Of a stretch of DNA of 64,000 nucleotides, positions 1-64,000 are shown one piece after another. Source of the stretch: Rhodobiaceae bacterium (lineage in GTDB: Bacteria; Pseudomonadota; Alphaproteobacteria; Rhizobiales; NORP267); assembly GCA_020441905.1 (NCBI GenBank), contig JAGRLG010000043.1:1-64000 (forward strand). The letters run 5' to 3'. Position 1 is the stretch's first letter; every line of letters starts with the position of its first letter. Both the position numbers and the translations under genes were made by a program. The notes under the pieces are model-generated. The model did no database searches and was not told where the DNA came from. It saw nothing but the letters and a program-made list of their open reading frames with translations.

Positions 1-45
1 GCGCAAAAGTTGGTCGGCATCAGCCTCGAAGGCAGCGTCGGCTAG
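1..45 (+). CDS. sufB: SufB, C-terminal end only (partial)
   Basis: Only the last 14 codons lie in the window. In frame 1 they read AQKLVGISLEGSVG followed by TAG. A terminus of the form LEGSVG is what is expected for SufB, the scaffold subunit of the SufBCD Fe-S assembly complex, and sufC, sufD and sufS follow on the same strand. The rest of the gene lies before the window. The 92 nt between this stop and sufC hold no other gene. The call rests mainly on context because so little protein is visible. Confidence 0.75.
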   Translation, partial: AQKLVGISLEGSVG

Positions 46-137
46 CCTCGCTTCGCGGTGGCGGTGCGCCGCGCGCCGCCCGTTTTCCCATTCTGGGCCG
101 CAGGACGGTCCGACACTTGAAGACAACGGAAGAAAAA

Positions 138-887
138 ATGCTGGAAATCAAGAATCTTCACGCCCGTGTTGCTGAACGCGAAATCCTCAAGGGCATCAAT
201 CTGCAGGTGCCCGCCGGCGAGGTCCATGCCATCATGGGACCCAATGGTTCCGGCAAGTCGACGCTGTCCTACGTGCTTTCGGGGCGCGACGGTTACGAGG
301 TTACCGGTGGCTCGGCGACTCTGGACGGCGCCGACCTGCTCGCCATGGAGCCCGACGAGCGCGCCGCTGCCGGCGTCTTTCTCGCCTTCCAGTACCCGAT
401 TGAAATTCCCGGCGTGCCGACCATGACCTTCCTGCGCCATGCCGTGAACGCCCAGCGCAAGACGCGCGGCGAGGAGGAGCTTTCGACCCCCGACTTCATG
501 CGCATGGTCAAGGAAAAGGCGGCGCGCCTCGGCGTCACCACCGACATGCTCAAGCGCTCGGTCAATGTCGGCTTTTCCGGCGGCGAGAAAAAGCGCAACG
601 AGATATTGCAGATGGCGGTTCTCGAACCCAAGCTCGCGGTGCTCGACGAGACCGATTCCGGCCTCGACATCGACGCGCTGAAAGTGGTGTCGGAAGGCGT
701 CAATGCCCTGCGCGGTCCAGACCGCGCCATGCTCGTCATCACCCATTACCAGCGCCTGCTCGACTACATCGTGCCGGACAAGGTGCATGTCCTCTATAAT
801 GGCCGCATCGTACGTTCCGGCGGCAAGGACCTGGCGCTCGAGCTTGAGAAGAGCGGCTATGCCGACATCATCGAAAGCGCGGCCTGA
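138..887 (+). CDS. sufC: Fe-S cluster assembly ATPase SufC
   Basis: Cytoplasmic ABC-type ATPase (249 aa) of the SufBCD scaffold, which powers cluster assembly on SufB. The Walker A motif GPNGSGKST is at residues 34-42, the Suf-type signature GFSGGEKKRNEI is near residue 150, Walker B LAVLDETDSGLD follows, and the switch His is in VITHYQRLL. The length is normal for the family. An in-frame TTG at 117 opens the frame earlier, but ATG 138 is preceded by GGAAGAA (128-134) and yields the canonical start MLEIKNLHA. It is followed 23 nt later by sufD, so a sufBCDS operon is clear. Confidence 0.97.
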   Translation: MLEIKNLHARVAEREILKGINLQVPAGEVHAIMGPNGSGKSTLSYVLSGRDGYEVTGGSATLDGADLLAMEPDERAAAGVFLAFQYPIEIPGVPTMTFLRHAVNAQRKTRGEEELSTPDFMRMVKEKAARLGVTTDMLKRSVNVGFSGGEKKRNEILQMAVLEPKLAVLDETDSGLDIDALKVVSEGVNALRGPDRAMLVITHYQRLLDYIVPDKVHVLYNGRIVRSGGKDLALELEKSGYADIIESAA

Positions 888-910
888 GGAAGCAGACGGG
901 ATCTGATGCG

Positions 911-2239
911 ATGAACATTGAAGTCAAGCAGCGGGCCAGCAGCGACGCCGAAAAGGCGCTTGCCAGCCAATTTGCCGCCCGCGCCGGCACCGGCGAGCCG
1001 GACTGGCTGGAGCAGCGCCGCCGCGCCGATTTTGCCCGCCTCGAGAAACTCGGCCTGCCGACCCGCAAGGTCGAGGCCTGGCACTATACCGATCTGCGCC
1101 GGCGTTTGCCGGATGCCTATCCAGCGGCCGACCGCAGCGCCGCGCAGTCCCTGTGCATGGACATGGGGCACGACCCCTTCAAGGTCCTGCCCGGCATCCG
1201 CCTCGTCTTCGTCAACGGCCATTTCCGCTCCGACCTTTCGCTGCACGGCCAGAGCGAGGAGGGGCTTTCCATCGAGACATTCCACGACGCGGTGCGGCGT
1301 GACGACCCGGCACTGCGCCGCCAGCTCGGCAGCGCCATTCGCGATGAAGACCCGACCATCGCCTCCATCAACGGCGCCTTTGCCGAAGACGGTTTCATCG
1401 TCCGCATCGCGGCCGGCGCGCGCATCCGGCAGCCGATCCACATCATGCTGGTCAACAAGGCCGACGAGCCGATGTCGGTTCATACCCGCCACCTTGTCAT
1501 TGCCGAGGAGGGCGCCCACGCCACCATTCTGGAAACCCATGGCGGCGAAGGCGACTATCAGGCCACCTGCGTCATTGAGTTCCTGGTCGGCGACCGGGCC
1601 GAAATCGACCATGTGAAACTCCAGCACGAGAGCCTGGAGGCAACCCATCTTGCCCTTCTTGCCGCCCATCTTGGCGCCGGAGCATGCTTGCGCACTTTCG
1701 CGCTGTCGCCAGGTGCGGCGCTGGCCCGCAACCAGGTCGAGGTGCGCTTCGACGGGCCAGGCGGCACGTTGGATGCCAATGGCGCGCTGCTGCTGCGCGG
1801 CACCCAGCATTCCGACGCCACCCTGTTCGTCGACCATGCGGTGGCCGATTGCGCCAGCCGCCAGGTCTACAAGACGGTTCTCGACGATTCGGCCCGCGGC
1901 GTGTTCCAGGGCCAGGTTCTGGTGCGGCCCCACGCCCAGCGCACAGACGGGCGCCAGTCGTCCCGCGCCTTGCTGCTGTCGCCCAAGGCTGAAATGGACT
2001 CCAAGCCCCAGCTTGAGATCTATGCCGACGACGTGCAGTGCGCCCATGGCTCCACCGCCGGCGAGCTGGACCCGGAACTGATGTTCTATCTGCGCGCCCG
2101 CGGCATCCCGCCAAGGCAGGCCCAGGCATTGCTGATCCAGGCGTTCATTGCCGATGCCATGGATCATGTCCGCAACGAGGATGTGCTGGCCATTCTGCAC
2201 GGCATGGGCGAGCGCTGGCTCGCCGAAGAAGAGGTGTAG
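911..2239 (+). CDS. sufD: Fe-S cluster assembly protein SufD
   Basis: SufD (442 aa) pairs with SufB and SufC to form the Fe-S scaffold complex and is linked to iron acquisition for it. The protein has the SufB/SufD-type beta-helix core, with the family-typical stretches GTQHSDATLFVDH and KAEMDSKPQLEIYADDVQC followed by HGSTAGELDPELMFYLRARG near the C-terminus. The ATG start at 911 gives a normal-length SufD. The stop is 3 nt before the GTG start proposed for sufS, so translation is probably coupled. Confidence 0.95.
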   Translation: MNIEVKQRASSDAEKALASQFAARAGTGEPDWLEQRRRADFARLEKLGLPTRKVEAWHYTDLRRRLPDAYPAADRSAAQSLCMDMGHDPFKVLPGIRLVFVNGHFRSDLSLHGQSEEGLSIETFHDAVRRDDPALRRQLGSAIRDEDPTIASINGAFAEDGFIVRIAAGARIRQPIHIMLVNKADEPMSVHTRHLVIAEEGAHATILETHGGEGDYQATCVIEFLVGDRAEIDHVKLQHESLEATHLALLAAHLGAGACLRTFALSPGAALARNQVEVRFDGPGGTLDANGALLLRGTQHSDATLFVDHAVADCASRQVYKTVLDDSARGVFQGQVLVRPHAQRTDGRQSSRALLLSPKAEMDSKPQLEIYADDVQCAHGSTAGELDPELMFYLRARGIPPRQAQALLIQAFIADAMDHVRNEDVLAILHGMGERWLAEEEV

Positions 2240-2242
2240 GCG

Positions 2243-3496
2243 GTGGAATCGACCCTGAAGACAGTGGCCGCGGCGCCCATGCTGGATGTCGAGAAGATCC
2301 GCGCCGACTTCCCCATCCTGTCGCGCGAGGTCTATGGCAAGCCGCTGGTTTATCTCGACAATGCAGCTTCGGCGCAAAAGCCGCGCTGCGTCATTGACGC
2401 GGTGCGCCACACCTATGAGCACGAATACGCCAATGTGCATCGCGGCCTGCACTATCTGTCCAACACCGCGACCCAGAAATATGAGGATGCGCGCGAGAGC
2501 GTGCGCAAATATTTCAATGCCGGCTCGCTCGAAGAGGTCGTCTTCACCCGCAATGCCACCGAGGCCATAAATCTGGTCGCCCAGAGCTTCGGCCGCGTCA
2601 ATATCGGCGAGGGCGACGAAATCGTGCTTTCAATCATGGAGCACCATTCCAACATCGTGCCATGGCATTTCCTGCGCGAGCGCCAGGGCGCGGTGCTGAA
2701 ATGGGCGCCGGTCGATGACGATGGCAATTTCCTCATCGAGGAATTCCAGAAGCTTCTTGGCCCCAGGACCAAGATGGTCGCCATCACCCATATGTCGAAC
2801 GCGCTCGGCACCATCGTGCCGGTGAAGCAGGTCATCGATCTGGCCCATGCCCGCGGCATTCCCGTGCTCGTCGATGGCAGCCAGGCTTGCGTGCACATGG
2901 CGGTCGATGTCCAGGCGCTGGATTGCGATTTCTATATCGCCACCGGACACAAGCTCTACGGCCCCTCGGGCATCGGCGTGCTCTATGGCAAGAAGGACCT
3001 GCTCAACGCCATGCCGCCCTTCCTCGGCGGCGGCGAAATGATCCTCGATGTCACCCAGGACTGGGTGACTTATGGCGAAACCCCGCACCGTTTCGAGGCC
3101 GGCACGCCCCCCATAGTTCAGGCCATCGGCCTTGGCGTGGCACTGGACTACATCATGTCCATCGGCCGCGATGCCATCATGGCCCATGAGATGGAGCTGA
3201 CGGCCTATGCCCAGGCGCGCATGGCCGAGGTGGAAGGCGTGCGCATTTTCGGCACCGCGAGGAACAAGTGCTCGATCGTCTCGTTCGAGATTGCCGGCGC
3301 CCACGCCCATGACGTCAGCACCATCATCGACCGTTCCGGCGTCGCGGTGCGGGCAGGGACCCATTGCACCCAGCCGCTGCTGGCGCGCTTCGGCGTGACC
3401 TCGACCTGCCGTGCCTCATTTGCGATGTATAATACCAAGGCCGAAGCGGACGCGCTGGTGGCGGCGCTGATAAAGGCCCGCGAGTTCTTTCTCTAG
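2243..3496 (+). CDS. sufS: Cysteine desulfurase SufS
   Basis: PLP-dependent group II cysteine desulfurase (417 aa) that takes sulfur from L-cysteine as a persulfide and feeds it to the SufBCD scaffold. The PLP lysine is K237 in ATGHKLYGPSG and the persulfide-forming cysteine is C375 in AGTHCTQPL. The start is GTG 2243, 3 nt after the sufD stop. An in-frame ATG at 2279 (MLDVEKIRADFPIL) would give a more compact N-terminus, so the first 12 residues are uncertain. No SufE or SufU partner is visible in this window. Confidence 0.95.
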   Translation: MESTLKTVAAAPMLDVEKIRADFPILSREVYGKPLVYLDNAASAQKPRCVIDAVRHTYEHEYANVHRGLHYLSNTATQKYEDARESVRKYFNAGSLEEVVFTRNATEAINLVAQSFGRVNIGEGDEIVLSIMEHHSNIVPWHFLRERQGAVLKWAPVDDDGNFLIEEFQKLLGPRTKMVAITHMSNALGTIVPVKQVIDLAHARGIPVLVDGSQACVHMAVDVQALDCDFYIATGHKLYGPSGIGVLYGKKDLLNAMPPFLGGGEMILDVTQDWVTYGETPHRFEAGTPPIVQAIGLGVALDYIMSIGRDAIMAHEMELTAYAQARMAEVEGVRIFGTARNKCSIVSFEIAGAHAHDVSTIIDRSGVAVRAGTHCTQPLLARFGVTSTCRASFAMYNTKAEADALVAALIKAREFFL

Positions 3497-3536
3497 CCGG
3501 CGTGCCCTTAAGACCCTCAGACCCGTGAGTAGCAAG

Positions 3537-3953
3537 ATGACCAACCAGACCGAAACCGAAGCCAAGACCGGCGCCGATGCCAGCGCCGCCAGCGACTCCA
3601 GTGGCGCCGCGCCCGCGAAGGCGGCGGGAGCCCTGACCACCGACGAGATCGACCGCATGACCCAGGGGATCATCGAGGCCCTGAAGTCGGTTTACGACCC
3701 CGAAATTCCGGTCGATATCTATGAACTGGGACTGATCTACAAGATCGACATCAGCGAAGAACGCAATGTCGAGATCGACATGACGCTGACCGCGCCGGGC
3801 TGCCCGGTGGCGGGCGAAATGCCGATCTGGGTGCAAAATGCCGTCGGCGCCGTCCAGGGCGTTCAGGACGTGAAGGTCAACATGGTGTTCGAGCCATTCT
3901 GGACCAAGGACCGCATGTCGGAGGAAGCACAGTTCGCCCTCAACATGTTTTGA
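3537..3953 (+). CDS. sufT: DUF59 / MIP18-family Fe-S maturation protein (SufT)
   Basis: A 138-aa protein with an acidic, low-complexity N-terminus (residues 1-38, rich in Ala, Thr and Ser) followed by a MIP18/DUF59 domain. The core carries VYDPEIPVDIYELGLIY and the Cys-containing loop TLTAPGCPVAGEMP. Members at the end of suf operons are called SufT and are implicated in Fe-S protein maturation under high demand. An in-frame GTG lies at 3525, 12 nt upstream of ATG 3537; neither has a strong ribosome-binding site. A weak hairpin with a T-run follows the stop. Confidence 0.9.
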   Translation: MTNQTETEAKTGADASAASDSSGAAPAKAAGALTTDEIDRMTQGIIEALKSVYDPEIPVDIYELGLIYKIDISEERNVEIDMTLTAPGCPVAGEMPIWVQNAVGAVQGVQDVKVNMVFEPFWTKDRMSEEAQFALNMF

Positions 3954-3975
3954 ACAATTCCATTGTCGGTTTTTT
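3954..3975 (+). terminator. Weak intrinsic terminator after sufT
   Basis: Directly after the sufT stop lies ACAAT-tcc-ATTGT (3954-3966), then CGG and a run of six T (3970-3975). The stem is only five base pairs, AT-rich and with a three-base loop, so termination may be partial. It separates the sufBCDST run from the small secreted-protein gene. Confidence 0.4.
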
Positions 3976-4029
3976 GGCGCGGGAGTAAAATATTTTCCGG
4001 TCTTTGGCGCTGCCATTTCGGAGGGGCGG

Positions 4030-4359
4030 ATGCGCGGCTTCGGAAGAGTGGGTCTGGCGGCAGGGTTTCTCTTTTCACTGGCTTGGGCGGGACCGGCGAT
4101 TGCCGACCCCTGCGACGATGTCGATGGCACATCGGTTTCGGTGTCGACCGTCATCGGCGAAGTCGAAAAGGATACTGACGGCTGGACCATCTGGATCAGG
4201 GATAACGTGTCGGTGGGCGGCTGCGACCTCGACACCATCGAAACCCGGAACCGGCCGCCGAAGCAGTGCGCACCGGGTGCCCGCATCGACGCCAGCGGGA
4301 CATTCGCGGACTACTTTTTCTATACCGCTGTAGTCGCAGACTCGTTTTCGTGCCACTAG
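4030..4359 (+). CDS. Small secreted protein, function unknown
   Basis: A 109-aa protein that begins with a clear Sec signal peptide (a few basic residues, a hydrophobic stretch from Val10 to about Trp19, and AIA-DP as the probable cleavage site near residue 26). The mature part of about 83 residues has four cysteines (DPC, GGC, KQC, FSC), consistent with two disulfides, and looks beta-rich. The spacing GEV-x-KD-x-DGW and CAPGARIDASGTF is reminiscent of small OB-fold periplasmic proteins, but that is only an impression. A strong GGAGGGG (4020-4026) sits just before ATG 4030. It lies within the suf locus, but a link to Fe-S assembly is not shown. Confidence 0.7.
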   Translation: MRGFGRVGLAAGFLFSLAWAGPAIADPCDDVDGTSVSVSTVIGEVEKDTDGWTIWIRDNVSVGGCDLDTIETRNRPPKQCAPGARIDASGTFADYFFYTAVVADSFSCH

Positions 4360-4399
4360 CGGCCGCGCCGCACATTGCATTTCCGCCCGCTTCCGCCCA

Positions 4400-4418
4400 C
4401 ATTAGGCAGGTGCTAATG
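4400..4418. promoter_or_regulatory. Inverted repeat in sufA upstream region
   Basis: CATTAG-gcaggtg-CTAATG is a perfect 6-bp inverted repeat with a 7-bp spacer, 145 nt upstream of the sufA-type gene and 41 nt after the small secreted-protein gene. No T-run follows, so it looks more like an operator than a terminator. It does not match a Fur, Irr or Rrf2 consensus that I can state with confidence. Confidence 0.35.
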
Positions 4419-4498
4419 ACTCTAATCTGGCGCGGTGGCGCCAGGCCGGAGGTGGGCCGCATCGCGCGGCAGGCCGCGTCGCTCGGCAGGTTGGAAGG

Positions 4499-4549
4499 CG
4501 CGGCAGTTCGCATCGCGCGGCAGTTCGCATCGCGCGGCAGTTCGCAAGG
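4499..4549. repeat. Three tandem copies of a 17-bp repeat before sufA
   Basis: CGCGGCAGTTCGCATCG occurs three times head to tail (4499-4515, 4516-4532, 4533-4549; the last copy ends in AGG instead of TCG). A more diverged copy is visible just upstream around 4461-4490. The last copy runs into AGGAGG (4547-4552), the ribosome-binding site of the next gene, so the array forms its immediate 5' leader. Confidence 0.8.
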
Positions 4550-4562
4550 AGGCGGAGTTTTT

Positions 4563-4958
4563 TTGGCAATGCAGATGAAACAGGCACCGCAAGTGATGAA
4601 GCTGACCGAGGCCGCCGCCGCGCGCGTGCGCGAGGTGCTGGCCGGCAAGGGTGGGGACGACGCGGCGCTGCGTATCGGCGTCAGGAACAGCGGCTGCGCC
4701 GGCATGGCCTATACCATGGAAGTCGCCGCCAGCCCGGCAGCGGGCGATGAAGTGGTCGAGGACAAGGGCGTCCGCCTCGCCATCGACCCCAGGGCGGTGC
4801 TGTTTCTCCTTGGCACCGAAATGGATTTCAAGCAGGACAAGCTGACCTCCGGTTTTGTCTTCAACAACCCCAACCAGGTTGGCGCCTGCGGCTGCGGAGA
4901 ATCCGTTTCGCTGCAACCGGCCGCCGCGTCCCCTTCCGCGCCGCCCGGCGCGCGCTGA
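4563..4958 (+). CDS. sufA: A-type Fe-S carrier SufA/IscA/ErpA family
   Basis: A-type carrier that accepts an Fe-S cluster from the scaffold and delivers it to apo-targets. The three family cysteines are present: C in RNSGCAGMAY and the C-terminal pair in VGACGCGESVS. The start is unusual: AGGAGG (4547-4552) is spaced 10 nt from TTG 4563 but 16 nt from ATG 4569, so TTG (131 aa) or ATG (129 aa) are both possible. The C-terminal tail after the CGCG motif (about 20 residues, Ala/Pro-rich) is an extension. It lies with sufBCDS and sufT, supporting a SUF role. Confidence 0.9.
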   Translation: MAMQMKQAPQVMKLTEAAAARVREVLAGKGGDDAALRIGVRNSGCAGMAYTMEVAASPAAGDEVVEDKGVRLAIDPRAVLFLLGTEMDFKQDKLTSGFVFNNPNQVGACGCGESVSLQPAAASPSAPPGAR

Positions 4959-4986
4959 ACCTTTTGCGGGGCCAGGGGAGGCCGCC

Positions 4987-5352
4987 ATGGCGCTGAACCG
5001 CGAATATGCCGCCTATGTCGAGGATCTTCTCTCCCCCGTTGGCGGCGTGCGCGTGCGCCCGATGTTTGGCGGCGGCGGTGTTTTTTGCGGCGATCTGATG
5101 TTCGGCCTGATCGCCGACGACATGCTTTACCTCAAGGCCGACGACGCCTTTGCGGATGATTTTGCGGCCGAAGGCATGGCGGCTTTCACCTATGAGGCCA
5201 AGGGGCGCACCATGAGCCTGTCCTATTGGCAGGTGCCAGAGCGGATTGGCGACGATCAGGACGAACTGGTGGCCTGGGCCGTGCGTGCCCTCAAGGTTGC
5301 CCGCGATGCCGCTGCCGCAAGGCCGGCGCGTAAGCGCAAGAGCGCCAAATGA
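4987..5352 (+). CDS. TfoX N-terminal-domain protein
   Basis: A 121-aa protein consisting almost entirely of a TfoX/Sxy N-terminal domain: PVGGVRVRPMFGGGGVFCGDLMFGLI and a following TMSLSYWQVPERI are typical. In gamma-proteobacteria TfoX/Sxy promotes competence gene expression with CRP, but stand-alone N-terminal-domain proteins in alphaproteobacteria are uncharacterised and no competence function should be assumed. The basic tail AARPARKRKSAK could contact nucleic acid. ATG 4987 has AGGGGAGG (4973-4980) at good spacing. Confidence 0.85.
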   Translation: MALNREYAAYVEDLLSPVGGVRVRPMFGGGGVFCGDLMFGLIADDMLYLKADDAFADDFAAEGMAAFTYEAKGRTMSLSYWQVPERIGDDQDELVAWAVRALKVARDAAAARPARKRKSAK

Positions 5353-5359
5353 GGCCGCC

Positions 5360-5428
5360 ATGCCCTATCTGGTGATGTTCTTTATATTCATTTTGCTTGG
5401 CCTGCTGGCGACCTGCGCGCTGGCCTGA
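5360..5428 (+). CDS. Candidate 22-residue hydrophobic micropeptide
   Basis: ATG 5360 opens a 22-codon frame reading MPYLVMFFIFILLGLLATCA plus LA, then TGA. It starts 7 nt after the stop of the TfoX-like gene, has GAGG (5351-5354) at a 5-nt spacing, and ends 10 nt before a strong terminator. The peptide is one continuous hydrophobic segment with a single Cys, as in many small single-pass membrane proteins. Its position, ribosome-binding site and composition support expression, but the length allows chance occurrence. Confidence 0.35.
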   Translation: MPYLVMFFIFILLGLLATCALA

Positions 5429-5438
5429 GCAGTAGAAA

Positions 5439-5470
5439 AGGCCGCGCCCGGAAGACGCGGCCTGTTTTCT
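5439..5470. terminator. Bidirectional intrinsic terminator
   Basis: AGGCCGCG (5439-5446), a nine-base loop, CGCGGCCT (5456-5463), then GTTTTCT on the plus strand. On the minus strand the same stem is followed by TTTTCTAC. It therefore can serve both the plus-strand TfoX/micropeptide unit and the minus-strand GGDEF gene that converges on it. Confidence 0.8.
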
Positions 5471-5504
5471 ATGGCGTTTCGGTGTCCGGTTGACGGATGC
5501 CGGG

Positions 5505-6563
5505 TCAGGCGACGTCGCTCAAGTCGCCGATATCGGCGTCGGCCTCAGACTTGACCTGGTTGCGGCCGGCCTTCTTTGCCGCATAGAGGCACTTGTCGGC
5601 GCGGGCAATGAGCGAATCCACCGTGTCGTCGGGGCGCAGCGAAGCGGCGCCGAAAGACATCGTTATCGTGCCCAGGCTTTCGCCGGTCGATTTCTTGACC
5701 AGTTCCTTGGCCAGAATGGTCTTGCGGATCTGGTCGGCGACGGTGACCGCATTCTGCAGATTTGTCTGAGGCAGAATGACGGCAAATTCTTCCCCGCCGT
5801 AGCGCGCCGCGAGGTCGCGGCCCTTGACGTTGGTCTTCAGCGCATGGGCGACCAGCCGAAGCACCTGGTCGCCGGTCTGGTGGCCAAAACTGTCGTTGAA
5901 ATTCTTGAAATGGTCGATGTCGCCGAGGACCAGCGTCAGCGGTTCCTCGATTTCCCGCGCTTCCTTGATCGCCTTCTTGATCGTCTCGTCGAAATGCTTG
6001 CGATTGGCGATGCCGGTAAGCGCATCGGTGATGGTTTCGCTGCGCACCGCTTCAAGATTTTCCTGCAAGGTGTCGATCTGCTTGCGCGACTCCGAAAGCT
6101 GCTCCTCGAGCGCCTTCGAGCGCGCTTCCATTTCCTTGGTCGAGGAGATCAGCATCTGCGCGACCCGCTTGACCTGGTCGCGGTCATGGGCGCCAACCAG
6201 CGATTGGGCCGCGTTTTCCAGCGTCTTGCCGTAGCTGCTTGTCGATCCCTTGGCCTCGTCGATTGCGCCGATTACGCGCTCGAATTCCTTGAGGAAATCA
6301 TCGCCGACAGCCTGCACCCGGTCGGTGATGCGCGAGGGCGAGAGAAACTGCTCATAGATCTCCTGCAAAACGCTCTCCGGTACCGAACCGTAGCGCGTGA
6401 TCGCTTCGTTGAGCGCGCGGTTGAGCGCCCGGTTGAAGCCCGACACATAGGTGTACCAGAGTTCGTAATTGCGGGGGCTCGCGGGAACCTGGTTGGCCTT
6501 CAGATGGCCGACCGCCTTCTCCGCGTAGCTCATGGTCCGTTCAAAGTCGCTATGCCTAATCAA
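5505..6563 (-). CDS. GGDEF-domain diguanylate cyclase
   Basis: Cytoplasmic protein of 352 aa with an N-terminal helical region (about residues 1-130, containing NYELWYTYVSGFN), a coiled coil (about 125-175) and a GGDEF domain ending near residue 340. The active-site signature is RYGGEEFAVILP near residue 256, so cyclic-di-GMP synthesis is expected. The inhibitory I-site position reads KGRD instead of RxxD, so product inhibition may be altered. TTG 6563 has ACGGAGCGG upstream; ATG 6533 lacks a good site and would remove the conserved DFERTM segment, so TTG is preferred. No membrane segment is seen. Confidence 0.92.
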   Translation of the reverse strand: MIRHSDFERTMSYAEKAVGHLKANQVPASPRNYELWYTYVSGFNRALNRALNEAITRYGSVPESVLQEIYEQFLSPSRITDRVQAVGDDFLKEFERVIGAIDEAKGSTSSYGKTLENAAQSLVGAHDRDQVKRVAQMLISSTKEMEARSKALEEQLSESRKQIDTLQENLEAVRSETITDALTGIANRKHFDETIKKAIKEAREIEEPLTLVLGDIDHFKNFNDSFGHQTGDQVLRLVAHALKTNVKGRDLAARYGGEEFAVILPQTNLQNAVTVADQIRKTILAKELVKKSTGESLGTITMSFGAASLRPDDTVDSLIARADKCLYAAKKAGRNQVKSEADADIGDLSDVA

Positions 6564-6783
6564 TGTCCGCTCCGTATGCGCGCATGCCTGAAATTCAGCC
6601 AGGGTCTGAAAATATCAACCGGCTACAAGGGCCAGTAAGGAACCGCGGCAATCGAAATTCTCCCCTTAATAGCGAGGAGATTAGACTTCGCGCTTTTAAA
6701 ATACGGTTAAGCTAAAACGCGCGCGACTTGCTGCGCGCGGGCGTCCAAGGCAGGAAATACCGGAAAATCTCGAACTGCGGGAT

Positions 6784-8271
<1,488 letters not shown>

Positions 8272-8344
8272 GTAATTGCGAGTTGCTTTTCGGGTTTCAT
8301 AAAGGCCCCCGGCGACTTCCGGGAAGACCAGCGCGCCCGCCCTG

Positions 8345-8365
8345 CCTGTACTGCGCCAGTACAGG
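8345..8365. promoter_or_regulatory. 21-bp palindrome in the helicase leader
   Basis: CCTGTACTG-cgc-CAGTACAGG is a perfect 9-bp inverted repeat with a 3-nt centre, 74 nt upstream of the helicase start codon. No T-run follows on either strand, so it is better explained as a protein-binding operator or an mRNA leader hairpin than as a terminator. Confidence 0.5.
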
Positions 8366-8727
8366 GCCGCGGGGGCCAATTCAGCATCGCCATGCGCATA
8401 GCCGAGGCGAGCTTTCTTTTCAACCGGGCCTTTGTCGCACGTTTATCGCGAATTGGTAAGGAAAATCGGCAGATAGCTTAATGGCGCTCCGGCCCGCCGC
8501 GTGCCCTCGCGCTGCTTGCGAGCCGAATTCCCGGCGCTGTTGCCCAAAGACCACAACGAACAGTTTGGAACAGGTCTAATATACGTAAACCCAAGTTGCG
8601 GAGAAGGAGCCTCCGCGAAGAGGGTTTTGGCGCCGGCAGCGCGAAATGGCACAGACCATTGATCCGCTCCGGCAGCCGGCCTGGGGCCGTCCCGCCGCCC
8701 TTGGCGCGAGCGCCCTTGCCGGGCGCG

Positions 8728-8780
8728 GCCCAACCCTTCCGGGTATTTTTTGGCGCCCAACCCTTCGGGGACTTTTTGGC
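8728..8780 (+). repeat. Tandem pair of hairpin/T-run units
   Basis: Two adjacent near-identical units (8728-8754 and 8755-8780) share GCCCAACCCTTC-GGG followed by a run of five or six T and GGC. The first can fold as ACCC-ttcc-GGGT, the second as CCC-ttcg-GGG with a stable UUCG-type loop; each is followed by the T-run. They look like two weak terminators or RNA elements in tandem on the plus strand. Confidence 0.6.
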
Positions 8781-8912
8781 GAGCGTATCAGTTCGCGTGC
8801 GTGCCGCGATTGGCCGCCAGTTTTGACTGACCGGATGTTGGCGGGCCGGGCTGAGCAACCCGCTCGACAATCCGGATTGCCGGGGGGCAAACACGAAGCA
8901 ACGCACCTTGGT

Positions 8913-8942
8913 GCCCGGCCGGCAAGCGGCCGGGCGTTTTTT
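8913..8942 (+). terminator. Strong orphan intrinsic terminator
   Basis: GCCCGGCCG (8913-8921), loop GCAAG, CGGCCGGGC (8927-8935), then G and six T. This is a textbook plus-strand terminator, but no plus-strand gene precedes it; both flanking genes are on the minus strand. It implies an untranslated plus-strand transcript ending here. Confidence 0.8.
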
Positions 8943-8969
8943 GCCGGCCGCCGGGCTTTTCCGGCTGCG

Positions 8970-9899
8970 CTAGTGGCCCGGCGGCAGCGCGATCCGGGTC
9001 ACGCTGGGCAGGTGGTCGGAGCCGATGCCGGGGCCGCTATAGGCGTCGAGCACCGAAATTCCGGGGCTGACCAGCACCTGGTCGATCAGCAATTGGGCGA
9101 ACAGGGGCTTGATGTTTGGCCAGGTGGCGCCGAGCGTGCGATGGCGCTCCAGCCCGCTAGCGGCCTGCATGCGATAGAGGCGCCATGACCACGGCGTGGC
9201 GTTGAAGTCCCCCGCCACCACCAGCGGGCCGCTCATGCGCTTCAGCAGGCCGGTCAGCGCGTCCATGTCCTGGCGGTTCCGCGGACCGTCGAAGGGGCGG
9301 GCGAGATGGACGCCGACAAAGGTGAAGGACTGCCCGCCCGCTGCCATGCCGGCGGCAATATAAGGCGGGCCGTTCTCCGTGCGCGCCGCCGCGCGAGGCT
9401 CCTTCAGCTCAAGCTTGGACAGCAAAACCATGCGGCAGTGATGATTGTCGATGCAGCCTATGCGGTGGGGATAACGCTCGCCCAGGGATGTCAGCATTGG
9501 CTCGGCGACCGGGTCAGCCTCCAGCATGATCACCAGGTCCGGATCTTCGCGGGCCAGGAAATCGGCGATGTCGGCATCGCGCCCGCCATGGCCTTGTATA
9601 TTGGCCAGAACGATCTTGAGACTTGCCCCGCCGGTTTCTTCGCCGCTGGCCGCATTCAGGAAGGCCGGTGCCGCCAATGCCCCGTTGAGCACGATCAGCG
9701 CGGCGGCCAACCAGGTCAATATCCGCGCCCGCGCCCAGGCAATCAGCACCAGCAGGCCAATGCTGGCCTCCAGCATATGCAGGCGGAAATGATTGATGAG
9801 ATCGAAGGATGGGGCGTAAGGCGCCAGCATGCCGGCCAGGGTGAACAGGTAGAGACCGCCCATGGCCGGCGCCAGAAACCAGATCAGAACGCCGCGCAT
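8970..9899 (-). CDS. Membrane-anchored endonuclease/exonuclease/phosphatase-fold protein
   Basis: A 309-aa protein with two or three N-terminal hydrophobic segments (about residues 1-26, 42-60 and 61-78) followed by an EEP domain. Visible EEP signatures are LANIQGHG, the acidic LEADP, GDFNATPWS with the metal-binding Asp/Asn, and C-terminal GSDHLPS. The family includes metal-dependent nucleases and phosphodiesterases; in this membrane form the catalytic domain probably faces the periplasm and the substrate is unknown. It starts 13 nt after the parE stop on the same strand, so it is probably co-transcribed with parE. Confidence 0.85.
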   Translation of the reverse strand: MRGVLIWFLAPAMGGLYLFTLAGMLAPYAPSFDLINHFRLHMLEASIGLLVLIAWARARILTWLAAALIVLNGALAAPAFLNAASGEETGGASLKIVLANIQGHGGRDADIADFLAREDPDLVIMLEADPVAEPMLTSLGERYPHRIGCIDNHHCRMVLLSKLELKEPRAAARTENGPPYIAAGMAAGGQSFTFVGVHLARPFDGPRNRQDMDALTGLLKRMSGPLVVAGDFNATPWSWRLYRMQAASGLERHRTLGATWPNIKPLFAQLLIDQVLVSPGISVLDAYSGPGIGSDHLPSVTRIALPPGH

Positions 9900-9912
9900 C
9901 GGTCCGCCATCG

Positions 9913-11928
9913 CTACACGTCTATGCCCGACGTATCGGCGAATTCGGCGCGTTCCTGGATGAACTCGAAGCGCGCTTCCGCCTTGTTGCCCATAAGACGG
10001 TCCACCGCTCCTGCGGTGGCGTCTTCCTCGTCCTGGCGCAACACCACCCGCAGCAAGGTGCGGTGCTCCGGGGCCATGGTCGTCTCCTTGAGCTGCGCCG
10101 GCATCATTTCGCCCAGGCCCTTGAAGCGCCCGATATCCAGCTTGCCGCGCCCGGAGAATTCCGTCTCGATCAGCAGGTCCTTGTGGGCGTCGTCGCGGGC
10201 ATAGAGCGTCTTGCCGCCCTGGCTGATGCGGTAGAGCGGGGGCACCGCGAGATAGAGGTGCCCGGTGCGGATCAGCTGAGGCATCTCGCGGAAAAAATAG
10301 GTGATGAGCAGCGAGGCGATGTGGGCGCCGTCGACATCGGCGTCGGTCATAATGATGACCTTGTCGTAGCGCAGGTCGCCCTCCCGGTAATGCTTGCCGC
10401 TGCCGCAGCCCAGCGCCTGCATCAGGTCGGCCAGCTGCTGGTTTGCCTTCAGCTTGTCGCCGCCGGCGCTGGCGACATTGAGGATCTTGCCGCGCAACGG
10501 CAACACCGCCTGGGTGGCGCGGTTGCGCGCCTGCTTGGCCGAGCCGCCCGCCGAGTCGCCCTCGACGATGAATATTTCGGTGCCCTCGGCTGCCTGGCGG
10601 GTGCAATCGGCGAGCTTGCCCGGCAGGCGCAGCTTGCGTGTCGCCGCCTTGCGGCTGACTTCCTTTTCCTGGCGCCGCTTGAGCCTCTCCTCGGCGCGGT
10701 CGACGATCCAGTCGATCAGCTTGCCAGCCTGGGCCGGATTCTGCGCCAGCCAGTGATCGAAGGGGTCGCGTATCGCCTGCTCGACGATGCGCGAGGCTTC
10801 CACCGTGGCCAGGCGGTCCTTGGTCTGGCCCTGGAATTCCGGCTCGCGGATAAAGACCGAAAGCATCGCCCCGGCGGTTCCCATCAGGTCCTCGGCGGTG
10901 ACCTGGGCCATTTTCTTGTTGCCGGCCAATTCGCCATAGGCGCGCAAACCCTTCAGCAGCGCTGCCCGCATTCCGGCCTCATGCGTGCCGCCCTCCGGCG
11001 TCGGCACGGTGTTGCAATAGGATGAGACAAAGCCGTCGTCATTGAACCAGGCAACGGCCCATTCCACCGAGCCGTGGCCGCCCGGCTTTTTTGCCGAGCC
11101 GGCGAACATGTCGTTCGTCACCAGCGTCTTGCCGGAAAGTTCGCTGCCCAGAAAATCGCGCAGGCCGCCGGGAAAATGCAGCACTTCGCTGGCCGGAACA
11201 TTGTCGTTCTCGCCGATCAGTTCGCTGGCGCAGGTCCAGCGGATCTCGACGCCGCCAAACAGATAAGCCTTGGAGCGCGCCATCCGGAACAGCTGTTTGG
11301 GGCGAAAGCGCCCGGCGCCGAAGATCTCCGGGTCGGGGTGAAAGCGCACCTTGGTGCCGCGCCGGTTGTGCACCGGCCCCAGATGTTCCAGAGGGCCTCG
11401 GGGCTGCCCGCGGCCAAATGCCTGGCGATAGAGCTGCTGGCCACGCGCCACCTCGATTTCAAGATCCTCCGACAGCGCGTTGACCACCGAAACGCCGACG
11501 CCGTGCAACCCTCCGGAGGTTTCATAGACCTTGGAATTGAATTTGCCGCCGGCATGCAGCGTGGTCATGATGACCTCGAGCGCCGACTTGTCCTTGAATT
11601 TCGGATGCGGATCGACCGGAATGCCGCGCCCGTTATCGGTTACCGTCAGATAGCCGTCGGCGCCCAGCTCCACCGCGATCCACGAGGCGTGCCCGGCCAC
11701 CGCCTCGTCCATCGCGTTGTCGATCACCTCGGCGAACAGGTGGTGCAGCGCCTTTTCGTCCGTGCCGCCGATATACATGCCCGGCCGCCGGCGCACCGGC
11801 TCCAGGCCCTCGAGAACCTCGATATCCCGCGCCGTGTAGGAATCGCCCGCCACCGGCGCTGGCGCCTCGGCGCCGCCGTTCCTGGCGGGAGGATCAAGTG
11901 AATCGAAGAGGCTTTCGGTCTTTGCCAT
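9913..11928 (-). CDS. parE: DNA topoisomerase IV subunit B (ParE)
   Basis: ATPase subunit (671 aa) of topoisomerase IV, which unlinks replicated chromosomes with ParC (encoded at 43957-46203). GHKL ATPase features are present: EVIDNAMDEAVAGHA, TVTDNGRGIPVD and GGLHGVGVSVVNAL. The TOPRIM domain has EGDSAGGSAKQARNR and later TDADVDGAHI. QTKDRL and the absence of a GyrB-type insertion favour ParE over GyrB. The 25-residue N-terminal extension before YTARDIEVLEGLEPVRRRPG is typical of rhizobial ParE. ATG 11928 faces the divergent thioredoxin-fold gene across about 210 bp. Confidence 0.95.
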   Translation of the reverse strand: MAKTESLFDSLDPPARNGGAEAPAPVAGDSYTARDIEVLEGLEPVRRRPGMYIGGTDEKALHHLFAEVIDNAMDEAVAGHASWIAVELGADGYLTVTDNGRGIPVDPHPKFKDKSALEVIMTTLHAGGKFNSKVYETSGGLHGVGVSVVNALSEDLEIEVARGQQLYRQAFGRGQPRGPLEHLGPVHNRRGTKVRFHPDPEIFGAGRFRPKQLFRMARSKAYLFGGVEIRWTCASELIGENDNVPASEVLHFPGGLRDFLGSELSGKTLVTNDMFAGSAKKPGGHGSVEWAVAWFNDDGFVSSYCNTVPTPEGGTHEAGMRAALLKGLRAYGELAGNKKMAQVTAEDLMGTAGAMLSVFIREPEFQGQTKDRLATVEASRIVEQAIRDPFDHWLAQNPAQAGKLIDWIVDRAEERLKRRQEKEVSRKAATRKLRLPGKLADCTRQAAEGTEIFIVEGDSAGGSAKQARNRATQAVLPLRGKILNVASAGGDKLKANQQLADLMQALGCGSGKHYREGDLRYDKVIIMTDADVDGAHIASLLITYFFREMPQLIRTGHLYLAVPPLYRISQGGKTLYARDDAHKDLLIETEFSGRGKLDIGRFKGLGEMMPAQLKETTMAPEHRTLLRVVLRQDEEDATAGAVDRLMGNKAEARFEFIQERAEFADTSGIDV

Positions 11929-12142
11929 TCGGTTTTCGTGTCATGGGGTGGTCCCGGCGCGGCCATCGGGACCTTGGCGCCAGGCGAATCATCTGCCGAT
12001 CATCGCATTTCATGGCGCCTGAGACGAGGCGCGGGCGGCAAAAATGCTGCGCCGGAGTGCCGGGTGACTGTGGCGAAATCATGCCGGGCGCACTAACTTC
12101 AAGGCAACAACCGCGAAAGACACCGACGCTTGGAGGCGCAAA

Positions 12143-12694
12143 ATGGCTGTGGAGACACCCGAAGTCGAGCTGGGCTGGGAGGCAGCGGATTTTTCCCTGC
12201 CGGGCATCGATGGCAAGACCGGCTCGCTGAGAAGTCTTGCCGGGGAGAAAGGAACCGTGGTCGCCTTTATTTGCAACCACTGCCCCTATGTGAAGGCGAT
12301 CACCGAACGGCTGGTCGAGGACGTCGAGGAACTGGAGGAACTGGGCGTTTCCTTCATTGCCATCAATTCCAACGACGCCGGCGCCTACCCGGAAGACTCG
12401 TTTGAGAACATGCGGCGCTTTGCGGCCGAGCGCGGCTTCAATTTCCCCTATCTGCATGACGAGAGCCAGCAGGTGGCGCGGGCCTACGGCGCCGTATGCA
12501 CGCCGGACTTCTTCGGCTTCGACAAGGACCTGAAGCTGAAATACCGCGGCCGGCTGGACATCGGCCGCGCCGACCCGCTGCCCGAGGGCGCGCCTCGCGA
12601 CCTCGTCAATGCCATGGGCCGCATCGCCGAGCGCGGCGAAGGGCCGGCGCAGCAATTCGCCTCCATGGGCTGCTCCATCAAGTGGAAGGACTGA
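12143..12694 (+). CDS. Thioredoxin-fold AhpC/TSA-family protein
   Basis: A 183-aa cytoplasmic protein of the AhpC/TSA redoxin group. The active-site dithiol is C44-N-H-C47 in FICNHCPYVKAI, followed by the conserved SNDA and the cis-Pro loop CTPDFFGFD. The CNHCPYV subgroup is widespread and probably acts as a thiol peroxidase or disulfide oxidoreductase, but its substrate is not established. There is no signal peptide. The last codons and the stop are partly duplicated just downstream. Confidence 0.85.
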   Translation: MAVETPEVELGWEAADFSLPGIDGKTGSLRSLAGEKGTVVAFICNHCPYVKAITERLVEDVEELEELGVSFIAINSNDAGAYPEDSFENMRRFAAERGFNFPYLHDESQQVARAYGAVCTPDFFGFDKDLKLKYRGRLDIGRADPLPEGAPRDLVNAMGRIAERGEGPAQQFASMGCSIKWKD

Positions 12695-12712
12695 CCAGAT
12701 GGAAGGACTGAC
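12683..12712. repeat. Direct repeat across the stop codon of the redoxin gene
   Basis: TGGAAGGACTGAC occurs at 12683-12695 and again at 12700-12712, a 17-bp period. The first copy contains the last codons and the TGA of the redoxin gene. It looks like a recent slippage duplication. Confidence 0.7.
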
Positions 12713-12745
12713 TTGGCGCGCGGCGCGCCTCGGCCGCGCCTGGCC

Positions 12746-14449
12746 CTAGTTGGGTTTCGGCTGCGCCCAGGTTGCCCGCGCGCCTTGCCACCAGGCGCGC
12801 CAGGCCGGCGCGTCATAGCCGAAATGCTGGCCGGTCAATACGGTCAGCGATGCCACGGCGTCGCCGCGGATCCAGTTCGGGTCGCCGGCACGGTCGAGCA
12901 GCGCCATCAGCGCCTCAATGGTCGCCACGTCTTTTTGCTCGAAGCGCGCGGCGGCCCATATCGCCAGCACCAGCGTTTCGAAGTATTTTTCGGTATCGCG
13001 CGGCTTGGCGCTCCAGGGCAGCGCCAGCCACTCCACCGGCACTTGGCCATAGCCGTTGACCGCCGCCATATAGACCAGCAGCCAGCGCGCCAATTGCTCG
13101 TTGGAATAGACATGATTGGTGAAGGTCGTCATTTCGCCGCCAGGCAGCGCCCTGCGCGCCCGCTTGGCAAGAAAGAACCCGACCGTGTATTCGCGGGTCA
13201 TGGCGACGGGAAGCGCGATGTTGAACAGGCCGGAGCGGAAGGTCATATAGTCCGACTTCATGCTCAATGTCGGCTCCAGCGTGCGCAGGCTGGCCTCGAG
13301 CGCCTGTTCGGAGATCGGCGTATGTTCCGGTTTGGGCAAAGGGGCCGCCGGGTCGCCCGGCCTGGGCACGGTGGCGGCCTTCGGTCCCCACAACACGCCC
13401 CGCCCGCCGGCGATGCGGGTTCCGACATAGATATCCTCGCCCACGGAAAGCAGATCGACGGGTGTCTCGCCCAAGAAACCCTGCAAACGTTTCCACTCGC
13501 GCCCGTCGCCGCTGGACCATAGCGCGCCGCCCTGGCTGTCGGTAGTAAGGCCGATCAGGCCGTGCGGGGTAGCCGCGATGGACTGCAACCGGCCCTCGCC
13601 GGGCAGCGAAAGGCGCTTGGCGTGCTTGCCGTCATGAAACCAGAGGACCGGCGTCTCCCCCCTGTCGTCGAGGGCGGCAAGCCCGCCGTTGAAAGCCGCC
13701 AGGTCCGATGCTCCGGTGCCGTCCGGCCAGCCGGGCAGGGGGCGGGCGCCCTCGGGCGTCCATTCATATATCCCGGCGTCCGCCGCCCCGCTGCCATTGA
13801 CGGCGAAGACGCAGCGCTCGCCCACCATCGCCAGGGCCGAAATCCGCCCCTCGCCGGCCTTGGCGCCGGGAATGCGATAGATTTCGCGCCAGTCTTTGAA
13901 GCCGTTGCGCGAGGCCTGGAGCGCCACTTCCCAGCCCGAGCCGGCGGCCAGAAGGCTGCCGCCGCAGCTCTGCATGGCGCTGGTTTTTAGAGAAATGGCG
14001 TCGCTCATGATGTGCCATTGCCAATTGGTGCCGTCGGTGACGGCGAATTCTCCAAGAGCGGCGTTCGAGCGCGGGTCGGCAAAGGGCCAGTAGAGGCGTC
14101 CCATGTGGATCGCCGGCCGGCCGACCCCCTGGGTAAACAGGCCGCGTTCATGGCGGGCGATGCCGGTTGCCGGATCGTAGCGGTAGATATCGGCGGCATT
14201 GAGCGGCATCAGCGGGTCGCCATTGGCGAACCAGATGGCGCCGTCGAATGCGACAAGGGCGCTGATTGCCGGCCAGGGTCCAGGCGCGGCAAGGCGCACC
14301 AGGCTCCTGGTTTCGCCCTGTTCGGCCGGAGGCTCGCCCTTGGCCGTTTCGGCAAAGGCGCCATTGGCCGTCCCGAAGCCCAGCAGGAGGGCGGCGAGGA
14401 CGATGAACCGAACGGCCAGAAAGGCGATTGACTGCATCGAAATGCTCAT
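12746..14449 (-). CDS. Large exported protein, function unknown
   Basis: A 567-aa protein with a signal peptide (hydrophobic core about residues 10-30; cleavage near AFA-ET). Residues about 55-360 carry repeated short beta motifs (AFDGAIWFANGD, MGRLYWPFA, AFNGGLAALDD, HGLIGLTTD, GEDIYVGTR), consistent with a beta-propeller of Kelch or WD-like type. The C-terminal 170 residues are helical, with TFTNHVYSNEQLARWLLVYM, and end in FGYDAPAWRAWW, a signature seen at the end of some HEAT-like domains. I do not recognise the family. It converges on the redoxin gene. ATG 14449 or ATG 14437 could be the start. Confidence 0.7.
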   Translation of the reverse strand: MSISMQSIAFLAVRFIVLAALLLGFGTANGAFAETAKGEPPAEQGETRSLVRLAAPGPWPAISALVAFDGAIWFANGDPLMPLNAADIYRYDPATGIARHERGLFTQGVGRPAIHMGRLYWPFADPRSNAALGEFAVTDGTNWQWHIMSDAISLKTSAMQSCGGSLLAAGSGWEVALQASRNGFKDWREIYRIPGAKAGEGRISALAMVGERCVFAVNGSGAADAGIYEWTPEGARPLPGWPDGTGASDLAAFNGGLAALDDRGETPVLWFHDGKHAKRLSLPGEGRLQSIAATPHGLIGLTTDSQGGALWSSGDGREWKRLQGFLGETPVDLLSVGEDIYVGTRIAGGRGVLWGPKAATVPRPGDPAAPLPKPEHTPISEQALEASLRTLEPTLSMKSDYMTFRSGLFNIALPVAMTREYTVGFFLAKRARRALPGGEMTTFTNHVYSNEQLARWLLVYMAAVNGYGQVPVEWLALPWSAKPRDTEKYFETLVLAIWAAARFEQKDVATIEALMALLDRAGDPNWIRGDAVASLTVLTGQHFGYDAPAWRAWWQGARATWAQPKPN

Positions 14450-14560
14450 CCGGGTTGTACGAAGCGCCTGCGCCGACTCGCGCTGGCTATGGACTTTTGC
14501 CGGCCGGGGCAGAAGAATGCCGCCGTTTGTGCCTAAAATATGTCTGCCCAGGAGTTTAAT

Positions 14561-15310
14561 ATGGTTGAATCGCGCCGTCCGACAATATCAGCCAAATCCA
14601 GGGCAAAGAGCGAAAAACCGATCGAACTCTATTATTGGCCGACCCCCAATGGCTGGAAGATCGCCATCATGCTTGAGGAATGCAAGCTTCCCTATGTGGT
14701 CAGATATGTCGATCTTACGCGCGGCGACCAGTTCAAACCCTCCTTCCTGAAAACATCGCCCAACAATCGCATGCCGGCAATCGTCGACCCCGACGGTCCT
14801 GGCGCGCGGCCGATTTCGATCTTCGAGTCCGGCGCGATATTGCAATATCTTGGCAACAAGACAGGCAAATTCTATCCCAAAAGGATGCGTGAGCGCGTCG
14901 AGGTCGACCAATGGCTGTTCTGGCAGATGGCGAATCTCGGCCCCGTATGCGGCCAGGCCCATCATTTCCGCCACTACGCGCGCGAAAAGATCGACTATGC
15001 CATCGCTCGCTTTACCAATGAAACCAACCGCCTTTACGGCGTCATGAACGGCCGCCTCAAGGACCGGGAATTCCTCGCCGGGCGGTACTCGATCGCCGAC
15101 ATGGCATGTATCGGCTGGGTCAAGCCGCATAAGCGCCAGGGCCAGAGCCTGGACGAGTTTCCCCACGTCAAACGCTGGTTCGAAACCATGATGGCGCGCC
15201 CCGCTGTACGGCGCGGCATTGCCTTGGGCAAGGAAAAGCACCGTTCGATCGAAGACATGGTCAAGGATGCCAAGGCCTTTGATTTGCTTTTCACCCAGAC
15301 CGCGCGCTGA
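14561..15310 (+). CDS. Glutathione S-transferase family protein, YghU/YfcG-like
   Basis: A 249-aa GST with an N-terminal thioredoxin-fold domain (IELYYWPTPNGWKIAIMLEE, PNNRMPAIVDPDG, SIFESGAILQYLG) and a C-terminal helical domain with FLAGRYSIADMACIGWV. The TPNGWK active-site loop is typical of the Nu-class/YfcG group, which reduces disulfides using two glutathiones. The frame is open from ATG 14540, but AGGAG (14550-14554) lies 6 nt before ATG 14561 and overlaps the earlier reading, so 14561 is chosen. Confidence 0.9.
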   Translation: MVESRRPTISAKSRAKSEKPIELYYWPTPNGWKIAIMLEECKLPYVVRYVDLTRGDQFKPSFLKTSPNNRMPAIVDPDGPGARPISIFESGAILQYLGNKTGKFYPKRMRERVEVDQWLFWQMANLGPVCGQAHHFRHYAREKIDYAIARFTNETNRLYGVMNGRLKDREFLAGRYSIADMACIGWVKPHKRQGQSLDEFPHVKRWFETMMARPAVRRGIALGKEKHRSIEDMVKDAKAFDLLFTQTAR

Positions 15311-15642
15311 GCGGCCGCTTCAGGTCCGGGCTCTAACCACCCTTGCCGACTCTTCTTTTGCGCTGGTTAGCAAAGCCTTTCGGCGGCGCGGCCAATTGAT
15401 CGTCGGATTTTGCTAAAATTTGGCGGATCGCCCTAATTTCCTTGGCTAAAGCTTTGTAAAATTTACATTTGCTTACGGTCTTGCTCAGCACTTGTTAAGG
15501 CTTCCCCTTAACCCCGGATTTAACGCCGGCGGGCAGACTTCACGTCATCAAACCTGCATTGGCGCGGGTATTTATTGGCGACAGGCCAGCGGGCGGAAAC
15601 CGTTGCCGCGGCTTTAGCAAGACGGGGAAGGAGGGTTGGAAA
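15311..15642. other. Gene-free, AT-rich promoter region
   Basis: About 330 bp with no credible open frame. The middle part (roughly 15400-15520) is distinctly richer in A and T than the surroundings and holds a 19-bp inverted repeat at 15494-15512. It most likely carries the promoter and operator of the Sel1-like gene that starts at 15643. Confidence 0.5.
15494..15512. promoter_or_regulatory. 19-bp inverted repeat upstream of Sel1-like gene
   Basis: GTTAAGG-cttcc-CCTTAAC is a perfect 7-bp inverted repeat with a 5-bp spacer, about 130 bp before the next start codon. It contains two TTAA blocks 9 bp apart, which is not the 7-bp spacing of a CtrA box. An operator for an unknown regulator is the simplest reading. 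Confidence 0.45.
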
Positions 15643-15915
15643 ATGGCCCGATTTGATCCGATGGCATATGAGCAGGCGGCGCTGGGGCGCAACCCTGCGG
15701 CATCCGGCGAGGCGTTTCTGCGCCTTGGCATGGCCTATTCGGCCGGCGAGGATGGAGAGACCGACCTGGTCAGCGCCCACAAGTGGTTCAACCTGGCGGC
15801 GATGAAGGGGCATGTCCATGCCCTGCGCTATCGCCGCGAGATCGCCCAGGAAATGAGCGAGGCGCAGATCGCGGAGGCCCAGCGCGCCGCGCGCGAATGG
15901 CTGCGCACGCACTAG
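15643..15915 (+). CDS. Small Sel1-like repeat protein
   Basis: A 90-aa protein with one clear Sel1-like repeat (GEAFLRLGMAYSAGE then DLVSAHKWFNLAA) and a helical C-terminus with EIAQEMSEAQIAEAQRAARE. Single-repeat proteins of this kind are conserved in alphaproteobacteria and are thought to be protein-interaction modules; no specific partner is known. ATG 15643 has AAGGAGGG (15628-15635) at 7 nt. No signal peptide is present, so it is probably cytoplasmic. Confidence 0.8.
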   Translation: MARFDPMAYEQAALGRNPAASGEAFLRLGMAYSAGEDGETDLVSAHKWFNLAAMKGHVHALRYRREIAQEMSEAQIAEAQRAAREWLRTH

Positions 15916-16123
15916 CGGCGGGCCCGCAAACCGGATTTGTTGAATTCGGGCCGGGAGTGCGCGTTTGCCGCGCCCCGGACCGCAAATTCTCCCTCTTTCA
16001 GAACCGGCGCAAAGCCGGCGAAAATCGGGAGGCGTCTGGGCGGCGCAACGGGTCGGCACCACGGCCCTTGCGCCGCCCTTCAATATTGGCTATCCCGCTT
16101 CAGCGTTACCCGCCAGACGTTGT

Positions 16124-16216
16124 GGAGACGTGGCCGAGTGGCTGAAGGCGGCGGTTTGCTAAACCGTTAGACGGGGTCAACCCGTCTCGGGGGTTCGAAT
16201 CCCCCCGTCTCCGCCA
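16124..16216 (+). tRNA. tRNA-Ser (anticodon GCT)
   Basis: The acceptor stem GGAGACG (16124-16130) pairs with CGTCTCC (16206-16212), followed by G and an encoded CCA. The anticodon loop reads TTTGCTAAA, giving GCT for AGC/AGU serine codons. A long variable arm (GACGGG...CCCGTC) is present, as in all serine tRNAs, and the T-loop is GTTCGAATC. Length 93 nt. It lies 210 bp upstream of the large exported-protein gene. Confidence 0.97.
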
Positions 16217-16425
16217 TTATTCCGCTCACAGCAGCCTCGCATTCCATCGCGCCTCCGCGCAGATCGCCGACTGAGGGCACGCGCGGCCGCGCTGCTTGCG
16301 CTGAACCCGGGCGTCTCCTGCAACCTATTGCGTGTCTTGCGCAATCCACTCTCATGCTATTATTTTCAATTGCGCAACGTCGGAAAACGGCTTTTGGCAG
16401 CATCAGGAATTGGGGGGGCAATTCC

Positions 16426-19400
16426 ATGAAAGCATTGTCTTATTTGTTTGTCATTTTTGCGTTTCTAGCCGCCGGCATACCGGTTCCGGTTGCTGCCCAG
16501 GAAATTCTTGCCCCGCCGGTGCGCGAGGCGCTGGAGCGCATCAGCGCCGGCAAGGCCAGTGATGCAGACCGCGCATTGCTCTTTTCCAACAACGACGGTG
16601 TAAATTCTGCCCGTCTCAATGGCGAGATCACGGACCGCGCCTACCAGGCCGCGCAGCGCGACTTCGCCGATCTCAACAAGCGTTTCGCGCAAGAGTCGGC
16701 CAGGGCCGCGGGCGCCGATTTCACAGTGCAAAAAAGCTCGTCCAAGTCATTCAGCCCCGGCACCGATTCCGACTACATCACTATGGTCAAGGACAAGAAG
16801 CAGATCGCCAACATGCAGCGCGGCTACAACAGCCGCGTCAACGAGTTCCTCGCCAATAACGGCGTCGAATCCGGACGCACCGACTGGCACAACAAGCTTG
16901 ACACCGACTTCATGGCCGATCCGCGCCACATCACCGATCCGGCCGATTTCCGCGACATCGCCAAGATGAACAACGATGCCTACAAGAACCGCTTCGCCGC
17001 TGAATACGAGAAGATAAGCAGGGCCAAGGACGCGAGCAGGATCGGCCCGGCCCATGTCAACGGTTACATGGAGGAAATGAACGACTTTGCGGCCAAGAAG
17101 AGCGGCCATATCGATGACATGCTGGCCAAGGGGCCGTCCCATTTTTCCGATCCAGCCAATCGCGCCGAACTGTTCCGGACCATGGCTCAGGAGCAGAAAT
17201 ACATCTCCCGCCTCGAGGCGCTGGACGATCATTTGCGGGCTCAGGAAGGCCTGCCGCCGCGCGGCCGTGGCAATACGCTCGCCGCGCAAGGGTCCGCGCG
17301 CGGTCCCGGAACGGCGCTGGCGACCAAGGAGGCCCATGCGTCGGCGGCGGCGTCCCGTCTCGGCGCAATGGAAGACATCGCCGAAACCATGAGCCAGGTG
17401 GCGCGCAAGAACCCGTCCTTCAATCCCAACGCCGCCGACGATATAGCGAAGATCATCGAGGGGCTGCCGTCGGAGCGTCGGGCTGGCGCGCTGGCGCGAA
17501 TTCGCGCCAATGACGGCCAGAAAATGGTGGATAGCATCGTTTCCGCCAGTACCAAGTCCGGCCGCATTCCAGCCGGCAAGCCGGGCTTGGGCGAGGCGTT
17601 GGCCAAAGGCATCAAGGGCGCCCCAGACCCGGTTCCAGGCGCTGGAATGCGCAAGCTGCTGGGTGACGGCGCCGCCAAGGTGATGGAGGTCGTTGGACGT
17701 CTCGGTGCCGCCTACGACGTCGCCAGCGCCGCGTTTCAGCTCAACGACTACTACAAGAACATCATGCTTGCGCTCGACCCGACGACGTCGGCGGAAGAGG
17801 CCGATGCCGCGCTGACCCGGGCTGAGAAAATTGCCAAGGGGCTGGCCGAGGCAGGCATTATCGGCGCCATCACCGAGGCTTCGCCGACCGCGGCGGTGGC
17901 GCTTGGAACCTGGACCCTGACCCGCCACGGCGGGGAATGGATCCTGGCAAATACCAAGACCGGGCAGAAGATCAACCGCTTCGCCACCGGATTTTTCAGG
18001 ATGAACCTCGAAGCCTGGGACGCGGCGCGCGACTGGTGGACCGGCAAGGCCGAAAAGGACGAGGAACACGCGCGCAATATGTGTTCCAAGTTCATGCAGG
18101 CGGTGCGCGACGAAAAGGTCAAGTTGCGAAAGGGCTACAAGGTCCTCGACGTCTGCAACGCCTTCCGGAAGGGCGAACTGGTATCGGCCATGATCGAGCT
18201 TGCCGAGGTCGGGCCGGACGATGTCAAGACAGAGCCAGTGCAGGCCCTGGCTCCGGCCAGTTGCGATGTCTCCGCCAATCGCGCGGCGATCGCCGACCTG
18301 AAGGCGAAGGCCGGGCAGGGCGGAGATGAAATTTCCGCCCATGTCGCCCTGCTCGAGCGGGTGAACGGCGATCTGGCTGCCGTCGATGCCGCCTATGAAG
18401 TGGCAAAGAAGGACTATGTCGCCGGCCGTTTCGACAAGGTGAGCGAGGGACTTGAGGGCGCGCGTGCGAGGCTGGCGGCCCTGGGCGGGTCGCCGGATTG
18501 CCCCGACCTTGCGACAAGGCTGGACAACGCGCTGGAAAAGAACGCCAAAACGCAGGACGCACTTGCCGAAACCGCCGCCGCCATCAAGTCCTGCGAGGCC
18601 GCACCGCTGGCGGCGCTCAAGGAACGCTATGCCGCGCTGTCGCATTCAGGGCTCGCCAAGGCGCTGGCCCGCGCCGAGGCGTTGTCGGCAATCCACGGCC
18701 AGGCCCGCTCGGCGGCCGCAAGCTACAAGTCCGGCGACATTGCCGCCGCGTATGAAACGGCGCGCGCGGCGCGCGACAAGCTGTCCGCCATCGGCGCCCC
18801 GTCCTGCGCCGCGCTGGCAGGTGGCCTGAAGGATCTGGTCGATGGCTTGGCAGGGATTCGCGAATTGGCGGCCGAGGCGCAGGGCGCGATCTCCGCTTGC
18901 AATGTCGAGCTGATGCAGGGCTTTCGCGGGGAATTGGCGGACATCTCCCAGGCATGGGCGGTGGCACTGCGCGCGCGGCTGTCCTCCGCCATCGCCGATT
19001 GCCAGAAGGCGGCCGCGGAGGTTTCAGAACGGCCGGACCCGGCAAGGCTGGCAGCATTGCGCGAAGCCAATTGCCGCCAGCGCTTTGGAGAAGGCTACCG
19101 CGCTGGCCAGGTGCTCGAAGACGGCCGCCATGTCTGCCTGCCGTCCAAGGAGGTCGCCGACGCCGTCTGCCGCGCCAAACATGGCGACAATGTCCAGGCG
19201 GGAACGATCAGGGCCGACGGCTCTTACAATTGCTTCCTGACCCCGGCGGCCCAGCGCGAGGCGGCGGTCAAAGAGTGCCGGCGGCTCTATGGCAAGAAGT
19301 TCATACGCCTCGTCAGCACAAAGCAGGGCCTGCGATGCGAATATGCCAGGGGTGCCACCCACTCGGCCAAGAACTCGGCGGCGGTGCTGACCGCGATTGG

Positions 19401-19473
19401 CGGCATCATCGGCGCGATCGCCGTCAGCAAGGGCCATGGCAGCGGGAGTTCCTCCGGCTGCTGCGGCCACTAA
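16426..19473 (+). CDS. Giant exported Cys-module protein, function unknown
   Basis: A 1015-aa protein that I cannot assign. It has a signal peptide (residues 1-24, ending PVAA-QE). Residues 25-552 contain no cysteine: a charged helical part with YITMVKDKKQIANMQRGY, a linker near 280-310, and a more hydrophobic stretch (about 440-515, including AGIIGAITEASPTAAVALG). From 553 on there are helical modules bounded by cysteines (SCDV...DCPD, SCEA...SCAA, ACNV...DCQK) with TPR-like Y-x-A/S-G-D/R-x-A patterns. Then come three repeats with C883-C904, C915-C936 and C951-C971. The C-terminus has a hydrophobic segment and a Gly/Ser tail ending GCCGH. ATG 16426 has a G-rich site at 16412-16418. It may be an envelope or surface protein. 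Confidence 0.8.
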   Translation: MKALSYLFVIFAFLAAGIPVPVAAQEILAPPVREALERISAGKASDADRALLFSNNDGVNSARLNGEITDRAYQAAQRDFADLNKRFAQESARAAGADFTVQKSSSKSFSPGTDSDYITMVKDKKQIANMQRGYNSRVNEFLANNGVESGRTDWHNKLDTDFMADPRHITDPADFRDIAKMNNDAYKNRFAAEYEKISRAKDASRIGPAHVNGYMEEMNDFAAKKSGHIDDMLAKGPSHFSDPANRAELFRTMAQEQKYISRLEALDDHLRAQEGLPPRGRGNTLAAQGSARGPGTALATKEAHASAAASRLGAMEDIAETMSQVARKNPSFNPNAADDIAKIIEGLPSERRAGALARIRANDGQKMVDSIVSASTKSGRIPAGKPGLGEALAKGIKGAPDPVPGAGMRKLLGDGAAKVMEVVGRLGAAYDVASAAFQLNDYYKNIMLALDPTTSAEEADAALTRAEKIAKGLAEAGIIGAITEASPTAAVALGTWTLTRHGGEWILANTKTGQKINRFATGFFRMNLEAWDAARDWWTGKAEKDEEHARNMCSKFMQAVRDEKVKLRKGYKVLDVCNAFRKGELVSAMIELAEVGPDDVKTEPVQALAPASCDVSANRAAIADLKAKAGQGGDEISAHVALLERVNGDLAAVDAAYEVAKKDYVAGRFDKVSEGLEGARARLAALGGSPDCPDLATRLDNALEKNAKTQDALAETAAAIKSCEAAPLAALKERYAALSHSGLAKALARAEALSAIHGQARSAAASYKSGDIAAAYETARAARDKLSAIGAPSCAALAGGLKDLVDGLAGIRELAAEAQGAISACNVELMQGFRGELADISQAWAVALRARLSSAIADCQKAAAEVSERPDPARLAALREANCRQRFGEGYRAGQVLEDGRHVCLPSKEVADAVCRAKHGDNVQAGTIRADGSYNCFLTPAAQREAAVKECRRLYGKKFIRLVSTKQGLRCEYARGATHSAKNSAAVLTAIGGIIGAIAVSKGHGSGSSSGCCGH

Positions 19474-19514
19474 AGGGTGGATGGGGCGGCCGCCTCGACA
19501 GGCCGCTGGTGCAT

Positions 19515-19814
19515 TTATCCTCTTTCGCGGTCCGATGGGCCGGCGAGGGCGCCTTGAATTAAATCCTGCCTCGCCGCGCGGCGCCGGTCGATGAGGCGCT
19601 CCAGTTCGTCCGGTAAAATGGTGCCCGGCAAGGCACACCTCGTCACCCTGACGGTGCCGTTGATGGCCATGCGTATCTCACGGTAGCGCGCTATTGCGGC
19701 GCCGCAGTCGGGGCAGGTGACAAGGTCGTCGTCCTTTGGCGGATTGTTGGGCACCAGAAAAGTATCGTGGCCGCAGTCCGGGCAACGATCATATTCGAAA
19801 CCCTTGATGTTCAT
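19515..19814 (-). CDS. Small zinc-ribbon protein
   Basis: A 99-aa protein with two CxxC pairs (RCPDCGHDTFL near residue 10 and VTCPDCGAAIARY near residue 37), the arrangement of a zinc ribbon. The C-terminal half is basic and helical (LERLIDRRRAARQDL). Such proteins bind nucleic acid or act as protein adaptors; no specific role can be given. ATG 19814 has GGAGG upstream at about 7 nt. It lies downstream of the ferredoxin gene on the same strand after a 114-bp gap and may share its transcript. Confidence 0.7.
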   Translation of the reverse strand: MNIKGFEYDRCPDCGHDTFLVPNNPPKDDDLVTCPDCGAAIARYREIRMAINGTVRVTRCALPGTILPDELERLIDRRRAARQDLIQGALAGPSDRERG

Positions 19815-19928
19815 CGGCGGCCTCCAGGAAAGGCAATCCAGGTCAGGACATAGTGTTTTCAAACATGGCGACTTATCGATGTTGCCGAATTGGCCCCCGA
19901 GGTTCGGTCGTCATCGTTGCGCCCATTC

Positions 19929-20138
19929 TCATATGCCCAGCATCGCCGGGGTGAATTTGAAGCTGACGGCGTCCCTGGCGCATTCCTGCCGGCAGGCGCC
20001 GCAATACCAGCACTCATCGGGGTATCGAACCACGGCGACGCCGTCTTCCATGTAGATGACATCGAGCGGGCAGTAGAGCGCGCACAACTCGCAGCCATTG
20101 CACCTTGCCTTGTCGATCACCGCGGACATGGCGCGCAT
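19929..20138 (-). CDS. 2[4Fe-4S] ferredoxin, AprB-like partner
   Basis: A 69-aa protein with two complete [4Fe-4S] motifs: CNGCELCALYCP and CWYCGACRQECA. It resembles the ferredoxin core of AprB, the electron-carrying subunit of adenylylsulfate reductase, but lacks AprB's C-terminal extension. It starts 10 nt after the stop of the AprA-like flavoprotein, so the pair is almost surely translated from one mRNA. GGGAGG is 2 nt from ATG 20138 and 11 nt from ATG 20129 (MSAVIDKARC); either start is possible. Confidence 0.88.
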   Translation of the reverse strand: MRAMSAVIDKARCNGCELCALYCPLDVIYMEDGVAVVRYPDECWYCGACRQECARDAVSFKFTPAMLGI

Positions 20139-20148
20139 TTCCTCCCGT

Positions 20149-21834
20149 TCAGGCGTCGTAAAGCAGGGTTTCGAAACGTGTCGCCACACCGTTGTCGCCC
20201 TCGCGCCGTGCCACAACCAGCCCGCACCAGTCGTCGCTGGATTCCGGAAAGTCGGAGCGGTGGTGATAGGGGCTGAAGCGCGACTCGGTGCGCGCCAGCG
20301 AGGTTTCGGCCACGATCTTGGCCACGGCGTGGATATTGACCGCCTCGTGGCAGCGCATCAGCGTGTGCAGGTCGCCGGCGGCCAGCTCGTCGCGGTAGGA
20401 GTTCAGCGCGTCGAGCTTGGCGATCCCCGCTTTCAGGCTTGTCTCGTTCTTTATCGGCCCGAAATGATCGGTGGTGATGATGCGCACCACGTTTTCGAAT
20501 TCACCCGGCGCCAGGCCGTTTTGCCGCTGCATCGGGGCAAAGACCCGCAGGCGCTCCTGCCTGAGTTCCTTTGCTTTCAGCGGCAGCAGGCGATTGCGCG
20601 CCCTGGCGTATTTCGCCGCCTGCTTGCCGGCGTAAAAGCCCCCCGCCACACACATGTGCAGGCAGCCCATCTGGTCCGAGGCATCGCCGGCGGCGAACAG
20701 GCCGGGCACGTTGGAGGCGCATGCTTCGTCGATCTTGATGCCGCTGCCGCATTGCTCGGACGGGCGCGCCTGCATCGGCTCGGATACCGTGAGCTCGATC
20801 ATGGCGCCCTCGCGGGCATAGCCCTTGGCCATGAGGAACTCGGGCAGCGTGTCCTTGTCGATGCCCAGGGTCGAGAACAGATGGGCCAGATCCGATGCCG
20901 ACAGGTGGCGCACATCGACATAGATCGGGCCGCGCCCGGCCTTGGTTTCGGTGAGCGCCGCCCACACCATGACATTGCGCGGCGCGGCGTCGCCTTGCGG
21001 GTGGTAGTCGGTCATGAAAGGCACGCCGAGGCCGTTGACCAGCTTGCCGCCCATGCCGAAGAAGGCGTTGAAGCCGGGGGCCGAAAAGCCTTTCGGCACG
21101 ATGGTCATGCGCACATATTCGACATTGGCCAGTTCCACCCCGGCGTCGAAGGCGGCGCGGTGCAGATCGCCGGTATTGGCCGGGCAGTACCACAGGTTGA
21201 AGGGATTGCCGGTCTGGCTCTTGAACATGCGGTTGGTGTTGCCGGTGGCGATCACCGTCGCCTTGGCCTGGATCTCGTAGAAATCGCCATTGCGCATGTC
21301 GTAGCCGCAAAATCCGGCCATCTCGCCCTCGTGCAGGCACAGTTTCGTCACCTGGACCCGGTTCAGCACCCGGCATTTGCGGCGCTTGACCTCCAGCGCC
21401 ATGGCCGGCTTCAGCCGCTGGCCGTTGAAATTGATCGAATAGGGGCCGGGCTGGCCCAGCGCCTGGGTGCGCAGATAGCTGCCGTCTTCCTGGCGCAGCG
21501 AGATCCCCATTTTCTCGATGCGCGCCATAGCCGCCGGCAGCTCGTCGCACAGCACCTTCTCGTGGATTCTCAGATTGGCGGCGCCGCGCGCCACCTTGCC
21601 GACATAAGCGAGATAGGCTTCGCGGGTGTCCCAGCTCTCGCCGGTTTCCATAAAGGCCATGAAATGGTCGATGCCGCCGGCGATGGCGCCGGAGCGCTGG
21701 ATATGGGCCTTGTCGACGATGAGAACGCTGGCGCCGCATTCCGCGGCCGCCATGGCCGTGTTCAGTCCGGCGGTGCCGCCGCCGATAATGGCCACGTCCG
21801 CTTTGACGCGGTGCGTCTTCCCGCCCAAATGCAT
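20149..21834 (-). CDS. AprA-like FAD-dependent oxidoreductase
   Basis: A 561-aa flavoprotein of the fumarate reductase/succinate dehydrogenase/AprA superfamily. The FAD dinucleotide motif VAIIGGGTAGLNTA lies near residues 14-27. RSGAIAGGIDHFMAF and GPYSINFNGQRLKP match the AprA type, and VPGLFAAGDASDQMG closes the FAD domain. With the adjacent ferredoxin it forms an AprAB-like unit; true AprAB interconverts APS and sulfite plus AMP. No ATP sulfurylase, AprM or Qmo gene is in this window, so the substrate is open. ATG 21834 fits the GGGGAG site better than GTG 21840. Confidence 0.85.
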   Translation of the reverse strand: MHLGGKTHRVKADVAIIGGGTAGLNTAMAAAECGASVLIVDKAHIQRSGAIAGGIDHFMAFMETGESWDTREAYLAYVGKVARGAANLRIHEKVLCDELPAAMARIEKMGISLRQEDGSYLRTQALGQPGPYSINFNGQRLKPAMALEVKRRKCRVLNRVQVTKLCLHEGEMAGFCGYDMRNGDFYEIQAKATVIATGNTNRMFKSQTGNPFNLWYCPANTGDLHRAAFDAGVELANVEYVRMTIVPKGFSAPGFNAFFGMGGKLVNGLGVPFMTDYHPQGDAAPRNVMVWAALTETKAGRGPIYVDVRHLSASDLAHLFSTLGIDKDTLPEFLMAKGYAREGAMIELTVSEPMQARPSEQCGSGIKIDEACASNVPGLFAAGDASDQMGCLHMCVAGGFYAGKQAAKYARARNRLLPLKAKELRQERLRVFAPMQRQNGLAPGEFENVVRIITTDHFGPIKNETSLKAGIAKLDALNSYRDELAAGDLHTLMRCHEAVNIHAVAKIVAETSLARTESRFSPYHHRSDFPESSDDWCGLVVARREGDNGVATRFETLLYDA

Positions 21835-22059
21835 CGCCACGGCTCCCCGTTCCCGTTGGCTGCGCCCAAGACTGAATAAATTTCTCTGAGTTATGTTCTA
21901 TCCCTCTGGAGTATATATGTTTGTTCCCTGACGCCCTCTTGGTGGAGCTTGGGATCACGCGGCGCGGTGGCGGCCTCCCTGCCGGGTACCTGGATGGTTG
22001 ATTATTCCGGCCAACCGCCCCCTTCGCCAGCATTGATCTTAGGGCCGGAACCCGGATGT

Positions 22060-22080
22060 TACAATAAGTAATGAATTGTA
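22060..22080. promoter_or_regulatory. 21-bp inverted repeat between exported and flavoprotein genes
   Basis: TACAAT-aagtaatga-ATTGTA is a perfect 6-bp inverted repeat with a 9-bp spacer in an AT-rich patch, about 225 bp upstream of the AprA-like gene start and just after the FG-GAP gene stop. It could be an operator for the flavoprotein/ferredoxin unit. No T-run follows. Confidence 0.4.
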
Positions 22081-22103
22081 CTGTAGTAAAACCGGGGCAG
22101 GAT

Positions 22104-23324
22104 CTAGCGTTTGGAAATGGCGATCAGGGCCCCATTGGCGAGACCGCAGACCAGTATTGGTCCGCCCGGGCCCCGGACTAGCGCGATATTCTGGGTTAGC
22201 GGCGAGGGCAGGGCGATGAGCCCGGTCTGCGACAATTTGCCTTCCCTTAGGGAAACCAGGCGCAGCGCCGTCCGTGCCGTATCGGGCACGGCAAGATCGG
22301 CGATGCCGTCGCCATCGGCGTCGAATACGGTGGACAGCGACAGGTTGCGCGAGCCGATGAAATGATTGGAGAAGCCGGCCATCGTGCCGCGTCGCACCAG
22401 CCGGCCTGCGCCCCCGTCATTCCGATAGGACCAGAACTCCAGCTTGCCGCCGATATGCGGCGTCTTGACGATGGCGATTTCAGGCCGCCCGTCGCCGTCG
22501 AAATCGGCGATACCCGCGACGTTGAGCCAGCGATTCGGGCGTCCGATCGCCGCGGTCGCCGCCAGCCGGCGCAATTTGCCGCCGCGCTCGCCATATACCG
22601 CCAGTGACGCCCCGGCCGTCACATCGGTGCGGATGGCGACAATTTCGGCCTTGCCATCGCCATCGAGATCGGCGAGGCGCGGCGTGATGTCTTCAAAGAC
22701 GTAGCCGCTGCCCAGGATATGGTCGAGCCGTTTGCCCGATGCCGAAGCGGCGGCCAGCGCCCCGGCCTCGATATCGTCGCCGAGCACGCCGTGGCGGTAG
22801 CGCCGCGTCGGCTGGCCATACCAGGCGCGCACGACGCCCAAGCCCGTGCCTCGCGCCACGGCGCCATCGGGAAGCCCTCCGGCCGCTGAAATCCGCTCGT
22901 CCGGCGCCGTGCCGGGAACCAGGCAGACGCTCTCGCCGCAGGCCGAAATCGCAAACCATCTGCCGCCAGCGAGCAGTGCGGGCTTCTGGCCCGCCGCGTC
23001 GCTCCCGGGATGAATTCTGGTCAGCGGCCCCTCCAGTGCCAGCGCCTCGATCCGCCACGGCCCGGCATGCGCCGGCGCCGCCACCACTACAAGCCAGGAT
23101 GCCGCCATGGCCAGGATCAGGGCCAGCGCTGCCGTCCCCCCGCCCAAGGTGCCCCTGCCCAAGGTGGCCCGGCCCAAGGTACCAGCGCCGCCCGCTCGGT
23201 CCCCGCCAAGGCGCGGCCGGCGGGTTTCGCCAGCCGGGTAGCAATTTGAAATCGGTCTGCTGGCCATCATTCGCGGTGTCACAAAGAGCCGGGCAAGAAC
23301 CCGGTCCGCCCCCCGGTTTGGCAT
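22104..23324 (-). CDS. Exported FG-GAP/VCBS repeat protein
   Basis: Exported protein of about 406 aa. One hydrophobic segment (ALALILAMAASWLVVVAAPA) ends in a signal-peptidase-like AHAG. The mature part is a beta-propeller with at least three calcium-type FG-GAP loops: LADLDGDGKAEIV, IADFDGDGRPEIAI and FDADGDGIADLAV. Such proteins are often secreted or surface adhesins or enzymes accessories; no target is suggested. The start is uncertain: ATG 23324 has AGGA at 8 nt, but ATG 23270 or 23267 would leave a shorter pre-signal region. The part before the signal contains a 15-bp tandem repeat. Confidence 0.72.
   Translation of the reverse strand: MPNRGADRVLARLFVTPRMMASRPISNCYPAGETRRPRLGGDRAGGAGTLGRATLGRGTLGGGTAALALILAMAASWLVVVAAPAHAGPWRIEALALEGPLTRIHPGSDAAGQKPALLAGGRWFAISACGESVCLVPGTAPDERISAAGGLPDGAVARGTGLGVVRAWYGQPTRRYRHGVLGDDIEAGALAAASASGKRLDHILGSGYVFEDITPRLADLDGDGKAEIVAIRTDVTAGASLAVYGERGGKLRRLAATAAIGRPNRWLNVAGIADFDGDGRPEIAIVKTPHIGGKLEFWSYRNDGGAGRLVRRGTMAGFSNHFIGSRNLSLSTVFDADGDGIADLAVPDTARTALRLVSLREGKLSQTGLIALPSPLTQNIALVRGPGGPILVCGLANGALIAISKR
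23142..23186. repeat. 15-bp tandem repeat inside the FG-GAP gene
   Basis: GCCCAAGGT followed by a variable hexamer occurs three times (23142-23156, 23157-23171, 23172-23186). On the coding strand it encodes repeats of the form TLGRA/TLGRG just before the signal-type hydrophobic segment. In-frame copy-number change would lengthen or shorten that segment by five residues. Confidence 0.7.
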
Positions 23325-23605
23325 AGGCTTGATCCTGGGCTTGATCCGGACCGCTACGCTCTGGCAAGGCGCCGGCCCTGGTGCCGCGCGTTGCTCGTCG
23401 ACATTAAACTGGTGCTGGAGGGTAAATCGATATTTCACATATTAAAATCACAATGTCTTTACTTGCAGCGAAAATGGGGTGATCGCGGGACTTTTTGGGG
23501 TTCCCTTTGCAATTTTGGCCAAGCCGCGCTCGCGCGCCTTGCGGCCAAAGGCGATTTGAACAAACATCGCCATACTGGGGACAGGAATACAGATCTGGAG
23601 TCATA

Positions 23606-25147
23606 ATGTTAACTGGCGATATGTTGCGTCGGTCAGCTGACCGCTTTCCGAACAAACCCGCTGTTATTTGCGGCGACCAGACGCTCCTTTACAAGGAGCT
23701 TGAGGCCAAATCGAACCAGCTGGCGCATGCGCTGCTCGGGCTCGGGCTGGGGCAGGGGGCGAAGGTCGCGATCCTGTCGCGAAACCTGCCGGAATACGCC
23801 ATCACCTTTTTCGGCACCGCCCGGACCGGATTTGTGCTCAACAACCTGTCCGGGCTCTACACCGCCGAGGAACTGGCCTACGCCGCCGAAAAGACCGATA
23901 TCGAGGCTCTGATCTTCGACGGCGAATTCTCCGAGCGCGTCGGCGAACTTCTGACCATGACCTCGCGGATCAAGCATGTCATCGGATTTGGCGACACCGA
24001 TGGCATCGACGCCATTCGCTTTGACAGCTTCATCTCCAATCAGCCGGTCGAGGCGCCGAAGGTCGAGCAGCACCCGGACGATCCCTTCTGCATGACCTAT
24101 ACCGGCGGCACCACCGGCCGCCCCAAGGGGGTGCTGTGCTCCCACCGCGCCCGCGCCGCCACCGCCATGACCTCGATGATCGACCAGATGATCGACGAGC
24201 GCGACATCGTTGCCGTGGTGACGCCGTTTTATCATATCGCGGCGCTGCATCTCACCTTCCAGCCCGCCATCATTGCCGGCGCCACCTCCGTGCTGCTGCC
24301 CAAATGGTCGCCGGAAGCCTTTGTCGAAGCGACCGCCGAGCACAAGGTTTCGGTCGCCTTCATGGTTCCGACCCAGGCCACCAAGCTGCTGTCGGATCCC
24401 TGCTTCGATGCCGAAAAGCTGAAAAGCTGGACCAAGGGCAATTTCGCCGGCGCCCCGATGCCCGATTGGGTGCAGCTGGAACTGATGCGCCAGCTGCCCA
24501 ACCTGATGATCACCCAGAATTACGGCCAGTCCGAAATGGGCCTCATCATCATCCTGCGCCATTGGTACCTGCCGGCGAAGCTGGGTTCAGTTGGCCGCCA
24601 GGCCACCAATATGGATGTCCGCGTCGTCCACCCAGACGGAACGCCGGTCAAGCCGGGCGAAACCGGCGAAATCATCTGCCGCGGCGACAATCTGATGACC
24701 GAATATTACGGCGACCCGGAACAGACCGCCGATTTCTTCAAGCTCGGCGATGGCTGGGGCTGGTCCGGCGATCTCGCCACCATCGACGAGGACGGCTTCA
24801 TCACCCTGGTCGACCGCTCCAAGGACATGATCATCTCCGGCGGCGAAAACCTGTTTCCCAAGGAAATCGAGGTTGCACTGTATGAACTGGCCGAGGTCGG
24901 CGAGTGCGCCGTGTTCGGCATCCCCGACGATACCTGGGGCGAGGTTCCGGCGGCCTTCATCATTCTCAAGGACGGCGCCTTGCTCGACGAGGAAAGGGTG
25001 CAGGAGCATTGCAGGAAGCGCCTGGCCAAGTTCAAGCACCCGCGCCTCGTCCGCTTCGTTTCCGACTTCCCCAAAACGCCCATCGGCAAGATCCAGAAGA
25101 ATCTGCTGCGCGAGGAGTTCTGGGTCGGGCGCGACAAGCGCATCTGA
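23606..25147 (+). CDS. Acyl-CoA synthetase (AMP-forming)
   Basis: A 513-aa ANL-superfamily ligase that activates a carboxylic acid, probably a fatty acid, as acyl-AMP and then acyl-CoA. Motifs: P-loop-like YTGGTTGRPKGV, the adenine/acyl motif YGQSEMG, GWSGDLATIDEDGF, the hinge VDRSKDMIISGGENLFPKEIE region, and the catalytic lysine in TPIGKIQK. The acyl chain length cannot be told from sequence alone. The frame is open 37 codons upstream, but ATG 23606 with TCTGGAG (23594-23600) gives the family start MLTGDMLRRSADRF. It stands alone, with an AT-rich promoter region before it. Confidence 0.92.
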   Translation: MLTGDMLRRSADRFPNKPAVICGDQTLLYKELEAKSNQLAHALLGLGLGQGAKVAILSRNLPEYAITFFGTARTGFVLNNLSGLYTAEELAYAAEKTDIEALIFDGEFSERVGELLTMTSRIKHVIGFGDTDGIDAIRFDSFISNQPVEAPKVEQHPDDPFCMTYTGGTTGRPKGVLCSHRARAATAMTSMIDQMIDERDIVAVVTPFYHIAALHLTFQPAIIAGATSVLLPKWSPEAFVEATAEHKVSVAFMVPTQATKLLSDPCFDAEKLKSWTKGNFAGAPMPDWVQLELMRQLPNLMITQNYGQSEMGLIIILRHWYLPAKLGSVGRQATNMDVRVVHPDGTPVKPGETGEIICRGDNLMTEYYGDPEQTADFFKLGDGWGWSGDLATIDEDGFITLVDRSKDMIISGGENLFPKEIEVALYELAEVGECAVFGIPDDTWGEVPAAFIILKDGALLDEERVQEHCRKRLAKFKHPRLVRFVSDFPKTPIGKIQKNLLREEFWVGRDKRI

Positions 25148-25178
25148 CGGAGGCGCATAGGAATTCGGGTGGCACCGG

Positions 25179-25215
25179 CCGGGGGTTGCCCGGCAGTCCC
25201 CCGGGCAACCCCCGG
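25179..25215. repeat. Perfect 15-bp GC-rich inverted repeat
   Basis: CCGGGGGTTGCCCGG (25179-25193) and CCGGGCAACCCCCGG (25201-25215) are exact reverse complements around a 7-nt loop. There is no T-run after it, so if it terminates the acyl-CoA synthetase mRNA it does so as a 3'-end stabilising hairpin rather than a classic terminator. Confidence 0.6.
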
Positions 25216-25510
25216 CAGCCCCCTCGGCAGGCTGCTGCCTGCCATTGGCAGGCGCCATTGGTCCTGCCGGCCCAAAGCCCGACGTCCTGCGCATCATCCG
25301 GCATAGGCAGCGGGGCGCCATCGATTCGCCGCCGCGATTCGCCGTTAACGCCTTGCGGGCTGCTCCCCGGCGCGCCGCCGCCGGGCGGCGGCTCGATGCC
25401 TTGGCCAATCGCTGCCTGGCCGGCGATTCCCTCCATTGGTGAGGATGATTTGGTGCCCTATCGAGCCGCGACTCTGGCCAAAAACAGCCATTCTTGGCGC
25501 AGGGGGCCGG

Positions 25511-25555
25511 TTTGAATGCCGATTTCGTGTCCTTTTTGCCACACGGCGATTCAAA
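25511..25555 (+). promoter_or_regulatory. Long hairpin in the porin upstream region
   Basis: TTTGAATGCC (25511-25520) pairs with GGC-g-ATTCAAA (25545-25555, one bulged G), and the inner GTGT (25527-25530) pairs with ACAC (25541-25544) around a pyrimidine-rich loop. The structure lies about 190 bp before the porin start codon, so it may be part of a regulated leader or a small RNA. Confidence 0.45.
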
Positions 25556-25746
25556 TCGTGCCCGCCGGGGGGGCGAAACCGCTTTCTGTTATTGAAAGGG
25601 CAGAGTCTGTGTGGCTAAAGTCACCCCACGCTTGAAACCGAGATGGGGGACGGGCGGGTGTCCGGAGCCGAAGAGGGAAGCTGAGTAACTCGTATATGAG
25701 CAAATCTCAGGTACCGGGCGCTTCATCCAATCTAGGAGATAACAAT

Positions 25747-27045
25747 ATGAAAACTTTTAAGAGCTTGCTCCTGGGCTCGGCTGGAGCGGCGGTGCTGCTC
25801 ACGGCTGGCACAGTTGCTCAGGCGGCCGACGCCCCGATGGCGGCGAAGGGCCGTGAGCCGGTTTATCGTTGCGATACCGCTGGCTTCATCGAATATCCCG
25901 GTTCCGACGTTTGCTTCAAGGTCGGCGGCCACGCGATGGCGTGGATGGGTGTGAACTCCAGCAACGTTGCGGGCCCCGAGGGCTTCAACTCGATGGGCAT
26001 CACCACCAATGCCACCAGCAACCATGACCGTTTCTTCATGGGCGCCGAAGGCCGTCTGAATGTTGACATCCGCTCGGCTTCCGAGTGGGGCCTCATCCGC
26101 GCCTTCATCGAAGGCCGCATGCAGGATGCCAACGTCAACACCGGCGGTGCCTTCAACCTGCGCCACGCTTTCGTGCAGGTCGGCAACGTGACCTTCGGTA
26201 AGACCTGGTCGACCTTCTTCGCTGGCGCCGGCCCGGAAATGTTCGGCCCGGACGCAGCCATTGTCCCGCCCCCGGGCGAGATGCCGCTGCGCGTCACCGT
26301 TCTGCGCTACACCCACAATGTGGGCAACGGCGTGTCGGTCTCGATCGCGCTTGAAGATCCGGCCCGTCACGACGCCTTCACCAATGCGACCTTCGGTGGC
26401 CAGATTGGTATGGCCGCTGCTGGTAACGTCGCTCCGAGCGAAGCTCCGGACGTCGTCGCCAACATTTCGGCCAAGGGTGCCTGGGGCCGTTTCCAGATCT
26501 CTGCCGCCGCGCATGAGAACGTCTATCGCGTCACCGCGACTGGCCCGTCTGGCCAGACCTGGGGCTGGGCCGGTCAGCTGGCCTTGGTCCTGAACGTCCC
26601 GAACATGGGCAAGGACACCGTTCACCTCGTTGCTGGCTACAGCTCGGGTGCGACCGGCTACATGACCACGGCTTACGGCACGGGCGGCGCGCGTCCGGCG
26701 GTTGGCCTGACCGCGACCGGTGCTGTCAACAAGGTTGATGGCTGGTTCGTCGCCGGTGGCTATCGTCACTTCTGGAGCCCGACCCTGCGTTCGACCATTG
26801 GTGCCAACTACACCAAGGCCGACTGGAACGGCATCGTCTTCGTCGGTGGCCCGTTCGCCGGTGTCGAGGAATCCCTCCAGGTTTGGGGCAACCTGATCTG
26901 GTCGCCGGTTCCGCAGCTTGACCTTGGCGTCGAAGTGATGTGGGCCCAGATGCAGGCCGGTGTTGCTGGCGCTGGTGGTCTGTACACCGGTGGCGTCACC
27001 AACGACGCCTGGGGTGCGCACATTACGGCTCGCCGCTCCTTCTAA
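25747..27045 (+). CDS. Outer-membrane porin, RopA/Omp2b family (Porin_2)
   Basis: A 432-aa outer-membrane porin of the rhizobial Porin_2 family. It has a signal peptide (residues 1-24, ending TVAQA-AD), the typical early pattern EPVYRCDTAGFIEYPGSDVC with two Cys about 19 residues apart, alternating beta-strand composition, an IRSASEWG..RAFIEGR eyelet region, and a terminal Phe (ARRSF) for BAM recognition. Codon choice is visibly more uniform than in neighbours (GTC, GGC, GCC, AAC), as expected for a very abundant protein. AGGAG (25734-25738) sits 8 nt from ATG 25747. A strong terminator follows. Confidence 0.93.
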   Translation: MKTFKSLLLGSAGAAVLLTAGTVAQAADAPMAAKGREPVYRCDTAGFIEYPGSDVCFKVGGHAMAWMGVNSSNVAGPEGFNSMGITTNATSNHDRFFMGAEGRLNVDIRSASEWGLIRAFIEGRMQDANVNTGGAFNLRHAFVQVGNVTFGKTWSTFFAGAGPEMFGPDAAIVPPPGEMPLRVTVLRYTHNVGNGVSVSIALEDPARHDAFTNATFGGQIGMAAAGNVAPSEAPDVVANISAKGAWGRFQISAAAHENVYRVTATGPSGQTWGWAGQLALVLNVPNMGKDTVHLVAGYSSGATGYMTTAYGTGGARPAVGLTATGAVNKVDGWFVAGGYRHFWSPTLRSTIGANYTKADWNGIVFVGGPFAGVEESLQVWGNLIWSPVPQLDLGVEVMWAQMQAGVAGAGGLYTGGVTNDAWGAHITARRSF

Positions 27046-27071
27046 TCATCTCTTAACTGAGATTGATGGGG

Positions 27072-27106
27072 AAACCCCGGTGGTTCGCCACCGGGGTTTT
27101 TCTTTG
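27072..27106 (+). terminator. Strong intrinsic terminator of the porin gene
   Basis: AAACCCCGGTGG (27072-27083), the stable tetraloop TTCG, CCACCGGGGTTT (27088-27099), then TTTTCTTT. A 12-bp perfect stem with a UUCG-type loop fits a highly expressed mRNA. Confidence 0.93.
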
Positions 27107-27202
27107 TGCGTTTCGGTTCAATTCAAGATGTGGCGCCGGTCATATCTTCGCTTTCGCCGCCAAATCGCTTTCGTCATCCCGGCGCGGACCTTGCTCCCCG
27201 GC

Positions 27203-27287
27203 GTCATTCCGGCAAGGCCGGAATCCGGATCCCGGCGGTTAACGGGCCGAGAGGCCGCAACTGGACCCCGGCCTCCGCCGGGGTGAC
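27203..27287. repeat. Paired-hairpin intergenic repeat element, copy 1
   Basis: GTCATTCCGGC-aag-GCCGGAAT (hairpin 27206-27224) and ACCCCGGC-ctcc-GCCGGGGT (27265-27284) are followed by GTGAC, so the element is bounded by GTCA and TGAC in inverse orientation. A second element of the same design lies at 46224-46315. These look like the palindromic intergenic repeats common in alphaproteobacteria and act on mRNA ends or simply persist as repeats. Confidence 0.7.
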
Positions 27288-27345
27288 AAGGATTGTTTGC
27301 CGAGGCAGCGAGGGGCGGGCGGAATAACGGACGAAATCCGGCAAT

Positions 27346-27390
27346 CACCCGTTGTTGCCTTCCCCCGTTGTTGCCGTCACCCGTTGTGAT
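27346..27390. repeat. 15-16 bp tandem repeat at a gene end
   Basis: Three imperfect copies of a CCCGTTGTTGCC-type unit (27346-27360, 27361-27376, 27377-27390). The third copy is the last codons and stop of the minus-strand hydrolase, so the repeat appears to have been generated from the gene end. Confidence 0.65.
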
Positions 27391-28294
27391 TGTCGAGCGC
27401 GCGCACGAAGTCGAAAATCCGCTTCATGCTTGCCTCGTCGGCGAGCAGGGGCGCGTGGCCGGCATCGCGGACCACATGGGTTTCCAGCGAGGAATGATTT
27501 TGCGCCATCCTCGCCAATGTCGCTTCGGACAATATGTCCGAATTCTCTCCCCTTATGACGAGGGCGGGGACCCTGGCCAGGGCGCCGAATTGCGGCCACA
27601 TGGTCGGCAACGACTGCGCCAGGTCGATTTCGCCCAAGCCGTTTGCCAGCGCCGGGTCGTAATCGGCAACTAGCCTTCCCTTGCTCTCGGTAAAGATCTT
27701 GCGCGCCTGCGCCTGCCAGTCATCGTCGCTCATCCTGGGAAACTGGCCCGCCGAGGCTTCCTTCAGGATCCGCCCGGCTTCCTTCCAGTCCGCTGGCGCC
27801 GGCATCTTGCCAACATAGGAGATGATGCGGGCCATGCCGGTCGCCTCGATCTCCGGCCCGATATCGTTGAGAATGACGCCGGCAAGCGCCCCCGGCCGCG
27901 CCGCCGCCATTGCCATGGCGATCAGGCCGCCGCGCGAGGTGCCGAGAATGCAGGCCCGTTCGATGCCCGCCGCCACCATCATGTCGAGAGTGTCCGACTT
28001 CTCGGCCGGGACCGTGTAATTGCGCCAGTTCTTGTCGCGGGCGGATTTTCCCCGGCCGCGATAATCGAGGCAGAGGATGCGCCTTGGGGCGTGAGAAGGT
28101 GAATTAATAAACGACGCTAATTCATGAAAATCCTTGGAATTCCGGCTCAATCCAGCCAGGCAGATCAAGGGCATGAGGGCGCTGTCGCGCGGGCCGTATT
28201 CGCGGGCATAAAGCGCGGTGCCGTCGCGCGAGCGGAAGGAAAGAGGCTGCCAGCCGATATCGTCGCCAACCGCCCTGTTCTTCGCCCGTGCCAT
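27377..28294 (-). CDS. Alpha/beta-fold hydrolase
   Basis: A 305-aa alpha/beta hydrolase. The nucleophile elbow GTSRGG carries the catalytic Ser; LDYRGRGKS is the usual strand-4 region; the acid is probably in VIRGENSDIL and the catalytic His in DAGHAPLL. No signal peptide or lid domain stands out, so the enzyme is cytoplasmic and its substrate (ester, lactone or similar) is unknown. The C-terminus lies in a short tandem repeat. Confidence 0.88.
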   Translation of the reverse strand: MARAKNRAVGDDIGWQPLSFRSRDGTALYAREYGPRDSALMPLICLAGLSRNSKDFHELASFINSPSHAPRRILCLDYRGRGKSARDKNWRNYTVPAEKSDTLDMMVAAGIERACILGTSRGGLIAMAMAAARPGALAGVILNDIGPEIEATGMARIISYVGKMPAPADWKEAGRILKEASAGQFPRMSDDDWQAQARKIFTESKGRLVADYDPALANGLGEIDLAQSLPTMWPQFGALARVPALVIRGENSDILSEATLARMAQNHSSLETHVVRDAGHAPLLADEASMKRIFDFVRALDNHNG

Positions 28295-28410
28295 GCGATC
28301 CGTGTCCTGGTTTCAGCCGGAAGTGCACAGACATAGGCCGCCGGCGCTGGGTACGCAAGGGTAGGAAAAGGGCAGGGCGGGCGCGCCGATACGGCCGGCC
28401 GGGCCGGCGG

Positions 28411-30717
28411 TCACCGCCCGCGCGCGAAATCGGCGGCCAGCTCGATCGGGTGGCGCTCGCCATTGAGCCGCGCGCGGTAGACTTGCAGGTTTTCCAGAAC
28501 GCGCTGGACGTAATTCCGGGTTTCGCTGAAGGGGATGCGCTCGATCCAGTCGATGGGATCGACGCCGGGTTTGCGCGGGTCGCCATGGGCGGCGACCCAT
28601 TGGCCGACGCGCCGCCCGCCGGCGTTGTAGGCGGCGATGGTCATGATGTAGGAGCCGTTATATTCGGCCAGCAATTCGCCAAGATGGGCCGATCCGATGC
28701 GCGCGTTATAGGACGGGTCGGCGGTCAGCCGGTCGGTGCTGAAGGGAATGGACATATGCTTGGCGGTGCGCTTGGCGGTCGCCGGCATCAATTGCATCAA
28801 TCCGCGCGCGCCGGCCGGGCTGAGGGCTTGCGGATGAAACAGGCTTTCCTGCCTGGCGATGGCATAGAGCAGGGCCGGCTCGACCGGATCCCCGGCCGGT
28901 TCGAAATGCGGAATGCCCCCGGTCAGAAAGGCGAGCTGGGCGACAGGGTGGCCGTCATTATTGGCGTTCTTGCCGATCCGGACGGCGACACTGATCATGT
29001 CCAGTTGCTCCGAGAGTTCCCCCGCCAGCACGATATGGCTTGGCGACTTGGCGTTCTCGGCGAAATTTCTCAAGAATGATCCCGCCATCCGCGAATCGCC
29101 CATTTCTTCGAGCATCAGCGCCGCGCGGATTTGCGGCTGGGCGCGAAACCACTTGCGCTCCGCCTGGGTGGGCTGCGGATCGGGTGGCAGCGTCAAAACC
29201 GCCGTGCCGCTGACGCGCAGATGGGCCAATTGGCCGTAATAGGTTGTCGGAAAGCGCGAGGCCGCCTCGAAATGGCGTTGCGCCGTTTCCTTGTTTCCAA
29301 GCGCTTCGTCGGCCCGCCCCAGCCAGTATTCCGCTCTGGCGACGCTGATCGGCGTCGTCACGCTGGCGCGCAGCGCCTTGAACTGTTCCAGCGCATCCTT
29401 TGGCTTTTCGAGATAGCGCAAGGCAATCCATCCGGCGAGGAATTTGGCCTCCGCCCGCGCCACGTTGTGGGAGATTTCGTGATCCGCCGCCAGCCGGTAG
29501 GCCGATTTCGGGTCGTTCATGTCCAGCATTTCGCGGGTAAGGACCCGCCGTTCCTCCCACCATTGCCAGCCATCGACGAGCTTGTCATCCGTGCGCGGCG
29601 CCGCCAGCATCAGCCCGGTGGCAAGGACATCCTTGCCGCTGCGGCGCAGCCACTGGATGCGGCTCAGCTGGGCAACCGGATCCTTGCGCGTTTCCGCGTC
29701 GAGCCCGTCCAGCAGCTTGCCGGCATTGCGCGCGCGCGCCGAAACGGCTCGGCGCATATTGGCCAGCGCCACCGCCTTTGCGCCGATTTGCTTGGCCATC
29801 CGCGCCGCGGCCGACGAATAGTCGCGGTAAAGCAGGAAATCGAGCCGCGCCTTGTGGTCCTCGTCGCGCAGCAGCTTGGCGAATTCGGCGCCGATGAGTT
29901 TTTCTTCTCCGCCGGTCAGCGTGTGCTCGCGCCAGGCCTTGCGAACCCAGTGCGCTGCCTTTTTCGTATCGCCGTTTGCCAGATGGGCCCGCGCCAGCAC
30001 CGCCATGCCGATACCGGTCCGCGGCTCATAGCGCCGGAATACGGCGATGACGTCGCTTGCCGGCGGGCTGGCGAAAAAGGCCGCGGCCTCCAGCCGGGCG
30101 CGCAGCGTGGTGTCATGCGGCCAGTCCGGATGCCTGTCCATGAATGCCAGGATCTTTTCGAAGCCGGCATGCAGCGAAACGTCGCGCACATGGAACCAGT
30201 CGAACAGCGTCTTGGCCGCCGGGTCCGAAAGTTTGGCCTTGAGGGCGAGCGCATTGTCGAATTCGTTCTTGCGCAGCTTTTCGATCGCCCCCGACAGGTT
30301 GGCAAGTTCATCCTCCGCCAGCACCTTCTCGCGCACCGGCGCGTTTGCCGGGCGCATCGGCGGCAATGGCACGGCCTGTTCGCCAGGCGCGGCTGCCGGC
30401 TTGGCGGCGGCGGGCACGGCTTCTCCCGGCTTGGAACCGGGTGCCCTGGCGGCGCCGGTCGTGTTCGGCGCCGTCCTGTCGGGCCGCAACACCGGCATGG
30501 GAATGCTTGCGGTTTCCGGCAGTTTCTTCGCCGTGGCGGTGCCGGCGGCCTTTGGCTGGGGGCGCAGGGTCGGTGCTGGCGGGTCGCTGCGCGGCGCGGC
30601 CTGGCCCTCGCCGGGCAGCAGCGCGACCGCCATGGCAATTCCGAATATCCTGCGTGCGGCGCGGCGCGAAAATTCCGCACCCGCCGCCGTCGGCTTCATG
30701 TCGCCGGCTGGCTTCAT
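28411..30717 (-). CDS. slt: Soluble lytic murein transglycosylase (Slt-type)
   Basis: Periplasmic lytic transglycosylase (768 aa) that cleaves peptidoglycan glycan strands with formation of anhydro-muropeptides. It has a hydrophobic signal region (about residues 24-42), a Pro/Ala-rich linker (about 45-125), a long helical U-shaped domain and a C-terminal Slt domain. The catalytic Glu is E624 in IARQESLFHPQALSPAGARG, followed by LMQLMPATA and IAAYNAGG. ATG 30717 (or ATG 30699; the sequence GGCTTCATGTC is duplicated here) starts a normal signal; the frame continues open far upstream across dapA, which is a shadow. Confidence 0.93.
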   Translation of the reverse strand: MKPAGDMKPTAAGAEFSRRAARRIFGIAMAVALLPGEGQAAPRSDPPAPTLRPQPKAAGTATAKKLPETASIPMPVLRPDRTAPNTTGAARAPGSKPGEAVPAAAKPAAAPGEQAVPLPPMRPANAPVREKVLAEDELANLSGAIEKLRKNEFDNALALKAKLSDPAAKTLFDWFHVRDVSLHAGFEKILAFMDRHPDWPHDTTLRARLEAAAFFASPPASDVIAVFRRYEPRTGIGMAVLARAHLANGDTKKAAHWVRKAWREHTLTGGEEKLIGAEFAKLLRDEDHKARLDFLLYRDYSSAAARMAKQIGAKAVALANMRRAVSARARNAGKLLDGLDAETRKDPVAQLSRIQWLRRSGKDVLATGLMLAAPRTDDKLVDGWQWWEERRVLTREMLDMNDPKSAYRLAADHEISHNVARAEAKFLAGWIALRYLEKPKDALEQFKALRASVTTPISVARAEYWLGRADEALGNKETAQRHFEAASRFPTTYYGQLAHLRVSGTAVLTLPPDPQPTQAERKWFRAQPQIRAALMLEEMGDSRMAGSFLRNFAENAKSPSHIVLAGELSEQLDMISVAVRIGKNANNDGHPVAQLAFLTGGIPHFEPAGDPVEPALLYAIARQESLFHPQALSPAGARGLMQLMPATAKRTAKHMSIPFSTDRLTADPSYNARIGSAHLGELLAEYNGSYIMTIAAYNAGGRRVGQWVAAHGDPRKPGVDPIDWIERIPFSETRNYVQRVLENLQVYRARLNGERHPIELAADFARGR

Positions 30718-30930
30718 GTCCAACGCCTTTCGCTTTTGTGGTAGTGCCCGGTGCACAGGGTAATGCGGACAGCCCCGGCTTGTCCAAGGGAACCGGCGAT
30801 TGGCTTGGCGCGCGCTGTTTTCTTGTGAAGCACCGGGCAAGAGACTATTCTCTGCGCCAATCGGCGCCGTTGGGCGCCGATTGCCTGCGCCAGCACGCCA
30901 AAACGACACGCCGACATGGAGAAAAAGAAG

Positions 30931-31812
30931 ATGTTCAAGGGATCGATCACGGCCCTCATCACCCCGATGAGCAATGGCAAGATCGACGAAGACGCATTCG
31001 CCAATCTGGTCGAGTGGCAGATAGGGCAGGGCACCAATGGTCTGGTTCCGGTCGGTACGACGGGCGAATCGCCGACGCTGTCCCATGAAGAACACATGCG
31101 TGTCGTCGAACTCTGTGTCGAGACGGCGGCGGGGCGCGTTCCGGTGATCGCCGGCACCGGATCGAACGCCACCGCCGAGGCGATCGAGCTGACGGCCCAT
31201 GCCCGCCGCGCCGGGGCATCGGGTGCGCTGGTGGTTTGCCCCTATTACAACAAGCCGACCCAGGAAGGCCTCTACCGACACTATCGTGCCATCGCCGAAG
31301 CCGTCGATATACCGATCATCATCTACAATATCCCCGGCCGCAGCGTGATCGATATGTCGGTCGCCACCATGTCGCGGCTCTATTTCGACTGCAAGAATAT
31401 CGTCGGGGTCAAGGATGCCACCGCCAATCTGGCCCGCACCAGCCAGCAGCGCGCGGCGATGGGCGAGGAGTTCATCCAGCTTTCCGGCGAGGACGCCACC
31501 GCCCTTGGCTTCAACGCCCATGGCGGGCGCGGCTGCATTTCGGTCACCTCGAATATTGCGCCGGCGCTATGCGCGCAGTTTCAGGCCGCCTGCCAGGACG
31601 GGCGCTTTGGCGATGCGCTGAAGCTTCAGGACCAGCTCATGCCCCTGCATGACAGCCTGTTCCTGGAGTCCAATCCGGCGCCGGTCAAATACGCCGCCCA
31701 CCTGCTTGGCCTGTGCCAGCCCGACACCCGTCTGCCCCTGGCGCCGATATCCGACGCGACCAAGGAGGCGGTTCGCGCCGCCATGGTTCAGGCCGGGCTG
31801 CTGGAGGCTTGA
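30931..31812 (+). CDS. dapA: 4-hydroxy-tetrahydrodipicolinate synthase (DapA)
   Basis: First committed enzyme of the lysine/meso-diaminopimelate branch: condenses pyruvate with aspartate semialdehyde. The 293-aa TIM barrel has the Schiff-base lysine K161 in VGVKDAT, the catalytic Tyr in YNIPGRS (Y132) and the TGES substrate loop in [12 protein letters not shown] 30916 also opens the frame, but GGAG is 9 nt before ATG 30931, which gives the family start [13 protein letters not shown]. It is transcribed divergently from slt and followed by smpB after 16 nt. Confidence 0.96.
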
Positions 31813-31828
31813 CGCGAAGCGATGCCAG

Positions 31829-32299
31829 ATGGCCAAGCCTAGCCCGCCGCGGCGTATCATCGCTGAAAACCGCAAGGCGCGTTTCAATTATGAGATCCTC
31901 GACACCATCGAGGCCGGGCTGGTGCTCGCCGGCACCGAGGTCAAGTCGCTGCGCGTCGGCAAGGCCAATATCGCCGAATCCTACGCCAGCCCCCAGGGTG
32001 ATGAGCTGTATCTCATCAATGCCTCGATCCAGGCCTATAGCCAGGCCAACCGCTTCAACCATGAAGAGCGGCGCCACCGCAAGTTGCTGCTTCACAAGCG
32101 CGAAACGGCGCGCCTGATTGGCGCCGTGCAGCGTGAGGGCATCACGCTTGTTCCCCTGCGGCTCTATTTCAATGAGCGCGGCATCGCCAAGCTCGAGCTG
32201 GCAATGGCCAGGGGCAAGAAGATGCACGACAAGCGCGAAACCGAAAAAAAGCGCAGCTGGGACCGCGAAAAAGCGCGGCTGCTGCGCGACAAGGGATGA
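31829..32299 (+). CDS. smpB: SsrA-binding protein SmpB
   Basis: RNA-binding protein (156 aa) that delivers tmRNA to stalled ribosomes for trans-translation. The OB-fold core carries [35 protein letters not shown] and [11 protein letters not shown], and the basic C-terminal tail that mimics an anticodon region is present ([20 protein letters not shown]). ATG 31829 starts 16 nt after dapA, a common arrangement in alphaproteobacteria. No tmRNA gene is in this window. Confidence 0.96.
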
Positions 32300-32313
32300 A
32301 ATCTGGCCAGTAG

Positions 32314-32349
32314 CATCTCTGGCGGCGTCTCTGGCGGCGTCTCTGGCGG
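32314..32349. repeat. 12-bp tandem repeat between smpB and the UDG gene
   Basis: Three head-to-tail copies of CRTCTCTGGCGG (32314-32325, 32326-32337, 32338-32349) fill the space between two convergent genes, just after the stop of the uracil-DNA glycosylase. No stem-loop or T-run accompanies them. Confidence 0.75.
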
Positions 32350-32352
32350 CAT

Positions 32353-33027
32353 CTAGCTGCGCGCGCTGGCGTTCAAATGGTTGCGGATATCGTCAAAAAC
32401 CTGCCCGAACATCTGCGCCGTCAGCCGGCCGGTATTGGTGTTGTAGCGCGAGCAGTGGTAGCTATCGAAAATGGCCAGCCGCGGCGCAATATCGTGGCGC
32501 GCGCCATGGGCGAATCCATAGGCGCCGCGGGGCAGATCGAGCGCCGCCAGTACATTGTCATGGGCGATTCTCCCCAGGGCCAGGATCGCGGCCAAATTGG
32601 AAAGCCCCGCCATTTCCGACCTGAGGAAGGCCCGGCATTTACGCGCCTCCGCGCCCGTCGGCCGGTTCTGCGGCGGCACGCAGCGCACCGCATTGGTTAT
32701 GCGGCAGCCCACCAGTTCAAATCCGTCGTCCTTGCGCGCGTCATAATTGCCGCTGGCAAATCCGAATCCGGAAAGGGTTGCATAGAGAAGGTCGCCGGCG
32801 GCGTCGCCGGTGAATGGCCGTCCGGTGCGGTTCGCGCCTTGCAGGCCGGGCGCCAGTCCGACGATCAGGAAGCGGGCATCCGGGGCGCCGAAACTCGGCA
32901 CCGGGCCATTGTGCCAGGAAGGGCGGGATCTGGAATTCTCGTCACGAAACGCCGCCAGCCGCCCGCACAGGCGGCAATCGGGCGGGGGCGCGACATCGGA
33001 TAACCGGTCAGCGTCCGATCTTTTCAT
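32353..33027 (-). CDS. Uracil-DNA glycosylase, family 5 (UdgB-like)
   Basis: A 224-aa Fe-S uracil-DNA glycosylase of the family-5 type. Visible features are CRLCGRL near the N-terminus and further cysteines for a [4Fe-4S] cluster, the active-site loop GLAPGLQGANRTGRPFTGD, NAVRCVPPQNRP, and HCSRYNTNTGRLT near the C-terminus. It excises uracil from deaminated DNA in base excision repair. ATG 33027 overlaps the end of the NYN gene by 20 nt in another frame; no clear ribosome-binding site is seen, so translation may depend on coupling to the NYN frame. Confidence 0.88.
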   Translation of the reverse strand: MKRSDADRLSDVAPPPDCRLCGRLAAFRDENSRSRPSWHNGPVPSFGAPDARFLIVGLAPGLQGANRTGRPFTGDAAGDLLYATLSGFGFASGNYDARKDDGFELVGCRITNAVRCVPPQNRPTGAEARKCRAFLRSEMAGLSNLAAILALGRIAHDNVLAALDLPRGAYGFAHGARHDIAPRLAIFDSYHCSRYNTNTGRLTAQMFGQVFDDIRNHLNASARS

Positions 33028-33622
33028 TGGCACGCAGCGCAGCCCTCGGGGTCTGGTGTTCGCCGGAAGAGGAGCCTTCCGGCATGTCGCGGCCAATTTC
33101 CGGCAAAAGATCGGTGAGCTCAACGAAATAATCGGCCTGACGGCGCAGGTCGTCGGCTACCATGGGCGGATCTGTTGCAATGGTCGAAACCACACTGACC
33201 CGCTTGCCGCGCCGTTGCAGTGCTTCAACAAGGCAGCGGAAATCGCCGTCGCCGGAAAAAAGGACAGCGTGATCTATGTGGTCGGCAATCTCCATGGCAT
33301 CGACGGCAAGTTCGATATCCATGTTGCCCTTGACCTTGCGGCGCCCGGAGGAGTCGAAAAACTCCTTGGTCGGTTTGGTAACCATCCGGTATCCGTTGTA
33401 ATCGAGCCAGTCGATCAGCGGTCTGATAGAGGAGTATTCTTGTTCTTCGGCAAGAGCCGTGTAGTAACAGGCCCTTTGAAGATGGCAGCTTCACCTGAAA
33501 AACTTCAGCAAGCGCTTGTAATCAATATCAACGCCGAGTGATTTCGAAGTTGCATACAAATTTGCGCCATCTATGAATAACGCCACCCGTTCGGTTGCGT
33601 AAAAATCAAATATAGTAGGCAT
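33008..33622 (-). pseudogene. NYN-domain (LabA-like) protein with in-frame TGA
   Basis: Read through, the minus strand encodes a complete 204-residue NYN (LabA/DUF88-like) ribonuclease-type protein: ERVALFIDGANLYATSKSLG at the N-terminus, then QEYSSIRPLIDWLDYNGYRM, KGNMDIELAVDAME and the acidic FSGDGDFRCLVEALQRRG. Codon 44 (complement 33491-33493) is TGA, between FFR and SCHLQRACYYTAL. There is no indel: alignment to the usual family spacing stays in register. A CGA-to-TGA change is the simplest cause. ATG 33622 has AAGGA at 8 nt. It could be a pseudogene, readthrough, or a base-call error. Confidence 0.8.
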
Positions 33623-33863
33623 TGTCATATTCCTTGATTTGGCGCGTTAAGCTAAAAGTCCTCCATTAACAAACAATACTAAGGATAGTTAAAATATACA
33701 TATTTATTCGAAAATATAAAAAATCAATTTTATATATAAACGGTTTATGGGATCTGCAATAAACCATTTAAAGTAATTCTAAGTTGCGCTTTACTTTCCC
33801 TACCGTAAAGTTTTTCCCATATTGAGGGAATAATAGCACATTATCAGCAGTTGGCGAGGCGTC
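33623..33863. promoter_or_regulatory. AT-rich divergent promoter between NYN and folK
   Basis: About 240 bp that is strikingly rich in A and T compared with the otherwise GC-rich window, with runs such as ATATAAAAAATCAATTTTAT near 33710-33730. It separates the minus-strand NYN/UDG unit from plus-strand folK and should hold both promoters. It is the most AT-rich patch in the window. Confidence 0.6.
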
Positions 33864-34469
33864 ATGATATTGATCGGTATTGGTGCAAACCTCGAGGGAC
33901 CATGGGGCACCGCACATGAGTCTCTAATCAGATCGATATGCGAACTAAACAACCAAAGGTTGTATGTCGTCAAGACGTCGCGTGTATATTCCACTTCTCC
34001 CGTTGGCGGCGGCCAGGGCCGTTATGTCAATGCGGTCGTCAGCCTGGCGACTCACCTGCCGCCTCTGGCGCTGCTGAGCCGCTTGAAGCAAGTCGAGCGC
34101 GAAGCGGGACGGCGTGCGGGCCGGCGCTGGTCGGCGCGTCCGCTCGATCTCGATATCCTCGCCTATCACGATATTATCAGGGGTTGGCGTGCCCCGGCGC
34201 TGCGGCCCGTTTCAGCGGTGCCTGCTCCATGTATCGCGCCCGCGGGAAGCCTTATTCTCCCGCATCCACAGCTTCATGTCCGGCCCTTTGTCATAAGGCC
34301 GCTGCTCGATATTGCGCCGGACTGGCACCATCCCGTTTGCGGCAACACGGTTTCCCAAATGTGGCGCCGGGTTAAATCCGTAGCCCATGGAAGGATTGTT
34401 GCCGACCTGGGCCCGTTGCGAGCAACACAACAGAACGCGCTCCCGATATCGGGCAAGTCAGGGGCCTGA
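33864..34469 (+). CDS. folK: 2-amino-4-hydroxy-6-hydroxymethyldihydropteridine pyrophosphokinase (FolK)
   Basis: HPPK (201 aa) transfers pyrophosphate from ATP to the pterin precursor of folate. Signatures: the N-terminal LIGIGANLEGPWG, YSTSPVG, VEREAGRR, the metal/ATP-binding RWSARPLDLDIL, and LPHPQLHVRPFVIRPLLDIAPDW. A C-terminal extension of about 40 residues follows the family core. ATG 33864 has GAGG (33855-33859). It is the first plus-strand gene after the AT-rich region; folB and folP are not in the window. Confidence 0.92.
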   Translation: MILIGIGANLEGPWGTAHESLIRSICELNNQRLYVVKTSRVYSTSPVGGGQGRYVNAVVSLATHLPPLALLSRLKQVEREAGRRAGRRWSARPLDLDILAYHDIIRGWRAPALRPVSAVPAPCIAPAGSLILPHPQLHVRPFVIRPLLDIAPDWHHPVCGNTVSQMWRRVKSVAHGRIVADLGPLRATQQNALPISGKSGA

Positions 34470-34684
34470 ACTTGAGGACCATTGCTGGTCAGGCCCAAAA
34501 AAGGCCGGCTACCGCCTCAATATCCGCGCCGCACGAAATGGTGCCGTCGCGTGCCGAAGCCGACAAGGGGCATTTAGTGATGGCCATCGCATCTGTCCTG
34601 ATACAGATGTACCAAAACGACACGAATTCGACCAATGTCTAATCGTATCGCCAGCCTGCTCAGGACGAGGCGGATGGCGCCGGC

Positions 34685-35869
34685 TCAGGCTTTTTCGGCA
34701 TCCGCGGAACCGAGACGAAACCTTTTTGATAGTACCAGCCGCACCAGCTGGCTCTGGCGGTTGACGCCGGTCTTCTCAAAGGCGCGTTGAAGGTGATTGC
34801 GTGCGGTATTGCGCGAAATGCCCAACTGCGTGGCCGCCGACAGCAGCGATTCGCCTTGCACGATCTTGTTGACCACCGCCGCTTCCTGGTGGGTCAGGCT
34901 GAACAGGCTTTGCAGCATTTCGGCGTTACTGCCTGACTGCGCCGGATCGAAGATATAGAGCAGGGCGCGGTCCTTCTTGGCGGTGCCGGTGCGCAAATGC
35001 GGCCACGGCAGATTGCTCAGAATCGCGATATAGGGCATGCCCCCGGAAGGGCGGGGAACGGCCGTCGCGTCGCCAGGGGCAATCGATGTGCTGCCCGCGC
35101 GCCTCAAGGCCCTGGAAATGCACCAGGCCATTTGCCGCCTGGCGGATTTGTCAGCGATTTCAATCTTGTTGCCGCTAAGCGTGATCCCGTCCTGGTCGCC
35201 AAACACGGCGCCGGCCTGGTGGCTGGCGAACAGCACCTGCAAGCTGGAGTCGATAATGGCGACGGCGGCGGGAATTTCAAACGCCCTGGCGAGGTCGGCC
35301 GGCCTGTCGAGCTTCAGCCGGGACAATTGGCGTTGCACTGCCTGCGCACGGGCGATCTGCCGCACCACCAGGGCGCCCGTACCGTCCTCGGCAAAGCCCT
35401 GCCGGTTCTTCCACAGCGATGCCGCGGCGCCTTTTTCAAGAACCGGCAGAATCGAAAGCCAGCATTCGATCCGCCCGCCTTCGTCCCGCACCGGCGAAGT
35501 GTAGGCGTCAAAAAGAATGGTTTCGCCGTCTTTGCCATAGGCGAGGATAGGGCCGTGGAACTGTCCGCCTTCCCTCAAGTCCGACCGCGCTTTTTGAATC
35601 TGGTCCTGGTCCGTCAACGCGCCCAGAAGATATTCCGGCAGCATCCCCACCAGCTCACTGTTCGCATAACCGGTGGCAGCGGAAAAAGCCTTGTTTACGA
35701 ACAGGATTTCCGGGCGCTCCAGCTCGGGCGCGGTCAGCATGGCCGGGCAACGGGAATGGTCCAGCACCTCGGTCAGAGGGAGAGTGCTGCCCGACGCCTG
35801 TGCAATCACATTGGGGAGGCCGTTTGCCTTCGCCATAATCTGCCACGCCCAGGAACAAGGATTGTTCAT
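34685..35869 (-). CDS. PAS/LOV-like LuxR-family transcription regulator
   Basis: A 394-aa one-component regulator. The N-terminal PAS domain (about residues 35-140) follows the LOV pattern (NKAFSAATGYANSELVG, then YTSPVRDEGGRI), but the position of the flavin-adduct Cys in NCRFLQ is Pro (LPEYLLG) and the usual NYRxDG is AYGKDG, so it is probably not a blue-light sensor. A second sensor-like region follows. The C-terminus is a LuxR/GerE helix-turn-helix (LTHQEAAVVNKIVQGESLLSAA, GISRNTARNHLQRAFEKTGV). It stands alone, converging on folK and divergent from rpoZ, so its targets are unknown. Confidence 0.85.
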   Translation of the reverse strand: MNNPCSWAWQIMAKANGLPNVIAQASGSTLPLTEVLDHSRCPAMLTAPELERPEILFVNKAFSAATGYANSELVGMLPEYLLGALTDQDQIQKARSDLREGGQFHGPILAYGKDGETILFDAYTSPVRDEGGRIECWLSILPVLEKGAAASLWKNRQGFAEDGTGALVVRQIARAQAVQRQLSRLKLDRPADLARAFEIPAAVAIIDSSLQVLFASHQAGAVFGDQDGITLSGNKIEIADKSARRQMAWCISRALRRAGSTSIAPGDATAVPRPSGGMPYIAILSNLPWPHLRTGTAKKDRALLYIFDPAQSGSNAEMLQSLFSLTHQEAAVVNKIVQGESLLSAATQLGISRNTARNHLQRAFEKTGVNRQSQLVRLVLSKRFRLGSADAEKA

Positions 35870-36020
35870 GCATCATAACAACAGCCTTACGTTACGTCGA
35901 CTGAACCTTCATCCAGTGCGGGCGGCGCCAGGCAGGCGGGAATAAGGGCTTGCTTCAAAACCTGCCGCGTCCTAGATATGCGGCTAATTCCGAGCAATTG
36001 TGATCGAGAGGTGCTGCCCG

Positions 36021-36413
36021 ATGGCGCGCGTGACAGTCGAAGACTGCATCGACAAGGTGGATAACCGGTTTGACCTCGTGCTGCTGGCGGCACACAGGGG
36101 GCGCTGCATTTCCAGCGGCGCACCGATCTCGGTCGATCGCGACAACGACAAGAACCCGGTCGTGGCCTTGCGCGAAATTGCCAGCGAGACGATTGTTCCC
36201 GAGGATCTGCGCGAGGATCTGATCCATTCCCTGCAAAAATATGTTGAAGTCGACGAGCCGGAATCCGAAACCCTTGCGATTGCCGAGCATGGCGATGCCG
36301 AGCCTGCCGCGGAGCCGGAAATGGTATTCGATCGCATGAGCGAGGAAGATCTTCTGAAAGGGCTTGAGGGCCTTGTTGCTGCCGAAGGAGAAGGCGGCAA
36401 GGGCGGCCGCTAA
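36021..36413 (+). CDS. rpoZ: RNA polymerase omega subunit
   Basis: Small subunit of RNA polymerase (130 aa) that aids beta-prime folding and, in proteobacteria, contributes to the ppGpp site. The N-terminal core is typical ([20 protein letters not shown] then [14 protein letters not shown]). The acidic C-terminal tail after about residue 80 is of the alphaproteobacterial type. ATG 36021 has GAGAGG upstream. It precedes rsh by 135 bp, the usual order in this class, coupling synthesis of a ppGpp-responsive subunit with the ppGpp synthetase/hydrolase. Confidence 0.95.
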
Positions 36414-36548
36414 CAGCACCGGCATTGCCGACGCGTTGCAGGGTATTTGCCGCAATGCGCGCGCGGGTAGTGTTCAGCCCGCGGGCCTGACTTCGTTTGG
36501 CGCTTGCCGCTCCACCATGACGCCTCCATATCTCATTGCGGAGGCATC

Positions 36549-38867
36549 ATGATTCGCCAATACGAACTCGTCGAGCGCGTCGCCAAATACAATCCCGCCG
36601 TCAACGAGGCGTTGCTCAACCGCGCCTATGTCTATGCCATGAAGGCCCATGGCAGCCAGAAGCGTGCCTCCGGCGATCTGTTCTTCACCCATCCTCTTGA
36701 AGTTGCGGCAATTTTGACGGAGCTGCGCCTCGACGACGCCACCATCGTCGCTGCGCTGCTTCACGACACCATCGAAGATACCGACGTCACCCGCGACGAG
36801 ATAGACGCCCTGTTCGGCCACGAAATCGGGCGCTTGGTCGAGGGCCTGACCAAGATCAAGAAGCTCGACCTGGTGTCGCGGAAAGCCGAGCAGGCGGAAA
36901 ATTTCCGCAAGCTCCTGCTCGCCATTTCCGACGACGTCCGCATTCTGCTGGTGAAGCTCGCCGACCGCCTTCACAATATGCGCACGCTGGGCTCGATGCC
37001 GAAAAGGAAGCGCCAGCGCATCGCCGAAGAAACCATGGACATCTATGCGCCGCTGGCCGGGCGCATGGGCATGCACGGCATTCGCGAGGAACTGGAGGAC
37101 CTGTCCTTCCGCGAATTGTCGCCCGAGGGCTATCCCATGGTGTCCGGCAAGCTGGCCGCGGTGCGCGAGCGCAACCAGGGCTTCATCGACCAGATCAAGG
37201 ACGAGCTGATCCGCCGCCTCGCCGAGAGCGGCATCGAGGCCAAGGTGCGCGGGCGCGAAAAGCGGCCCTATTCGATCTGGCGCAAGATGGAGCGCAAGTC
37301 GATCTCCTTCGAGCAGCTGTCGGACATCTACGGCTTCCGCGTCATCGTCGCCACCAAGGAGGAATGCTACCGCGCCGTCGGTGTCGTCCACATGACCTGG
37401 CCGATGGTTCCGGGGCGCTTCAAGGACTACATCTCGACCCCGAAACTCAACGATTACAGCTCATTGCATACCACGGTGATCGGGCCGGGACACCAGCGCG
37501 TCGAATTGCAGATCCGCACCCAGGAGATGCACAATATTGCCGAATATGGCATTGCCGCCCATTCGCTTTACAAGGATTTCGGGTCGCAGGAGGCGCCGCT
37601 GGCCGCCAACGGCAAGGGCGGCGGGCGCAAGCGCGCCGGCGGCAGGGGCAATGGCAAGGCGACCCGTGTGCTGGTTCAGGAAACTAATGCTTACCAGTGG
37701 TTGCATCACCTTCTTGAACTTCTGGAAGAAGGCGACAACCCGGAAGAATTTCTCGAGCACACCAAGCTCGAGCTGTTCCAGGATCAGGTTTTCTGTTTCA
37801 CCCCGAAGGGGCGGCTGATAGCCCTGCCGCGCGGCGCCACGCCGATCGATTTCGCCTATGCGGTCCATACCGACGTCGGCAATACCTGCGTCGGCTGCAA
37901 GATCAACGGCCGCATCTCGCCGCTGGTCAGCGAACTTGCCAATGGCGACGAGGTGGAGATCATCTGTTCCAAGACCCAGACCCCGCCGGCGGCCTGGGAA
38001 AGCATTGCCGTCACCGGAAAGGCGAGGGCGCGGATCCGCCGCGCCAGCCGCGAGGCGGTGCGCGAGCAATATGCCGGGCTCGGCCGCCAGATCCTCAAAC
38101 GGACCTTCGAGCGCGTCGGGAAAACCTTTTCCGAAGATGGCCTGGCCGCCGTGCTCAACCGGCTGGCGCGCTCCAGCGTCGGCGAAGTGCTGGCCGCCGT
38201 GGGCCGCGGCGAGATGCCGTCCGAGCATGTGCTGCATGCGGTCTATCCCGATCACAAGGATAGCCGGGCTGCGGAAATAGGCCCGCCCAACCGCGAGGAG
38301 GGCTGGTTCGGCCTGAAACGGGCGATCGGGCTCAAATTCAAGGTTCCGGGCACCCGCAGCGAGCCGGCCAAGGACGCCGAGAAACCGTCGCGGCGCGGCA
38401 AGGCGGCCAAGGACTCGGCCATACCGATCCGCGGATTGAAGGGCGATTTGCCGGTGCGCTTCGCGCCTGGCAGCGGCGCCGTGCCGGGGGACCGCATCAT
38501 CGGCATTCTGACGCCGGGCGAGGGGATCACCATCTACCCGATCAATTCTCCGGCGCTGAAGGAATTCGACGAGCAGCCGGAACTCTGGCTCGACACCCGC
38601 TGGGACATCGACCCGGAAAACCCGGAGCGCTTTCCCGCCCGCGTGCGGGTGGTGGCGATCAACGAGCCGGGGGCATTGGCGATGATCTGCCAGGTCATCG
38701 GCGATCATGACGGCAACATCGACAATATGAAGATCTCGGCCCGCTCGCATGACTACCGCGAGATGGTCATCGACCTTGAGGTGTGGGATGCCAAGCACCT
38801 CAACGCCATCATTTCGCAGCTTCGCAAGAAGCCGAACATCAATCTCGCCGAACGGGTGATCGAATAG
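36549..38867 (+). CDS. rsh: Bifunctional (p)ppGpp synthetase/hydrolase Rsh
   Basis: RelA/SpoT homolog (772 aa) that makes and degrades (p)ppGpp. The hydrolase HD domain is intact (H72 in [16 protein letters not shown]). The synthetase domain has GRVVRPYS-type sequence [13 protein letters not shown] and [18 protein letters not shown] ([26 protein letters not shown] begins near residue 415), a CC/Zn-finger-like region and a C-terminal ACT domain complete the protein. Only one such gene is visible, as usual for Hyphomicrobiales. ATG 36549 has GGAGGC (36540-36545). Confidence 0.96.
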
Positions 38868-38884
38868 CTATGACGGGGGACTTC

Positions 38885-39469
38885 ATGGACCGCGAGCAGG
38901 TTCTGGACGAATTCCGCGCCGCCGGCGCACTTCTTTCCGGCCATTTCATTCTTTCTTCGGGCCTGCACAGCCCGACCTACCTGCAATGCGCGCGTGTCAT
39001 GATGGACGCGGCGCGCGGCGCCAGGCTGTGCGCGGCATTGGCCGAAAAGCTGCGCGCCGCCGGGCTTGGCGGCATCGACATGGTGGCGTCGCCGGCCATG
39101 GGCGGCGTTGTCGTCGGCTACGAGATGGGCCGCCAGCTGGAGCGCCCGGCCATCTTTTTCGAGCGCGTCGAGGGCGCCTTCCAGCTCCGCCGCGGCTTCG
39201 AGATGCCGCGGGGCGCGCGCTGCCTGATGGCCGAGGACGTGGTGACCACCGGCCTGTCGTCGCGCGAATGCATCGCCGCCATCGAGGCCGCCGGGGGAAC
39301 GGCGGTCGCCGGTTGCTGCCTCATCGACCGCTCGTCGGGCAAGGCCGATATCGGCGTGCCGCTGATCGCGCTTGCCGAACTGGATGTCCCCAGCTACGCG
39401 GCCGACAGCCTGCCGCCGGAACTTGCGGCCACCGAGGGCGTCAAGCCGGGCAGCCGCAATCTCAAATAA
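38885..39469 (+). CDS. pyrE: Orotate phosphoribosyltransferase (PyrE)
   Basis: Pyrimidine synthesis enzyme (194 aa) that joins orotate to PRPP to give OMP. The PRPP-binding signature is [17 protein letters not shown], and the orotate/PRPP loop lies in [18 protein letters not shown]. It resembles the PyrE form found with alphaproteobacterial rsh. ATG 38870 lies 2 nt after rsh, but GGGGGA (38875-38880) positions translation at ATG 38885 ([17 protein letters not shown]), the usual family start. It is co-directional with and nearly abuts rsh. Confidence 0.92.
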
Positions 39470-39595
39470 GCCTTTGTGATGCAACGGTGTGGCGAGGTCC
39501 CCCGTTAACTGTCGTTTCAGAACGGACTATATATATTCTGGTTAATGCGCCGGCCGTGTTCAGGGCCGCCACGTCTGTTTGAGTGCAACTGCAAG

Positions 39596-40153
39596 ATGCT
39601 GTTCCAACGCCGCGAGAAACTGCCATTTTCAGAACGGGTCCGCGTCATGTTCTGGCCACGGCGAGGGTGGCGGCGCACGACGCGCTATATGGTCAAGCGC
39701 GTCTTGCGGCTGAGCGGTTCGCCTCATGCCATCGCCCTTGGCGTCGCCGCCGGAGTGTTCATCTCTTTCACCCCCTTCGTCGGCCTGCATTTCATGCTCG
39801 GATTTGTCGTCGCCTGGCTTGCGGGGGGAAACCTGGTCGCATCGGCTTTTGGCACCTTTATCGGCAATCCGCTGACATTTCCGCTGATATGGGCCTCGAC
39901 ATTCGAGCTCGGCAACTGGATGCTCGGCCGCGCTGCCGGCGTCCCGTTCAGTTTCGATGCCAATACCAGCATCCTCCACGATTCGCTGGATGCCCTGTGG
40001 CCCCTCATCATGCCGATGACCGTGGCGGGCGTGCCGATGGGGATTCTGTTCGGCATCGGCTTTTATTTCCCGGTGCGCGCCATGGTGGAACGCTATCAGG
40101 CCCGCAGGCGGACCATTTTGTCGAGCCGCGCCAATGGCGGGGAGCGGTCGTGA
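39596..40153 (+). CDS. DUF2062 membrane protein
   Basis: A 185-aa integral membrane protein of the DUF2062 family, with a basic N-terminus (about residues 1-40), three or four hydrophobic segments (including [40 protein letters not shown] and a late segment with [13 protein letters not shown]) and the family motif [12 protein letters not shown]. The function is not known; it is conserved beside acpS and lepB in many alphaproteobacteria. ATG 39596 has only a weak ribosome-binding site. Confidence 0.85.
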
Positions 40154-40199
40154 GCCCGCCGCATGTCCGGCGCCGCGGCGACCGCGAGGACCAAAAGCG

Positions 40200-40601
40200 A
40201 TGATCATCGGAGTGGGCAACGATATCGTCGATATCCGGCGCGTCGAAAAGGTGCTGGAGCGCTTCGGCGCGCGCTTCACCGACCGCGTTTTTACCGATAC
40301 CGAGCGCAATCGCTCCGAGCGCAAGAAATCCCGCGCGGCGTCCTACGCCAAGCGGTTCGCCGCCAAGGAAGCCTGCTCCAAGGCCCTGGGAACCGGACTG
40401 CGAAAGGGCGTGTTCTGGCGCGACATGGGGGTGGTCAACCTGCCGACCGGACAGCCGACCCTGCGCCTGACCGGCGGCGCCCTGGCGCGGCTCGAGTCGC
40501 TGGTTCCCGGCGGGCACGACGTACAGATCCATGTGACCTTGACCGACGACTATCCGTTGGCGCAAGCCATCGTCATCATCGAGGCCCAAGCGCGGTCCTG
40601 A
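40200..40601 (+). CDS. acpS: Holo-[acyl-carrier-protein] synthase (AcpS)
   Basis: Transfers phosphopantetheine from CoA to acyl carrier protein. The 133-aa sequence has the family start [20 protein letters not shown] with the metal-binding Asp and the second motif [15 protein letters not shown] with the conserved KEA glutamate/lysine. ATG 40200 is 46 nt after the DUF2062 gene stop. pdxJ, which often lies before acpS in proteobacteria, is absent here. Confidence 0.94.
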
Positions 40602-40691
40602 TTGCCCGCCCGCCAACTCGCCATTTGCCTGCGCGCGCGCCAGACGATATACGGGCACTTGCAGCGCCGCCGGCGAGCCAGAGGAAGCCCC

Positions 40692-41453
40692 ATGTTCATG
40701 AGCCACAGGAAGCGGACCGCCGCGCGGGAAAGCTCGGTCGGCGAAACCGTCAAGGTCATCATTCACGCCCTGATCCTGGCCTTTATCGTGCGCACCTTCC
40801 TCTATCAGCCGTTCAACATTCCGTCCGGGTCGATGAAGGAAACGCTTCTGGTCGGCGACTACTTGTTCGTGTCCAAGTTCTCCTATGGCTACACCCATTT
40901 TTCGCTGCCCTTCAGCCCGCCGCTGTTCGAGGGCCGGATCTGGGGCGAGGAGCCCAAGCGCGGCGATGTCGTTGTCTTCAAACTGCCGCGCGACAATGAG
41001 ACCGACTATATCAAGCGCCTGATCGGACTTCCCGGCGACAAGATCCAGGTTGTCGACGGCGTGCTCCATATCAATGGCGCCGCGGTGCCTCGCCAGCGTG
41101 TCGACGACTTCGTCTCCACCAGCCCCGGCGGCACCGTCACCCGCGTGGCGCGCTACCGCGAAACGCTGCCCAACGGGGTCAGCTATTACGTGCTTGACCT
41201 GGTGCCCGACGGCTTCAACGACAACACCCAGGTCTATACCGTGCCGCCGGGCCACTATTTCATGATGGGCGACAACCGCGATAACTCCACCGACAGCCGG
41301 GTCCTGTCGCAGGTCGGCTACGTGCCTTTCGAAAACCTGATCGGGCGCGCCGACATCATCTTCTTCTCGATCGAGGAAGGCGCCCATTTCTGGCAGTTCT
41401 GGAAGTGGCCTTGGAGCATCCGCGCCGGGCGCATGTTTTCGCTGGTGAACTGA
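40692..41453 (+). CDS. lepB: Signal peptidase I (LepB)
   Basis: Inner-membrane signal peptidase (253 aa) that cleaves Sec signal peptides. One N-terminal membrane helix (about residues 18-36) is followed by the catalytic Ser47 in PSGSMKETL and the general-base lysine K108 in DYIKRLIGLPGD, then box E GDNRDNSTDSR. ATG 40692 has AGAGGAAG (40679-40686). The stop abuts the GTG start of rnc, so lepB-rnc-era form a tightly coupled unit. Confidence 0.95.
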   Translation: MFMSHRKRTAARESSVGETVKVIIHALILAFIVRTFLYQPFNIPSGSMKETLLVGDYLFVSKFSYGYTHFSLPFSPPLFEGRIWGEEPKRGDVVVFKLPRDNETDYIKRLIGLPGDKIQVVDGVLHINGAAVPRQRVDDFVSTSPGGTVTRVARYRETLPNGVSYYVLDLVPDGFNDNTQVYTVPPGHYFMMGDNRDNSTDSRVLSQVGYVPFENLIGRADIIFFSIEEGAHFWQFWKWPWSIRAGRMFSLVN

Positions 41454-42173
41454 GTGGCGGGCGGCTGCAAGGTCGATTTCGACGCCGTGGCTCGCCAGCT
41501 CGGTTATCGCTTCAATGACACCTGCATTCTCGTCCGCGCCTTGACCCATGGCAGCGCGCTGGCGGAAAAAAACGCCGGCGAAAGCTATCAGCGTCTCGAA
41601 TTTCTTGGCGACCGCGTGCTTGGCCTGGTTATCGCCGATATGCTGATCGAAGCCTTTCCCAAGGCCGACGAGGGCGCGCTGGCGCGCCGCTTCAATGCCC
41701 TGGTGCGCCGGGAAACCTGCGCCGGCATTGCCAGGTCGCTCGACCTCGGGCGCCATATTCTCCTCGGCCCAGGCGAAAACCGCAGCGGCGGCCGCCAGAA
41801 AAAGGCGATACTGGGCGATGTCTGCGAGGCGGTTATCGGCGCGATATTCCGCGACGGCGGTTTTGAACCCGCCCGTGCCTTCATCGACCGCAACTGGCGG
41901 GACCTGATGATGGTACCCGACCGGCCGCGGCGCGACGCCAAGACGAAGTTGCAGGAATGGGCGCAGGGGCACGGACTTGGCCTGCCGGAATATGAGGTCA
42001 CCGGCCAGGACGGGCCGGACCACGCGCCCGTGTTTACCGTGCGGGTGGCTGTGGAGGGGTATGAACCGGCGGCGGCCCAGGGGCGCTCGCGCCGCGCCGG
42101 CGAACAAGCGGCGGCGGCCGCCTGGCTGACCGCATTGGGACTTTGGCGCGAGGATGAAGAAAACAATGGCTGA
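41454..42173 (+). CDS. rnc: Ribonuclease III
   Basis: Double-stranded RNA endonuclease (239 aa) for rRNA and regulatory RNA processing. The RNase III signature YQRLEFLGDRVLGL and the second acidic motif GDVCEAVIGAIFRDGG are intact, followed by a dsRBD (residues about 165-235, with DAKTKLQEWAQGHGL and AAAAAWLTALG). The start is GTG 41454 immediately after the lepB TGA. The end overlaps era by 8 nt from ATG 42166. Confidence 0.95.
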   Translation: MAGGCKVDFDAVARQLGYRFNDTCILVRALTHGSALAEKNAGESYQRLEFLGDRVLGLVIADMLIEAFPKADEGALARRFNALVRRETCAGIARSLDLGRHILLGPGENRSGGRQKKAILGDVCEAVIGAIFRDGGFEPARAFIDRNWRDLMMVPDRPRRDAKTKLQEWAQGHGLGLPEYEVTGQDGPDHAPVFTVRVAVEGYEPAAAQGRSRRAGEQAAAAAWLTALGLWREDEENNG

Positions 42174-43140
42174 ACAGGATCCTTCCGCGCCTTCCCCGGA
42201 TGGCCCCACGCCCGAAAATCCGGCGCCCGAAAATCCGGCAAACGCGACCCGCTGCGGTTTTGCCGCGATGCTCGGCGCGCCCAATGCCGGCAAGTCGACT
42301 CTAGTCAACCGCATGACCGGCACCAAGGTATCCATCGTCAGCCGCAAGGTGCAGACCACCCGCACCACCGTGCGCGGCATCGCCCTTCAAGGCGCATCGC
42401 AAATCATCCTCGTCGATACGCCGGGTGTTTTCGCCCCCAGGCGCCGCCTCGACCGCGCCATGGTCCAGCGCGCCTGGAGCGGGGCCAGCGATGCCGACGT
42501 GATCGTGCTCCTGATCGACGCCCGCGCCGGGCTCGAGGGCGAGGCTCTGTCCCTGGTCGATCAGGTCGCGGCGCGCCCCGGCCTGCGCATCGTGCTGGCC
42601 CTCAACAAGATCGACCTCGTCGAGCGCCCGGCGCTGCTGGCGCTGACCGAGGCCCTCAATGCCAAAATTCCCTTCGAGCGCACCTTCATGATCTCCGCGC
42701 TCAATGGCGACGGCGTCAGGGATCTGCTGGCCTGGCTGGCCGGCCAGATGCCGCCCGGCCCCTGGCTCTACCCGGAAGACCAGGTCTCCGATGCCCCGCT
42801 GCGCTATCTTGCCGCCGAGATCACCCGCGAAAAGCTGTTCGAGCGTCTGCACGACGAATTGCCCTATGTTTCCACGGTGGAAACCGAAACCTGGAAAACG
42901 TTGAAAGACGGTTCGGCGCGCATCGAGCAGACGATCTATGTTCAGCGCGAAAGCCAGCGCAAGATCGTGCTCGGCAAGGAGGGCAAGACCATCCGCGCCA
43001 TAGGCGCGGCGGCGCGGCGCGAGCTGGCGGAGATCGTCGAGGCCAATGTGCACCTGTTCCTTTTCGTGAAAGTGCGCGAACGCTGGGCCGACGATCCCCA
43101 TCGCTACCGCGAAATGGGGCTGGATTTTCCGGAAGGCTGA
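42166..43140 (+). CDS. era: GTPase Era
   Basis: Essential GTPase (324 aa) that binds 16S rRNA 3' ends during small-subunit maturation. G1 GAPNAGKST, G3 DTPG, and G4 NKID are visible; the C-terminal KH domain contains IYVQRESQRKIVLGKEGKTI. The N-terminal 27 residues are Pro/Glu-rich and include the duplicated 15-bp unit encoding PENPA twice. ATG 42154 (MKKTMAEQD) is also possible; ATG 42166 overlaps the end of rnc and is preferred. Confidence 0.94.
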   Translation: MAEQDPSAPSPDGPTPENPAPENPANATRCGFAAMLGAPNAGKSTLVNRMTGTKVSIVSRKVQTTRTTVRGIALQGASQIILVDTPGVFAPRRRLDRAMVQRAWSGASDADVIVLLIDARAGLEGEALSLVDQVAARPGLRIVLALNKIDLVERPALLALTEALNAKIPFERTFMISALNGDGVRDLLAWLAGQMPPGPWLYPEDQVSDAPLRYLAAEITREKLFERLHDELPYVSTVETETWKTLKDGSARIEQTIYVQRESQRKIVLGKEGKTIRAIGAAARRELAEIVEANVHLFLFVKVRERWADDPHRYREMGLDFPEG

Positions 43141-43178
43141 CAGCGGCCTCAGGCAAGGGAAGGGCGGTTTTCGGCGCC

Positions 43179-43919
43179 ATGGAATGGACGGATAGCGGCT
43201 TCATTCTCGCCACCCGCCGGCACGGCGAAACCAGCCTGATCGTCGAGGCTTTCACGCCAGCGCATGGGCGCCATCTCGGTCTTGTCAAAGGCGGCCGCTC
43301 GGCGCGCCTGCGCGCGGTATTGCAGCCAGGCAACCGGGCGCGGCTGACCTGGCGGGCGCGTTTGTCCGAGCATCTCGGCCATTTCACCGTCGAGGCGGAA
43401 GGGTCGCGCGCCGCCGACATCATGCTCGATTCCATGGCGCTGGCCGGCCTCAACACCCTGACCGCGCTGGTGCGCCTGCTGCCCGAGCGCGATCCCCACG
43501 ACCAGCTTTATGCTCTGTTCGAACAGATCGCCGCCGCCTTGCCCGACCGGCCCGGCTGGCTTGGCGACCTGGCGCGGTTTGAGCTGCGGATTCTGGCCGA
43601 ACTTGGCTTCGGCCTTGATCTGGAAAGCTGCGCCGCCACCGGCACGAGCGAGGATCTGGTCTATGTCTCGCCGAAATCGGGCCGCGCCGTAAGCGCGGCG
43701 GCGGGCGCCCCCTATGCCGGCCGCCTGCTGGCGCTGCCCGCCTTTCTTGCCAGGGAGGACGCCTTGCCCGAAAGCGCCGCCGCCTTGCTCGATGCCTTCG
43801 CCCTGACCGGCTTTTTTCTCGACCGTGATATTTACGGCCCGCGCGCCATCAGCGCACCCCAATCGCGCGAAAGACTGCTGCGGCTGCTTCGCGAGGCTGG
43901 CGGCGGCGCTGCGCCTTGA
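43179..43919 (+). CDS. recO: DNA repair protein RecO
   Basis: RecO (246 aa) helps load RecA at gaps and anneals strands with RecR and RecF. The N-terminal OB domain (DSGFILATRRHGETSLIVEAF) and the helical C-terminal region with LARFELRILAELGFGLDL are typical. The classical zinc cysteines of some RecO proteins are not evident. It starts 38 nt after era and precedes parC; rnc-era-recO is a conserved proteobacterial order. Confidence 0.92.
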   Translation: MEWTDSGFILATRRHGETSLIVEAFTPAHGRHLGLVKGGRSARLRAVLQPGNRARLTWRARLSEHLGHFTVEAEGSRAADIMLDSMALAGLNTLTALVRLLPERDPHDQLYALFEQIAAALPDRPGWLGDLARFELRILAELGFGLDLESCAATGTSEDLVYVSPKSGRAVSAAAGAPYAGRLLALPAFLAREDALPESAAALLDAFALTGFFLDRDIYGPRAISAPQSRERLLRLLREAGGGAAP

Positions 43920-43956
43920 CCTTGTGGGAAGCCGCGCTTTTCGGTAACCGGATGAT

Positions 43957-46203
<2,247 letters not shown>

Positions 46204-46223
46204 CGGACAGCCCTGTCTCAGGC

Positions 46224-46315
46224 GTCATCCCCGTGAAAACGGGGATCTATTGGCAATCTGGCAGGCGTATCAACTTGCGGTTCTGCCAATGGATTCTCGC
46301 TTGCGCGGGAATGAC
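46224..46315. repeat. Paired-hairpin intergenic repeat element, copy 2
   Basis: GTCATCCCCGT-gaaa-ACGGGGAT (hairpin 46227-46246) and ATTCTCGC-ttgc-GCGGGAAT (46293-46312) end in GAC, giving the same inverse GTCA/TGAC borders as the element at 27203-27287. It lies between convergent parC and bpt and may serve as a transcript end for both. Confidence 0.75.
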
Positions 46316-46378
46316 TGCGGAGTATCGGGTCGGGGCACGTACTTCAGCCGCTGAAGTCGCCCTCGTAGAAACCCGGAC

Positions 46379-47137
46379 CTAGCGTTTGCCCGGCACCCGC
46401 GCCCGCATCCAGCCGGAAGCGCCGAGCTGCTCCTGGGGCTGAAAGCGCGCCTTGTAGGCCATCTTGGCCGATTGCTTGACCCAATAGCCAAGATAGAGGT
46501 GGGGCAGGCCAAGAGCGCGCGTGCGTTCGATGTGATCGAGAATCATGAAGGTGCCGAGGCCGCGCGAGGTCAGTTCGGGGTCGAAGAAGCTGTAAACCAT
46601 CGACAGGCCGTCGGAGAGGATATCGACCAGCGACACCGCGACCAGCGGGCGGGTTCCGCTTCGCTTGCCACCGGCATCCACCGGTGCCTGGCGGTATTCG
46701 ATGATCCTGGTATCGACCGCAGTATCCTCGATCATGGCGGCGAAATCGAGCACGCTCATATCCGCCATGCCGCCATCCGTATGGCGGGCGTCGAGATAGG
46801 CGCGAAACAGGCCATACTGCTCGCCGGTCGGTTCCGGCGGGCGCAAATGGGCCACCACGTCGCTGTTGAGCTTCAGGTTGCGGCGGAACGAGCGCCCGGC
46901 GGAAAACTCGTTGACCAGAACGCGGACCGACACACAGGCATTGCAATCCTCGCAGGCCGGCCGGTACGCGATGTTCTGGCTGCGGCGGAAGCCGCACAGC
47001 GTCAGCGCGTTGTTGTCCACCGGCGCCCTGGCGCCGACCAGATGCGTGAACACCTTGCGCTCCAGCTTGGTGTCGAGATAGGGGCAGGGCGCGGGCGCCG
47101 TCAGATAGAATTGTGGCAGGTCGCGGCTGTGTTTCAT
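46379..47137 (-). CDS. bpt: Aspartate/glutamate leucyltransferase (Bpt)
   Basis: Leu-tRNA:protein transferase of the Bpt type (252 aa) that adds Leu to N-terminal Asp or Glu, placing proteins in the N-degron pathway. The family start [15 protein letters not shown], the Cys-rich [19 protein letters not shown] and the C-terminal [21 protein letters not shown] are all present. bpt next to parC is normal in Hyphomicrobiales, although here two transporter genes separate it from the RDD/hemB pair. Confidence 0.93.
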
Positions 47138-47194
47138 GGCTCTTCGACGTTTCCCTCACCGGCGATGCTCTAGCGGCCCGTCCGGTTCCATTCG

Positions 47195-49042
47195 CTATTG
47201 TAGGCCATAATACCATGGAGCGAACAGAGAGAAGGTAATCCAGATTAAAAGAACCAGTGGCGCGCCGGCGCGCAGGAAGTCGTTGAAGCTGTAATGACCC
47301 GGCCCCATCACCAGCAGGTTGGTCTGGTAGCCGAATGGCGAGGCGAAGGAGCAATTGGCGGCGAAGATGACGGCATAGACGAAAATGGCCGGATCGAGGT
47401 TAAGTTGCTGCGCCGTGGAAATGCCGATCGGGGTGAACAGCACCGCGGTCGCATTATTCGAAAGGACGTTGGTCAGGATCGCGATGAGCAGAAAAAAGGC
47501 CGACAGGATGACCGGCGCCGGCGCGCCGCGGAACAGCTCGACGACGCCGCCGGCGAGAAAGCTTGCCCCCCCGCTCGCCTCCAGCACCTGCGCCATCGCC
47601 AGCGAAGCGGCGATCAGCAGATAGATCCGGCGGTCGAAGGCGCGTGCCGCCTGGCGCACATTGAGGCAGCCCGAAGCCACCATGGCCAGCGCCCCGACAA
47701 AGGCGGCGACGACGATCGGCACCAGCCCCGTCGCCGCGCTGAGGACGACTACCGCGAACAGGCCGAGCGCCAGGTTGGCCCGCTCGGTATGCGGCAGTTC
47801 CAGCGCCGACCATTCCAGCACCAGCAGGTCGCGATTGAGGCGCAGGCCACGGATCTGGTCGCGGTTGCCAAGCACCAGGATGACGTCGCCTGCCTCGACG
47901 CGGATGTCGGACAGCGGCATGCGGATCATGCGGCTGCGGCGCTGAATGCCGAGCACGATACAGCCGGTTTCAAGATGCAGCCCGGATTGCTCTATGGTGC
48001 GCCCGATCATGCGCGAGCCGGGCGCGATCACCGCCTCGGCCAGGGTCAGTTCCGCAATTCCGCCCCGCTGGACGGCTGGCTCGCCGTCGCCTCCGGCGGT
48101 CGAGCCGGAAAACAGGGCGCGGCCCTGCAGCTTGATCTGCTCGGTCAGGACCTGGCGCGTGGCGGCGACGATAACGATGTCGCCCGGTTGCAGGACGACA
48201 TCCTCGAAGGGCGGAAGAATGGCATGCTCGCCGCGCTGGACGAGGCGGACGGTCATGTCCTTCAGGCTTGCGAACAAGCCCGATTTGGCGCGCTGGCCGG
48301 TGAGAGGGTGGCCCGGACGCAACTCGATCTGGGCGATGAATTGGCGCCCTTCCTGGCTCGCCGTCAATTCGCTGGTCATGCTTGCCCGTGGCCGCAGCAT
48401 GCGCGGCATGACGACAAGCACATAGAGCGCGCCGCTGCCGGCGAGCACGGCGCCGACCACGGTAAAATCGAAAAATCCGATGGCCGGCACTCCCGCGCGC
48501 GCCGCCACGCCGGCCGCCAGGAGATTGGTCGACGAGCCGATCAGGGTCGTCATGCCGCCGAGTATCGCCATGTAGCTGAGCGGCATCAGCACCATGCTTG
48601 CCGAAAGCCGCAGCCGCAGCGCCAAGGCGGTGAGCACCGGCATATACATGACCACCACCGGGGTGTCGTTCATGAAGGCGCTGTTGACCGCGACCAGCAA
48701 CAGCAGCAGCGGCACCACCAGGGCGGAGTGCCGTCCGGCAATGGCCAGCAGCTTGCGGGTTGGCCATTCAAACGCGCCGGTGTGGAACAGCCCCTGGCCG
48801 ATGACCAGCAGGGAAAGGATGGTGAGCAGCGCTGGATTGGCGAAGCCCGCCAGCAGCGCTTCCGGCGACAGCAGATTGGCGCCCTTGGGGCCGACTATGG
48901 GAAAGGCATGAAAAAAGACCAGGAAGAAGGCGATGATCGCGGTGCAGGTCACCTCCAGCCTGACCCGCTCGCTGGCCAGCAGCACAATCGCGCCCACGAT
49001 CACCGCGAAGGTGACCCACATCTGAACCAGTTGCAGCGACAT
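47195..49042 (-). CDS. SLC13-family transporter with RCK domains, paralog 1
   Basis: Inner-membrane transporter (615 aa) of the SLC13/DASS (di- and tricarboxylate or sulfate) group. There are two membrane halves, each with the conserved SSTNLL or SNNATAVL loop (GGMTTLIGSSTNLLAAGVAA in the first), separated by two cytosolic RCK_C domains (RLVQRGEHAILPPFEDVVLQ; SRMIRMPLSDIRVEAGDVIL) that may regulate transport by ligand binding. The substrate cannot be told. ATG 49042 is the first Met of the family-typical MWVTFAVIVGAI start; 32 codons upstream in frame are not typical. Confidence 0.9.
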   Translation of the reverse strand: MSLQLVQMWVTFAVIVGAIVLLASERVRLEVTCTAIIAFFLVFFHAFPIVGPKGANLLSPEALLAGFANPALLTILSLLVIGQGLFHTGAFEWPTRKLLAIAGRHSALVVPLLLLLVAVNSAFMNDTPVVVMYMPVLTALALRLRLSASMVLMPLSYMAILGGMTTLIGSSTNLLAAGVAARAGVPAIGFFDFTVVGAVLAGSGALYVLVVMPRMLRPRASMTSELTASQEGRQFIAQIELRPGHPLTGQRAKSGLFASLKDMTVRLVQRGEHAILPPFEDVVLQPGDIVIVAATRQVLTEQIKLQGRALFSGSTAGGDGEPAVQRGGIAELTLAEAVIAPGSRMIGRTIEQSGLHLETGCIVLGIQRRSRMIRMPLSDIRVEAGDVILVLGNRDQIRGLRLNRDLLVLEWSALELPHTERANLALGLFAVVVLSAATGLVPIVVAAFVGALAMVASGCLNVRQAARAFDRRIYLLIAASLAMAQVLEASGGASFLAGGVVELFRGAPAPVILSAFFLLIAILTNVLSNNATAVLFTPIGISTAQQLNLDPAIFVYAVIFAANCSFASPFGYQTNLLVMGPGHYSFNDFLRAGAPLVLLIWITFSLFAPWYYGLQ

Positions 49043-49234
49043 GCGCCCGAATGTCCCTAAATCACCGCGCGCCTGCAGGGGGCAGCGCCGAAGCACCCTG
49101 ATGCCTGCGTTCAGCATCGCCGGAAAACGCAGTTTCACGATGGGATTGTGGCTGAATCCGGGCCGCCGCGCAGCCGAAATCGCGGCGCGGCGTCCGCCGG
49201 CGCGGGTTCCTTGTCGCTGTCATGGGCGAGGGGG

Positions 49235-51076
49235 TCAGATAAGCCCCCAATACCAGGGCGCGAACAAGGAAAAGGCGATCCACAGCAAGGCTGCGAGCGG
49301 CGCCCCGGCGCGCAGGAAATCGCCAAACCGGTAATGGCCGGGACCCATCACCAGCAAGTTGGTCTGGTAGCCGAACGGCGAGGCGAAGGAGCAGTTTGCG
49401 GCAAAGATCACGGCGAAGACGAAGACGCTCGGATCGACGCCTATCGCCTGCGCGGTTCGGATGGCAATGGGGGTGAACAGCACCGCGGTGGCGTTGTTCG
49501 ACAAAAGGTTGGTCAGCACCATGACGAGGAGAAACATCGCCGACAGCGTCACCGCCGGGGGCGCCGAATGCAGGTTGGACACCACCAGATTGGCGAGAAA
49601 TCTGGCCCCGCCGGTCGCTTCCAGCGGCAGCGCCATGGCCAGAGACGCCGCGATCAGCAGGTAGATCTGGCGGTCGAAGGCGCGCGACGCCTGGCGCACA
49701 TTGAGGCAGCCGGCCGGTATCATGGCCAGGGCACCGGCGATGGCGGCGACCACGATCGGCACTAGGCCGCTGGCCGCCGCCAGGATCACGGCGGCGAATA
49801 TCGCCAGCGCGCGGTTGGCTTTCTCGGTCATCGGCAGCTCCGCGGCGGTCCATTCCACAAGGAGCAGGTCGCGGTTCAGCCGCAGCCCCCGCACTTCCTC
49901 GCGCGACCCGAGCACCAGGATGACGTCGCCGGCCTCAAGGCGAATATCGGACAGCCGCATGCGAATCATGCGGCTGCGGCGCTGGATGCCGAGCACGATG
50001 CATCCTGTCTCGGCGTGAAGGCCGGACTGTTCCAGCGTTCGCCCGATCATCCGAGAACCGGGCGCGATCACTGCCTCGGCCAGGGTGAGCTGGCTGGTTT
50101 CCTCGCGCGGGGCAGCGCCTTCTTCCTCGCGTTCGGCCGGCTCGGTCGCCAGGATATTGCCGCGCGAACTCAGCGCGTCGGCCAGCACCTGCCGCGTGGC
50201 GGCGACGATGACCACGTCGCCGGGGCGCAGGGTTATGTCCTCGAACGGCGGCAGGATGGCGTGTTCGCCGCGCTGCACCAGGCGGACCGTCATGTCCTTG
50301 AGGGCGGGAAACAGGCCGGCCACCGCTTCGCTGCCGACCAGCGGGTGGTCATAGCTGATCTGGATCTGGGCAATGAACTGCTTGCCCGAAAGGCCGGTCA
50401 CCTCGTCGGCCATGGTCGCCCTCGACTCGAGCAGGCGGGGCATGATCAAGAAGACGTAGAACAGGCCGATAAAGGCCAGAAATCCGCCGACCACGGAAAG
50501 ATCGAAGAAACCGATGCGGGGCAGGCCGGCCGCCACTGCGACGTCGGCGACAAGGAGGTTGGTCGACGAACCGATCAGCGTTGTCATGCCGCCGAGAATG
50601 GTGATGAAGCTGAGCGGCATCAGCACCTTGCTGGGCGACTGCTGAAGCCGGCCCGCCACCGCGCCCAGCACGGGCAGGAACATTACCACCACCGGCGTAT
50701 TGTTCATGAAGGCGCTGATGATGGCCGCGATAATCAGGATCGCCGGAAGCACGACCGCCGGCCTGCGCCCGGCCAGGGTGACGACCATGCGGGTCGGCGA
50801 TTCCAGCGCTCCGGTGTGGAACAGGCCCTGGCCGATAATCAGCAGCGCCAGAATGGTGATAAGTGCCGGGTTGGCGAAGCCGGCGAGCAGCCTCTCGGGG
50901 GTGAGCACCTCTTTTCCGTCCTCGCCGAGGACCGGGTAGAAATGAAAGAAAATCAGGAATGCGACGATGATGCCCGCGCAGGTGATCTCAAGGCGGAAGC
51001 GCTCGGTAACGAGCAGCGCCACCGCCACCGCGATTACCGCGAAGGTGACCCACATTTCAAACATATACACAGTCAT
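49235..51076 (-). CDS. SLC13-family transporter with RCK domains, paralog 2
   Basis: A 613-aa paralog of the gene just downstream, with the same topology: SLC13 half, two RCK_C domains, SLC13 half. The two proteins are alike throughout (for example MWVTFAVI, GLFHTGA, TLIGSSTNLL, LVQRGEHAILPPFED, VLGIQRRSRMIRM, ANCSFASPFGYQTNLLVMGP), so the pair arose by tandem duplication. They diverge most in the short segment between the RCK domains. ATG 51076 is used. The 192-bp spacer could hold a separate promoter. Confidence 0.9.
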   Translation of the reverse strand: MTVYMFEMWVTFAVIAVAVALLVTERFRLEITCAGIIVAFLIFFHFYPVLGEDGKEVLTPERLLAGFANPALITILALLIIGQGLFHTGALESPTRMVVTLAGRRPAVVLPAILIIAAIISAFMNNTPVVVMFLPVLGAVAGRLQQSPSKVLMPLSFITILGGMTTLIGSSTNLLVADVAVAAGLPRIGFFDLSVVGGFLAFIGLFYVFLIMPRLLESRATMADEVTGLSGKQFIAQIQISYDHPLVGSEAVAGLFPALKDMTVRLVQRGEHAILPPFEDITLRPGDVVIVAATRQVLADALSSRGNILATEPAEREEEGAAPREETSQLTLAEAVIAPGSRMIGRTLEQSGLHAETGCIVLGIQRRSRMIRMRLSDIRLEAGDVILVLGSREEVRGLRLNRDLLLVEWTAAELPMTEKANRALAIFAAVILAAASGLVPIVVAAIAGALAMIPAGCLNVRQASRAFDRQIYLLIAASLAMALPLEATGGARFLANLVVSNLHSAPPAVTLSAMFLLVMVLTNLLSNNATAVLFTPIAIRTAQAIGVDPSVFVFAVIFAANCSFASPFGYQTNLLVMGPGHYRFGDFLRAGAPLAALLWIAFSLFAPWYWGLI

Positions 51077-51243
51077 CAGGCTGGAGCCCCCTCTTTGCCG
51101 CGGGTCCTATCATGGCTGCGAATGTTCGCCAATCCAAGCCGCTGACAGCGCGGCGCAGCAATTTGCCGGAGCAGACGCGGAGCGGACGCAGCGCGGGCAG
51201 GCCGAGCAGGCAAAGAGGGGGCAGGGCGCGACCGGTTTCCGCG

Positions 51244-51756
51244 TCAGCCGCCGAGGGCGCGGGCCTGCTGGCCCGAATTGATGACCACGGTGCCGAGCAG
51301 GAAATCGTGCAGCAGGCGGCGGCGCGAATTGAATGGGCCGATGAGCACAATGAAGGGCGTCAGGATCGATACGCTGACCCAGAAAAAGACCGCATGGACC
51401 GCGCCGAGGACGAAATAGGGCCGGTCGCCATACCAGGTGCGCAATTCGATCCCCATGATCCGCATGCCCAACGTGGCCGAATTCGGCCCGCCAAGGGTCA
51501 TGCCGGAATAGACCAGGGCGACGAACGGAAAGACCAGGCCCATCGCCAGCCAGGCCAGCCCGAAAGTCAAAACGCCAAGCAGCAGCAACAGGACCCAGCC
51601 GGCCAGAGTCAGCGCGAGGATGATGGCGGCATCGAAAAGAAAGGCGAGCAGGCGGCGCGACAGCACGCCGGCGAAAAGCTCGGGCTGGCTTTCTGGAAAA
51701 TAGACGTTGGGGCGGATCCCGCCGCTTTCCGCCGTTTCGCCGCTGGATGAATTCAT
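51244..51756 (-). CDS. RDD-family membrane protein
   Basis: A 170-aa membrane protein with the RDD pattern (AGVLSRRLLAFLFDAAIIL with the Arg and two Asp-type positions) and three hydrophobic segments: about residues 39-60, 62-87 and 115-140. RDD proteins are small integral membrane proteins with proposed transport or signalling roles, mostly unproven. It lies 77 bp downstream of hemB on the same strand, as in many Hyphomicrobiales. Confidence 0.87.
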   Translation of the reverse strand: MNSSSGETAESGGIRPNVYFPESQPELFAGVLSRRLLAFLFDAAIILALTLAGWVLLLLLGVLTFGLAWLAMGLVFPFVALVYSGMTLGGPNSATLGMRIMGIELRTWYGDRPYFVLGAVHAVFFWVSVSILTPFIVLIGPFNSRRRLLHDFLLGTVVINSGQQARALGG

Positions 51757-51832
51757 GGCGTCTTCACCTCACCGTTGCGCGCAAAAAGGAGTGCGGAATT
51801 TCACATGGGGCTTCAGGGCGCGCAAAACAACT

Positions 51833-53215
<1,383 letters not shown>

Positions 53216-53725
53216 ATGAACATGGCGACACAGTTCACGGCCGGCGCGCAGGCCGAAAGTTCCGGCGATCTTGGGCCGCGCTATCTGGAGGCGCTGAATC
53301 TTGTAGAGCGCTTGCACCGCCGGCTTCTTGACGTCGTGAAGGATGAGTTCGACCGCCGCGGACGGACGGATATCAACGCCGTCCAGGCTTTGCTCCTTTA
53401 CAACATGGGCGATTCCGAACTGACCGCGGGCGAACTGCGCAGCCGCGGCTATTATCTTGGCTCGAATGTCTCCTACAACCTGAAGAAAATGGTCGATGCC
53501 GGCTATATCCACCATGAGCGGTCCGATTCCGACCGCCGTTCGGTGCGTGTGCGGCTGACCGAAAAGGGCCAGGAAGTTCATTCCATCATCAAACAGCTGT
53601 ATGAACGCCACCTGGAATCCATCGAGCAGGTTGGCGGTATCAGCCAGGAAGATTTCCTCAATCTCAACAAGTCATTGCAGCGTCTCGAGAGGTTCTGGAC
53701 CGACCAGATCCTGTACCGTCTCTAG
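53216..53725 (+). CDS. ldtR: MarR-family regulator LdtR
   Basis: MarR-type winged-helix dimer (169 aa). The DNA-binding domain shows ELRSRGYYLGSNVSYNLKKM followed by the wing SDSDRRSVRVRLTEKG; flanking helices supply the dimer interface. In Sinorhizobium and Liberibacter the protein LdtR controls the adjacent L,D-transpeptidase gene and osmotic stress tolerance, and here too the next gene (ldtP) encodes an L,D-transpeptidase, so the call is strong. ATG 53216 is chosen; ATG 53222 is also possible. A terminator separates the two genes. Confidence 0.9.
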   Translation: MNMATQFTAGAQAESSGDLGPRYLEALNLVERLHRRLLDVVKDEFDRRGRTDINAVQALLLYNMGDSELTAGELRSRGYYLGSNVSYNLKKMVDAGYIHHERSDSDRRSVRVRLTEKGQEVHSIIKQLYERHLESIEQVGGISQEDFLNLNKSLQRLERFWTDQILYRL

Positions 53726-53806
53726 GCTGCCGGCTCGCCCGGAAATGGCAGGCGGCGGCATATTTTTGCCGCCCTGCCATTCGGGTGCCACAATCGTGAA
53801 CGAGAG

Positions 53807-53848
53807 ACACCGGGCCGAGGGTTGCATCCCCGCCCGGTGTTTTTTATT
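53807..53848 (+). terminator. Intrinsic terminator between ldtR and ldtP
   Basis: ACACCGGGC (53807-53815) pairs with GCCCGGTGT (53832-53840), then a run of T (TTTTTTATT). The nine-base stem and T-run make a good plus-strand terminator, so ldtP must have its own promoter downstream or depend on readthrough. Confidence 0.85.
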
Positions 53849-53869
53849 AACCATCTATCCTTTATGGTT
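53849..53869. promoter_or_regulatory. Palindrome and CtrA-like half-site upstream of ldtP
   Basis: AACCAT-ctatccttt-ATGGTT is a perfect 6-bp inverted repeat with a 9-bp spacer, right after the ldtR terminator and 80 bp before ldtP. It overlaps TTAACCAT (53847-53854), which is the CtrA half-site. A MarR-type dimer such as LdtR or CtrA could bind here. Confidence 0.45.
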
Positions 53870-53948
53870 TATGGGTAGAAAATTCGTTGATCGATCGGAA
53901 TATGGCCGCCGGAGCGTGATGGCCGGCATCCGCCCGATGGGAGAATTA

Positions 53949-55232
53949 ATGGACCGGCTCAAATCCGTTGTGACCGCATCGGCGATGTGCTGCGCGCTGG
54001 CCGCCAGCGCATATGCCCAGTCTTCGCAAGTCGAGTACTATCCGTCCGACCCTTTGCGTGTCGATTCCATCATGACCGCCGGCGTGCGCGAGTGGCAGCC
54101 GAAGTTCGACGGCAATTTCTCGCGCCGTGAACTGGGCGGCCCCGAGATCGACTATGCGACCTTGTCCGGGGTCACCATTCCCTCGGTGATGCAGGCTATC
54201 GATCGCTATGCCGCGATCGTTTCCAATGGCGGCTGGCCGGTGATTCCCGATGGCCCGACCCTGCATATCGGCAGCCGCGACCAGCGCATCATCGCGCTGC
54301 GCCGCCATCTTGCCATTACCGGCGATCTTCAGAAGGACGAGGGCGACCGGAGCCGGTTCGATGCCCTGGTCGAGCATGCGGTGCGCCGGTTCCAGTTCCG
54401 CCACGGCCTGATTCCCGACGGCGCCGTTCGCGGCGAGACGCTGGCGGCGCTGAATGTGCCGGCGATCGACCGGCTGCGCCAGTTGCGGACCAATGTGGTC
54501 CGCATCAACACCTTCATTTCCGGGCTTCCCGAGAAATATGTCATGGTCAATATTCCGGCGGCCGAGATTGAAGCCGTCGAGAGCGAAGTCGTTGTCCAGC
54601 GCCACACCGCGATCGTCGGCAAGCCCGACCGCCAGACCCCGGTGCTGCTGAGCAAGGTGCACGAGCTCAATTTCAACCCGTTCTGGCATGTGCCCAAGAG
54701 CATCGTCGAGCGCGACATCATCCCCGAAATGCAGAAGGACCCGGGGTATCTGGAGCGCTATGTCATCCGCGCCTATAACGTCAAGGGCGAGGAGGTGGCG
54801 CCCCAGGCTATCGACTGGAATTCCGACGAGCCGCTGAAATACGAATACCGGCAGGATCCGGGCGAGGACATCAACTCGCTGGGCGTGGTCAAGCTGAACT
54901 TTTCCAATCCCTATGCCGTGTTCCTGCACGACACCCCCAAGAAGGATCTCTTCGAGGGCAATTTCCGCGCCTTCAGCTCCGGCTGCGTGCGGGTGAAGAA
55001 TATTGAGGATCTGGTTACCTGGCTGTTGCAGGGAAATGACGACGAGGGGTGGACGCGGGCCAAGGCCGATCAGGTCATAGCCAGCAAGGAGCGTCTCGAC
55101 GTCAAGTTGAAGAATCCGGTTCCGCTCTATGTCGTCTATGTCACGGCATGGGCGAGCCCCAATGGCACGGTGCATTTCCGCAACGACCTTTACGACCGCG
55201 ATGGTCCGGGTCTGACCGCGGCGGCCAACTAG
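53949..55232 (+). CDS. ldtP: L,D-transpeptidase (YkuD), LdtP-like
   Basis: Periplasmic peptidoglycan cross-linking enzyme (427 aa). It has a signal peptide (residues 1-23, ending AYA-QS), a peptidoglycan-binding domain (HAVRRFQFRHGLIPDGAVRGE, about residues 140-165) and a YkuD catalytic domain with H327 in VFLHDTPKKDLF and the nucleophile C346 in AFSSGCVRVKNIEDL. It forms 3-3 links or attaches outer-membrane proteins to peptidoglycan. ATG 53949 has GGGAG at 5 nt. It is controlled by the preceding LdtR. Confidence 0.93.
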   Translation: MDRLKSVVTASAMCCALAASAYAQSSQVEYYPSDPLRVDSIMTAGVREWQPKFDGNFSRRELGGPEIDYATLSGVTIPSVMQAIDRYAAIVSNGGWPVIPDGPTLHIGSRDQRIIALRRHLAITGDLQKDEGDRSRFDALVEHAVRRFQFRHGLIPDGAVRGETLAALNVPAIDRLRQLRTNVVRINTFISGLPEKYVMVNIPAAEIEAVESEVVVQRHTAIVGKPDRQTPVLLSKVHELNFNPFWHVPKSIVERDIIPEMQKDPGYLERYVIRAYNVKGEEVAPQAIDWNSDEPLKYEYRQDPGEDINSLGVVKLNFSNPYAVFLHDTPKKDLFEGNFRAFSSGCVRVKNIEDLVTWLLQGNDDEGWTRAKADQVIASKERLDVKLKNPVPLYVVYVTAWASPNGTVHFRNDLYDRDGPGLTAAAN

Positions 55233-55322
55233 ACGTCTCTTCCGGCATATCCGGGAAAAGCGTGCGGGCGGCCATGAAATGCGGCATTGGCCGCCGCCAT
55301 GGGGCATTGCGGGAGAAAAGCA

Positions 55323-55550
55323 ATGTCCAGTCGCCACCTGCCTACAAACCGTACCCCGCGCGCGCAAGATGCCAGCGGCGCCGACGTCTATTTCGAACGC
55401 ACCCAGATCGGCATCTATGCCAAGGTCGCGGCCATCGACGCCGCAACAAGGGTCGAGGTCACCGTCATGGGGCCGGCCAGCGCCAACCCGAGGACGCTGG
55501 AACAGGCGGCCCTGCGCAAGCTCAACGCGCGCCTTCGCCGCGATCGGTAG
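55323..55550 (+). CDS. Small conserved protein (DUF6898-like)
   Basis: A 75-aa protein with the core VYFERTQIGIYAKVAAIDAA and TRVEVTVMGPASAN, which matches a small alphaproteobacterial family found immediately before glyA (DUF6898). It has no signal peptide and a basic C-terminus. Its function is not known. ATG 55323 has GGGAGAAAAG (55310-55319). Confidence 0.7.
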   Translation: MSSRHLPTNRTPRAQDASGADVYFERTQIGIYAKVAAIDAATRVEVTVMGPASANPRTLEQAALRKLNARLRRDR

Positions 55551-55669
55551 GCCAGTTGGCGAGAAGACGCCCGCAACCGGTTGGCCACCGGCAAGGCTTG
55601 TGATAATCACCGCAGTTCAACCGGAGCACCCGGATAACAACCCTGCTTTAGCGAGAAGGACGTCCGTCC

Positions 55670-56974
<1,305 letters not shown>

Positions 56975-57014
56975 CCTGTCACCGGGCCGTTCAAGCCCGC
57001 GCGCGGAGGTGGTG

Positions 57015-57521
57015 ATGCGCTGCCCTTATTGCGGTTCCAACGAAACTCAGGTCAAGGATTCGCGGCCGTCCGAGGACAATTCGGCGATCCGCCGCCGCCG
57101 CGTCTGTGGCGATTGCGGCGGCCGCTTCACCACCTTTGAGCGCGTGCAGCTGCGCGAGCTGACGGTCATCAAGAAGACCGGACGGCGCGTGCCCTTCGAC
57201 CGCGACAAGCTGGTGCGCTCGCTCCAGATCGCGCTGCGCAAGCGTTCGGTGGAGCCGGAGCGGGTCGAGCGCATGGTTTCCGGCCTTGTGCGCCGGCTGG
57301 AGAACATGGGCGAGAGCGAAATCGCCTCCTCGGCCATCGGCCATCTCGTCATGGAGGCGCTCAAGACCCTCGACGACGTCGCTTATGTGCGCTTTGCATC
57401 CGTCTACAAGAACTTCCGCGAAGCCAAGGATTTCGAAGCGCTTTTAGGCGAGCTTTCCGGCGATGACGATCTCGCCGGTGACGCCGGAGCCGACTCCGGC
57501 GCCGAGGCCGTGGAGGATTGA
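57015..57521 (+). CDS. nrdR: Transcriptional repressor NrdR
   Basis: Nucleotide-sensing repressor (168 aa) of ribonucleotide reductase genes. It begins with the zinc ribbon [18 protein letters not shown]...[19 protein letters not shown] and continues with an ATP-cone ([20 protein letters not shown]). The C-terminal tail is acidic. GGAGG is 5 nt before ATG 57015. glyA-nrdR-ribD is a conserved alphaproteobacterial order. Confidence 0.96.
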
Positions 57522-57538
57522 AGACAAGGCCAGGTGCC

Positions 57539-58660
57539 ATGCCCGGGGAGAGCGAGGACAGCCGGTATATGGGCGCTGCGCTGCGCCTCGCGCGGCGCGG
57601 ACTGGGGAGGACCTGGCCCAATCCCGCCGTCGGCTGCCTGATCGTTGGCGGCGCCGGGGAGGATGCCCGCATCCTTGGCCGCGGCTGGACCCAGCCCGGC
57701 GGGCGCCCCCACGCCGAAACCGGCGCCTTGGCTGAAGCCGCCGAAGCGGCGCGCGGCGCCACGCTCTACGTGACCCTTGAGCCCTGCGCCCATCACGGCA
57801 GGACGCCGCCTTGCGCCGAGGCCATCATCGCCGCCGGCATCGCCCGCGTCGTCAGCGCCCTTCGCGATCCCGACCCGCGCGTCGCCGGGCAGGGGCACGA
57901 AATGCTCCGGCAGGCGGGAATAGAGGTGATGGAGGGGGTGTGCGAGGACGAGGCGCTGGCCGTCAATATCGGCCATGTCACGCGGGTCAGCCAGGGGCGG
58001 CCCTTCATCCAGCTCAAGCTGGCCCATTCGCGCGATGGCCGCATTGCCGGTCCCGGCCGCGAGCAGGTGGCGATCAGCGGCGACATCGCGCGCGGCTGGG
58101 TTCACCGCATGCGCGCCCAGGCTGACGCGATTCTTGTCGGCGCCGGCACCCTGGCGGCCGACGATCCGCTGCTGACCTGCCGCCTGCCGGGCGCCGCCGC
58201 GCGCTCGCCCGTCCGCGTCGTGCTGGATTCTGCCAAAGGGGCCGGTCCTGGGGCACGGATCTTTGCCGATGCCGGCGGTGCCCCTGTCTGGCTCCTGAGT
58301 GCGCAGGAAAAGGCGGAAGAGAGGGCAGGGGTCCTGCGCGGCAGCAGCGCCGAGGTCATCGCCATAGCGGCGGATGCCGGGGGGCGGCCTGAAATCGGCG
58401 CCGCCATGAGCGCGCTTGGCGCGCGCGGCATAACCCGGCTGATGGTCGAGGGCGGGGCGGAAATTGCCGCCGCCCTGGTCGCGGCGGACCTTGCCGATGA
58501 GGTCGTTCTGATCGAGGGCACGCTGGAAATAGGCGAGGGCGGCCTCAAGGTTTTTGGCCGCGAGGGACCCGGGCTGGTTGCCTCGTCGCGCCAATTCGTG
58601 CTTGCCGATGAATTCGCTTTGGGCGAAGACCACTGGCGTAGATATTCAAGACGGGGTTGA
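57539..58660 (+). CDS. ribD: Bifunctional riboflavin deaminase/reductase RibD
   Basis: Riboflavin biosynthesis (373 aa): the N-terminal deaminase has the zinc motif HAETGALAEA and LEPCAHHGRTPPCAEAIIAA, and the C-terminal reductase has AQADAILVGAGTLAADDPLLT and MVEGGAEIAAALVAA. ATG 57539 lies 17 nt after the nrdR stop; ATG 57569 (MGAALRLARRG) is a possible shorter start. It is the first of ribD, ribE and ribH here; ribA and ribB are not in the window. No FMN riboswitch is seen. Confidence 0.95.
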   Translation: MPGESEDSRYMGAALRLARRGLGRTWPNPAVGCLIVGGAGEDARILGRGWTQPGGRPHAETGALAEAAEAARGATLYVTLEPCAHHGRTPPCAEAIIAAGIARVVSALRDPDPRVAGQGHEMLRQAGIEVMEGVCEDEALAVNIGHVTRVSQGRPFIQLKLAHSRDGRIAGPGREQVAISGDIARGWVHRMRAQADAILVGAGTLAADDPLLTCRLPGAAARSPVRVVLDSAKGAGPGARIFADAGGAPVWLLSAQEKAEERAGVLRGSSAEVIAIAADAGGRPEIGAAMSALGARGITRLMVEGGAEIAAALVAADLADEVVLIEGTLEIGEGGLKVFGREGPGLVASSRQFVLADEFALGEDHWRRYSRRG

Positions 58661-58665
58661 GGCGC

Positions 58666-59274
58666 ATGTTTACCGGAATAGTGACCGATGTCGGCAAGGT
58701 CGAGGAGATCGAGGAACGCCCCGGCGGCGACCGCAGGCTGCGCATCTCCGCCAGCTACGATCCCGCCAGCCTGGAGATCGGTTGTTCGATCGCCTGCGCC
58801 GGTGCCTGCCTGACCGTGATCGAGTTCGCGCCCAGGGATGGCGGCGTTCAGTTCCTCGTCGAGGCTTCCAACGAAACCTTGCAGCAGACCTCGCTTGGCG
58901 GCTGGAAGGTGGGGACGCGGGTCAATCTGGAGCGTGCGCTGGCGATGGGCACCGAGCTTGGCGGCCATCTCGTCACCGGCCATGTCGATGGCCTCGCCGA
59001 GGTCGTCGAACGGCGCCCCGACGGCGATTCGGAACGCTTCGTTTTTCGCGTGCCGGAGAAGCTGGCGCCCTATATAGCAGGCAAGGGTTCGGTGGCGCTG
59101 GACGGCACCTCGCTGACGGTCAATGAATGCGGCCGTCTCGATTTCGGGGTCAATTTCATTCCCCATACCCTGACCGTGACCACGTGGGGCGAACGCCAGG
59201 TCGGCGACAGGATCAATCTGGAGATCGACCTTCTGGCCCGTTATGTCGCCCGGTTGATGGAATTCAAGGACTGA
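58666..59274 (+). CDS. ribE: Riboflavin synthase alpha chain
   Basis: A 202-aa protein with two lumazine-binding-domain halves: MFTGIVTDVGKVEEIEERPG at the start of the first, ASNETLQQTSLGGWKVGTRV between, and the second half beginning with LVTGHVDGLAEV. It dismutates two 6,7-dimethyl-8-ribityllumazine molecules to riboflavin. ATG 58666 has GAGG (58659-58662) and lies 6 nt after ribD, so the two are coupled. Confidence 0.95.
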   Translation: MFTGIVTDVGKVEEIEERPGGDRRLRISASYDPASLEIGCSIACAGACLTVIEFAPRDGGVQFLVEASNETLQQTSLGGWKVGTRVNLERALAMGTELGGHLVTGHVDGLAEVVERRPDGDSERFVFRVPEKLAPYIAGKGSVALDGTSLTVNECGRLDFGVNFIPHTLTVTTWGERQVGDRINLEIDLLARYVARLMEFKD

Positions 59275-59321
59275 CACGGCGATTGCGCCGCAACCCAAGA
59301 CTACGGAACGGACCGAAAAGC

Positions 59322-59765
59322 ATGACGCGCAAGGCGCCGAAACTGTTGATTATCGAGGCCCGCTTTTACGGTGATCTCGCCGACGAGCTGGTGCGCGGCG
59401 CCATCCGGGCCATCGAGGAGGCCGGCGCCACGTTCGAGCGCGTCTCGGTGCCCGGCGTGCTGGAGATTCCGGCCGCGCTGGCCTATGCCGTGGAGTCCGG
59501 CGGCCATGACGGCTATGTGCTGCTGGGCTGCGTCATCCGCGGCGAAACTAGCCATTACGACATTGTGGCCGTGGAGTCGGCGAGGGCCGCGATGGACCTG
59601 GCGGTGCGCCATCGCCTGGCGCTGGGCAACGGCATCCTGACGGTGGAAAACGGCGACCAGGCCTGGGCGCGCGCGCGCGTCGAGGAGAAGAACAAGGGCG
59701 CGGCGGCAGCCCAGGCCGCTCTGGCCATGGTGAAATTGCGCGCGCAGATGGAGCCGTCCCGGTGA
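59322..59765 (+). CDS. ribH: 6,7-dimethyl-8-ribityllumazine synthase
   Basis: A 147-aa lumazine synthase that makes the direct substrate of riboflavin synthase. The core ARFYGDLADELVRGAIRAIE, SVPGVLEIPAALAYAVE and CVIRGETSHYDIVAVESARA, with the catalytic His, is intact, and EKNKGAAAAQAALAM closes the subunit. The stop overlaps the GTG start of nusB (GTGA), so the two are translationally coupled. Confidence 0.95.
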   Translation: MTRKAPKLLIIEARFYGDLADELVRGAIRAIEEAGATFERVSVPGVLEIPAALAYAVESGGHDGYVLLGCVIRGETSHYDIVAVESARAAMDLAVRHRLALGNGILTVENGDQAWARARVEEKNKGAAAAQAALAMVKLRAQMEPSR

Positions 59766-60259
59766 GCGAGCCGGCCAAGGGAAAGAAGGGCGGCGCCCGC
59801 CGGGCAAGGGGCAAATCGCGCTCCCTGTCCCGCCTTGGCGCCATTCAGGCGCTGTACCAGATGGACCTTGCCGGAACCGGCCTCACCGACCTGTGCGACG
59901 AGTTCGAGGCCCTTCGCCTCGGGCGCGATGTCGAGGGCAGGGAAATCGGAACCGCCGACGGCGCCTTTTTCCGCGATCTGGTGACCGGCGTCGTGCGCGA
60001 GCAGCGGGTCATCGACCCGCAGATCAATTCCCATCTCGCCAGCGGCTGGCAGCTGACCCGGCTCGATTCGACCCTGCGCGCGATCCTGCGCGCCGGCGCC
60101 TACGAATTGCGTTTCCGTACCGACGTGCCGCCCCGCGTCGTCCTCGATGAATATGTCGAACTGGCCCACGCCTTTTTCGAAGGCGAGGAACCGGGGGTGG
60201 TCAATGCCGTGCTCGACAAGATCGCCCATGCCGGGCGGGCCGGCGAAATGGCGGGCTGA
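59762..60259 (+). CDS. nusB: Transcription antitermination factor NusB
   Basis: RNA-binding factor (165 aa) for rRNA antitermination with NusE (S10). After a basic N-terminal extension (residues 1-25) the helical NusB core begins with RLGAIQALYQMDLAG and ends with ELAHAFFEGEEPGVVNAVLDK. The start is GTG 59762, overlapping the ribH stop by 4 nt. ribH-nusB-thiL is a very common order. Confidence 0.94.
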   Translation: MSEPAKGKKGGARRARGKSRSLSRLGAIQALYQMDLAGTGLTDLCDEFEALRLGRDVEGREIGTADGAFFRDLVTGVVREQRVIDPQINSHLASGWQLTRLDSTLRAILRAGAYELRFRTDVPPRVVLDEYVELAHAFFEGEEPGVVNAVLDKIAHAGRAGEMAG

Positions 60260-60280
60260 ACACCAACTGGCGAAGCGGGA

Positions 60281-61315
60281 ATGAGCAAGAAGGGCGGCAG
60301 GCGAAATCGCGAGGAGACGACGTCCGCCCGCCCCGGCGAAAGCGAACTCATCGCGCGCTATTTCGCTCCTCTTGCCACCGCGCCCGGCGCCCGCAAGCTC
60401 ATCGACGATGCCGCTTCACTTGGCCTCGAACCGGGCCGGGAACTGGTCGTGACCGTGGACATGGTGGTGGCCGGGGTCCATTTCCTCAGCACCGATCCCC
60501 CGGCGACCGTTGCCCGCAAGGCGCTGCGGGTCAACCTGTCGGATCTGGCCGCCAAGGCGGCCGCGCCCGTCGGCTATCTGCTCGCCCTCGCCCTGCCAGG
60601 CGACTGGACGGAAACCTGGCTGGCGGAATTTTCCGCCGCCCTGGCCGACGAGCAGATGCGTTTCGGTCTTTCGCTTTACGGCGGCGATACCGTGCGCAGC
60701 GCCGGCGCGCTGTCGCTGTCCGTCACCGCCTTCGGCACGGTCGAACAGGGCCGCATGCTGCGCCGCGACGCGGCGCAGGCTGAGGGCCGCGTGCTGGTCA
60801 GCGGCACCGTCGGCGACGCTGCGCTGGGCCTCAAGCTGGCGCTCGGCCAGGCCGATGCGGCGAAATGGGGCCTGAGCCGCGAGGAAGAAGCCTTCCTGCG
60901 CGACCGCTATGCCTGTCCGCGCCCGCGTCTGGGCCTTGTCGAGGCGCTGCGCCGCCATGCCGCCGCCGCCATGGATGTCTCCGACGGCCTGGTTGGCGAT
61001 CTGGAAAAGATGTGCGCCGCGTCCGGCGTTTCGGCGCGGATCGAGGTTTCCCGCCTGCCTTTGTCTTCCGCCGCGCGCAAGGCGCTGGCCGCCGATCCGG
61101 GCCTCGTCGAGGCCATACTCGGCGGCGGCGACGACTATGAAATCCTCGCCTGCGTGCCCGCGGCGCAGGCGGACGTCTACCGCGCGGCGGCGCGCGAAGC
61201 TGGCATCGAAGTCGCCGATATCGGTGTTTTTGCGCCAGCCGGGCACGGGGTGAGTGTCGTCGGCGCCGATGGCGCGCCGGTAAAGCTTTCACGGCCCTCA
61301 TATTCTCACTTTTGA
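60281..61315 (+). CDS. thiL: Thiamine-monophosphate kinase
   Basis: ATP-dependent kinase (344 aa) that makes thiamine diphosphate. It is of the AIR-synthase-like fold: the metal/ATP motif TVDMVVAGVHF and ARKALRVNLSDLAAKAA, the second GGDTVRSAG, and AMDVSDGLVGDLEKMC with the GGGDDYEIL loop near the end. ATG 60281 is 21 nt after nusB. Confidence 0.94.
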   Translation: MSKKGGRRNREETTSARPGESELIARYFAPLATAPGARKLIDDAASLGLEPGRELVVTVDMVVAGVHFLSTDPPATVARKALRVNLSDLAAKAAAPVGYLLALALPGDWTETWLAEFSAALADEQMRFGLSLYGGDTVRSAGALSLSVTAFGTVEQGRMLRRDAAQAEGRVLVSGTVGDAALGLKLALGQADAAKWGLSREEEAFLRDRYACPRPRLGLVEALRRHAAAAMDVSDGLVGDLEKMCAASGVSARIEVSRLPLSSAARKALAADPGLVEAILGGGDDYEILACVPAAQADVYRAAAREAGIEVADIGVFAPAGHGVSVVGADGAPVKLSRPSYSHF

Positions 61316-61371
61316 CTGGCCTTTTGGCCATGGCGCCTGTTCACTCTGACCAAAAAGGGATTCCGGCGCAG

Positions 61372-62598
61372 ATGACCGCCACCACCGAAGATCGCCTCCG
61401 GCACATGAATGACGACGCCAGGGCGCGGCGCAATGCGCGCCTGCTGGCCATCGGCCAGGCCCTCGGCGGCTCGGGCTCGGTCATCATCATTTCGTCCGGC
61501 GGCATCATTGGCCACATGCTGGCCGAGGAAAAGGCGCTCGCGACCCTTCCCGTCACCTGCTACATCCTCGGCACCGCGCTTTCGACCCTGCCGGTCAATC
61601 TGATGATGCGGCGCCTTGGCCGGCGTGCCGGCTATATGTTCGGCGCCGCCACCGGCATCGTGGCCGCGCTGGTTGCCGCCTATGCCATCCATGTCGGCAG
61701 TTTCTGGCTGTTCGCGCTGGGCACCCTGCTCGTCGGCCCCTATTGGGCGCAGGTGCAGAGCTATCGATTCGCCGCCGCCGACCTCGCCAGCGACCGATTC
61801 GTCGCCAAGGCGATTTCCTGGGTGCTGGTGGGAGGCATTGCCTCGGCGGTCATCGGCCCCCAGGTGGTGATCTGGACCAAGGATCTTTTCCCGCCCTTCC
61901 TGTTCCTCGGCACCTTTTCCGCCTCCGCCGTGCTGGCGTTCATGGCGCTGATATTGATGAGCCGCATCGATATCCCCAGGCCGGCGCCGCCGGCGCCGGG
62001 GGATGGCGCCCGCCCGCTTTCCGCCATCATGGCCCAGCCGCGTTTCGTCGTCTCCGCCGGCTGCGGTGCCGTCTCCTTCGCCTCGATGAGCCTGGTGATG
62101 ACGGCGACCCCGCTGGCCATGGTCGGCTGCGGCCTGTCGGCGGACATGGCGGCGCTGGGCATCCAGTGGCATGTGCTGGCGATGTTCGCGCCGAGTTTCA
62201 TCACCGGTCGGCTAATCGGCAGGTTCGGCAAGGAGAAAATCGTCGCCGCCGGCCTGGTTTCGCTCTCGGTGTCGGCCGTCATCGCCATTTCCGGCTTGAG
62301 CGTCTGGCACTTCTGGGCCGCGCTAGTGTTTCTCGGCCTGGGGTGGAATTTCGGCTTCATCGGCGCTACCGCAATGCTCACCGACTGCTATCTTCCGGTG
62401 GAGAGAAACAAGGTCCAGGGCATGAACGATTTTCTCGTCTTCGGCCTCAATGCGGTGGCTTCGTTCTCTTCCGGCGTTCTGCTCAATCTGGCCGGATGGA
62501 CGGCGGTCAACCTGATCGTTTTCCCGCCCGTCATCCTCTGCATCGCGGCGCTGCTCTGGCTGGCCGGCACGCGCAACCGCGCGCTTTTGCCCGAATAA
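61372..62598 (+). CDS. Major facilitator superfamily transporter
   Basis: A 408-aa membrane transporter with about 12 hydrophobic segments. The MFS pattern is visible as MMRRLGRRAGYMFGAA after the second segment and a related TGRLIGRFGKEKI in the second half. No substrate can be named; it could export small molecules. The frame is open from 61312, but ATG 61372 (MTATTEDRLRHMNDDARARR) with AAAAGGGA upstream is the most likely start, after thiL. Confidence 0.88.
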   Translation: MTATTEDRLRHMNDDARARRNARLLAIGQALGGSGSVIIISSGGIIGHMLAEEKALATLPVTCYILGTALSTLPVNLMMRRLGRRAGYMFGAATGIVAALVAAYAIHVGSFWLFALGTLLVGPYWAQVQSYRFAAADLASDRFVAKAISWVLVGGIASAVIGPQVVIWTKDLFPPFLFLGTFSASAVLAFMALILMSRIDIPRPAPPAPGDGARPLSAIMAQPRFVVSAGCGAVSFASMSLVMTATPLAMVGCGLSADMAALGIQWHVLAMFAPSFITGRLIGRFGKEKIVAAGLVSLSVSAVIAISGLSVWHFWAALVFLGLGWNFGFIGATAMLTDCYLPVERNKVQGMNDFLVFGLNAVASFSSGVLLNLAGWTAVNLIVFPPVILCIAALLWLAGTRNRALLPE

Positions 62599-62690
62599 TC
62601 AGTCCCGCCCGGCGGTGCCCCCAGCGGTGCCCAAAGTGTCTACTCGCTGCGTGTTGCGTTGGCGCGACAATTTTGGCATGTTCCGCGCGG

Positions 62691-62704
62691 CCCGGCATGC
62701 CGGG
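62691..62704. promoter_or_regulatory. 14-bp palindrome before hppA
   Basis: CCCGGCATGCCGGG is a perfect 14-bp palindrome about 97 bp upstream of the hppA start. Its GC-rich nature and lack of a T-run make it a possible operator, but chance is not excluded. The surrounding 200 bp also has a repeated GCGGTGCCC near 62613-62632. Confidence 0.3.
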
Positions 62705-62800
62705 GGCGATATTTAATTCATGCGCGTTGCGCGCAAATTCGGGGCATGCGGCATCACGCCGTTGCTACAGGGCGTTTTACACAACAACAGGAACGGATTC

Positions 62801-64000
62801 ATGGATACCGCGATTTGGGTGATCATCGCCTGCGGCGCGCTGTCGATCGTCTATGGCATTTGGGCCATTCAGTCGGTCATGGCGTCGGACGCCGGCACCA
62901 AGCGCATGCAGGAGATCGCAGGCGCCATTCAGGAAGGCGCGACAGCCTATCTGACACGTCAGTACACGATGATCGGCATCGCCGGCGTCGTCATCTTCGC
63001 TCTCGTCACCTATCTGCTGTCGCTGCCGGTCGGCATCGGCTTCTTGATCGGTGCGACGCTGTCGGGACTTGCCGGCTTCATCGGCATGCTGGTGTCGGTG
63101 CGCGCCAATGTGCGCACCACCCAGGCGGCGAGCCAGAGCCTTGCCGCCGGCCTGGCCATTGCCTTCCGCGCCGGCGCCGTGACCGGCATGCTGGTGGCCG
63201 GCCTCGCCCTGCTCGGCGTTGCCGTCTACTACGCGGTTCTGACCATGGGTCTCGGCTTCGAAACCGGTGACCGCACCCTGATCGACGCGCTGGTGGCGCT
63301 GGGCTTCGGCGCCTCGCTGATCTCCATCTTCGCCCGTCTTGGCGGCGGTATCTTCACCAAGGGCGCCGACGTTGGCGGCGATCTGGTGGGCAAGGTCGAG
63401 GCCGGCATTCCCGAGGATGATCCGCGCAACCCGGCCACCATCGCCGACAATGTCGGCGACAATGTCGGCGACTGCGCCGGCATGGCCGCCGATCTGTTCG
63501 AAACCTATGCGGTGACGGTTGTTGCCACGATGGTGCTGGCGTCGATCTTCTTCGCCGGCGCGGCGACGCTGGGCTGGATCATGCTCTATCCGCTGGCCAT
63601 CGGCGCCGCCTGCGTGGTGACCTCGATCATCGGCACCTTCTTCGTCCGTCTCGGCTCCAGCCAGTCGATCATGGGCGCGCTGTACAAGGGCTTCGTTGCC
63701 ACCGCCATCCTGTCCCTCATCGTGCTGTGGCCGGTGACCGACATGATCATCGGCATGAACGAGACCCTGACCACCACCGGCGGCAAGTCCTTCAGCGGCC
63801 TTGACCTCTATATCTGCGGCGTCGCCGGCCTTGTCATCACCGGCCTCATCATCTGGATCACCGAATACTACACCGGCACCAATTATCGCCCGGTGCAGTC
63901 CATTTCGGCTGCCTCCCAGACTGGCCATGGCACCAACGTCATCCAGGGCCTGGCGATTTCCATGGAAGCCACCGCGCTTCCGGCCATCGTCATCATCGCC
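62801..64000 (+). CDS. hppA: Membrane-bound proton-translocating pyrophosphatase (partial)
   Basis: The first 400 codons of an H+-pumping inorganic pyrophosphatase run to the window end. N-terminal membrane helices are followed by the substrate-binding loop [14 protein letters not shown] and then [19 protein letters not shown], the diagnostic motif with the metal-binding Asp residues. It recovers energy from pyrophosphate as a proton gradient in the inner membrane. ATG 62801 has AGGAACGG upstream. The C-terminal part with the potassium-dependence residue is beyond the window. Confidence 0.95.

Follow-up and report, generated by a model that had tools for sequence, protein, structure and literature searches.

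A cysteine-patterned backbone with exchangeable N-terminal regions in a predicted exported protein encoded behind tRNA-Ser

The gene that follows tRNA-Ser (GCT) in the 64-kb window (the whole stretch of Rhodobiaceae DNA analysed here, 64,000 nucleotides) encodes a predicted exported protein of 1015 residues, P0001, that is made of three separately inherited blocks: residues 31–311, 389–608 and 609–1015 (all-against-all comparison). The last block is the backbone common to an undescribed protein family of the order, and its members carry unrelated N-terminal regions on it. Our preferred reading, to which we give a probability of about 0.5, is that P0001 is an exported scaffold, in the envelope or secreted, for the display of an exchangeable working domain at its N-terminus. 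The features of the locus are collected in Table 1.

The reading frame (16426–19473, + strand) is open throughout, and its GC content by codon position (0.65/0.50/0.79) marks it as a real gene. The product is a real, intact bacterial protein whose export is predicted from a signal peptide: the N-terminus, MKALSYLFVIFAFLAAGIPVPVAAQE, looks like a Sec signal in which V-A-A precedes the cut. Residues 1–552 contain no cysteine, and all 16 (at 553, 577, 613, 692, 723, 794, 825, 859, 883, 904, 915, 936, 951, 971, 1012 and 1013) fall within the last 463 residues, for which the probability by chance is 3e-6. Their successive spacings are 24, 36, 79, 31, 71, 31, 34, 24, 21, 11, 21, 15, 20, 41 and 1; the pairs 883/904, 915/936 and 951/971 have the forms C-x20-C, C-x20-C and C-x19-C, and the protein ends with GCCGH. 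The original prediction had described the signal peptide, the Cys-free 552 residues, these three pairs and the GCCGH end, all of which are borne out by the sequence and the Cys positions.

Table 1. Features of the P0001 locus (coordinates in the 64-kb window).
Feature	Coordinates	Strand	Basis
tRNA-Ser (GCT), upstream neighbour of P0001	16124..16216	+	ARAGORN
Pair of perfect TTGCGCAA palindromes (33 bp from start to start) between tRNA-Ser and P0001	16337..16377		
Perfect 7-bp inverted repeat GGAATTG/CAATTCC (GGAATTG-GGGGGG-CAATTCC), directly before ATG	16406..16425	+	Sequence, RNAfold
Signal peptide, residues 1–24 (predicted)	16426..16497	+	Sequence; hydrophobicity maximum at residues 7–23
Rare N-terminal domain, residues 31–311	16516..17358	+	Homologous to L075, L076 (E 9e-36, 5e-35)
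Middle region, residues 389–608, Gly/Ala-rich, ending with C553/C577 motif C-x23-C	17590..18249	+	Homologous to L059, L096/L052
Cys-bounded helical modules, residues 613–859, TPR-like	18262..19002	+	Cys ruler kept in relatives; model
Alpha-beta-beta Cys module 1, C883–C904	19072..19137	+	Independent HMM; model
Cys module 2, C915–C936	19168..19233	+	Independent HMM; model
Cys module 3, C951–C971	19276..19338	+	Independent HMM; model
Hydrophobic segment NSAAVLTAIGGIIGAIAV and Gly/Ser tail ending GCCGH, residues 983–1015	19372..19470	+	Conserved in relatives
Zinc-ribbon ORF	19518–19862	-	
Two-cluster ferredoxin ORF	19929–20216	-	
AprA/SdhA-like flavoprotein	20149–21840	-	

The backbone is recognised by a Cys ruler, which in P0001 reads 79-31-71-31-34 and then 21-11-21-15-20; the runs 31-71-31-34 (or 42-31-34) and 21-11-21-15-20 recur in relatives with little change. 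Besides the ruler (31-71-31-34, then 21-11-21-15-20), P0001 has the three C-R-x2-[YFHN]-G modules and the SAA..GIIG segment by which the family is defined. The Cys-rich EGF-like stretch (16-22-2-13-17) that precedes the C-terminal triplet in P0002, P0003 and L066 is absent from P0001. The closest C-terminal relative, L066 (Hyphomicrobiales bacterium OFTM20, a MAG), is 36% identical over residues 523–1015, and a paralogue of 1355 residues in the same genome (P0002; genome 2.81 Mb in 86 contigs) has only residues 609–1015 in common with P0001. A profile of the C-terminal region matches in 18 of 347 genomes of the order; with the N-terminal domain seen elsewhere in only two genomes, both of another genus, this is the patchy distribution that had been predicted.

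The copies in the family vary from full proteins down to short ORFs with almost nothing but C-terminal modules. Three short ORFs (L018:8477–9391, L060:5728–6663 and L061:5382–6308) consist of little more than C-R-x2-[YH]-G...C modules, with five or six of them in a tandem row, and the one in L018 adjoins a ClpB-like gene. Another member (L056:6321–8923, - strand) lies in two overlapping frames, one for the helical part and one for the Cys-module part, possibly as a result of frameshift or misassembly.

At least seven unrelated N-terminal regions stand on this backbone (all-against-all comparison). They include the GTDSD domain of P0001, a type in L059 and L096, another in P0002 and P0003, a fourth in L051, L054 and P0004, a FecR N-terminus in L017 and L065 (Pfam), and the unshared N-termini of L053, L056 and P0005; L057 is similar to L055 and weakly to P0002. 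With several unrelated N-termini on one backbone, N-terminal exchange is the rule in the family.

The N-terminal domain of P0001 is rare. Among the genomes searched it occurs elsewhere in only two (G363 and G425), both of one other genus of the same order, and no further convincing copy was found in 289 and 240 genomes of the class or in 398 and 294 of the phylum. Its carriers in G363 and G425 are exported proteins of 860 residues whose remaining parts are unrelated to P0001, so that the domain there stands on a different backbone. Four motifs are invariant among P0001, L075 and L076 (alignment A4): SPGTDSD-[YF]-IT, YN, L-[DN]-TDFMA-x-P and NNDAYK. At these two loci (L075:8950–12162 and L076:9011–12346, both - strand) the gene of the relative follows one for a long membrane-type protein that belongs to no known family, and the two reading frames overlap. 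No enzyme family or PDB profile matches residues 31–311, and the model of the N-terminal part, made from a single sequence, is poor (pLDDT 59.5), at which a search with its fold is meaningless. The GTDSD domain is without a recognisable family or fold among the libraries searched. The order of G-T-D-S-D, a likely helix and then L-x-T-D recalls the D-x-D ... D of the nucleotidyltransferase (Pol beta-like) superfamily; this assignment is not supported, as the hG[GS] motif is absent before GTDSD (alignment A4) and no profile or fold match was obtained.

The middle region has a different set of relatives, matching L059 with E 7e-20 and L096/L052 with E 3e-8 (alignment A3), and its end is also homologous to L066 (alignment A5). 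L059 and L096, which share the middle region with P0001, have N-termini of another kind.

An AlphaFold2 model of residues 523–1015, computed from an alignment of two sequences only (P0001 and L066), has a mean pLDDT of 78 and consists of helix hairpins at 615–866 (pLDDT about 90), three alpha-beta-beta units at 872–973 and a disordered tail. The helix hairpins and the Cys spacing, which is fixed in relatives, agree with the earlier description of helical modules bounded by cysteines; the two helical modules are only weakly alike within the protein (z = 4.5). The C-terminal repeats that had been noticed are also real: modules 1 and 2 align with z = 8.7, a score that none of 500 shuffles equalled, and an HMM built from other proteins alone recovers all three. 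The model corrects the earlier description in predicting them as three alpha-beta-beta modules. The rod proposal is partly supported: a stack of helix hairpins is predicted for the Cys-bounded part, but the protein as a whole is not one rod and is composed of three separately inherited blocks. When its regions are followed separately, as had been suggested, the modules are recovered in relatives alone or in other combinations. The hydrophobic segment is kept in P0002, P0003, P0004, L066 and L017; because relatives continue past it with hydrophilic Pro/Arg-rich tails that contain one more Cys pair, a membrane anchor in P0001 is unproven, and in the model residues 983–1015 have pLDDT below 50.

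Database comparisons of the whole of P0001 with Pfam, NCBIfam, PADLOC and PDB sequences give nothing significant, in keeping with the earlier view that no named family has this architecture, and no full-length match to a characterised family was obtained. PHROGs yields only weak matches (E 0.012 and 0.061), plasmid and phage collections contain no match, and three scans of viral contigs reveal no relative. Foldseek of the 523–1015 model against the PDB gives no significant match (best E 0.19), with BamD and TPR proteins among the weak ones. The predicted stack of helix hairpins recalls TPR/BamD-like proteins, and by eye the helical modules show a TPR-like motif, Y-x2-A-x3-Y-x2-G-D-x3-A-x3-L-x2-A; unlike those proteins, the P0001 modules have Cys at fixed spacing as their boundaries, and the Pfam TPR models match neither P0001 nor its C-terminal half. 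The Cys-module region gives a weak match to the SPOR domain (PF05036; E 1.4), whose 9.8 bits lie below the cut-off of 21; SPOR domains, moreover, do not have the conserved signature C-R-x2-[YFH]-G...C. The C-terminal modules do not match known cell-wall-binding families, and a literature search found no published description of the backbone family. The family is unnamed in every library searched, and its elements (exported, TPR-like, Cys-stapled, with an exchangeable domain) are of kinds already known.

Many relatives have a recurrent genetic neighbour. A gene whose product looks periplasmic and has PDZ, Sel1 and/or peptidoglycan-binding domains (in one case trypsin-PDZ) adjoins ten family genes (L013, L014, L096, L056, L057, L053, L054, L055, L059 and L015), and at several family loci this partner is on the same strand and overlaps or nearly touches the family gene. 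In the genome of P0001 such a gene adjoins the paralogue P0002; the 64-kb window around P0001 itself has no match to one. P0005 has a different upstream protein with a sub-threshold peptidoglycan-binding match, the upstream protein of the FecR-type members has a segment in common with the trypsin-PDZ protein, and the L066 and L051 loci are cut by contig ends. These partners, encoded beside most family members, are of the HtrA/DegP type with Sel1 and PG_binding_1 and are neighbours, not homologues. Next to P0001, and convergent to it, the window contains a zinc-ribbon ORF, a two-cluster ferredoxin ORF and an AprA/SdhA-like flavoprotein (19518–21840, - strand); ORFs 20098–21879 (+) and 20501–22033 (-) were discarded as neighbours because they are wrong frames over the flavoprotein gene.

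Under the preferred reading P0001 would be exported via Sec, after which its conserved Cys pairs would oxidise and lock the backbone into a scaffold that is stiff and resists proteases. This backbone may tether the protein to the cell wall or to the outer surface and may act together with the periplasmic PDZ/Sel1/peptidoglycan-binding proteins that neighbouring genes usually encode, with the N-terminal domain as the exchangeable working part. The invariant acidic motifs GTDSD and TDFMA look like a metal-dependent active site, and for this reason the N-terminal domain of P0001 is probably an enzyme or effector, perhaps directed against a target in or outside the envelope. Against this reading it counts that the usual partner gene is not beside P0001, that the N-terminal domain matches no enzyme family or fold and has a poor single-sequence model, and that the C-terminal modules match no known cell-wall-binding family. 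A more specific proposal, which we consider unlikely, is an inverted polymorphic effector system in which a constant, disulfide-stapled, wall-associated C-terminal backbone would carry interchangeable N-terminal catalytic domains, that of P0001 being a new metal-dependent enzyme class (SPGTDSD, L-x-TDFMA), with the PDZ/Sel1/peptidoglycan-binding partners serving for processing or docking. Because the family can be recognised by its Cys ruler, repeated genetic partner and exchangeable N-termini, its members can be identified and tested as a set. Should the N-terminal regions prove to be effectors, exchange in this family would run opposite to that in the known polymorphic toxins, and the GTDSD domain would represent a class of enzymes for which no fold is known.

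The domains encoded next door (PDZ, Sel1, PG_binding_1 and once Trypsin_2), in an operon-like order with short gaps or overlaps, would also suit a periplasmic structural or quality-control protein, whose TPR-like, disulfide-stapled backbone would be an adaptor or substrate receptor for the HtrA-like PDZ/Sel1 proteins and whose N-termini would bind or sense and not be enzymes. The S41 protease also near L059 and the FecR N-terminus of L017 and L065 are consistent with such a role. P0001, however, is without a PDZ/Sel1 neighbour, and a separately inherited N-terminal domain with invariant acidic motifs fits a working domain better; we rate the adaptor as a possible but less likely alternative. 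A still more doubtful one is a polymorphic-toxin-like protein whose toxin would be N-terminal and directed against other bacteria or against eukaryotic neighbours. The N-terminal domain of L059 and L096 (L059:3720–5000 and L096:2950–4420) has three ordered motifs that by eye resemble those of class II adenylate-cyclase toxins, which is a lead only, as the domain has no Pfam match up to E 10 and no match to a profile of a solved structure in the PDB.

Exchangeable domains on a conserved exported backbone do recall the polymorphic toxin systems, in which long proteins exported via Sec, some of them containing helical repeats, likewise have a terminal domain that can be exchanged. Those systems, however, are described by toxin domains at the C-terminus (Zhang et al. 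2012, PMC3482391), whereas here the exchanged region is N-terminal and the constant region is C-terminal and Cys-rich. P0001 has a constant part and an exchangeable domain, with its export inferred from the signal peptide, but neither a variable toxin domain at the C-terminus nor an adjacent immunity gene: no immunity-like gene was found beside it, the next genes being the zinc-ribbon, ferredoxin and flavoprotein genes on the opposite strand. A surface adhesin or appendage, in which a stiff rod anchored by the hydrophobic C-terminal segment would display the Cys-free N-terminal half, agrees with the long helical stack in the model, the conservation of that segment and the variation of the N-terminal domain between relatives. 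It is nevertheless very improbable, since the segment is short and of low confidence, relatives have long hydrophilic tails after it, and neither an adhesin family nor a sortase or autotransporter element was matched.

The P0001 gene stands alone behind tRNA-Ser and is a variable-site gene. The tRNA ends 209 bp upstream of its start codon, as expected from the description of the gene as lying directly after tRNA-Ser. In a genome of the same family (G002) the GST gene, one more upstream gene and tRNA-Ser are in the same order and P0001 is absent, its place being taken by ORFs for what look like a GMC-type dehydrogenase, its small subunit or another one, and a cytochrome c. The comparison of this locus that had been called for thus finds other genes at the site in a relative; presence is not uniform and the site is variable, while the other family members, which are without this gene order, speak neither for nor against its variability. 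Neither an att repeat at tRNA-Ser nor a composition anomaly was seen, and on these two counts insertion by an island at tRNA-Ser is not supported; a recent transfer of the gene is at most plausible. In L066 (L066:2162–3865) the family gene adjoins gyrB, and gyrB (window 9913–11928) also lies ~4.5 kb upstream of P0001 in another arrangement, which is probably a coincidence.

Two short motifs lie between tRNA-Ser and the start codon. The TTGCGCAA palindrome occurs nowhere else in the 64-kb window, and no fetched locus except copies of this one contains the pair, which is possibly an operator. The inverted repeat directly before the ATG can form a hairpin of a kind that is common by chance, and the G-run in its loop is likely the ribosome-binding site of P0001.
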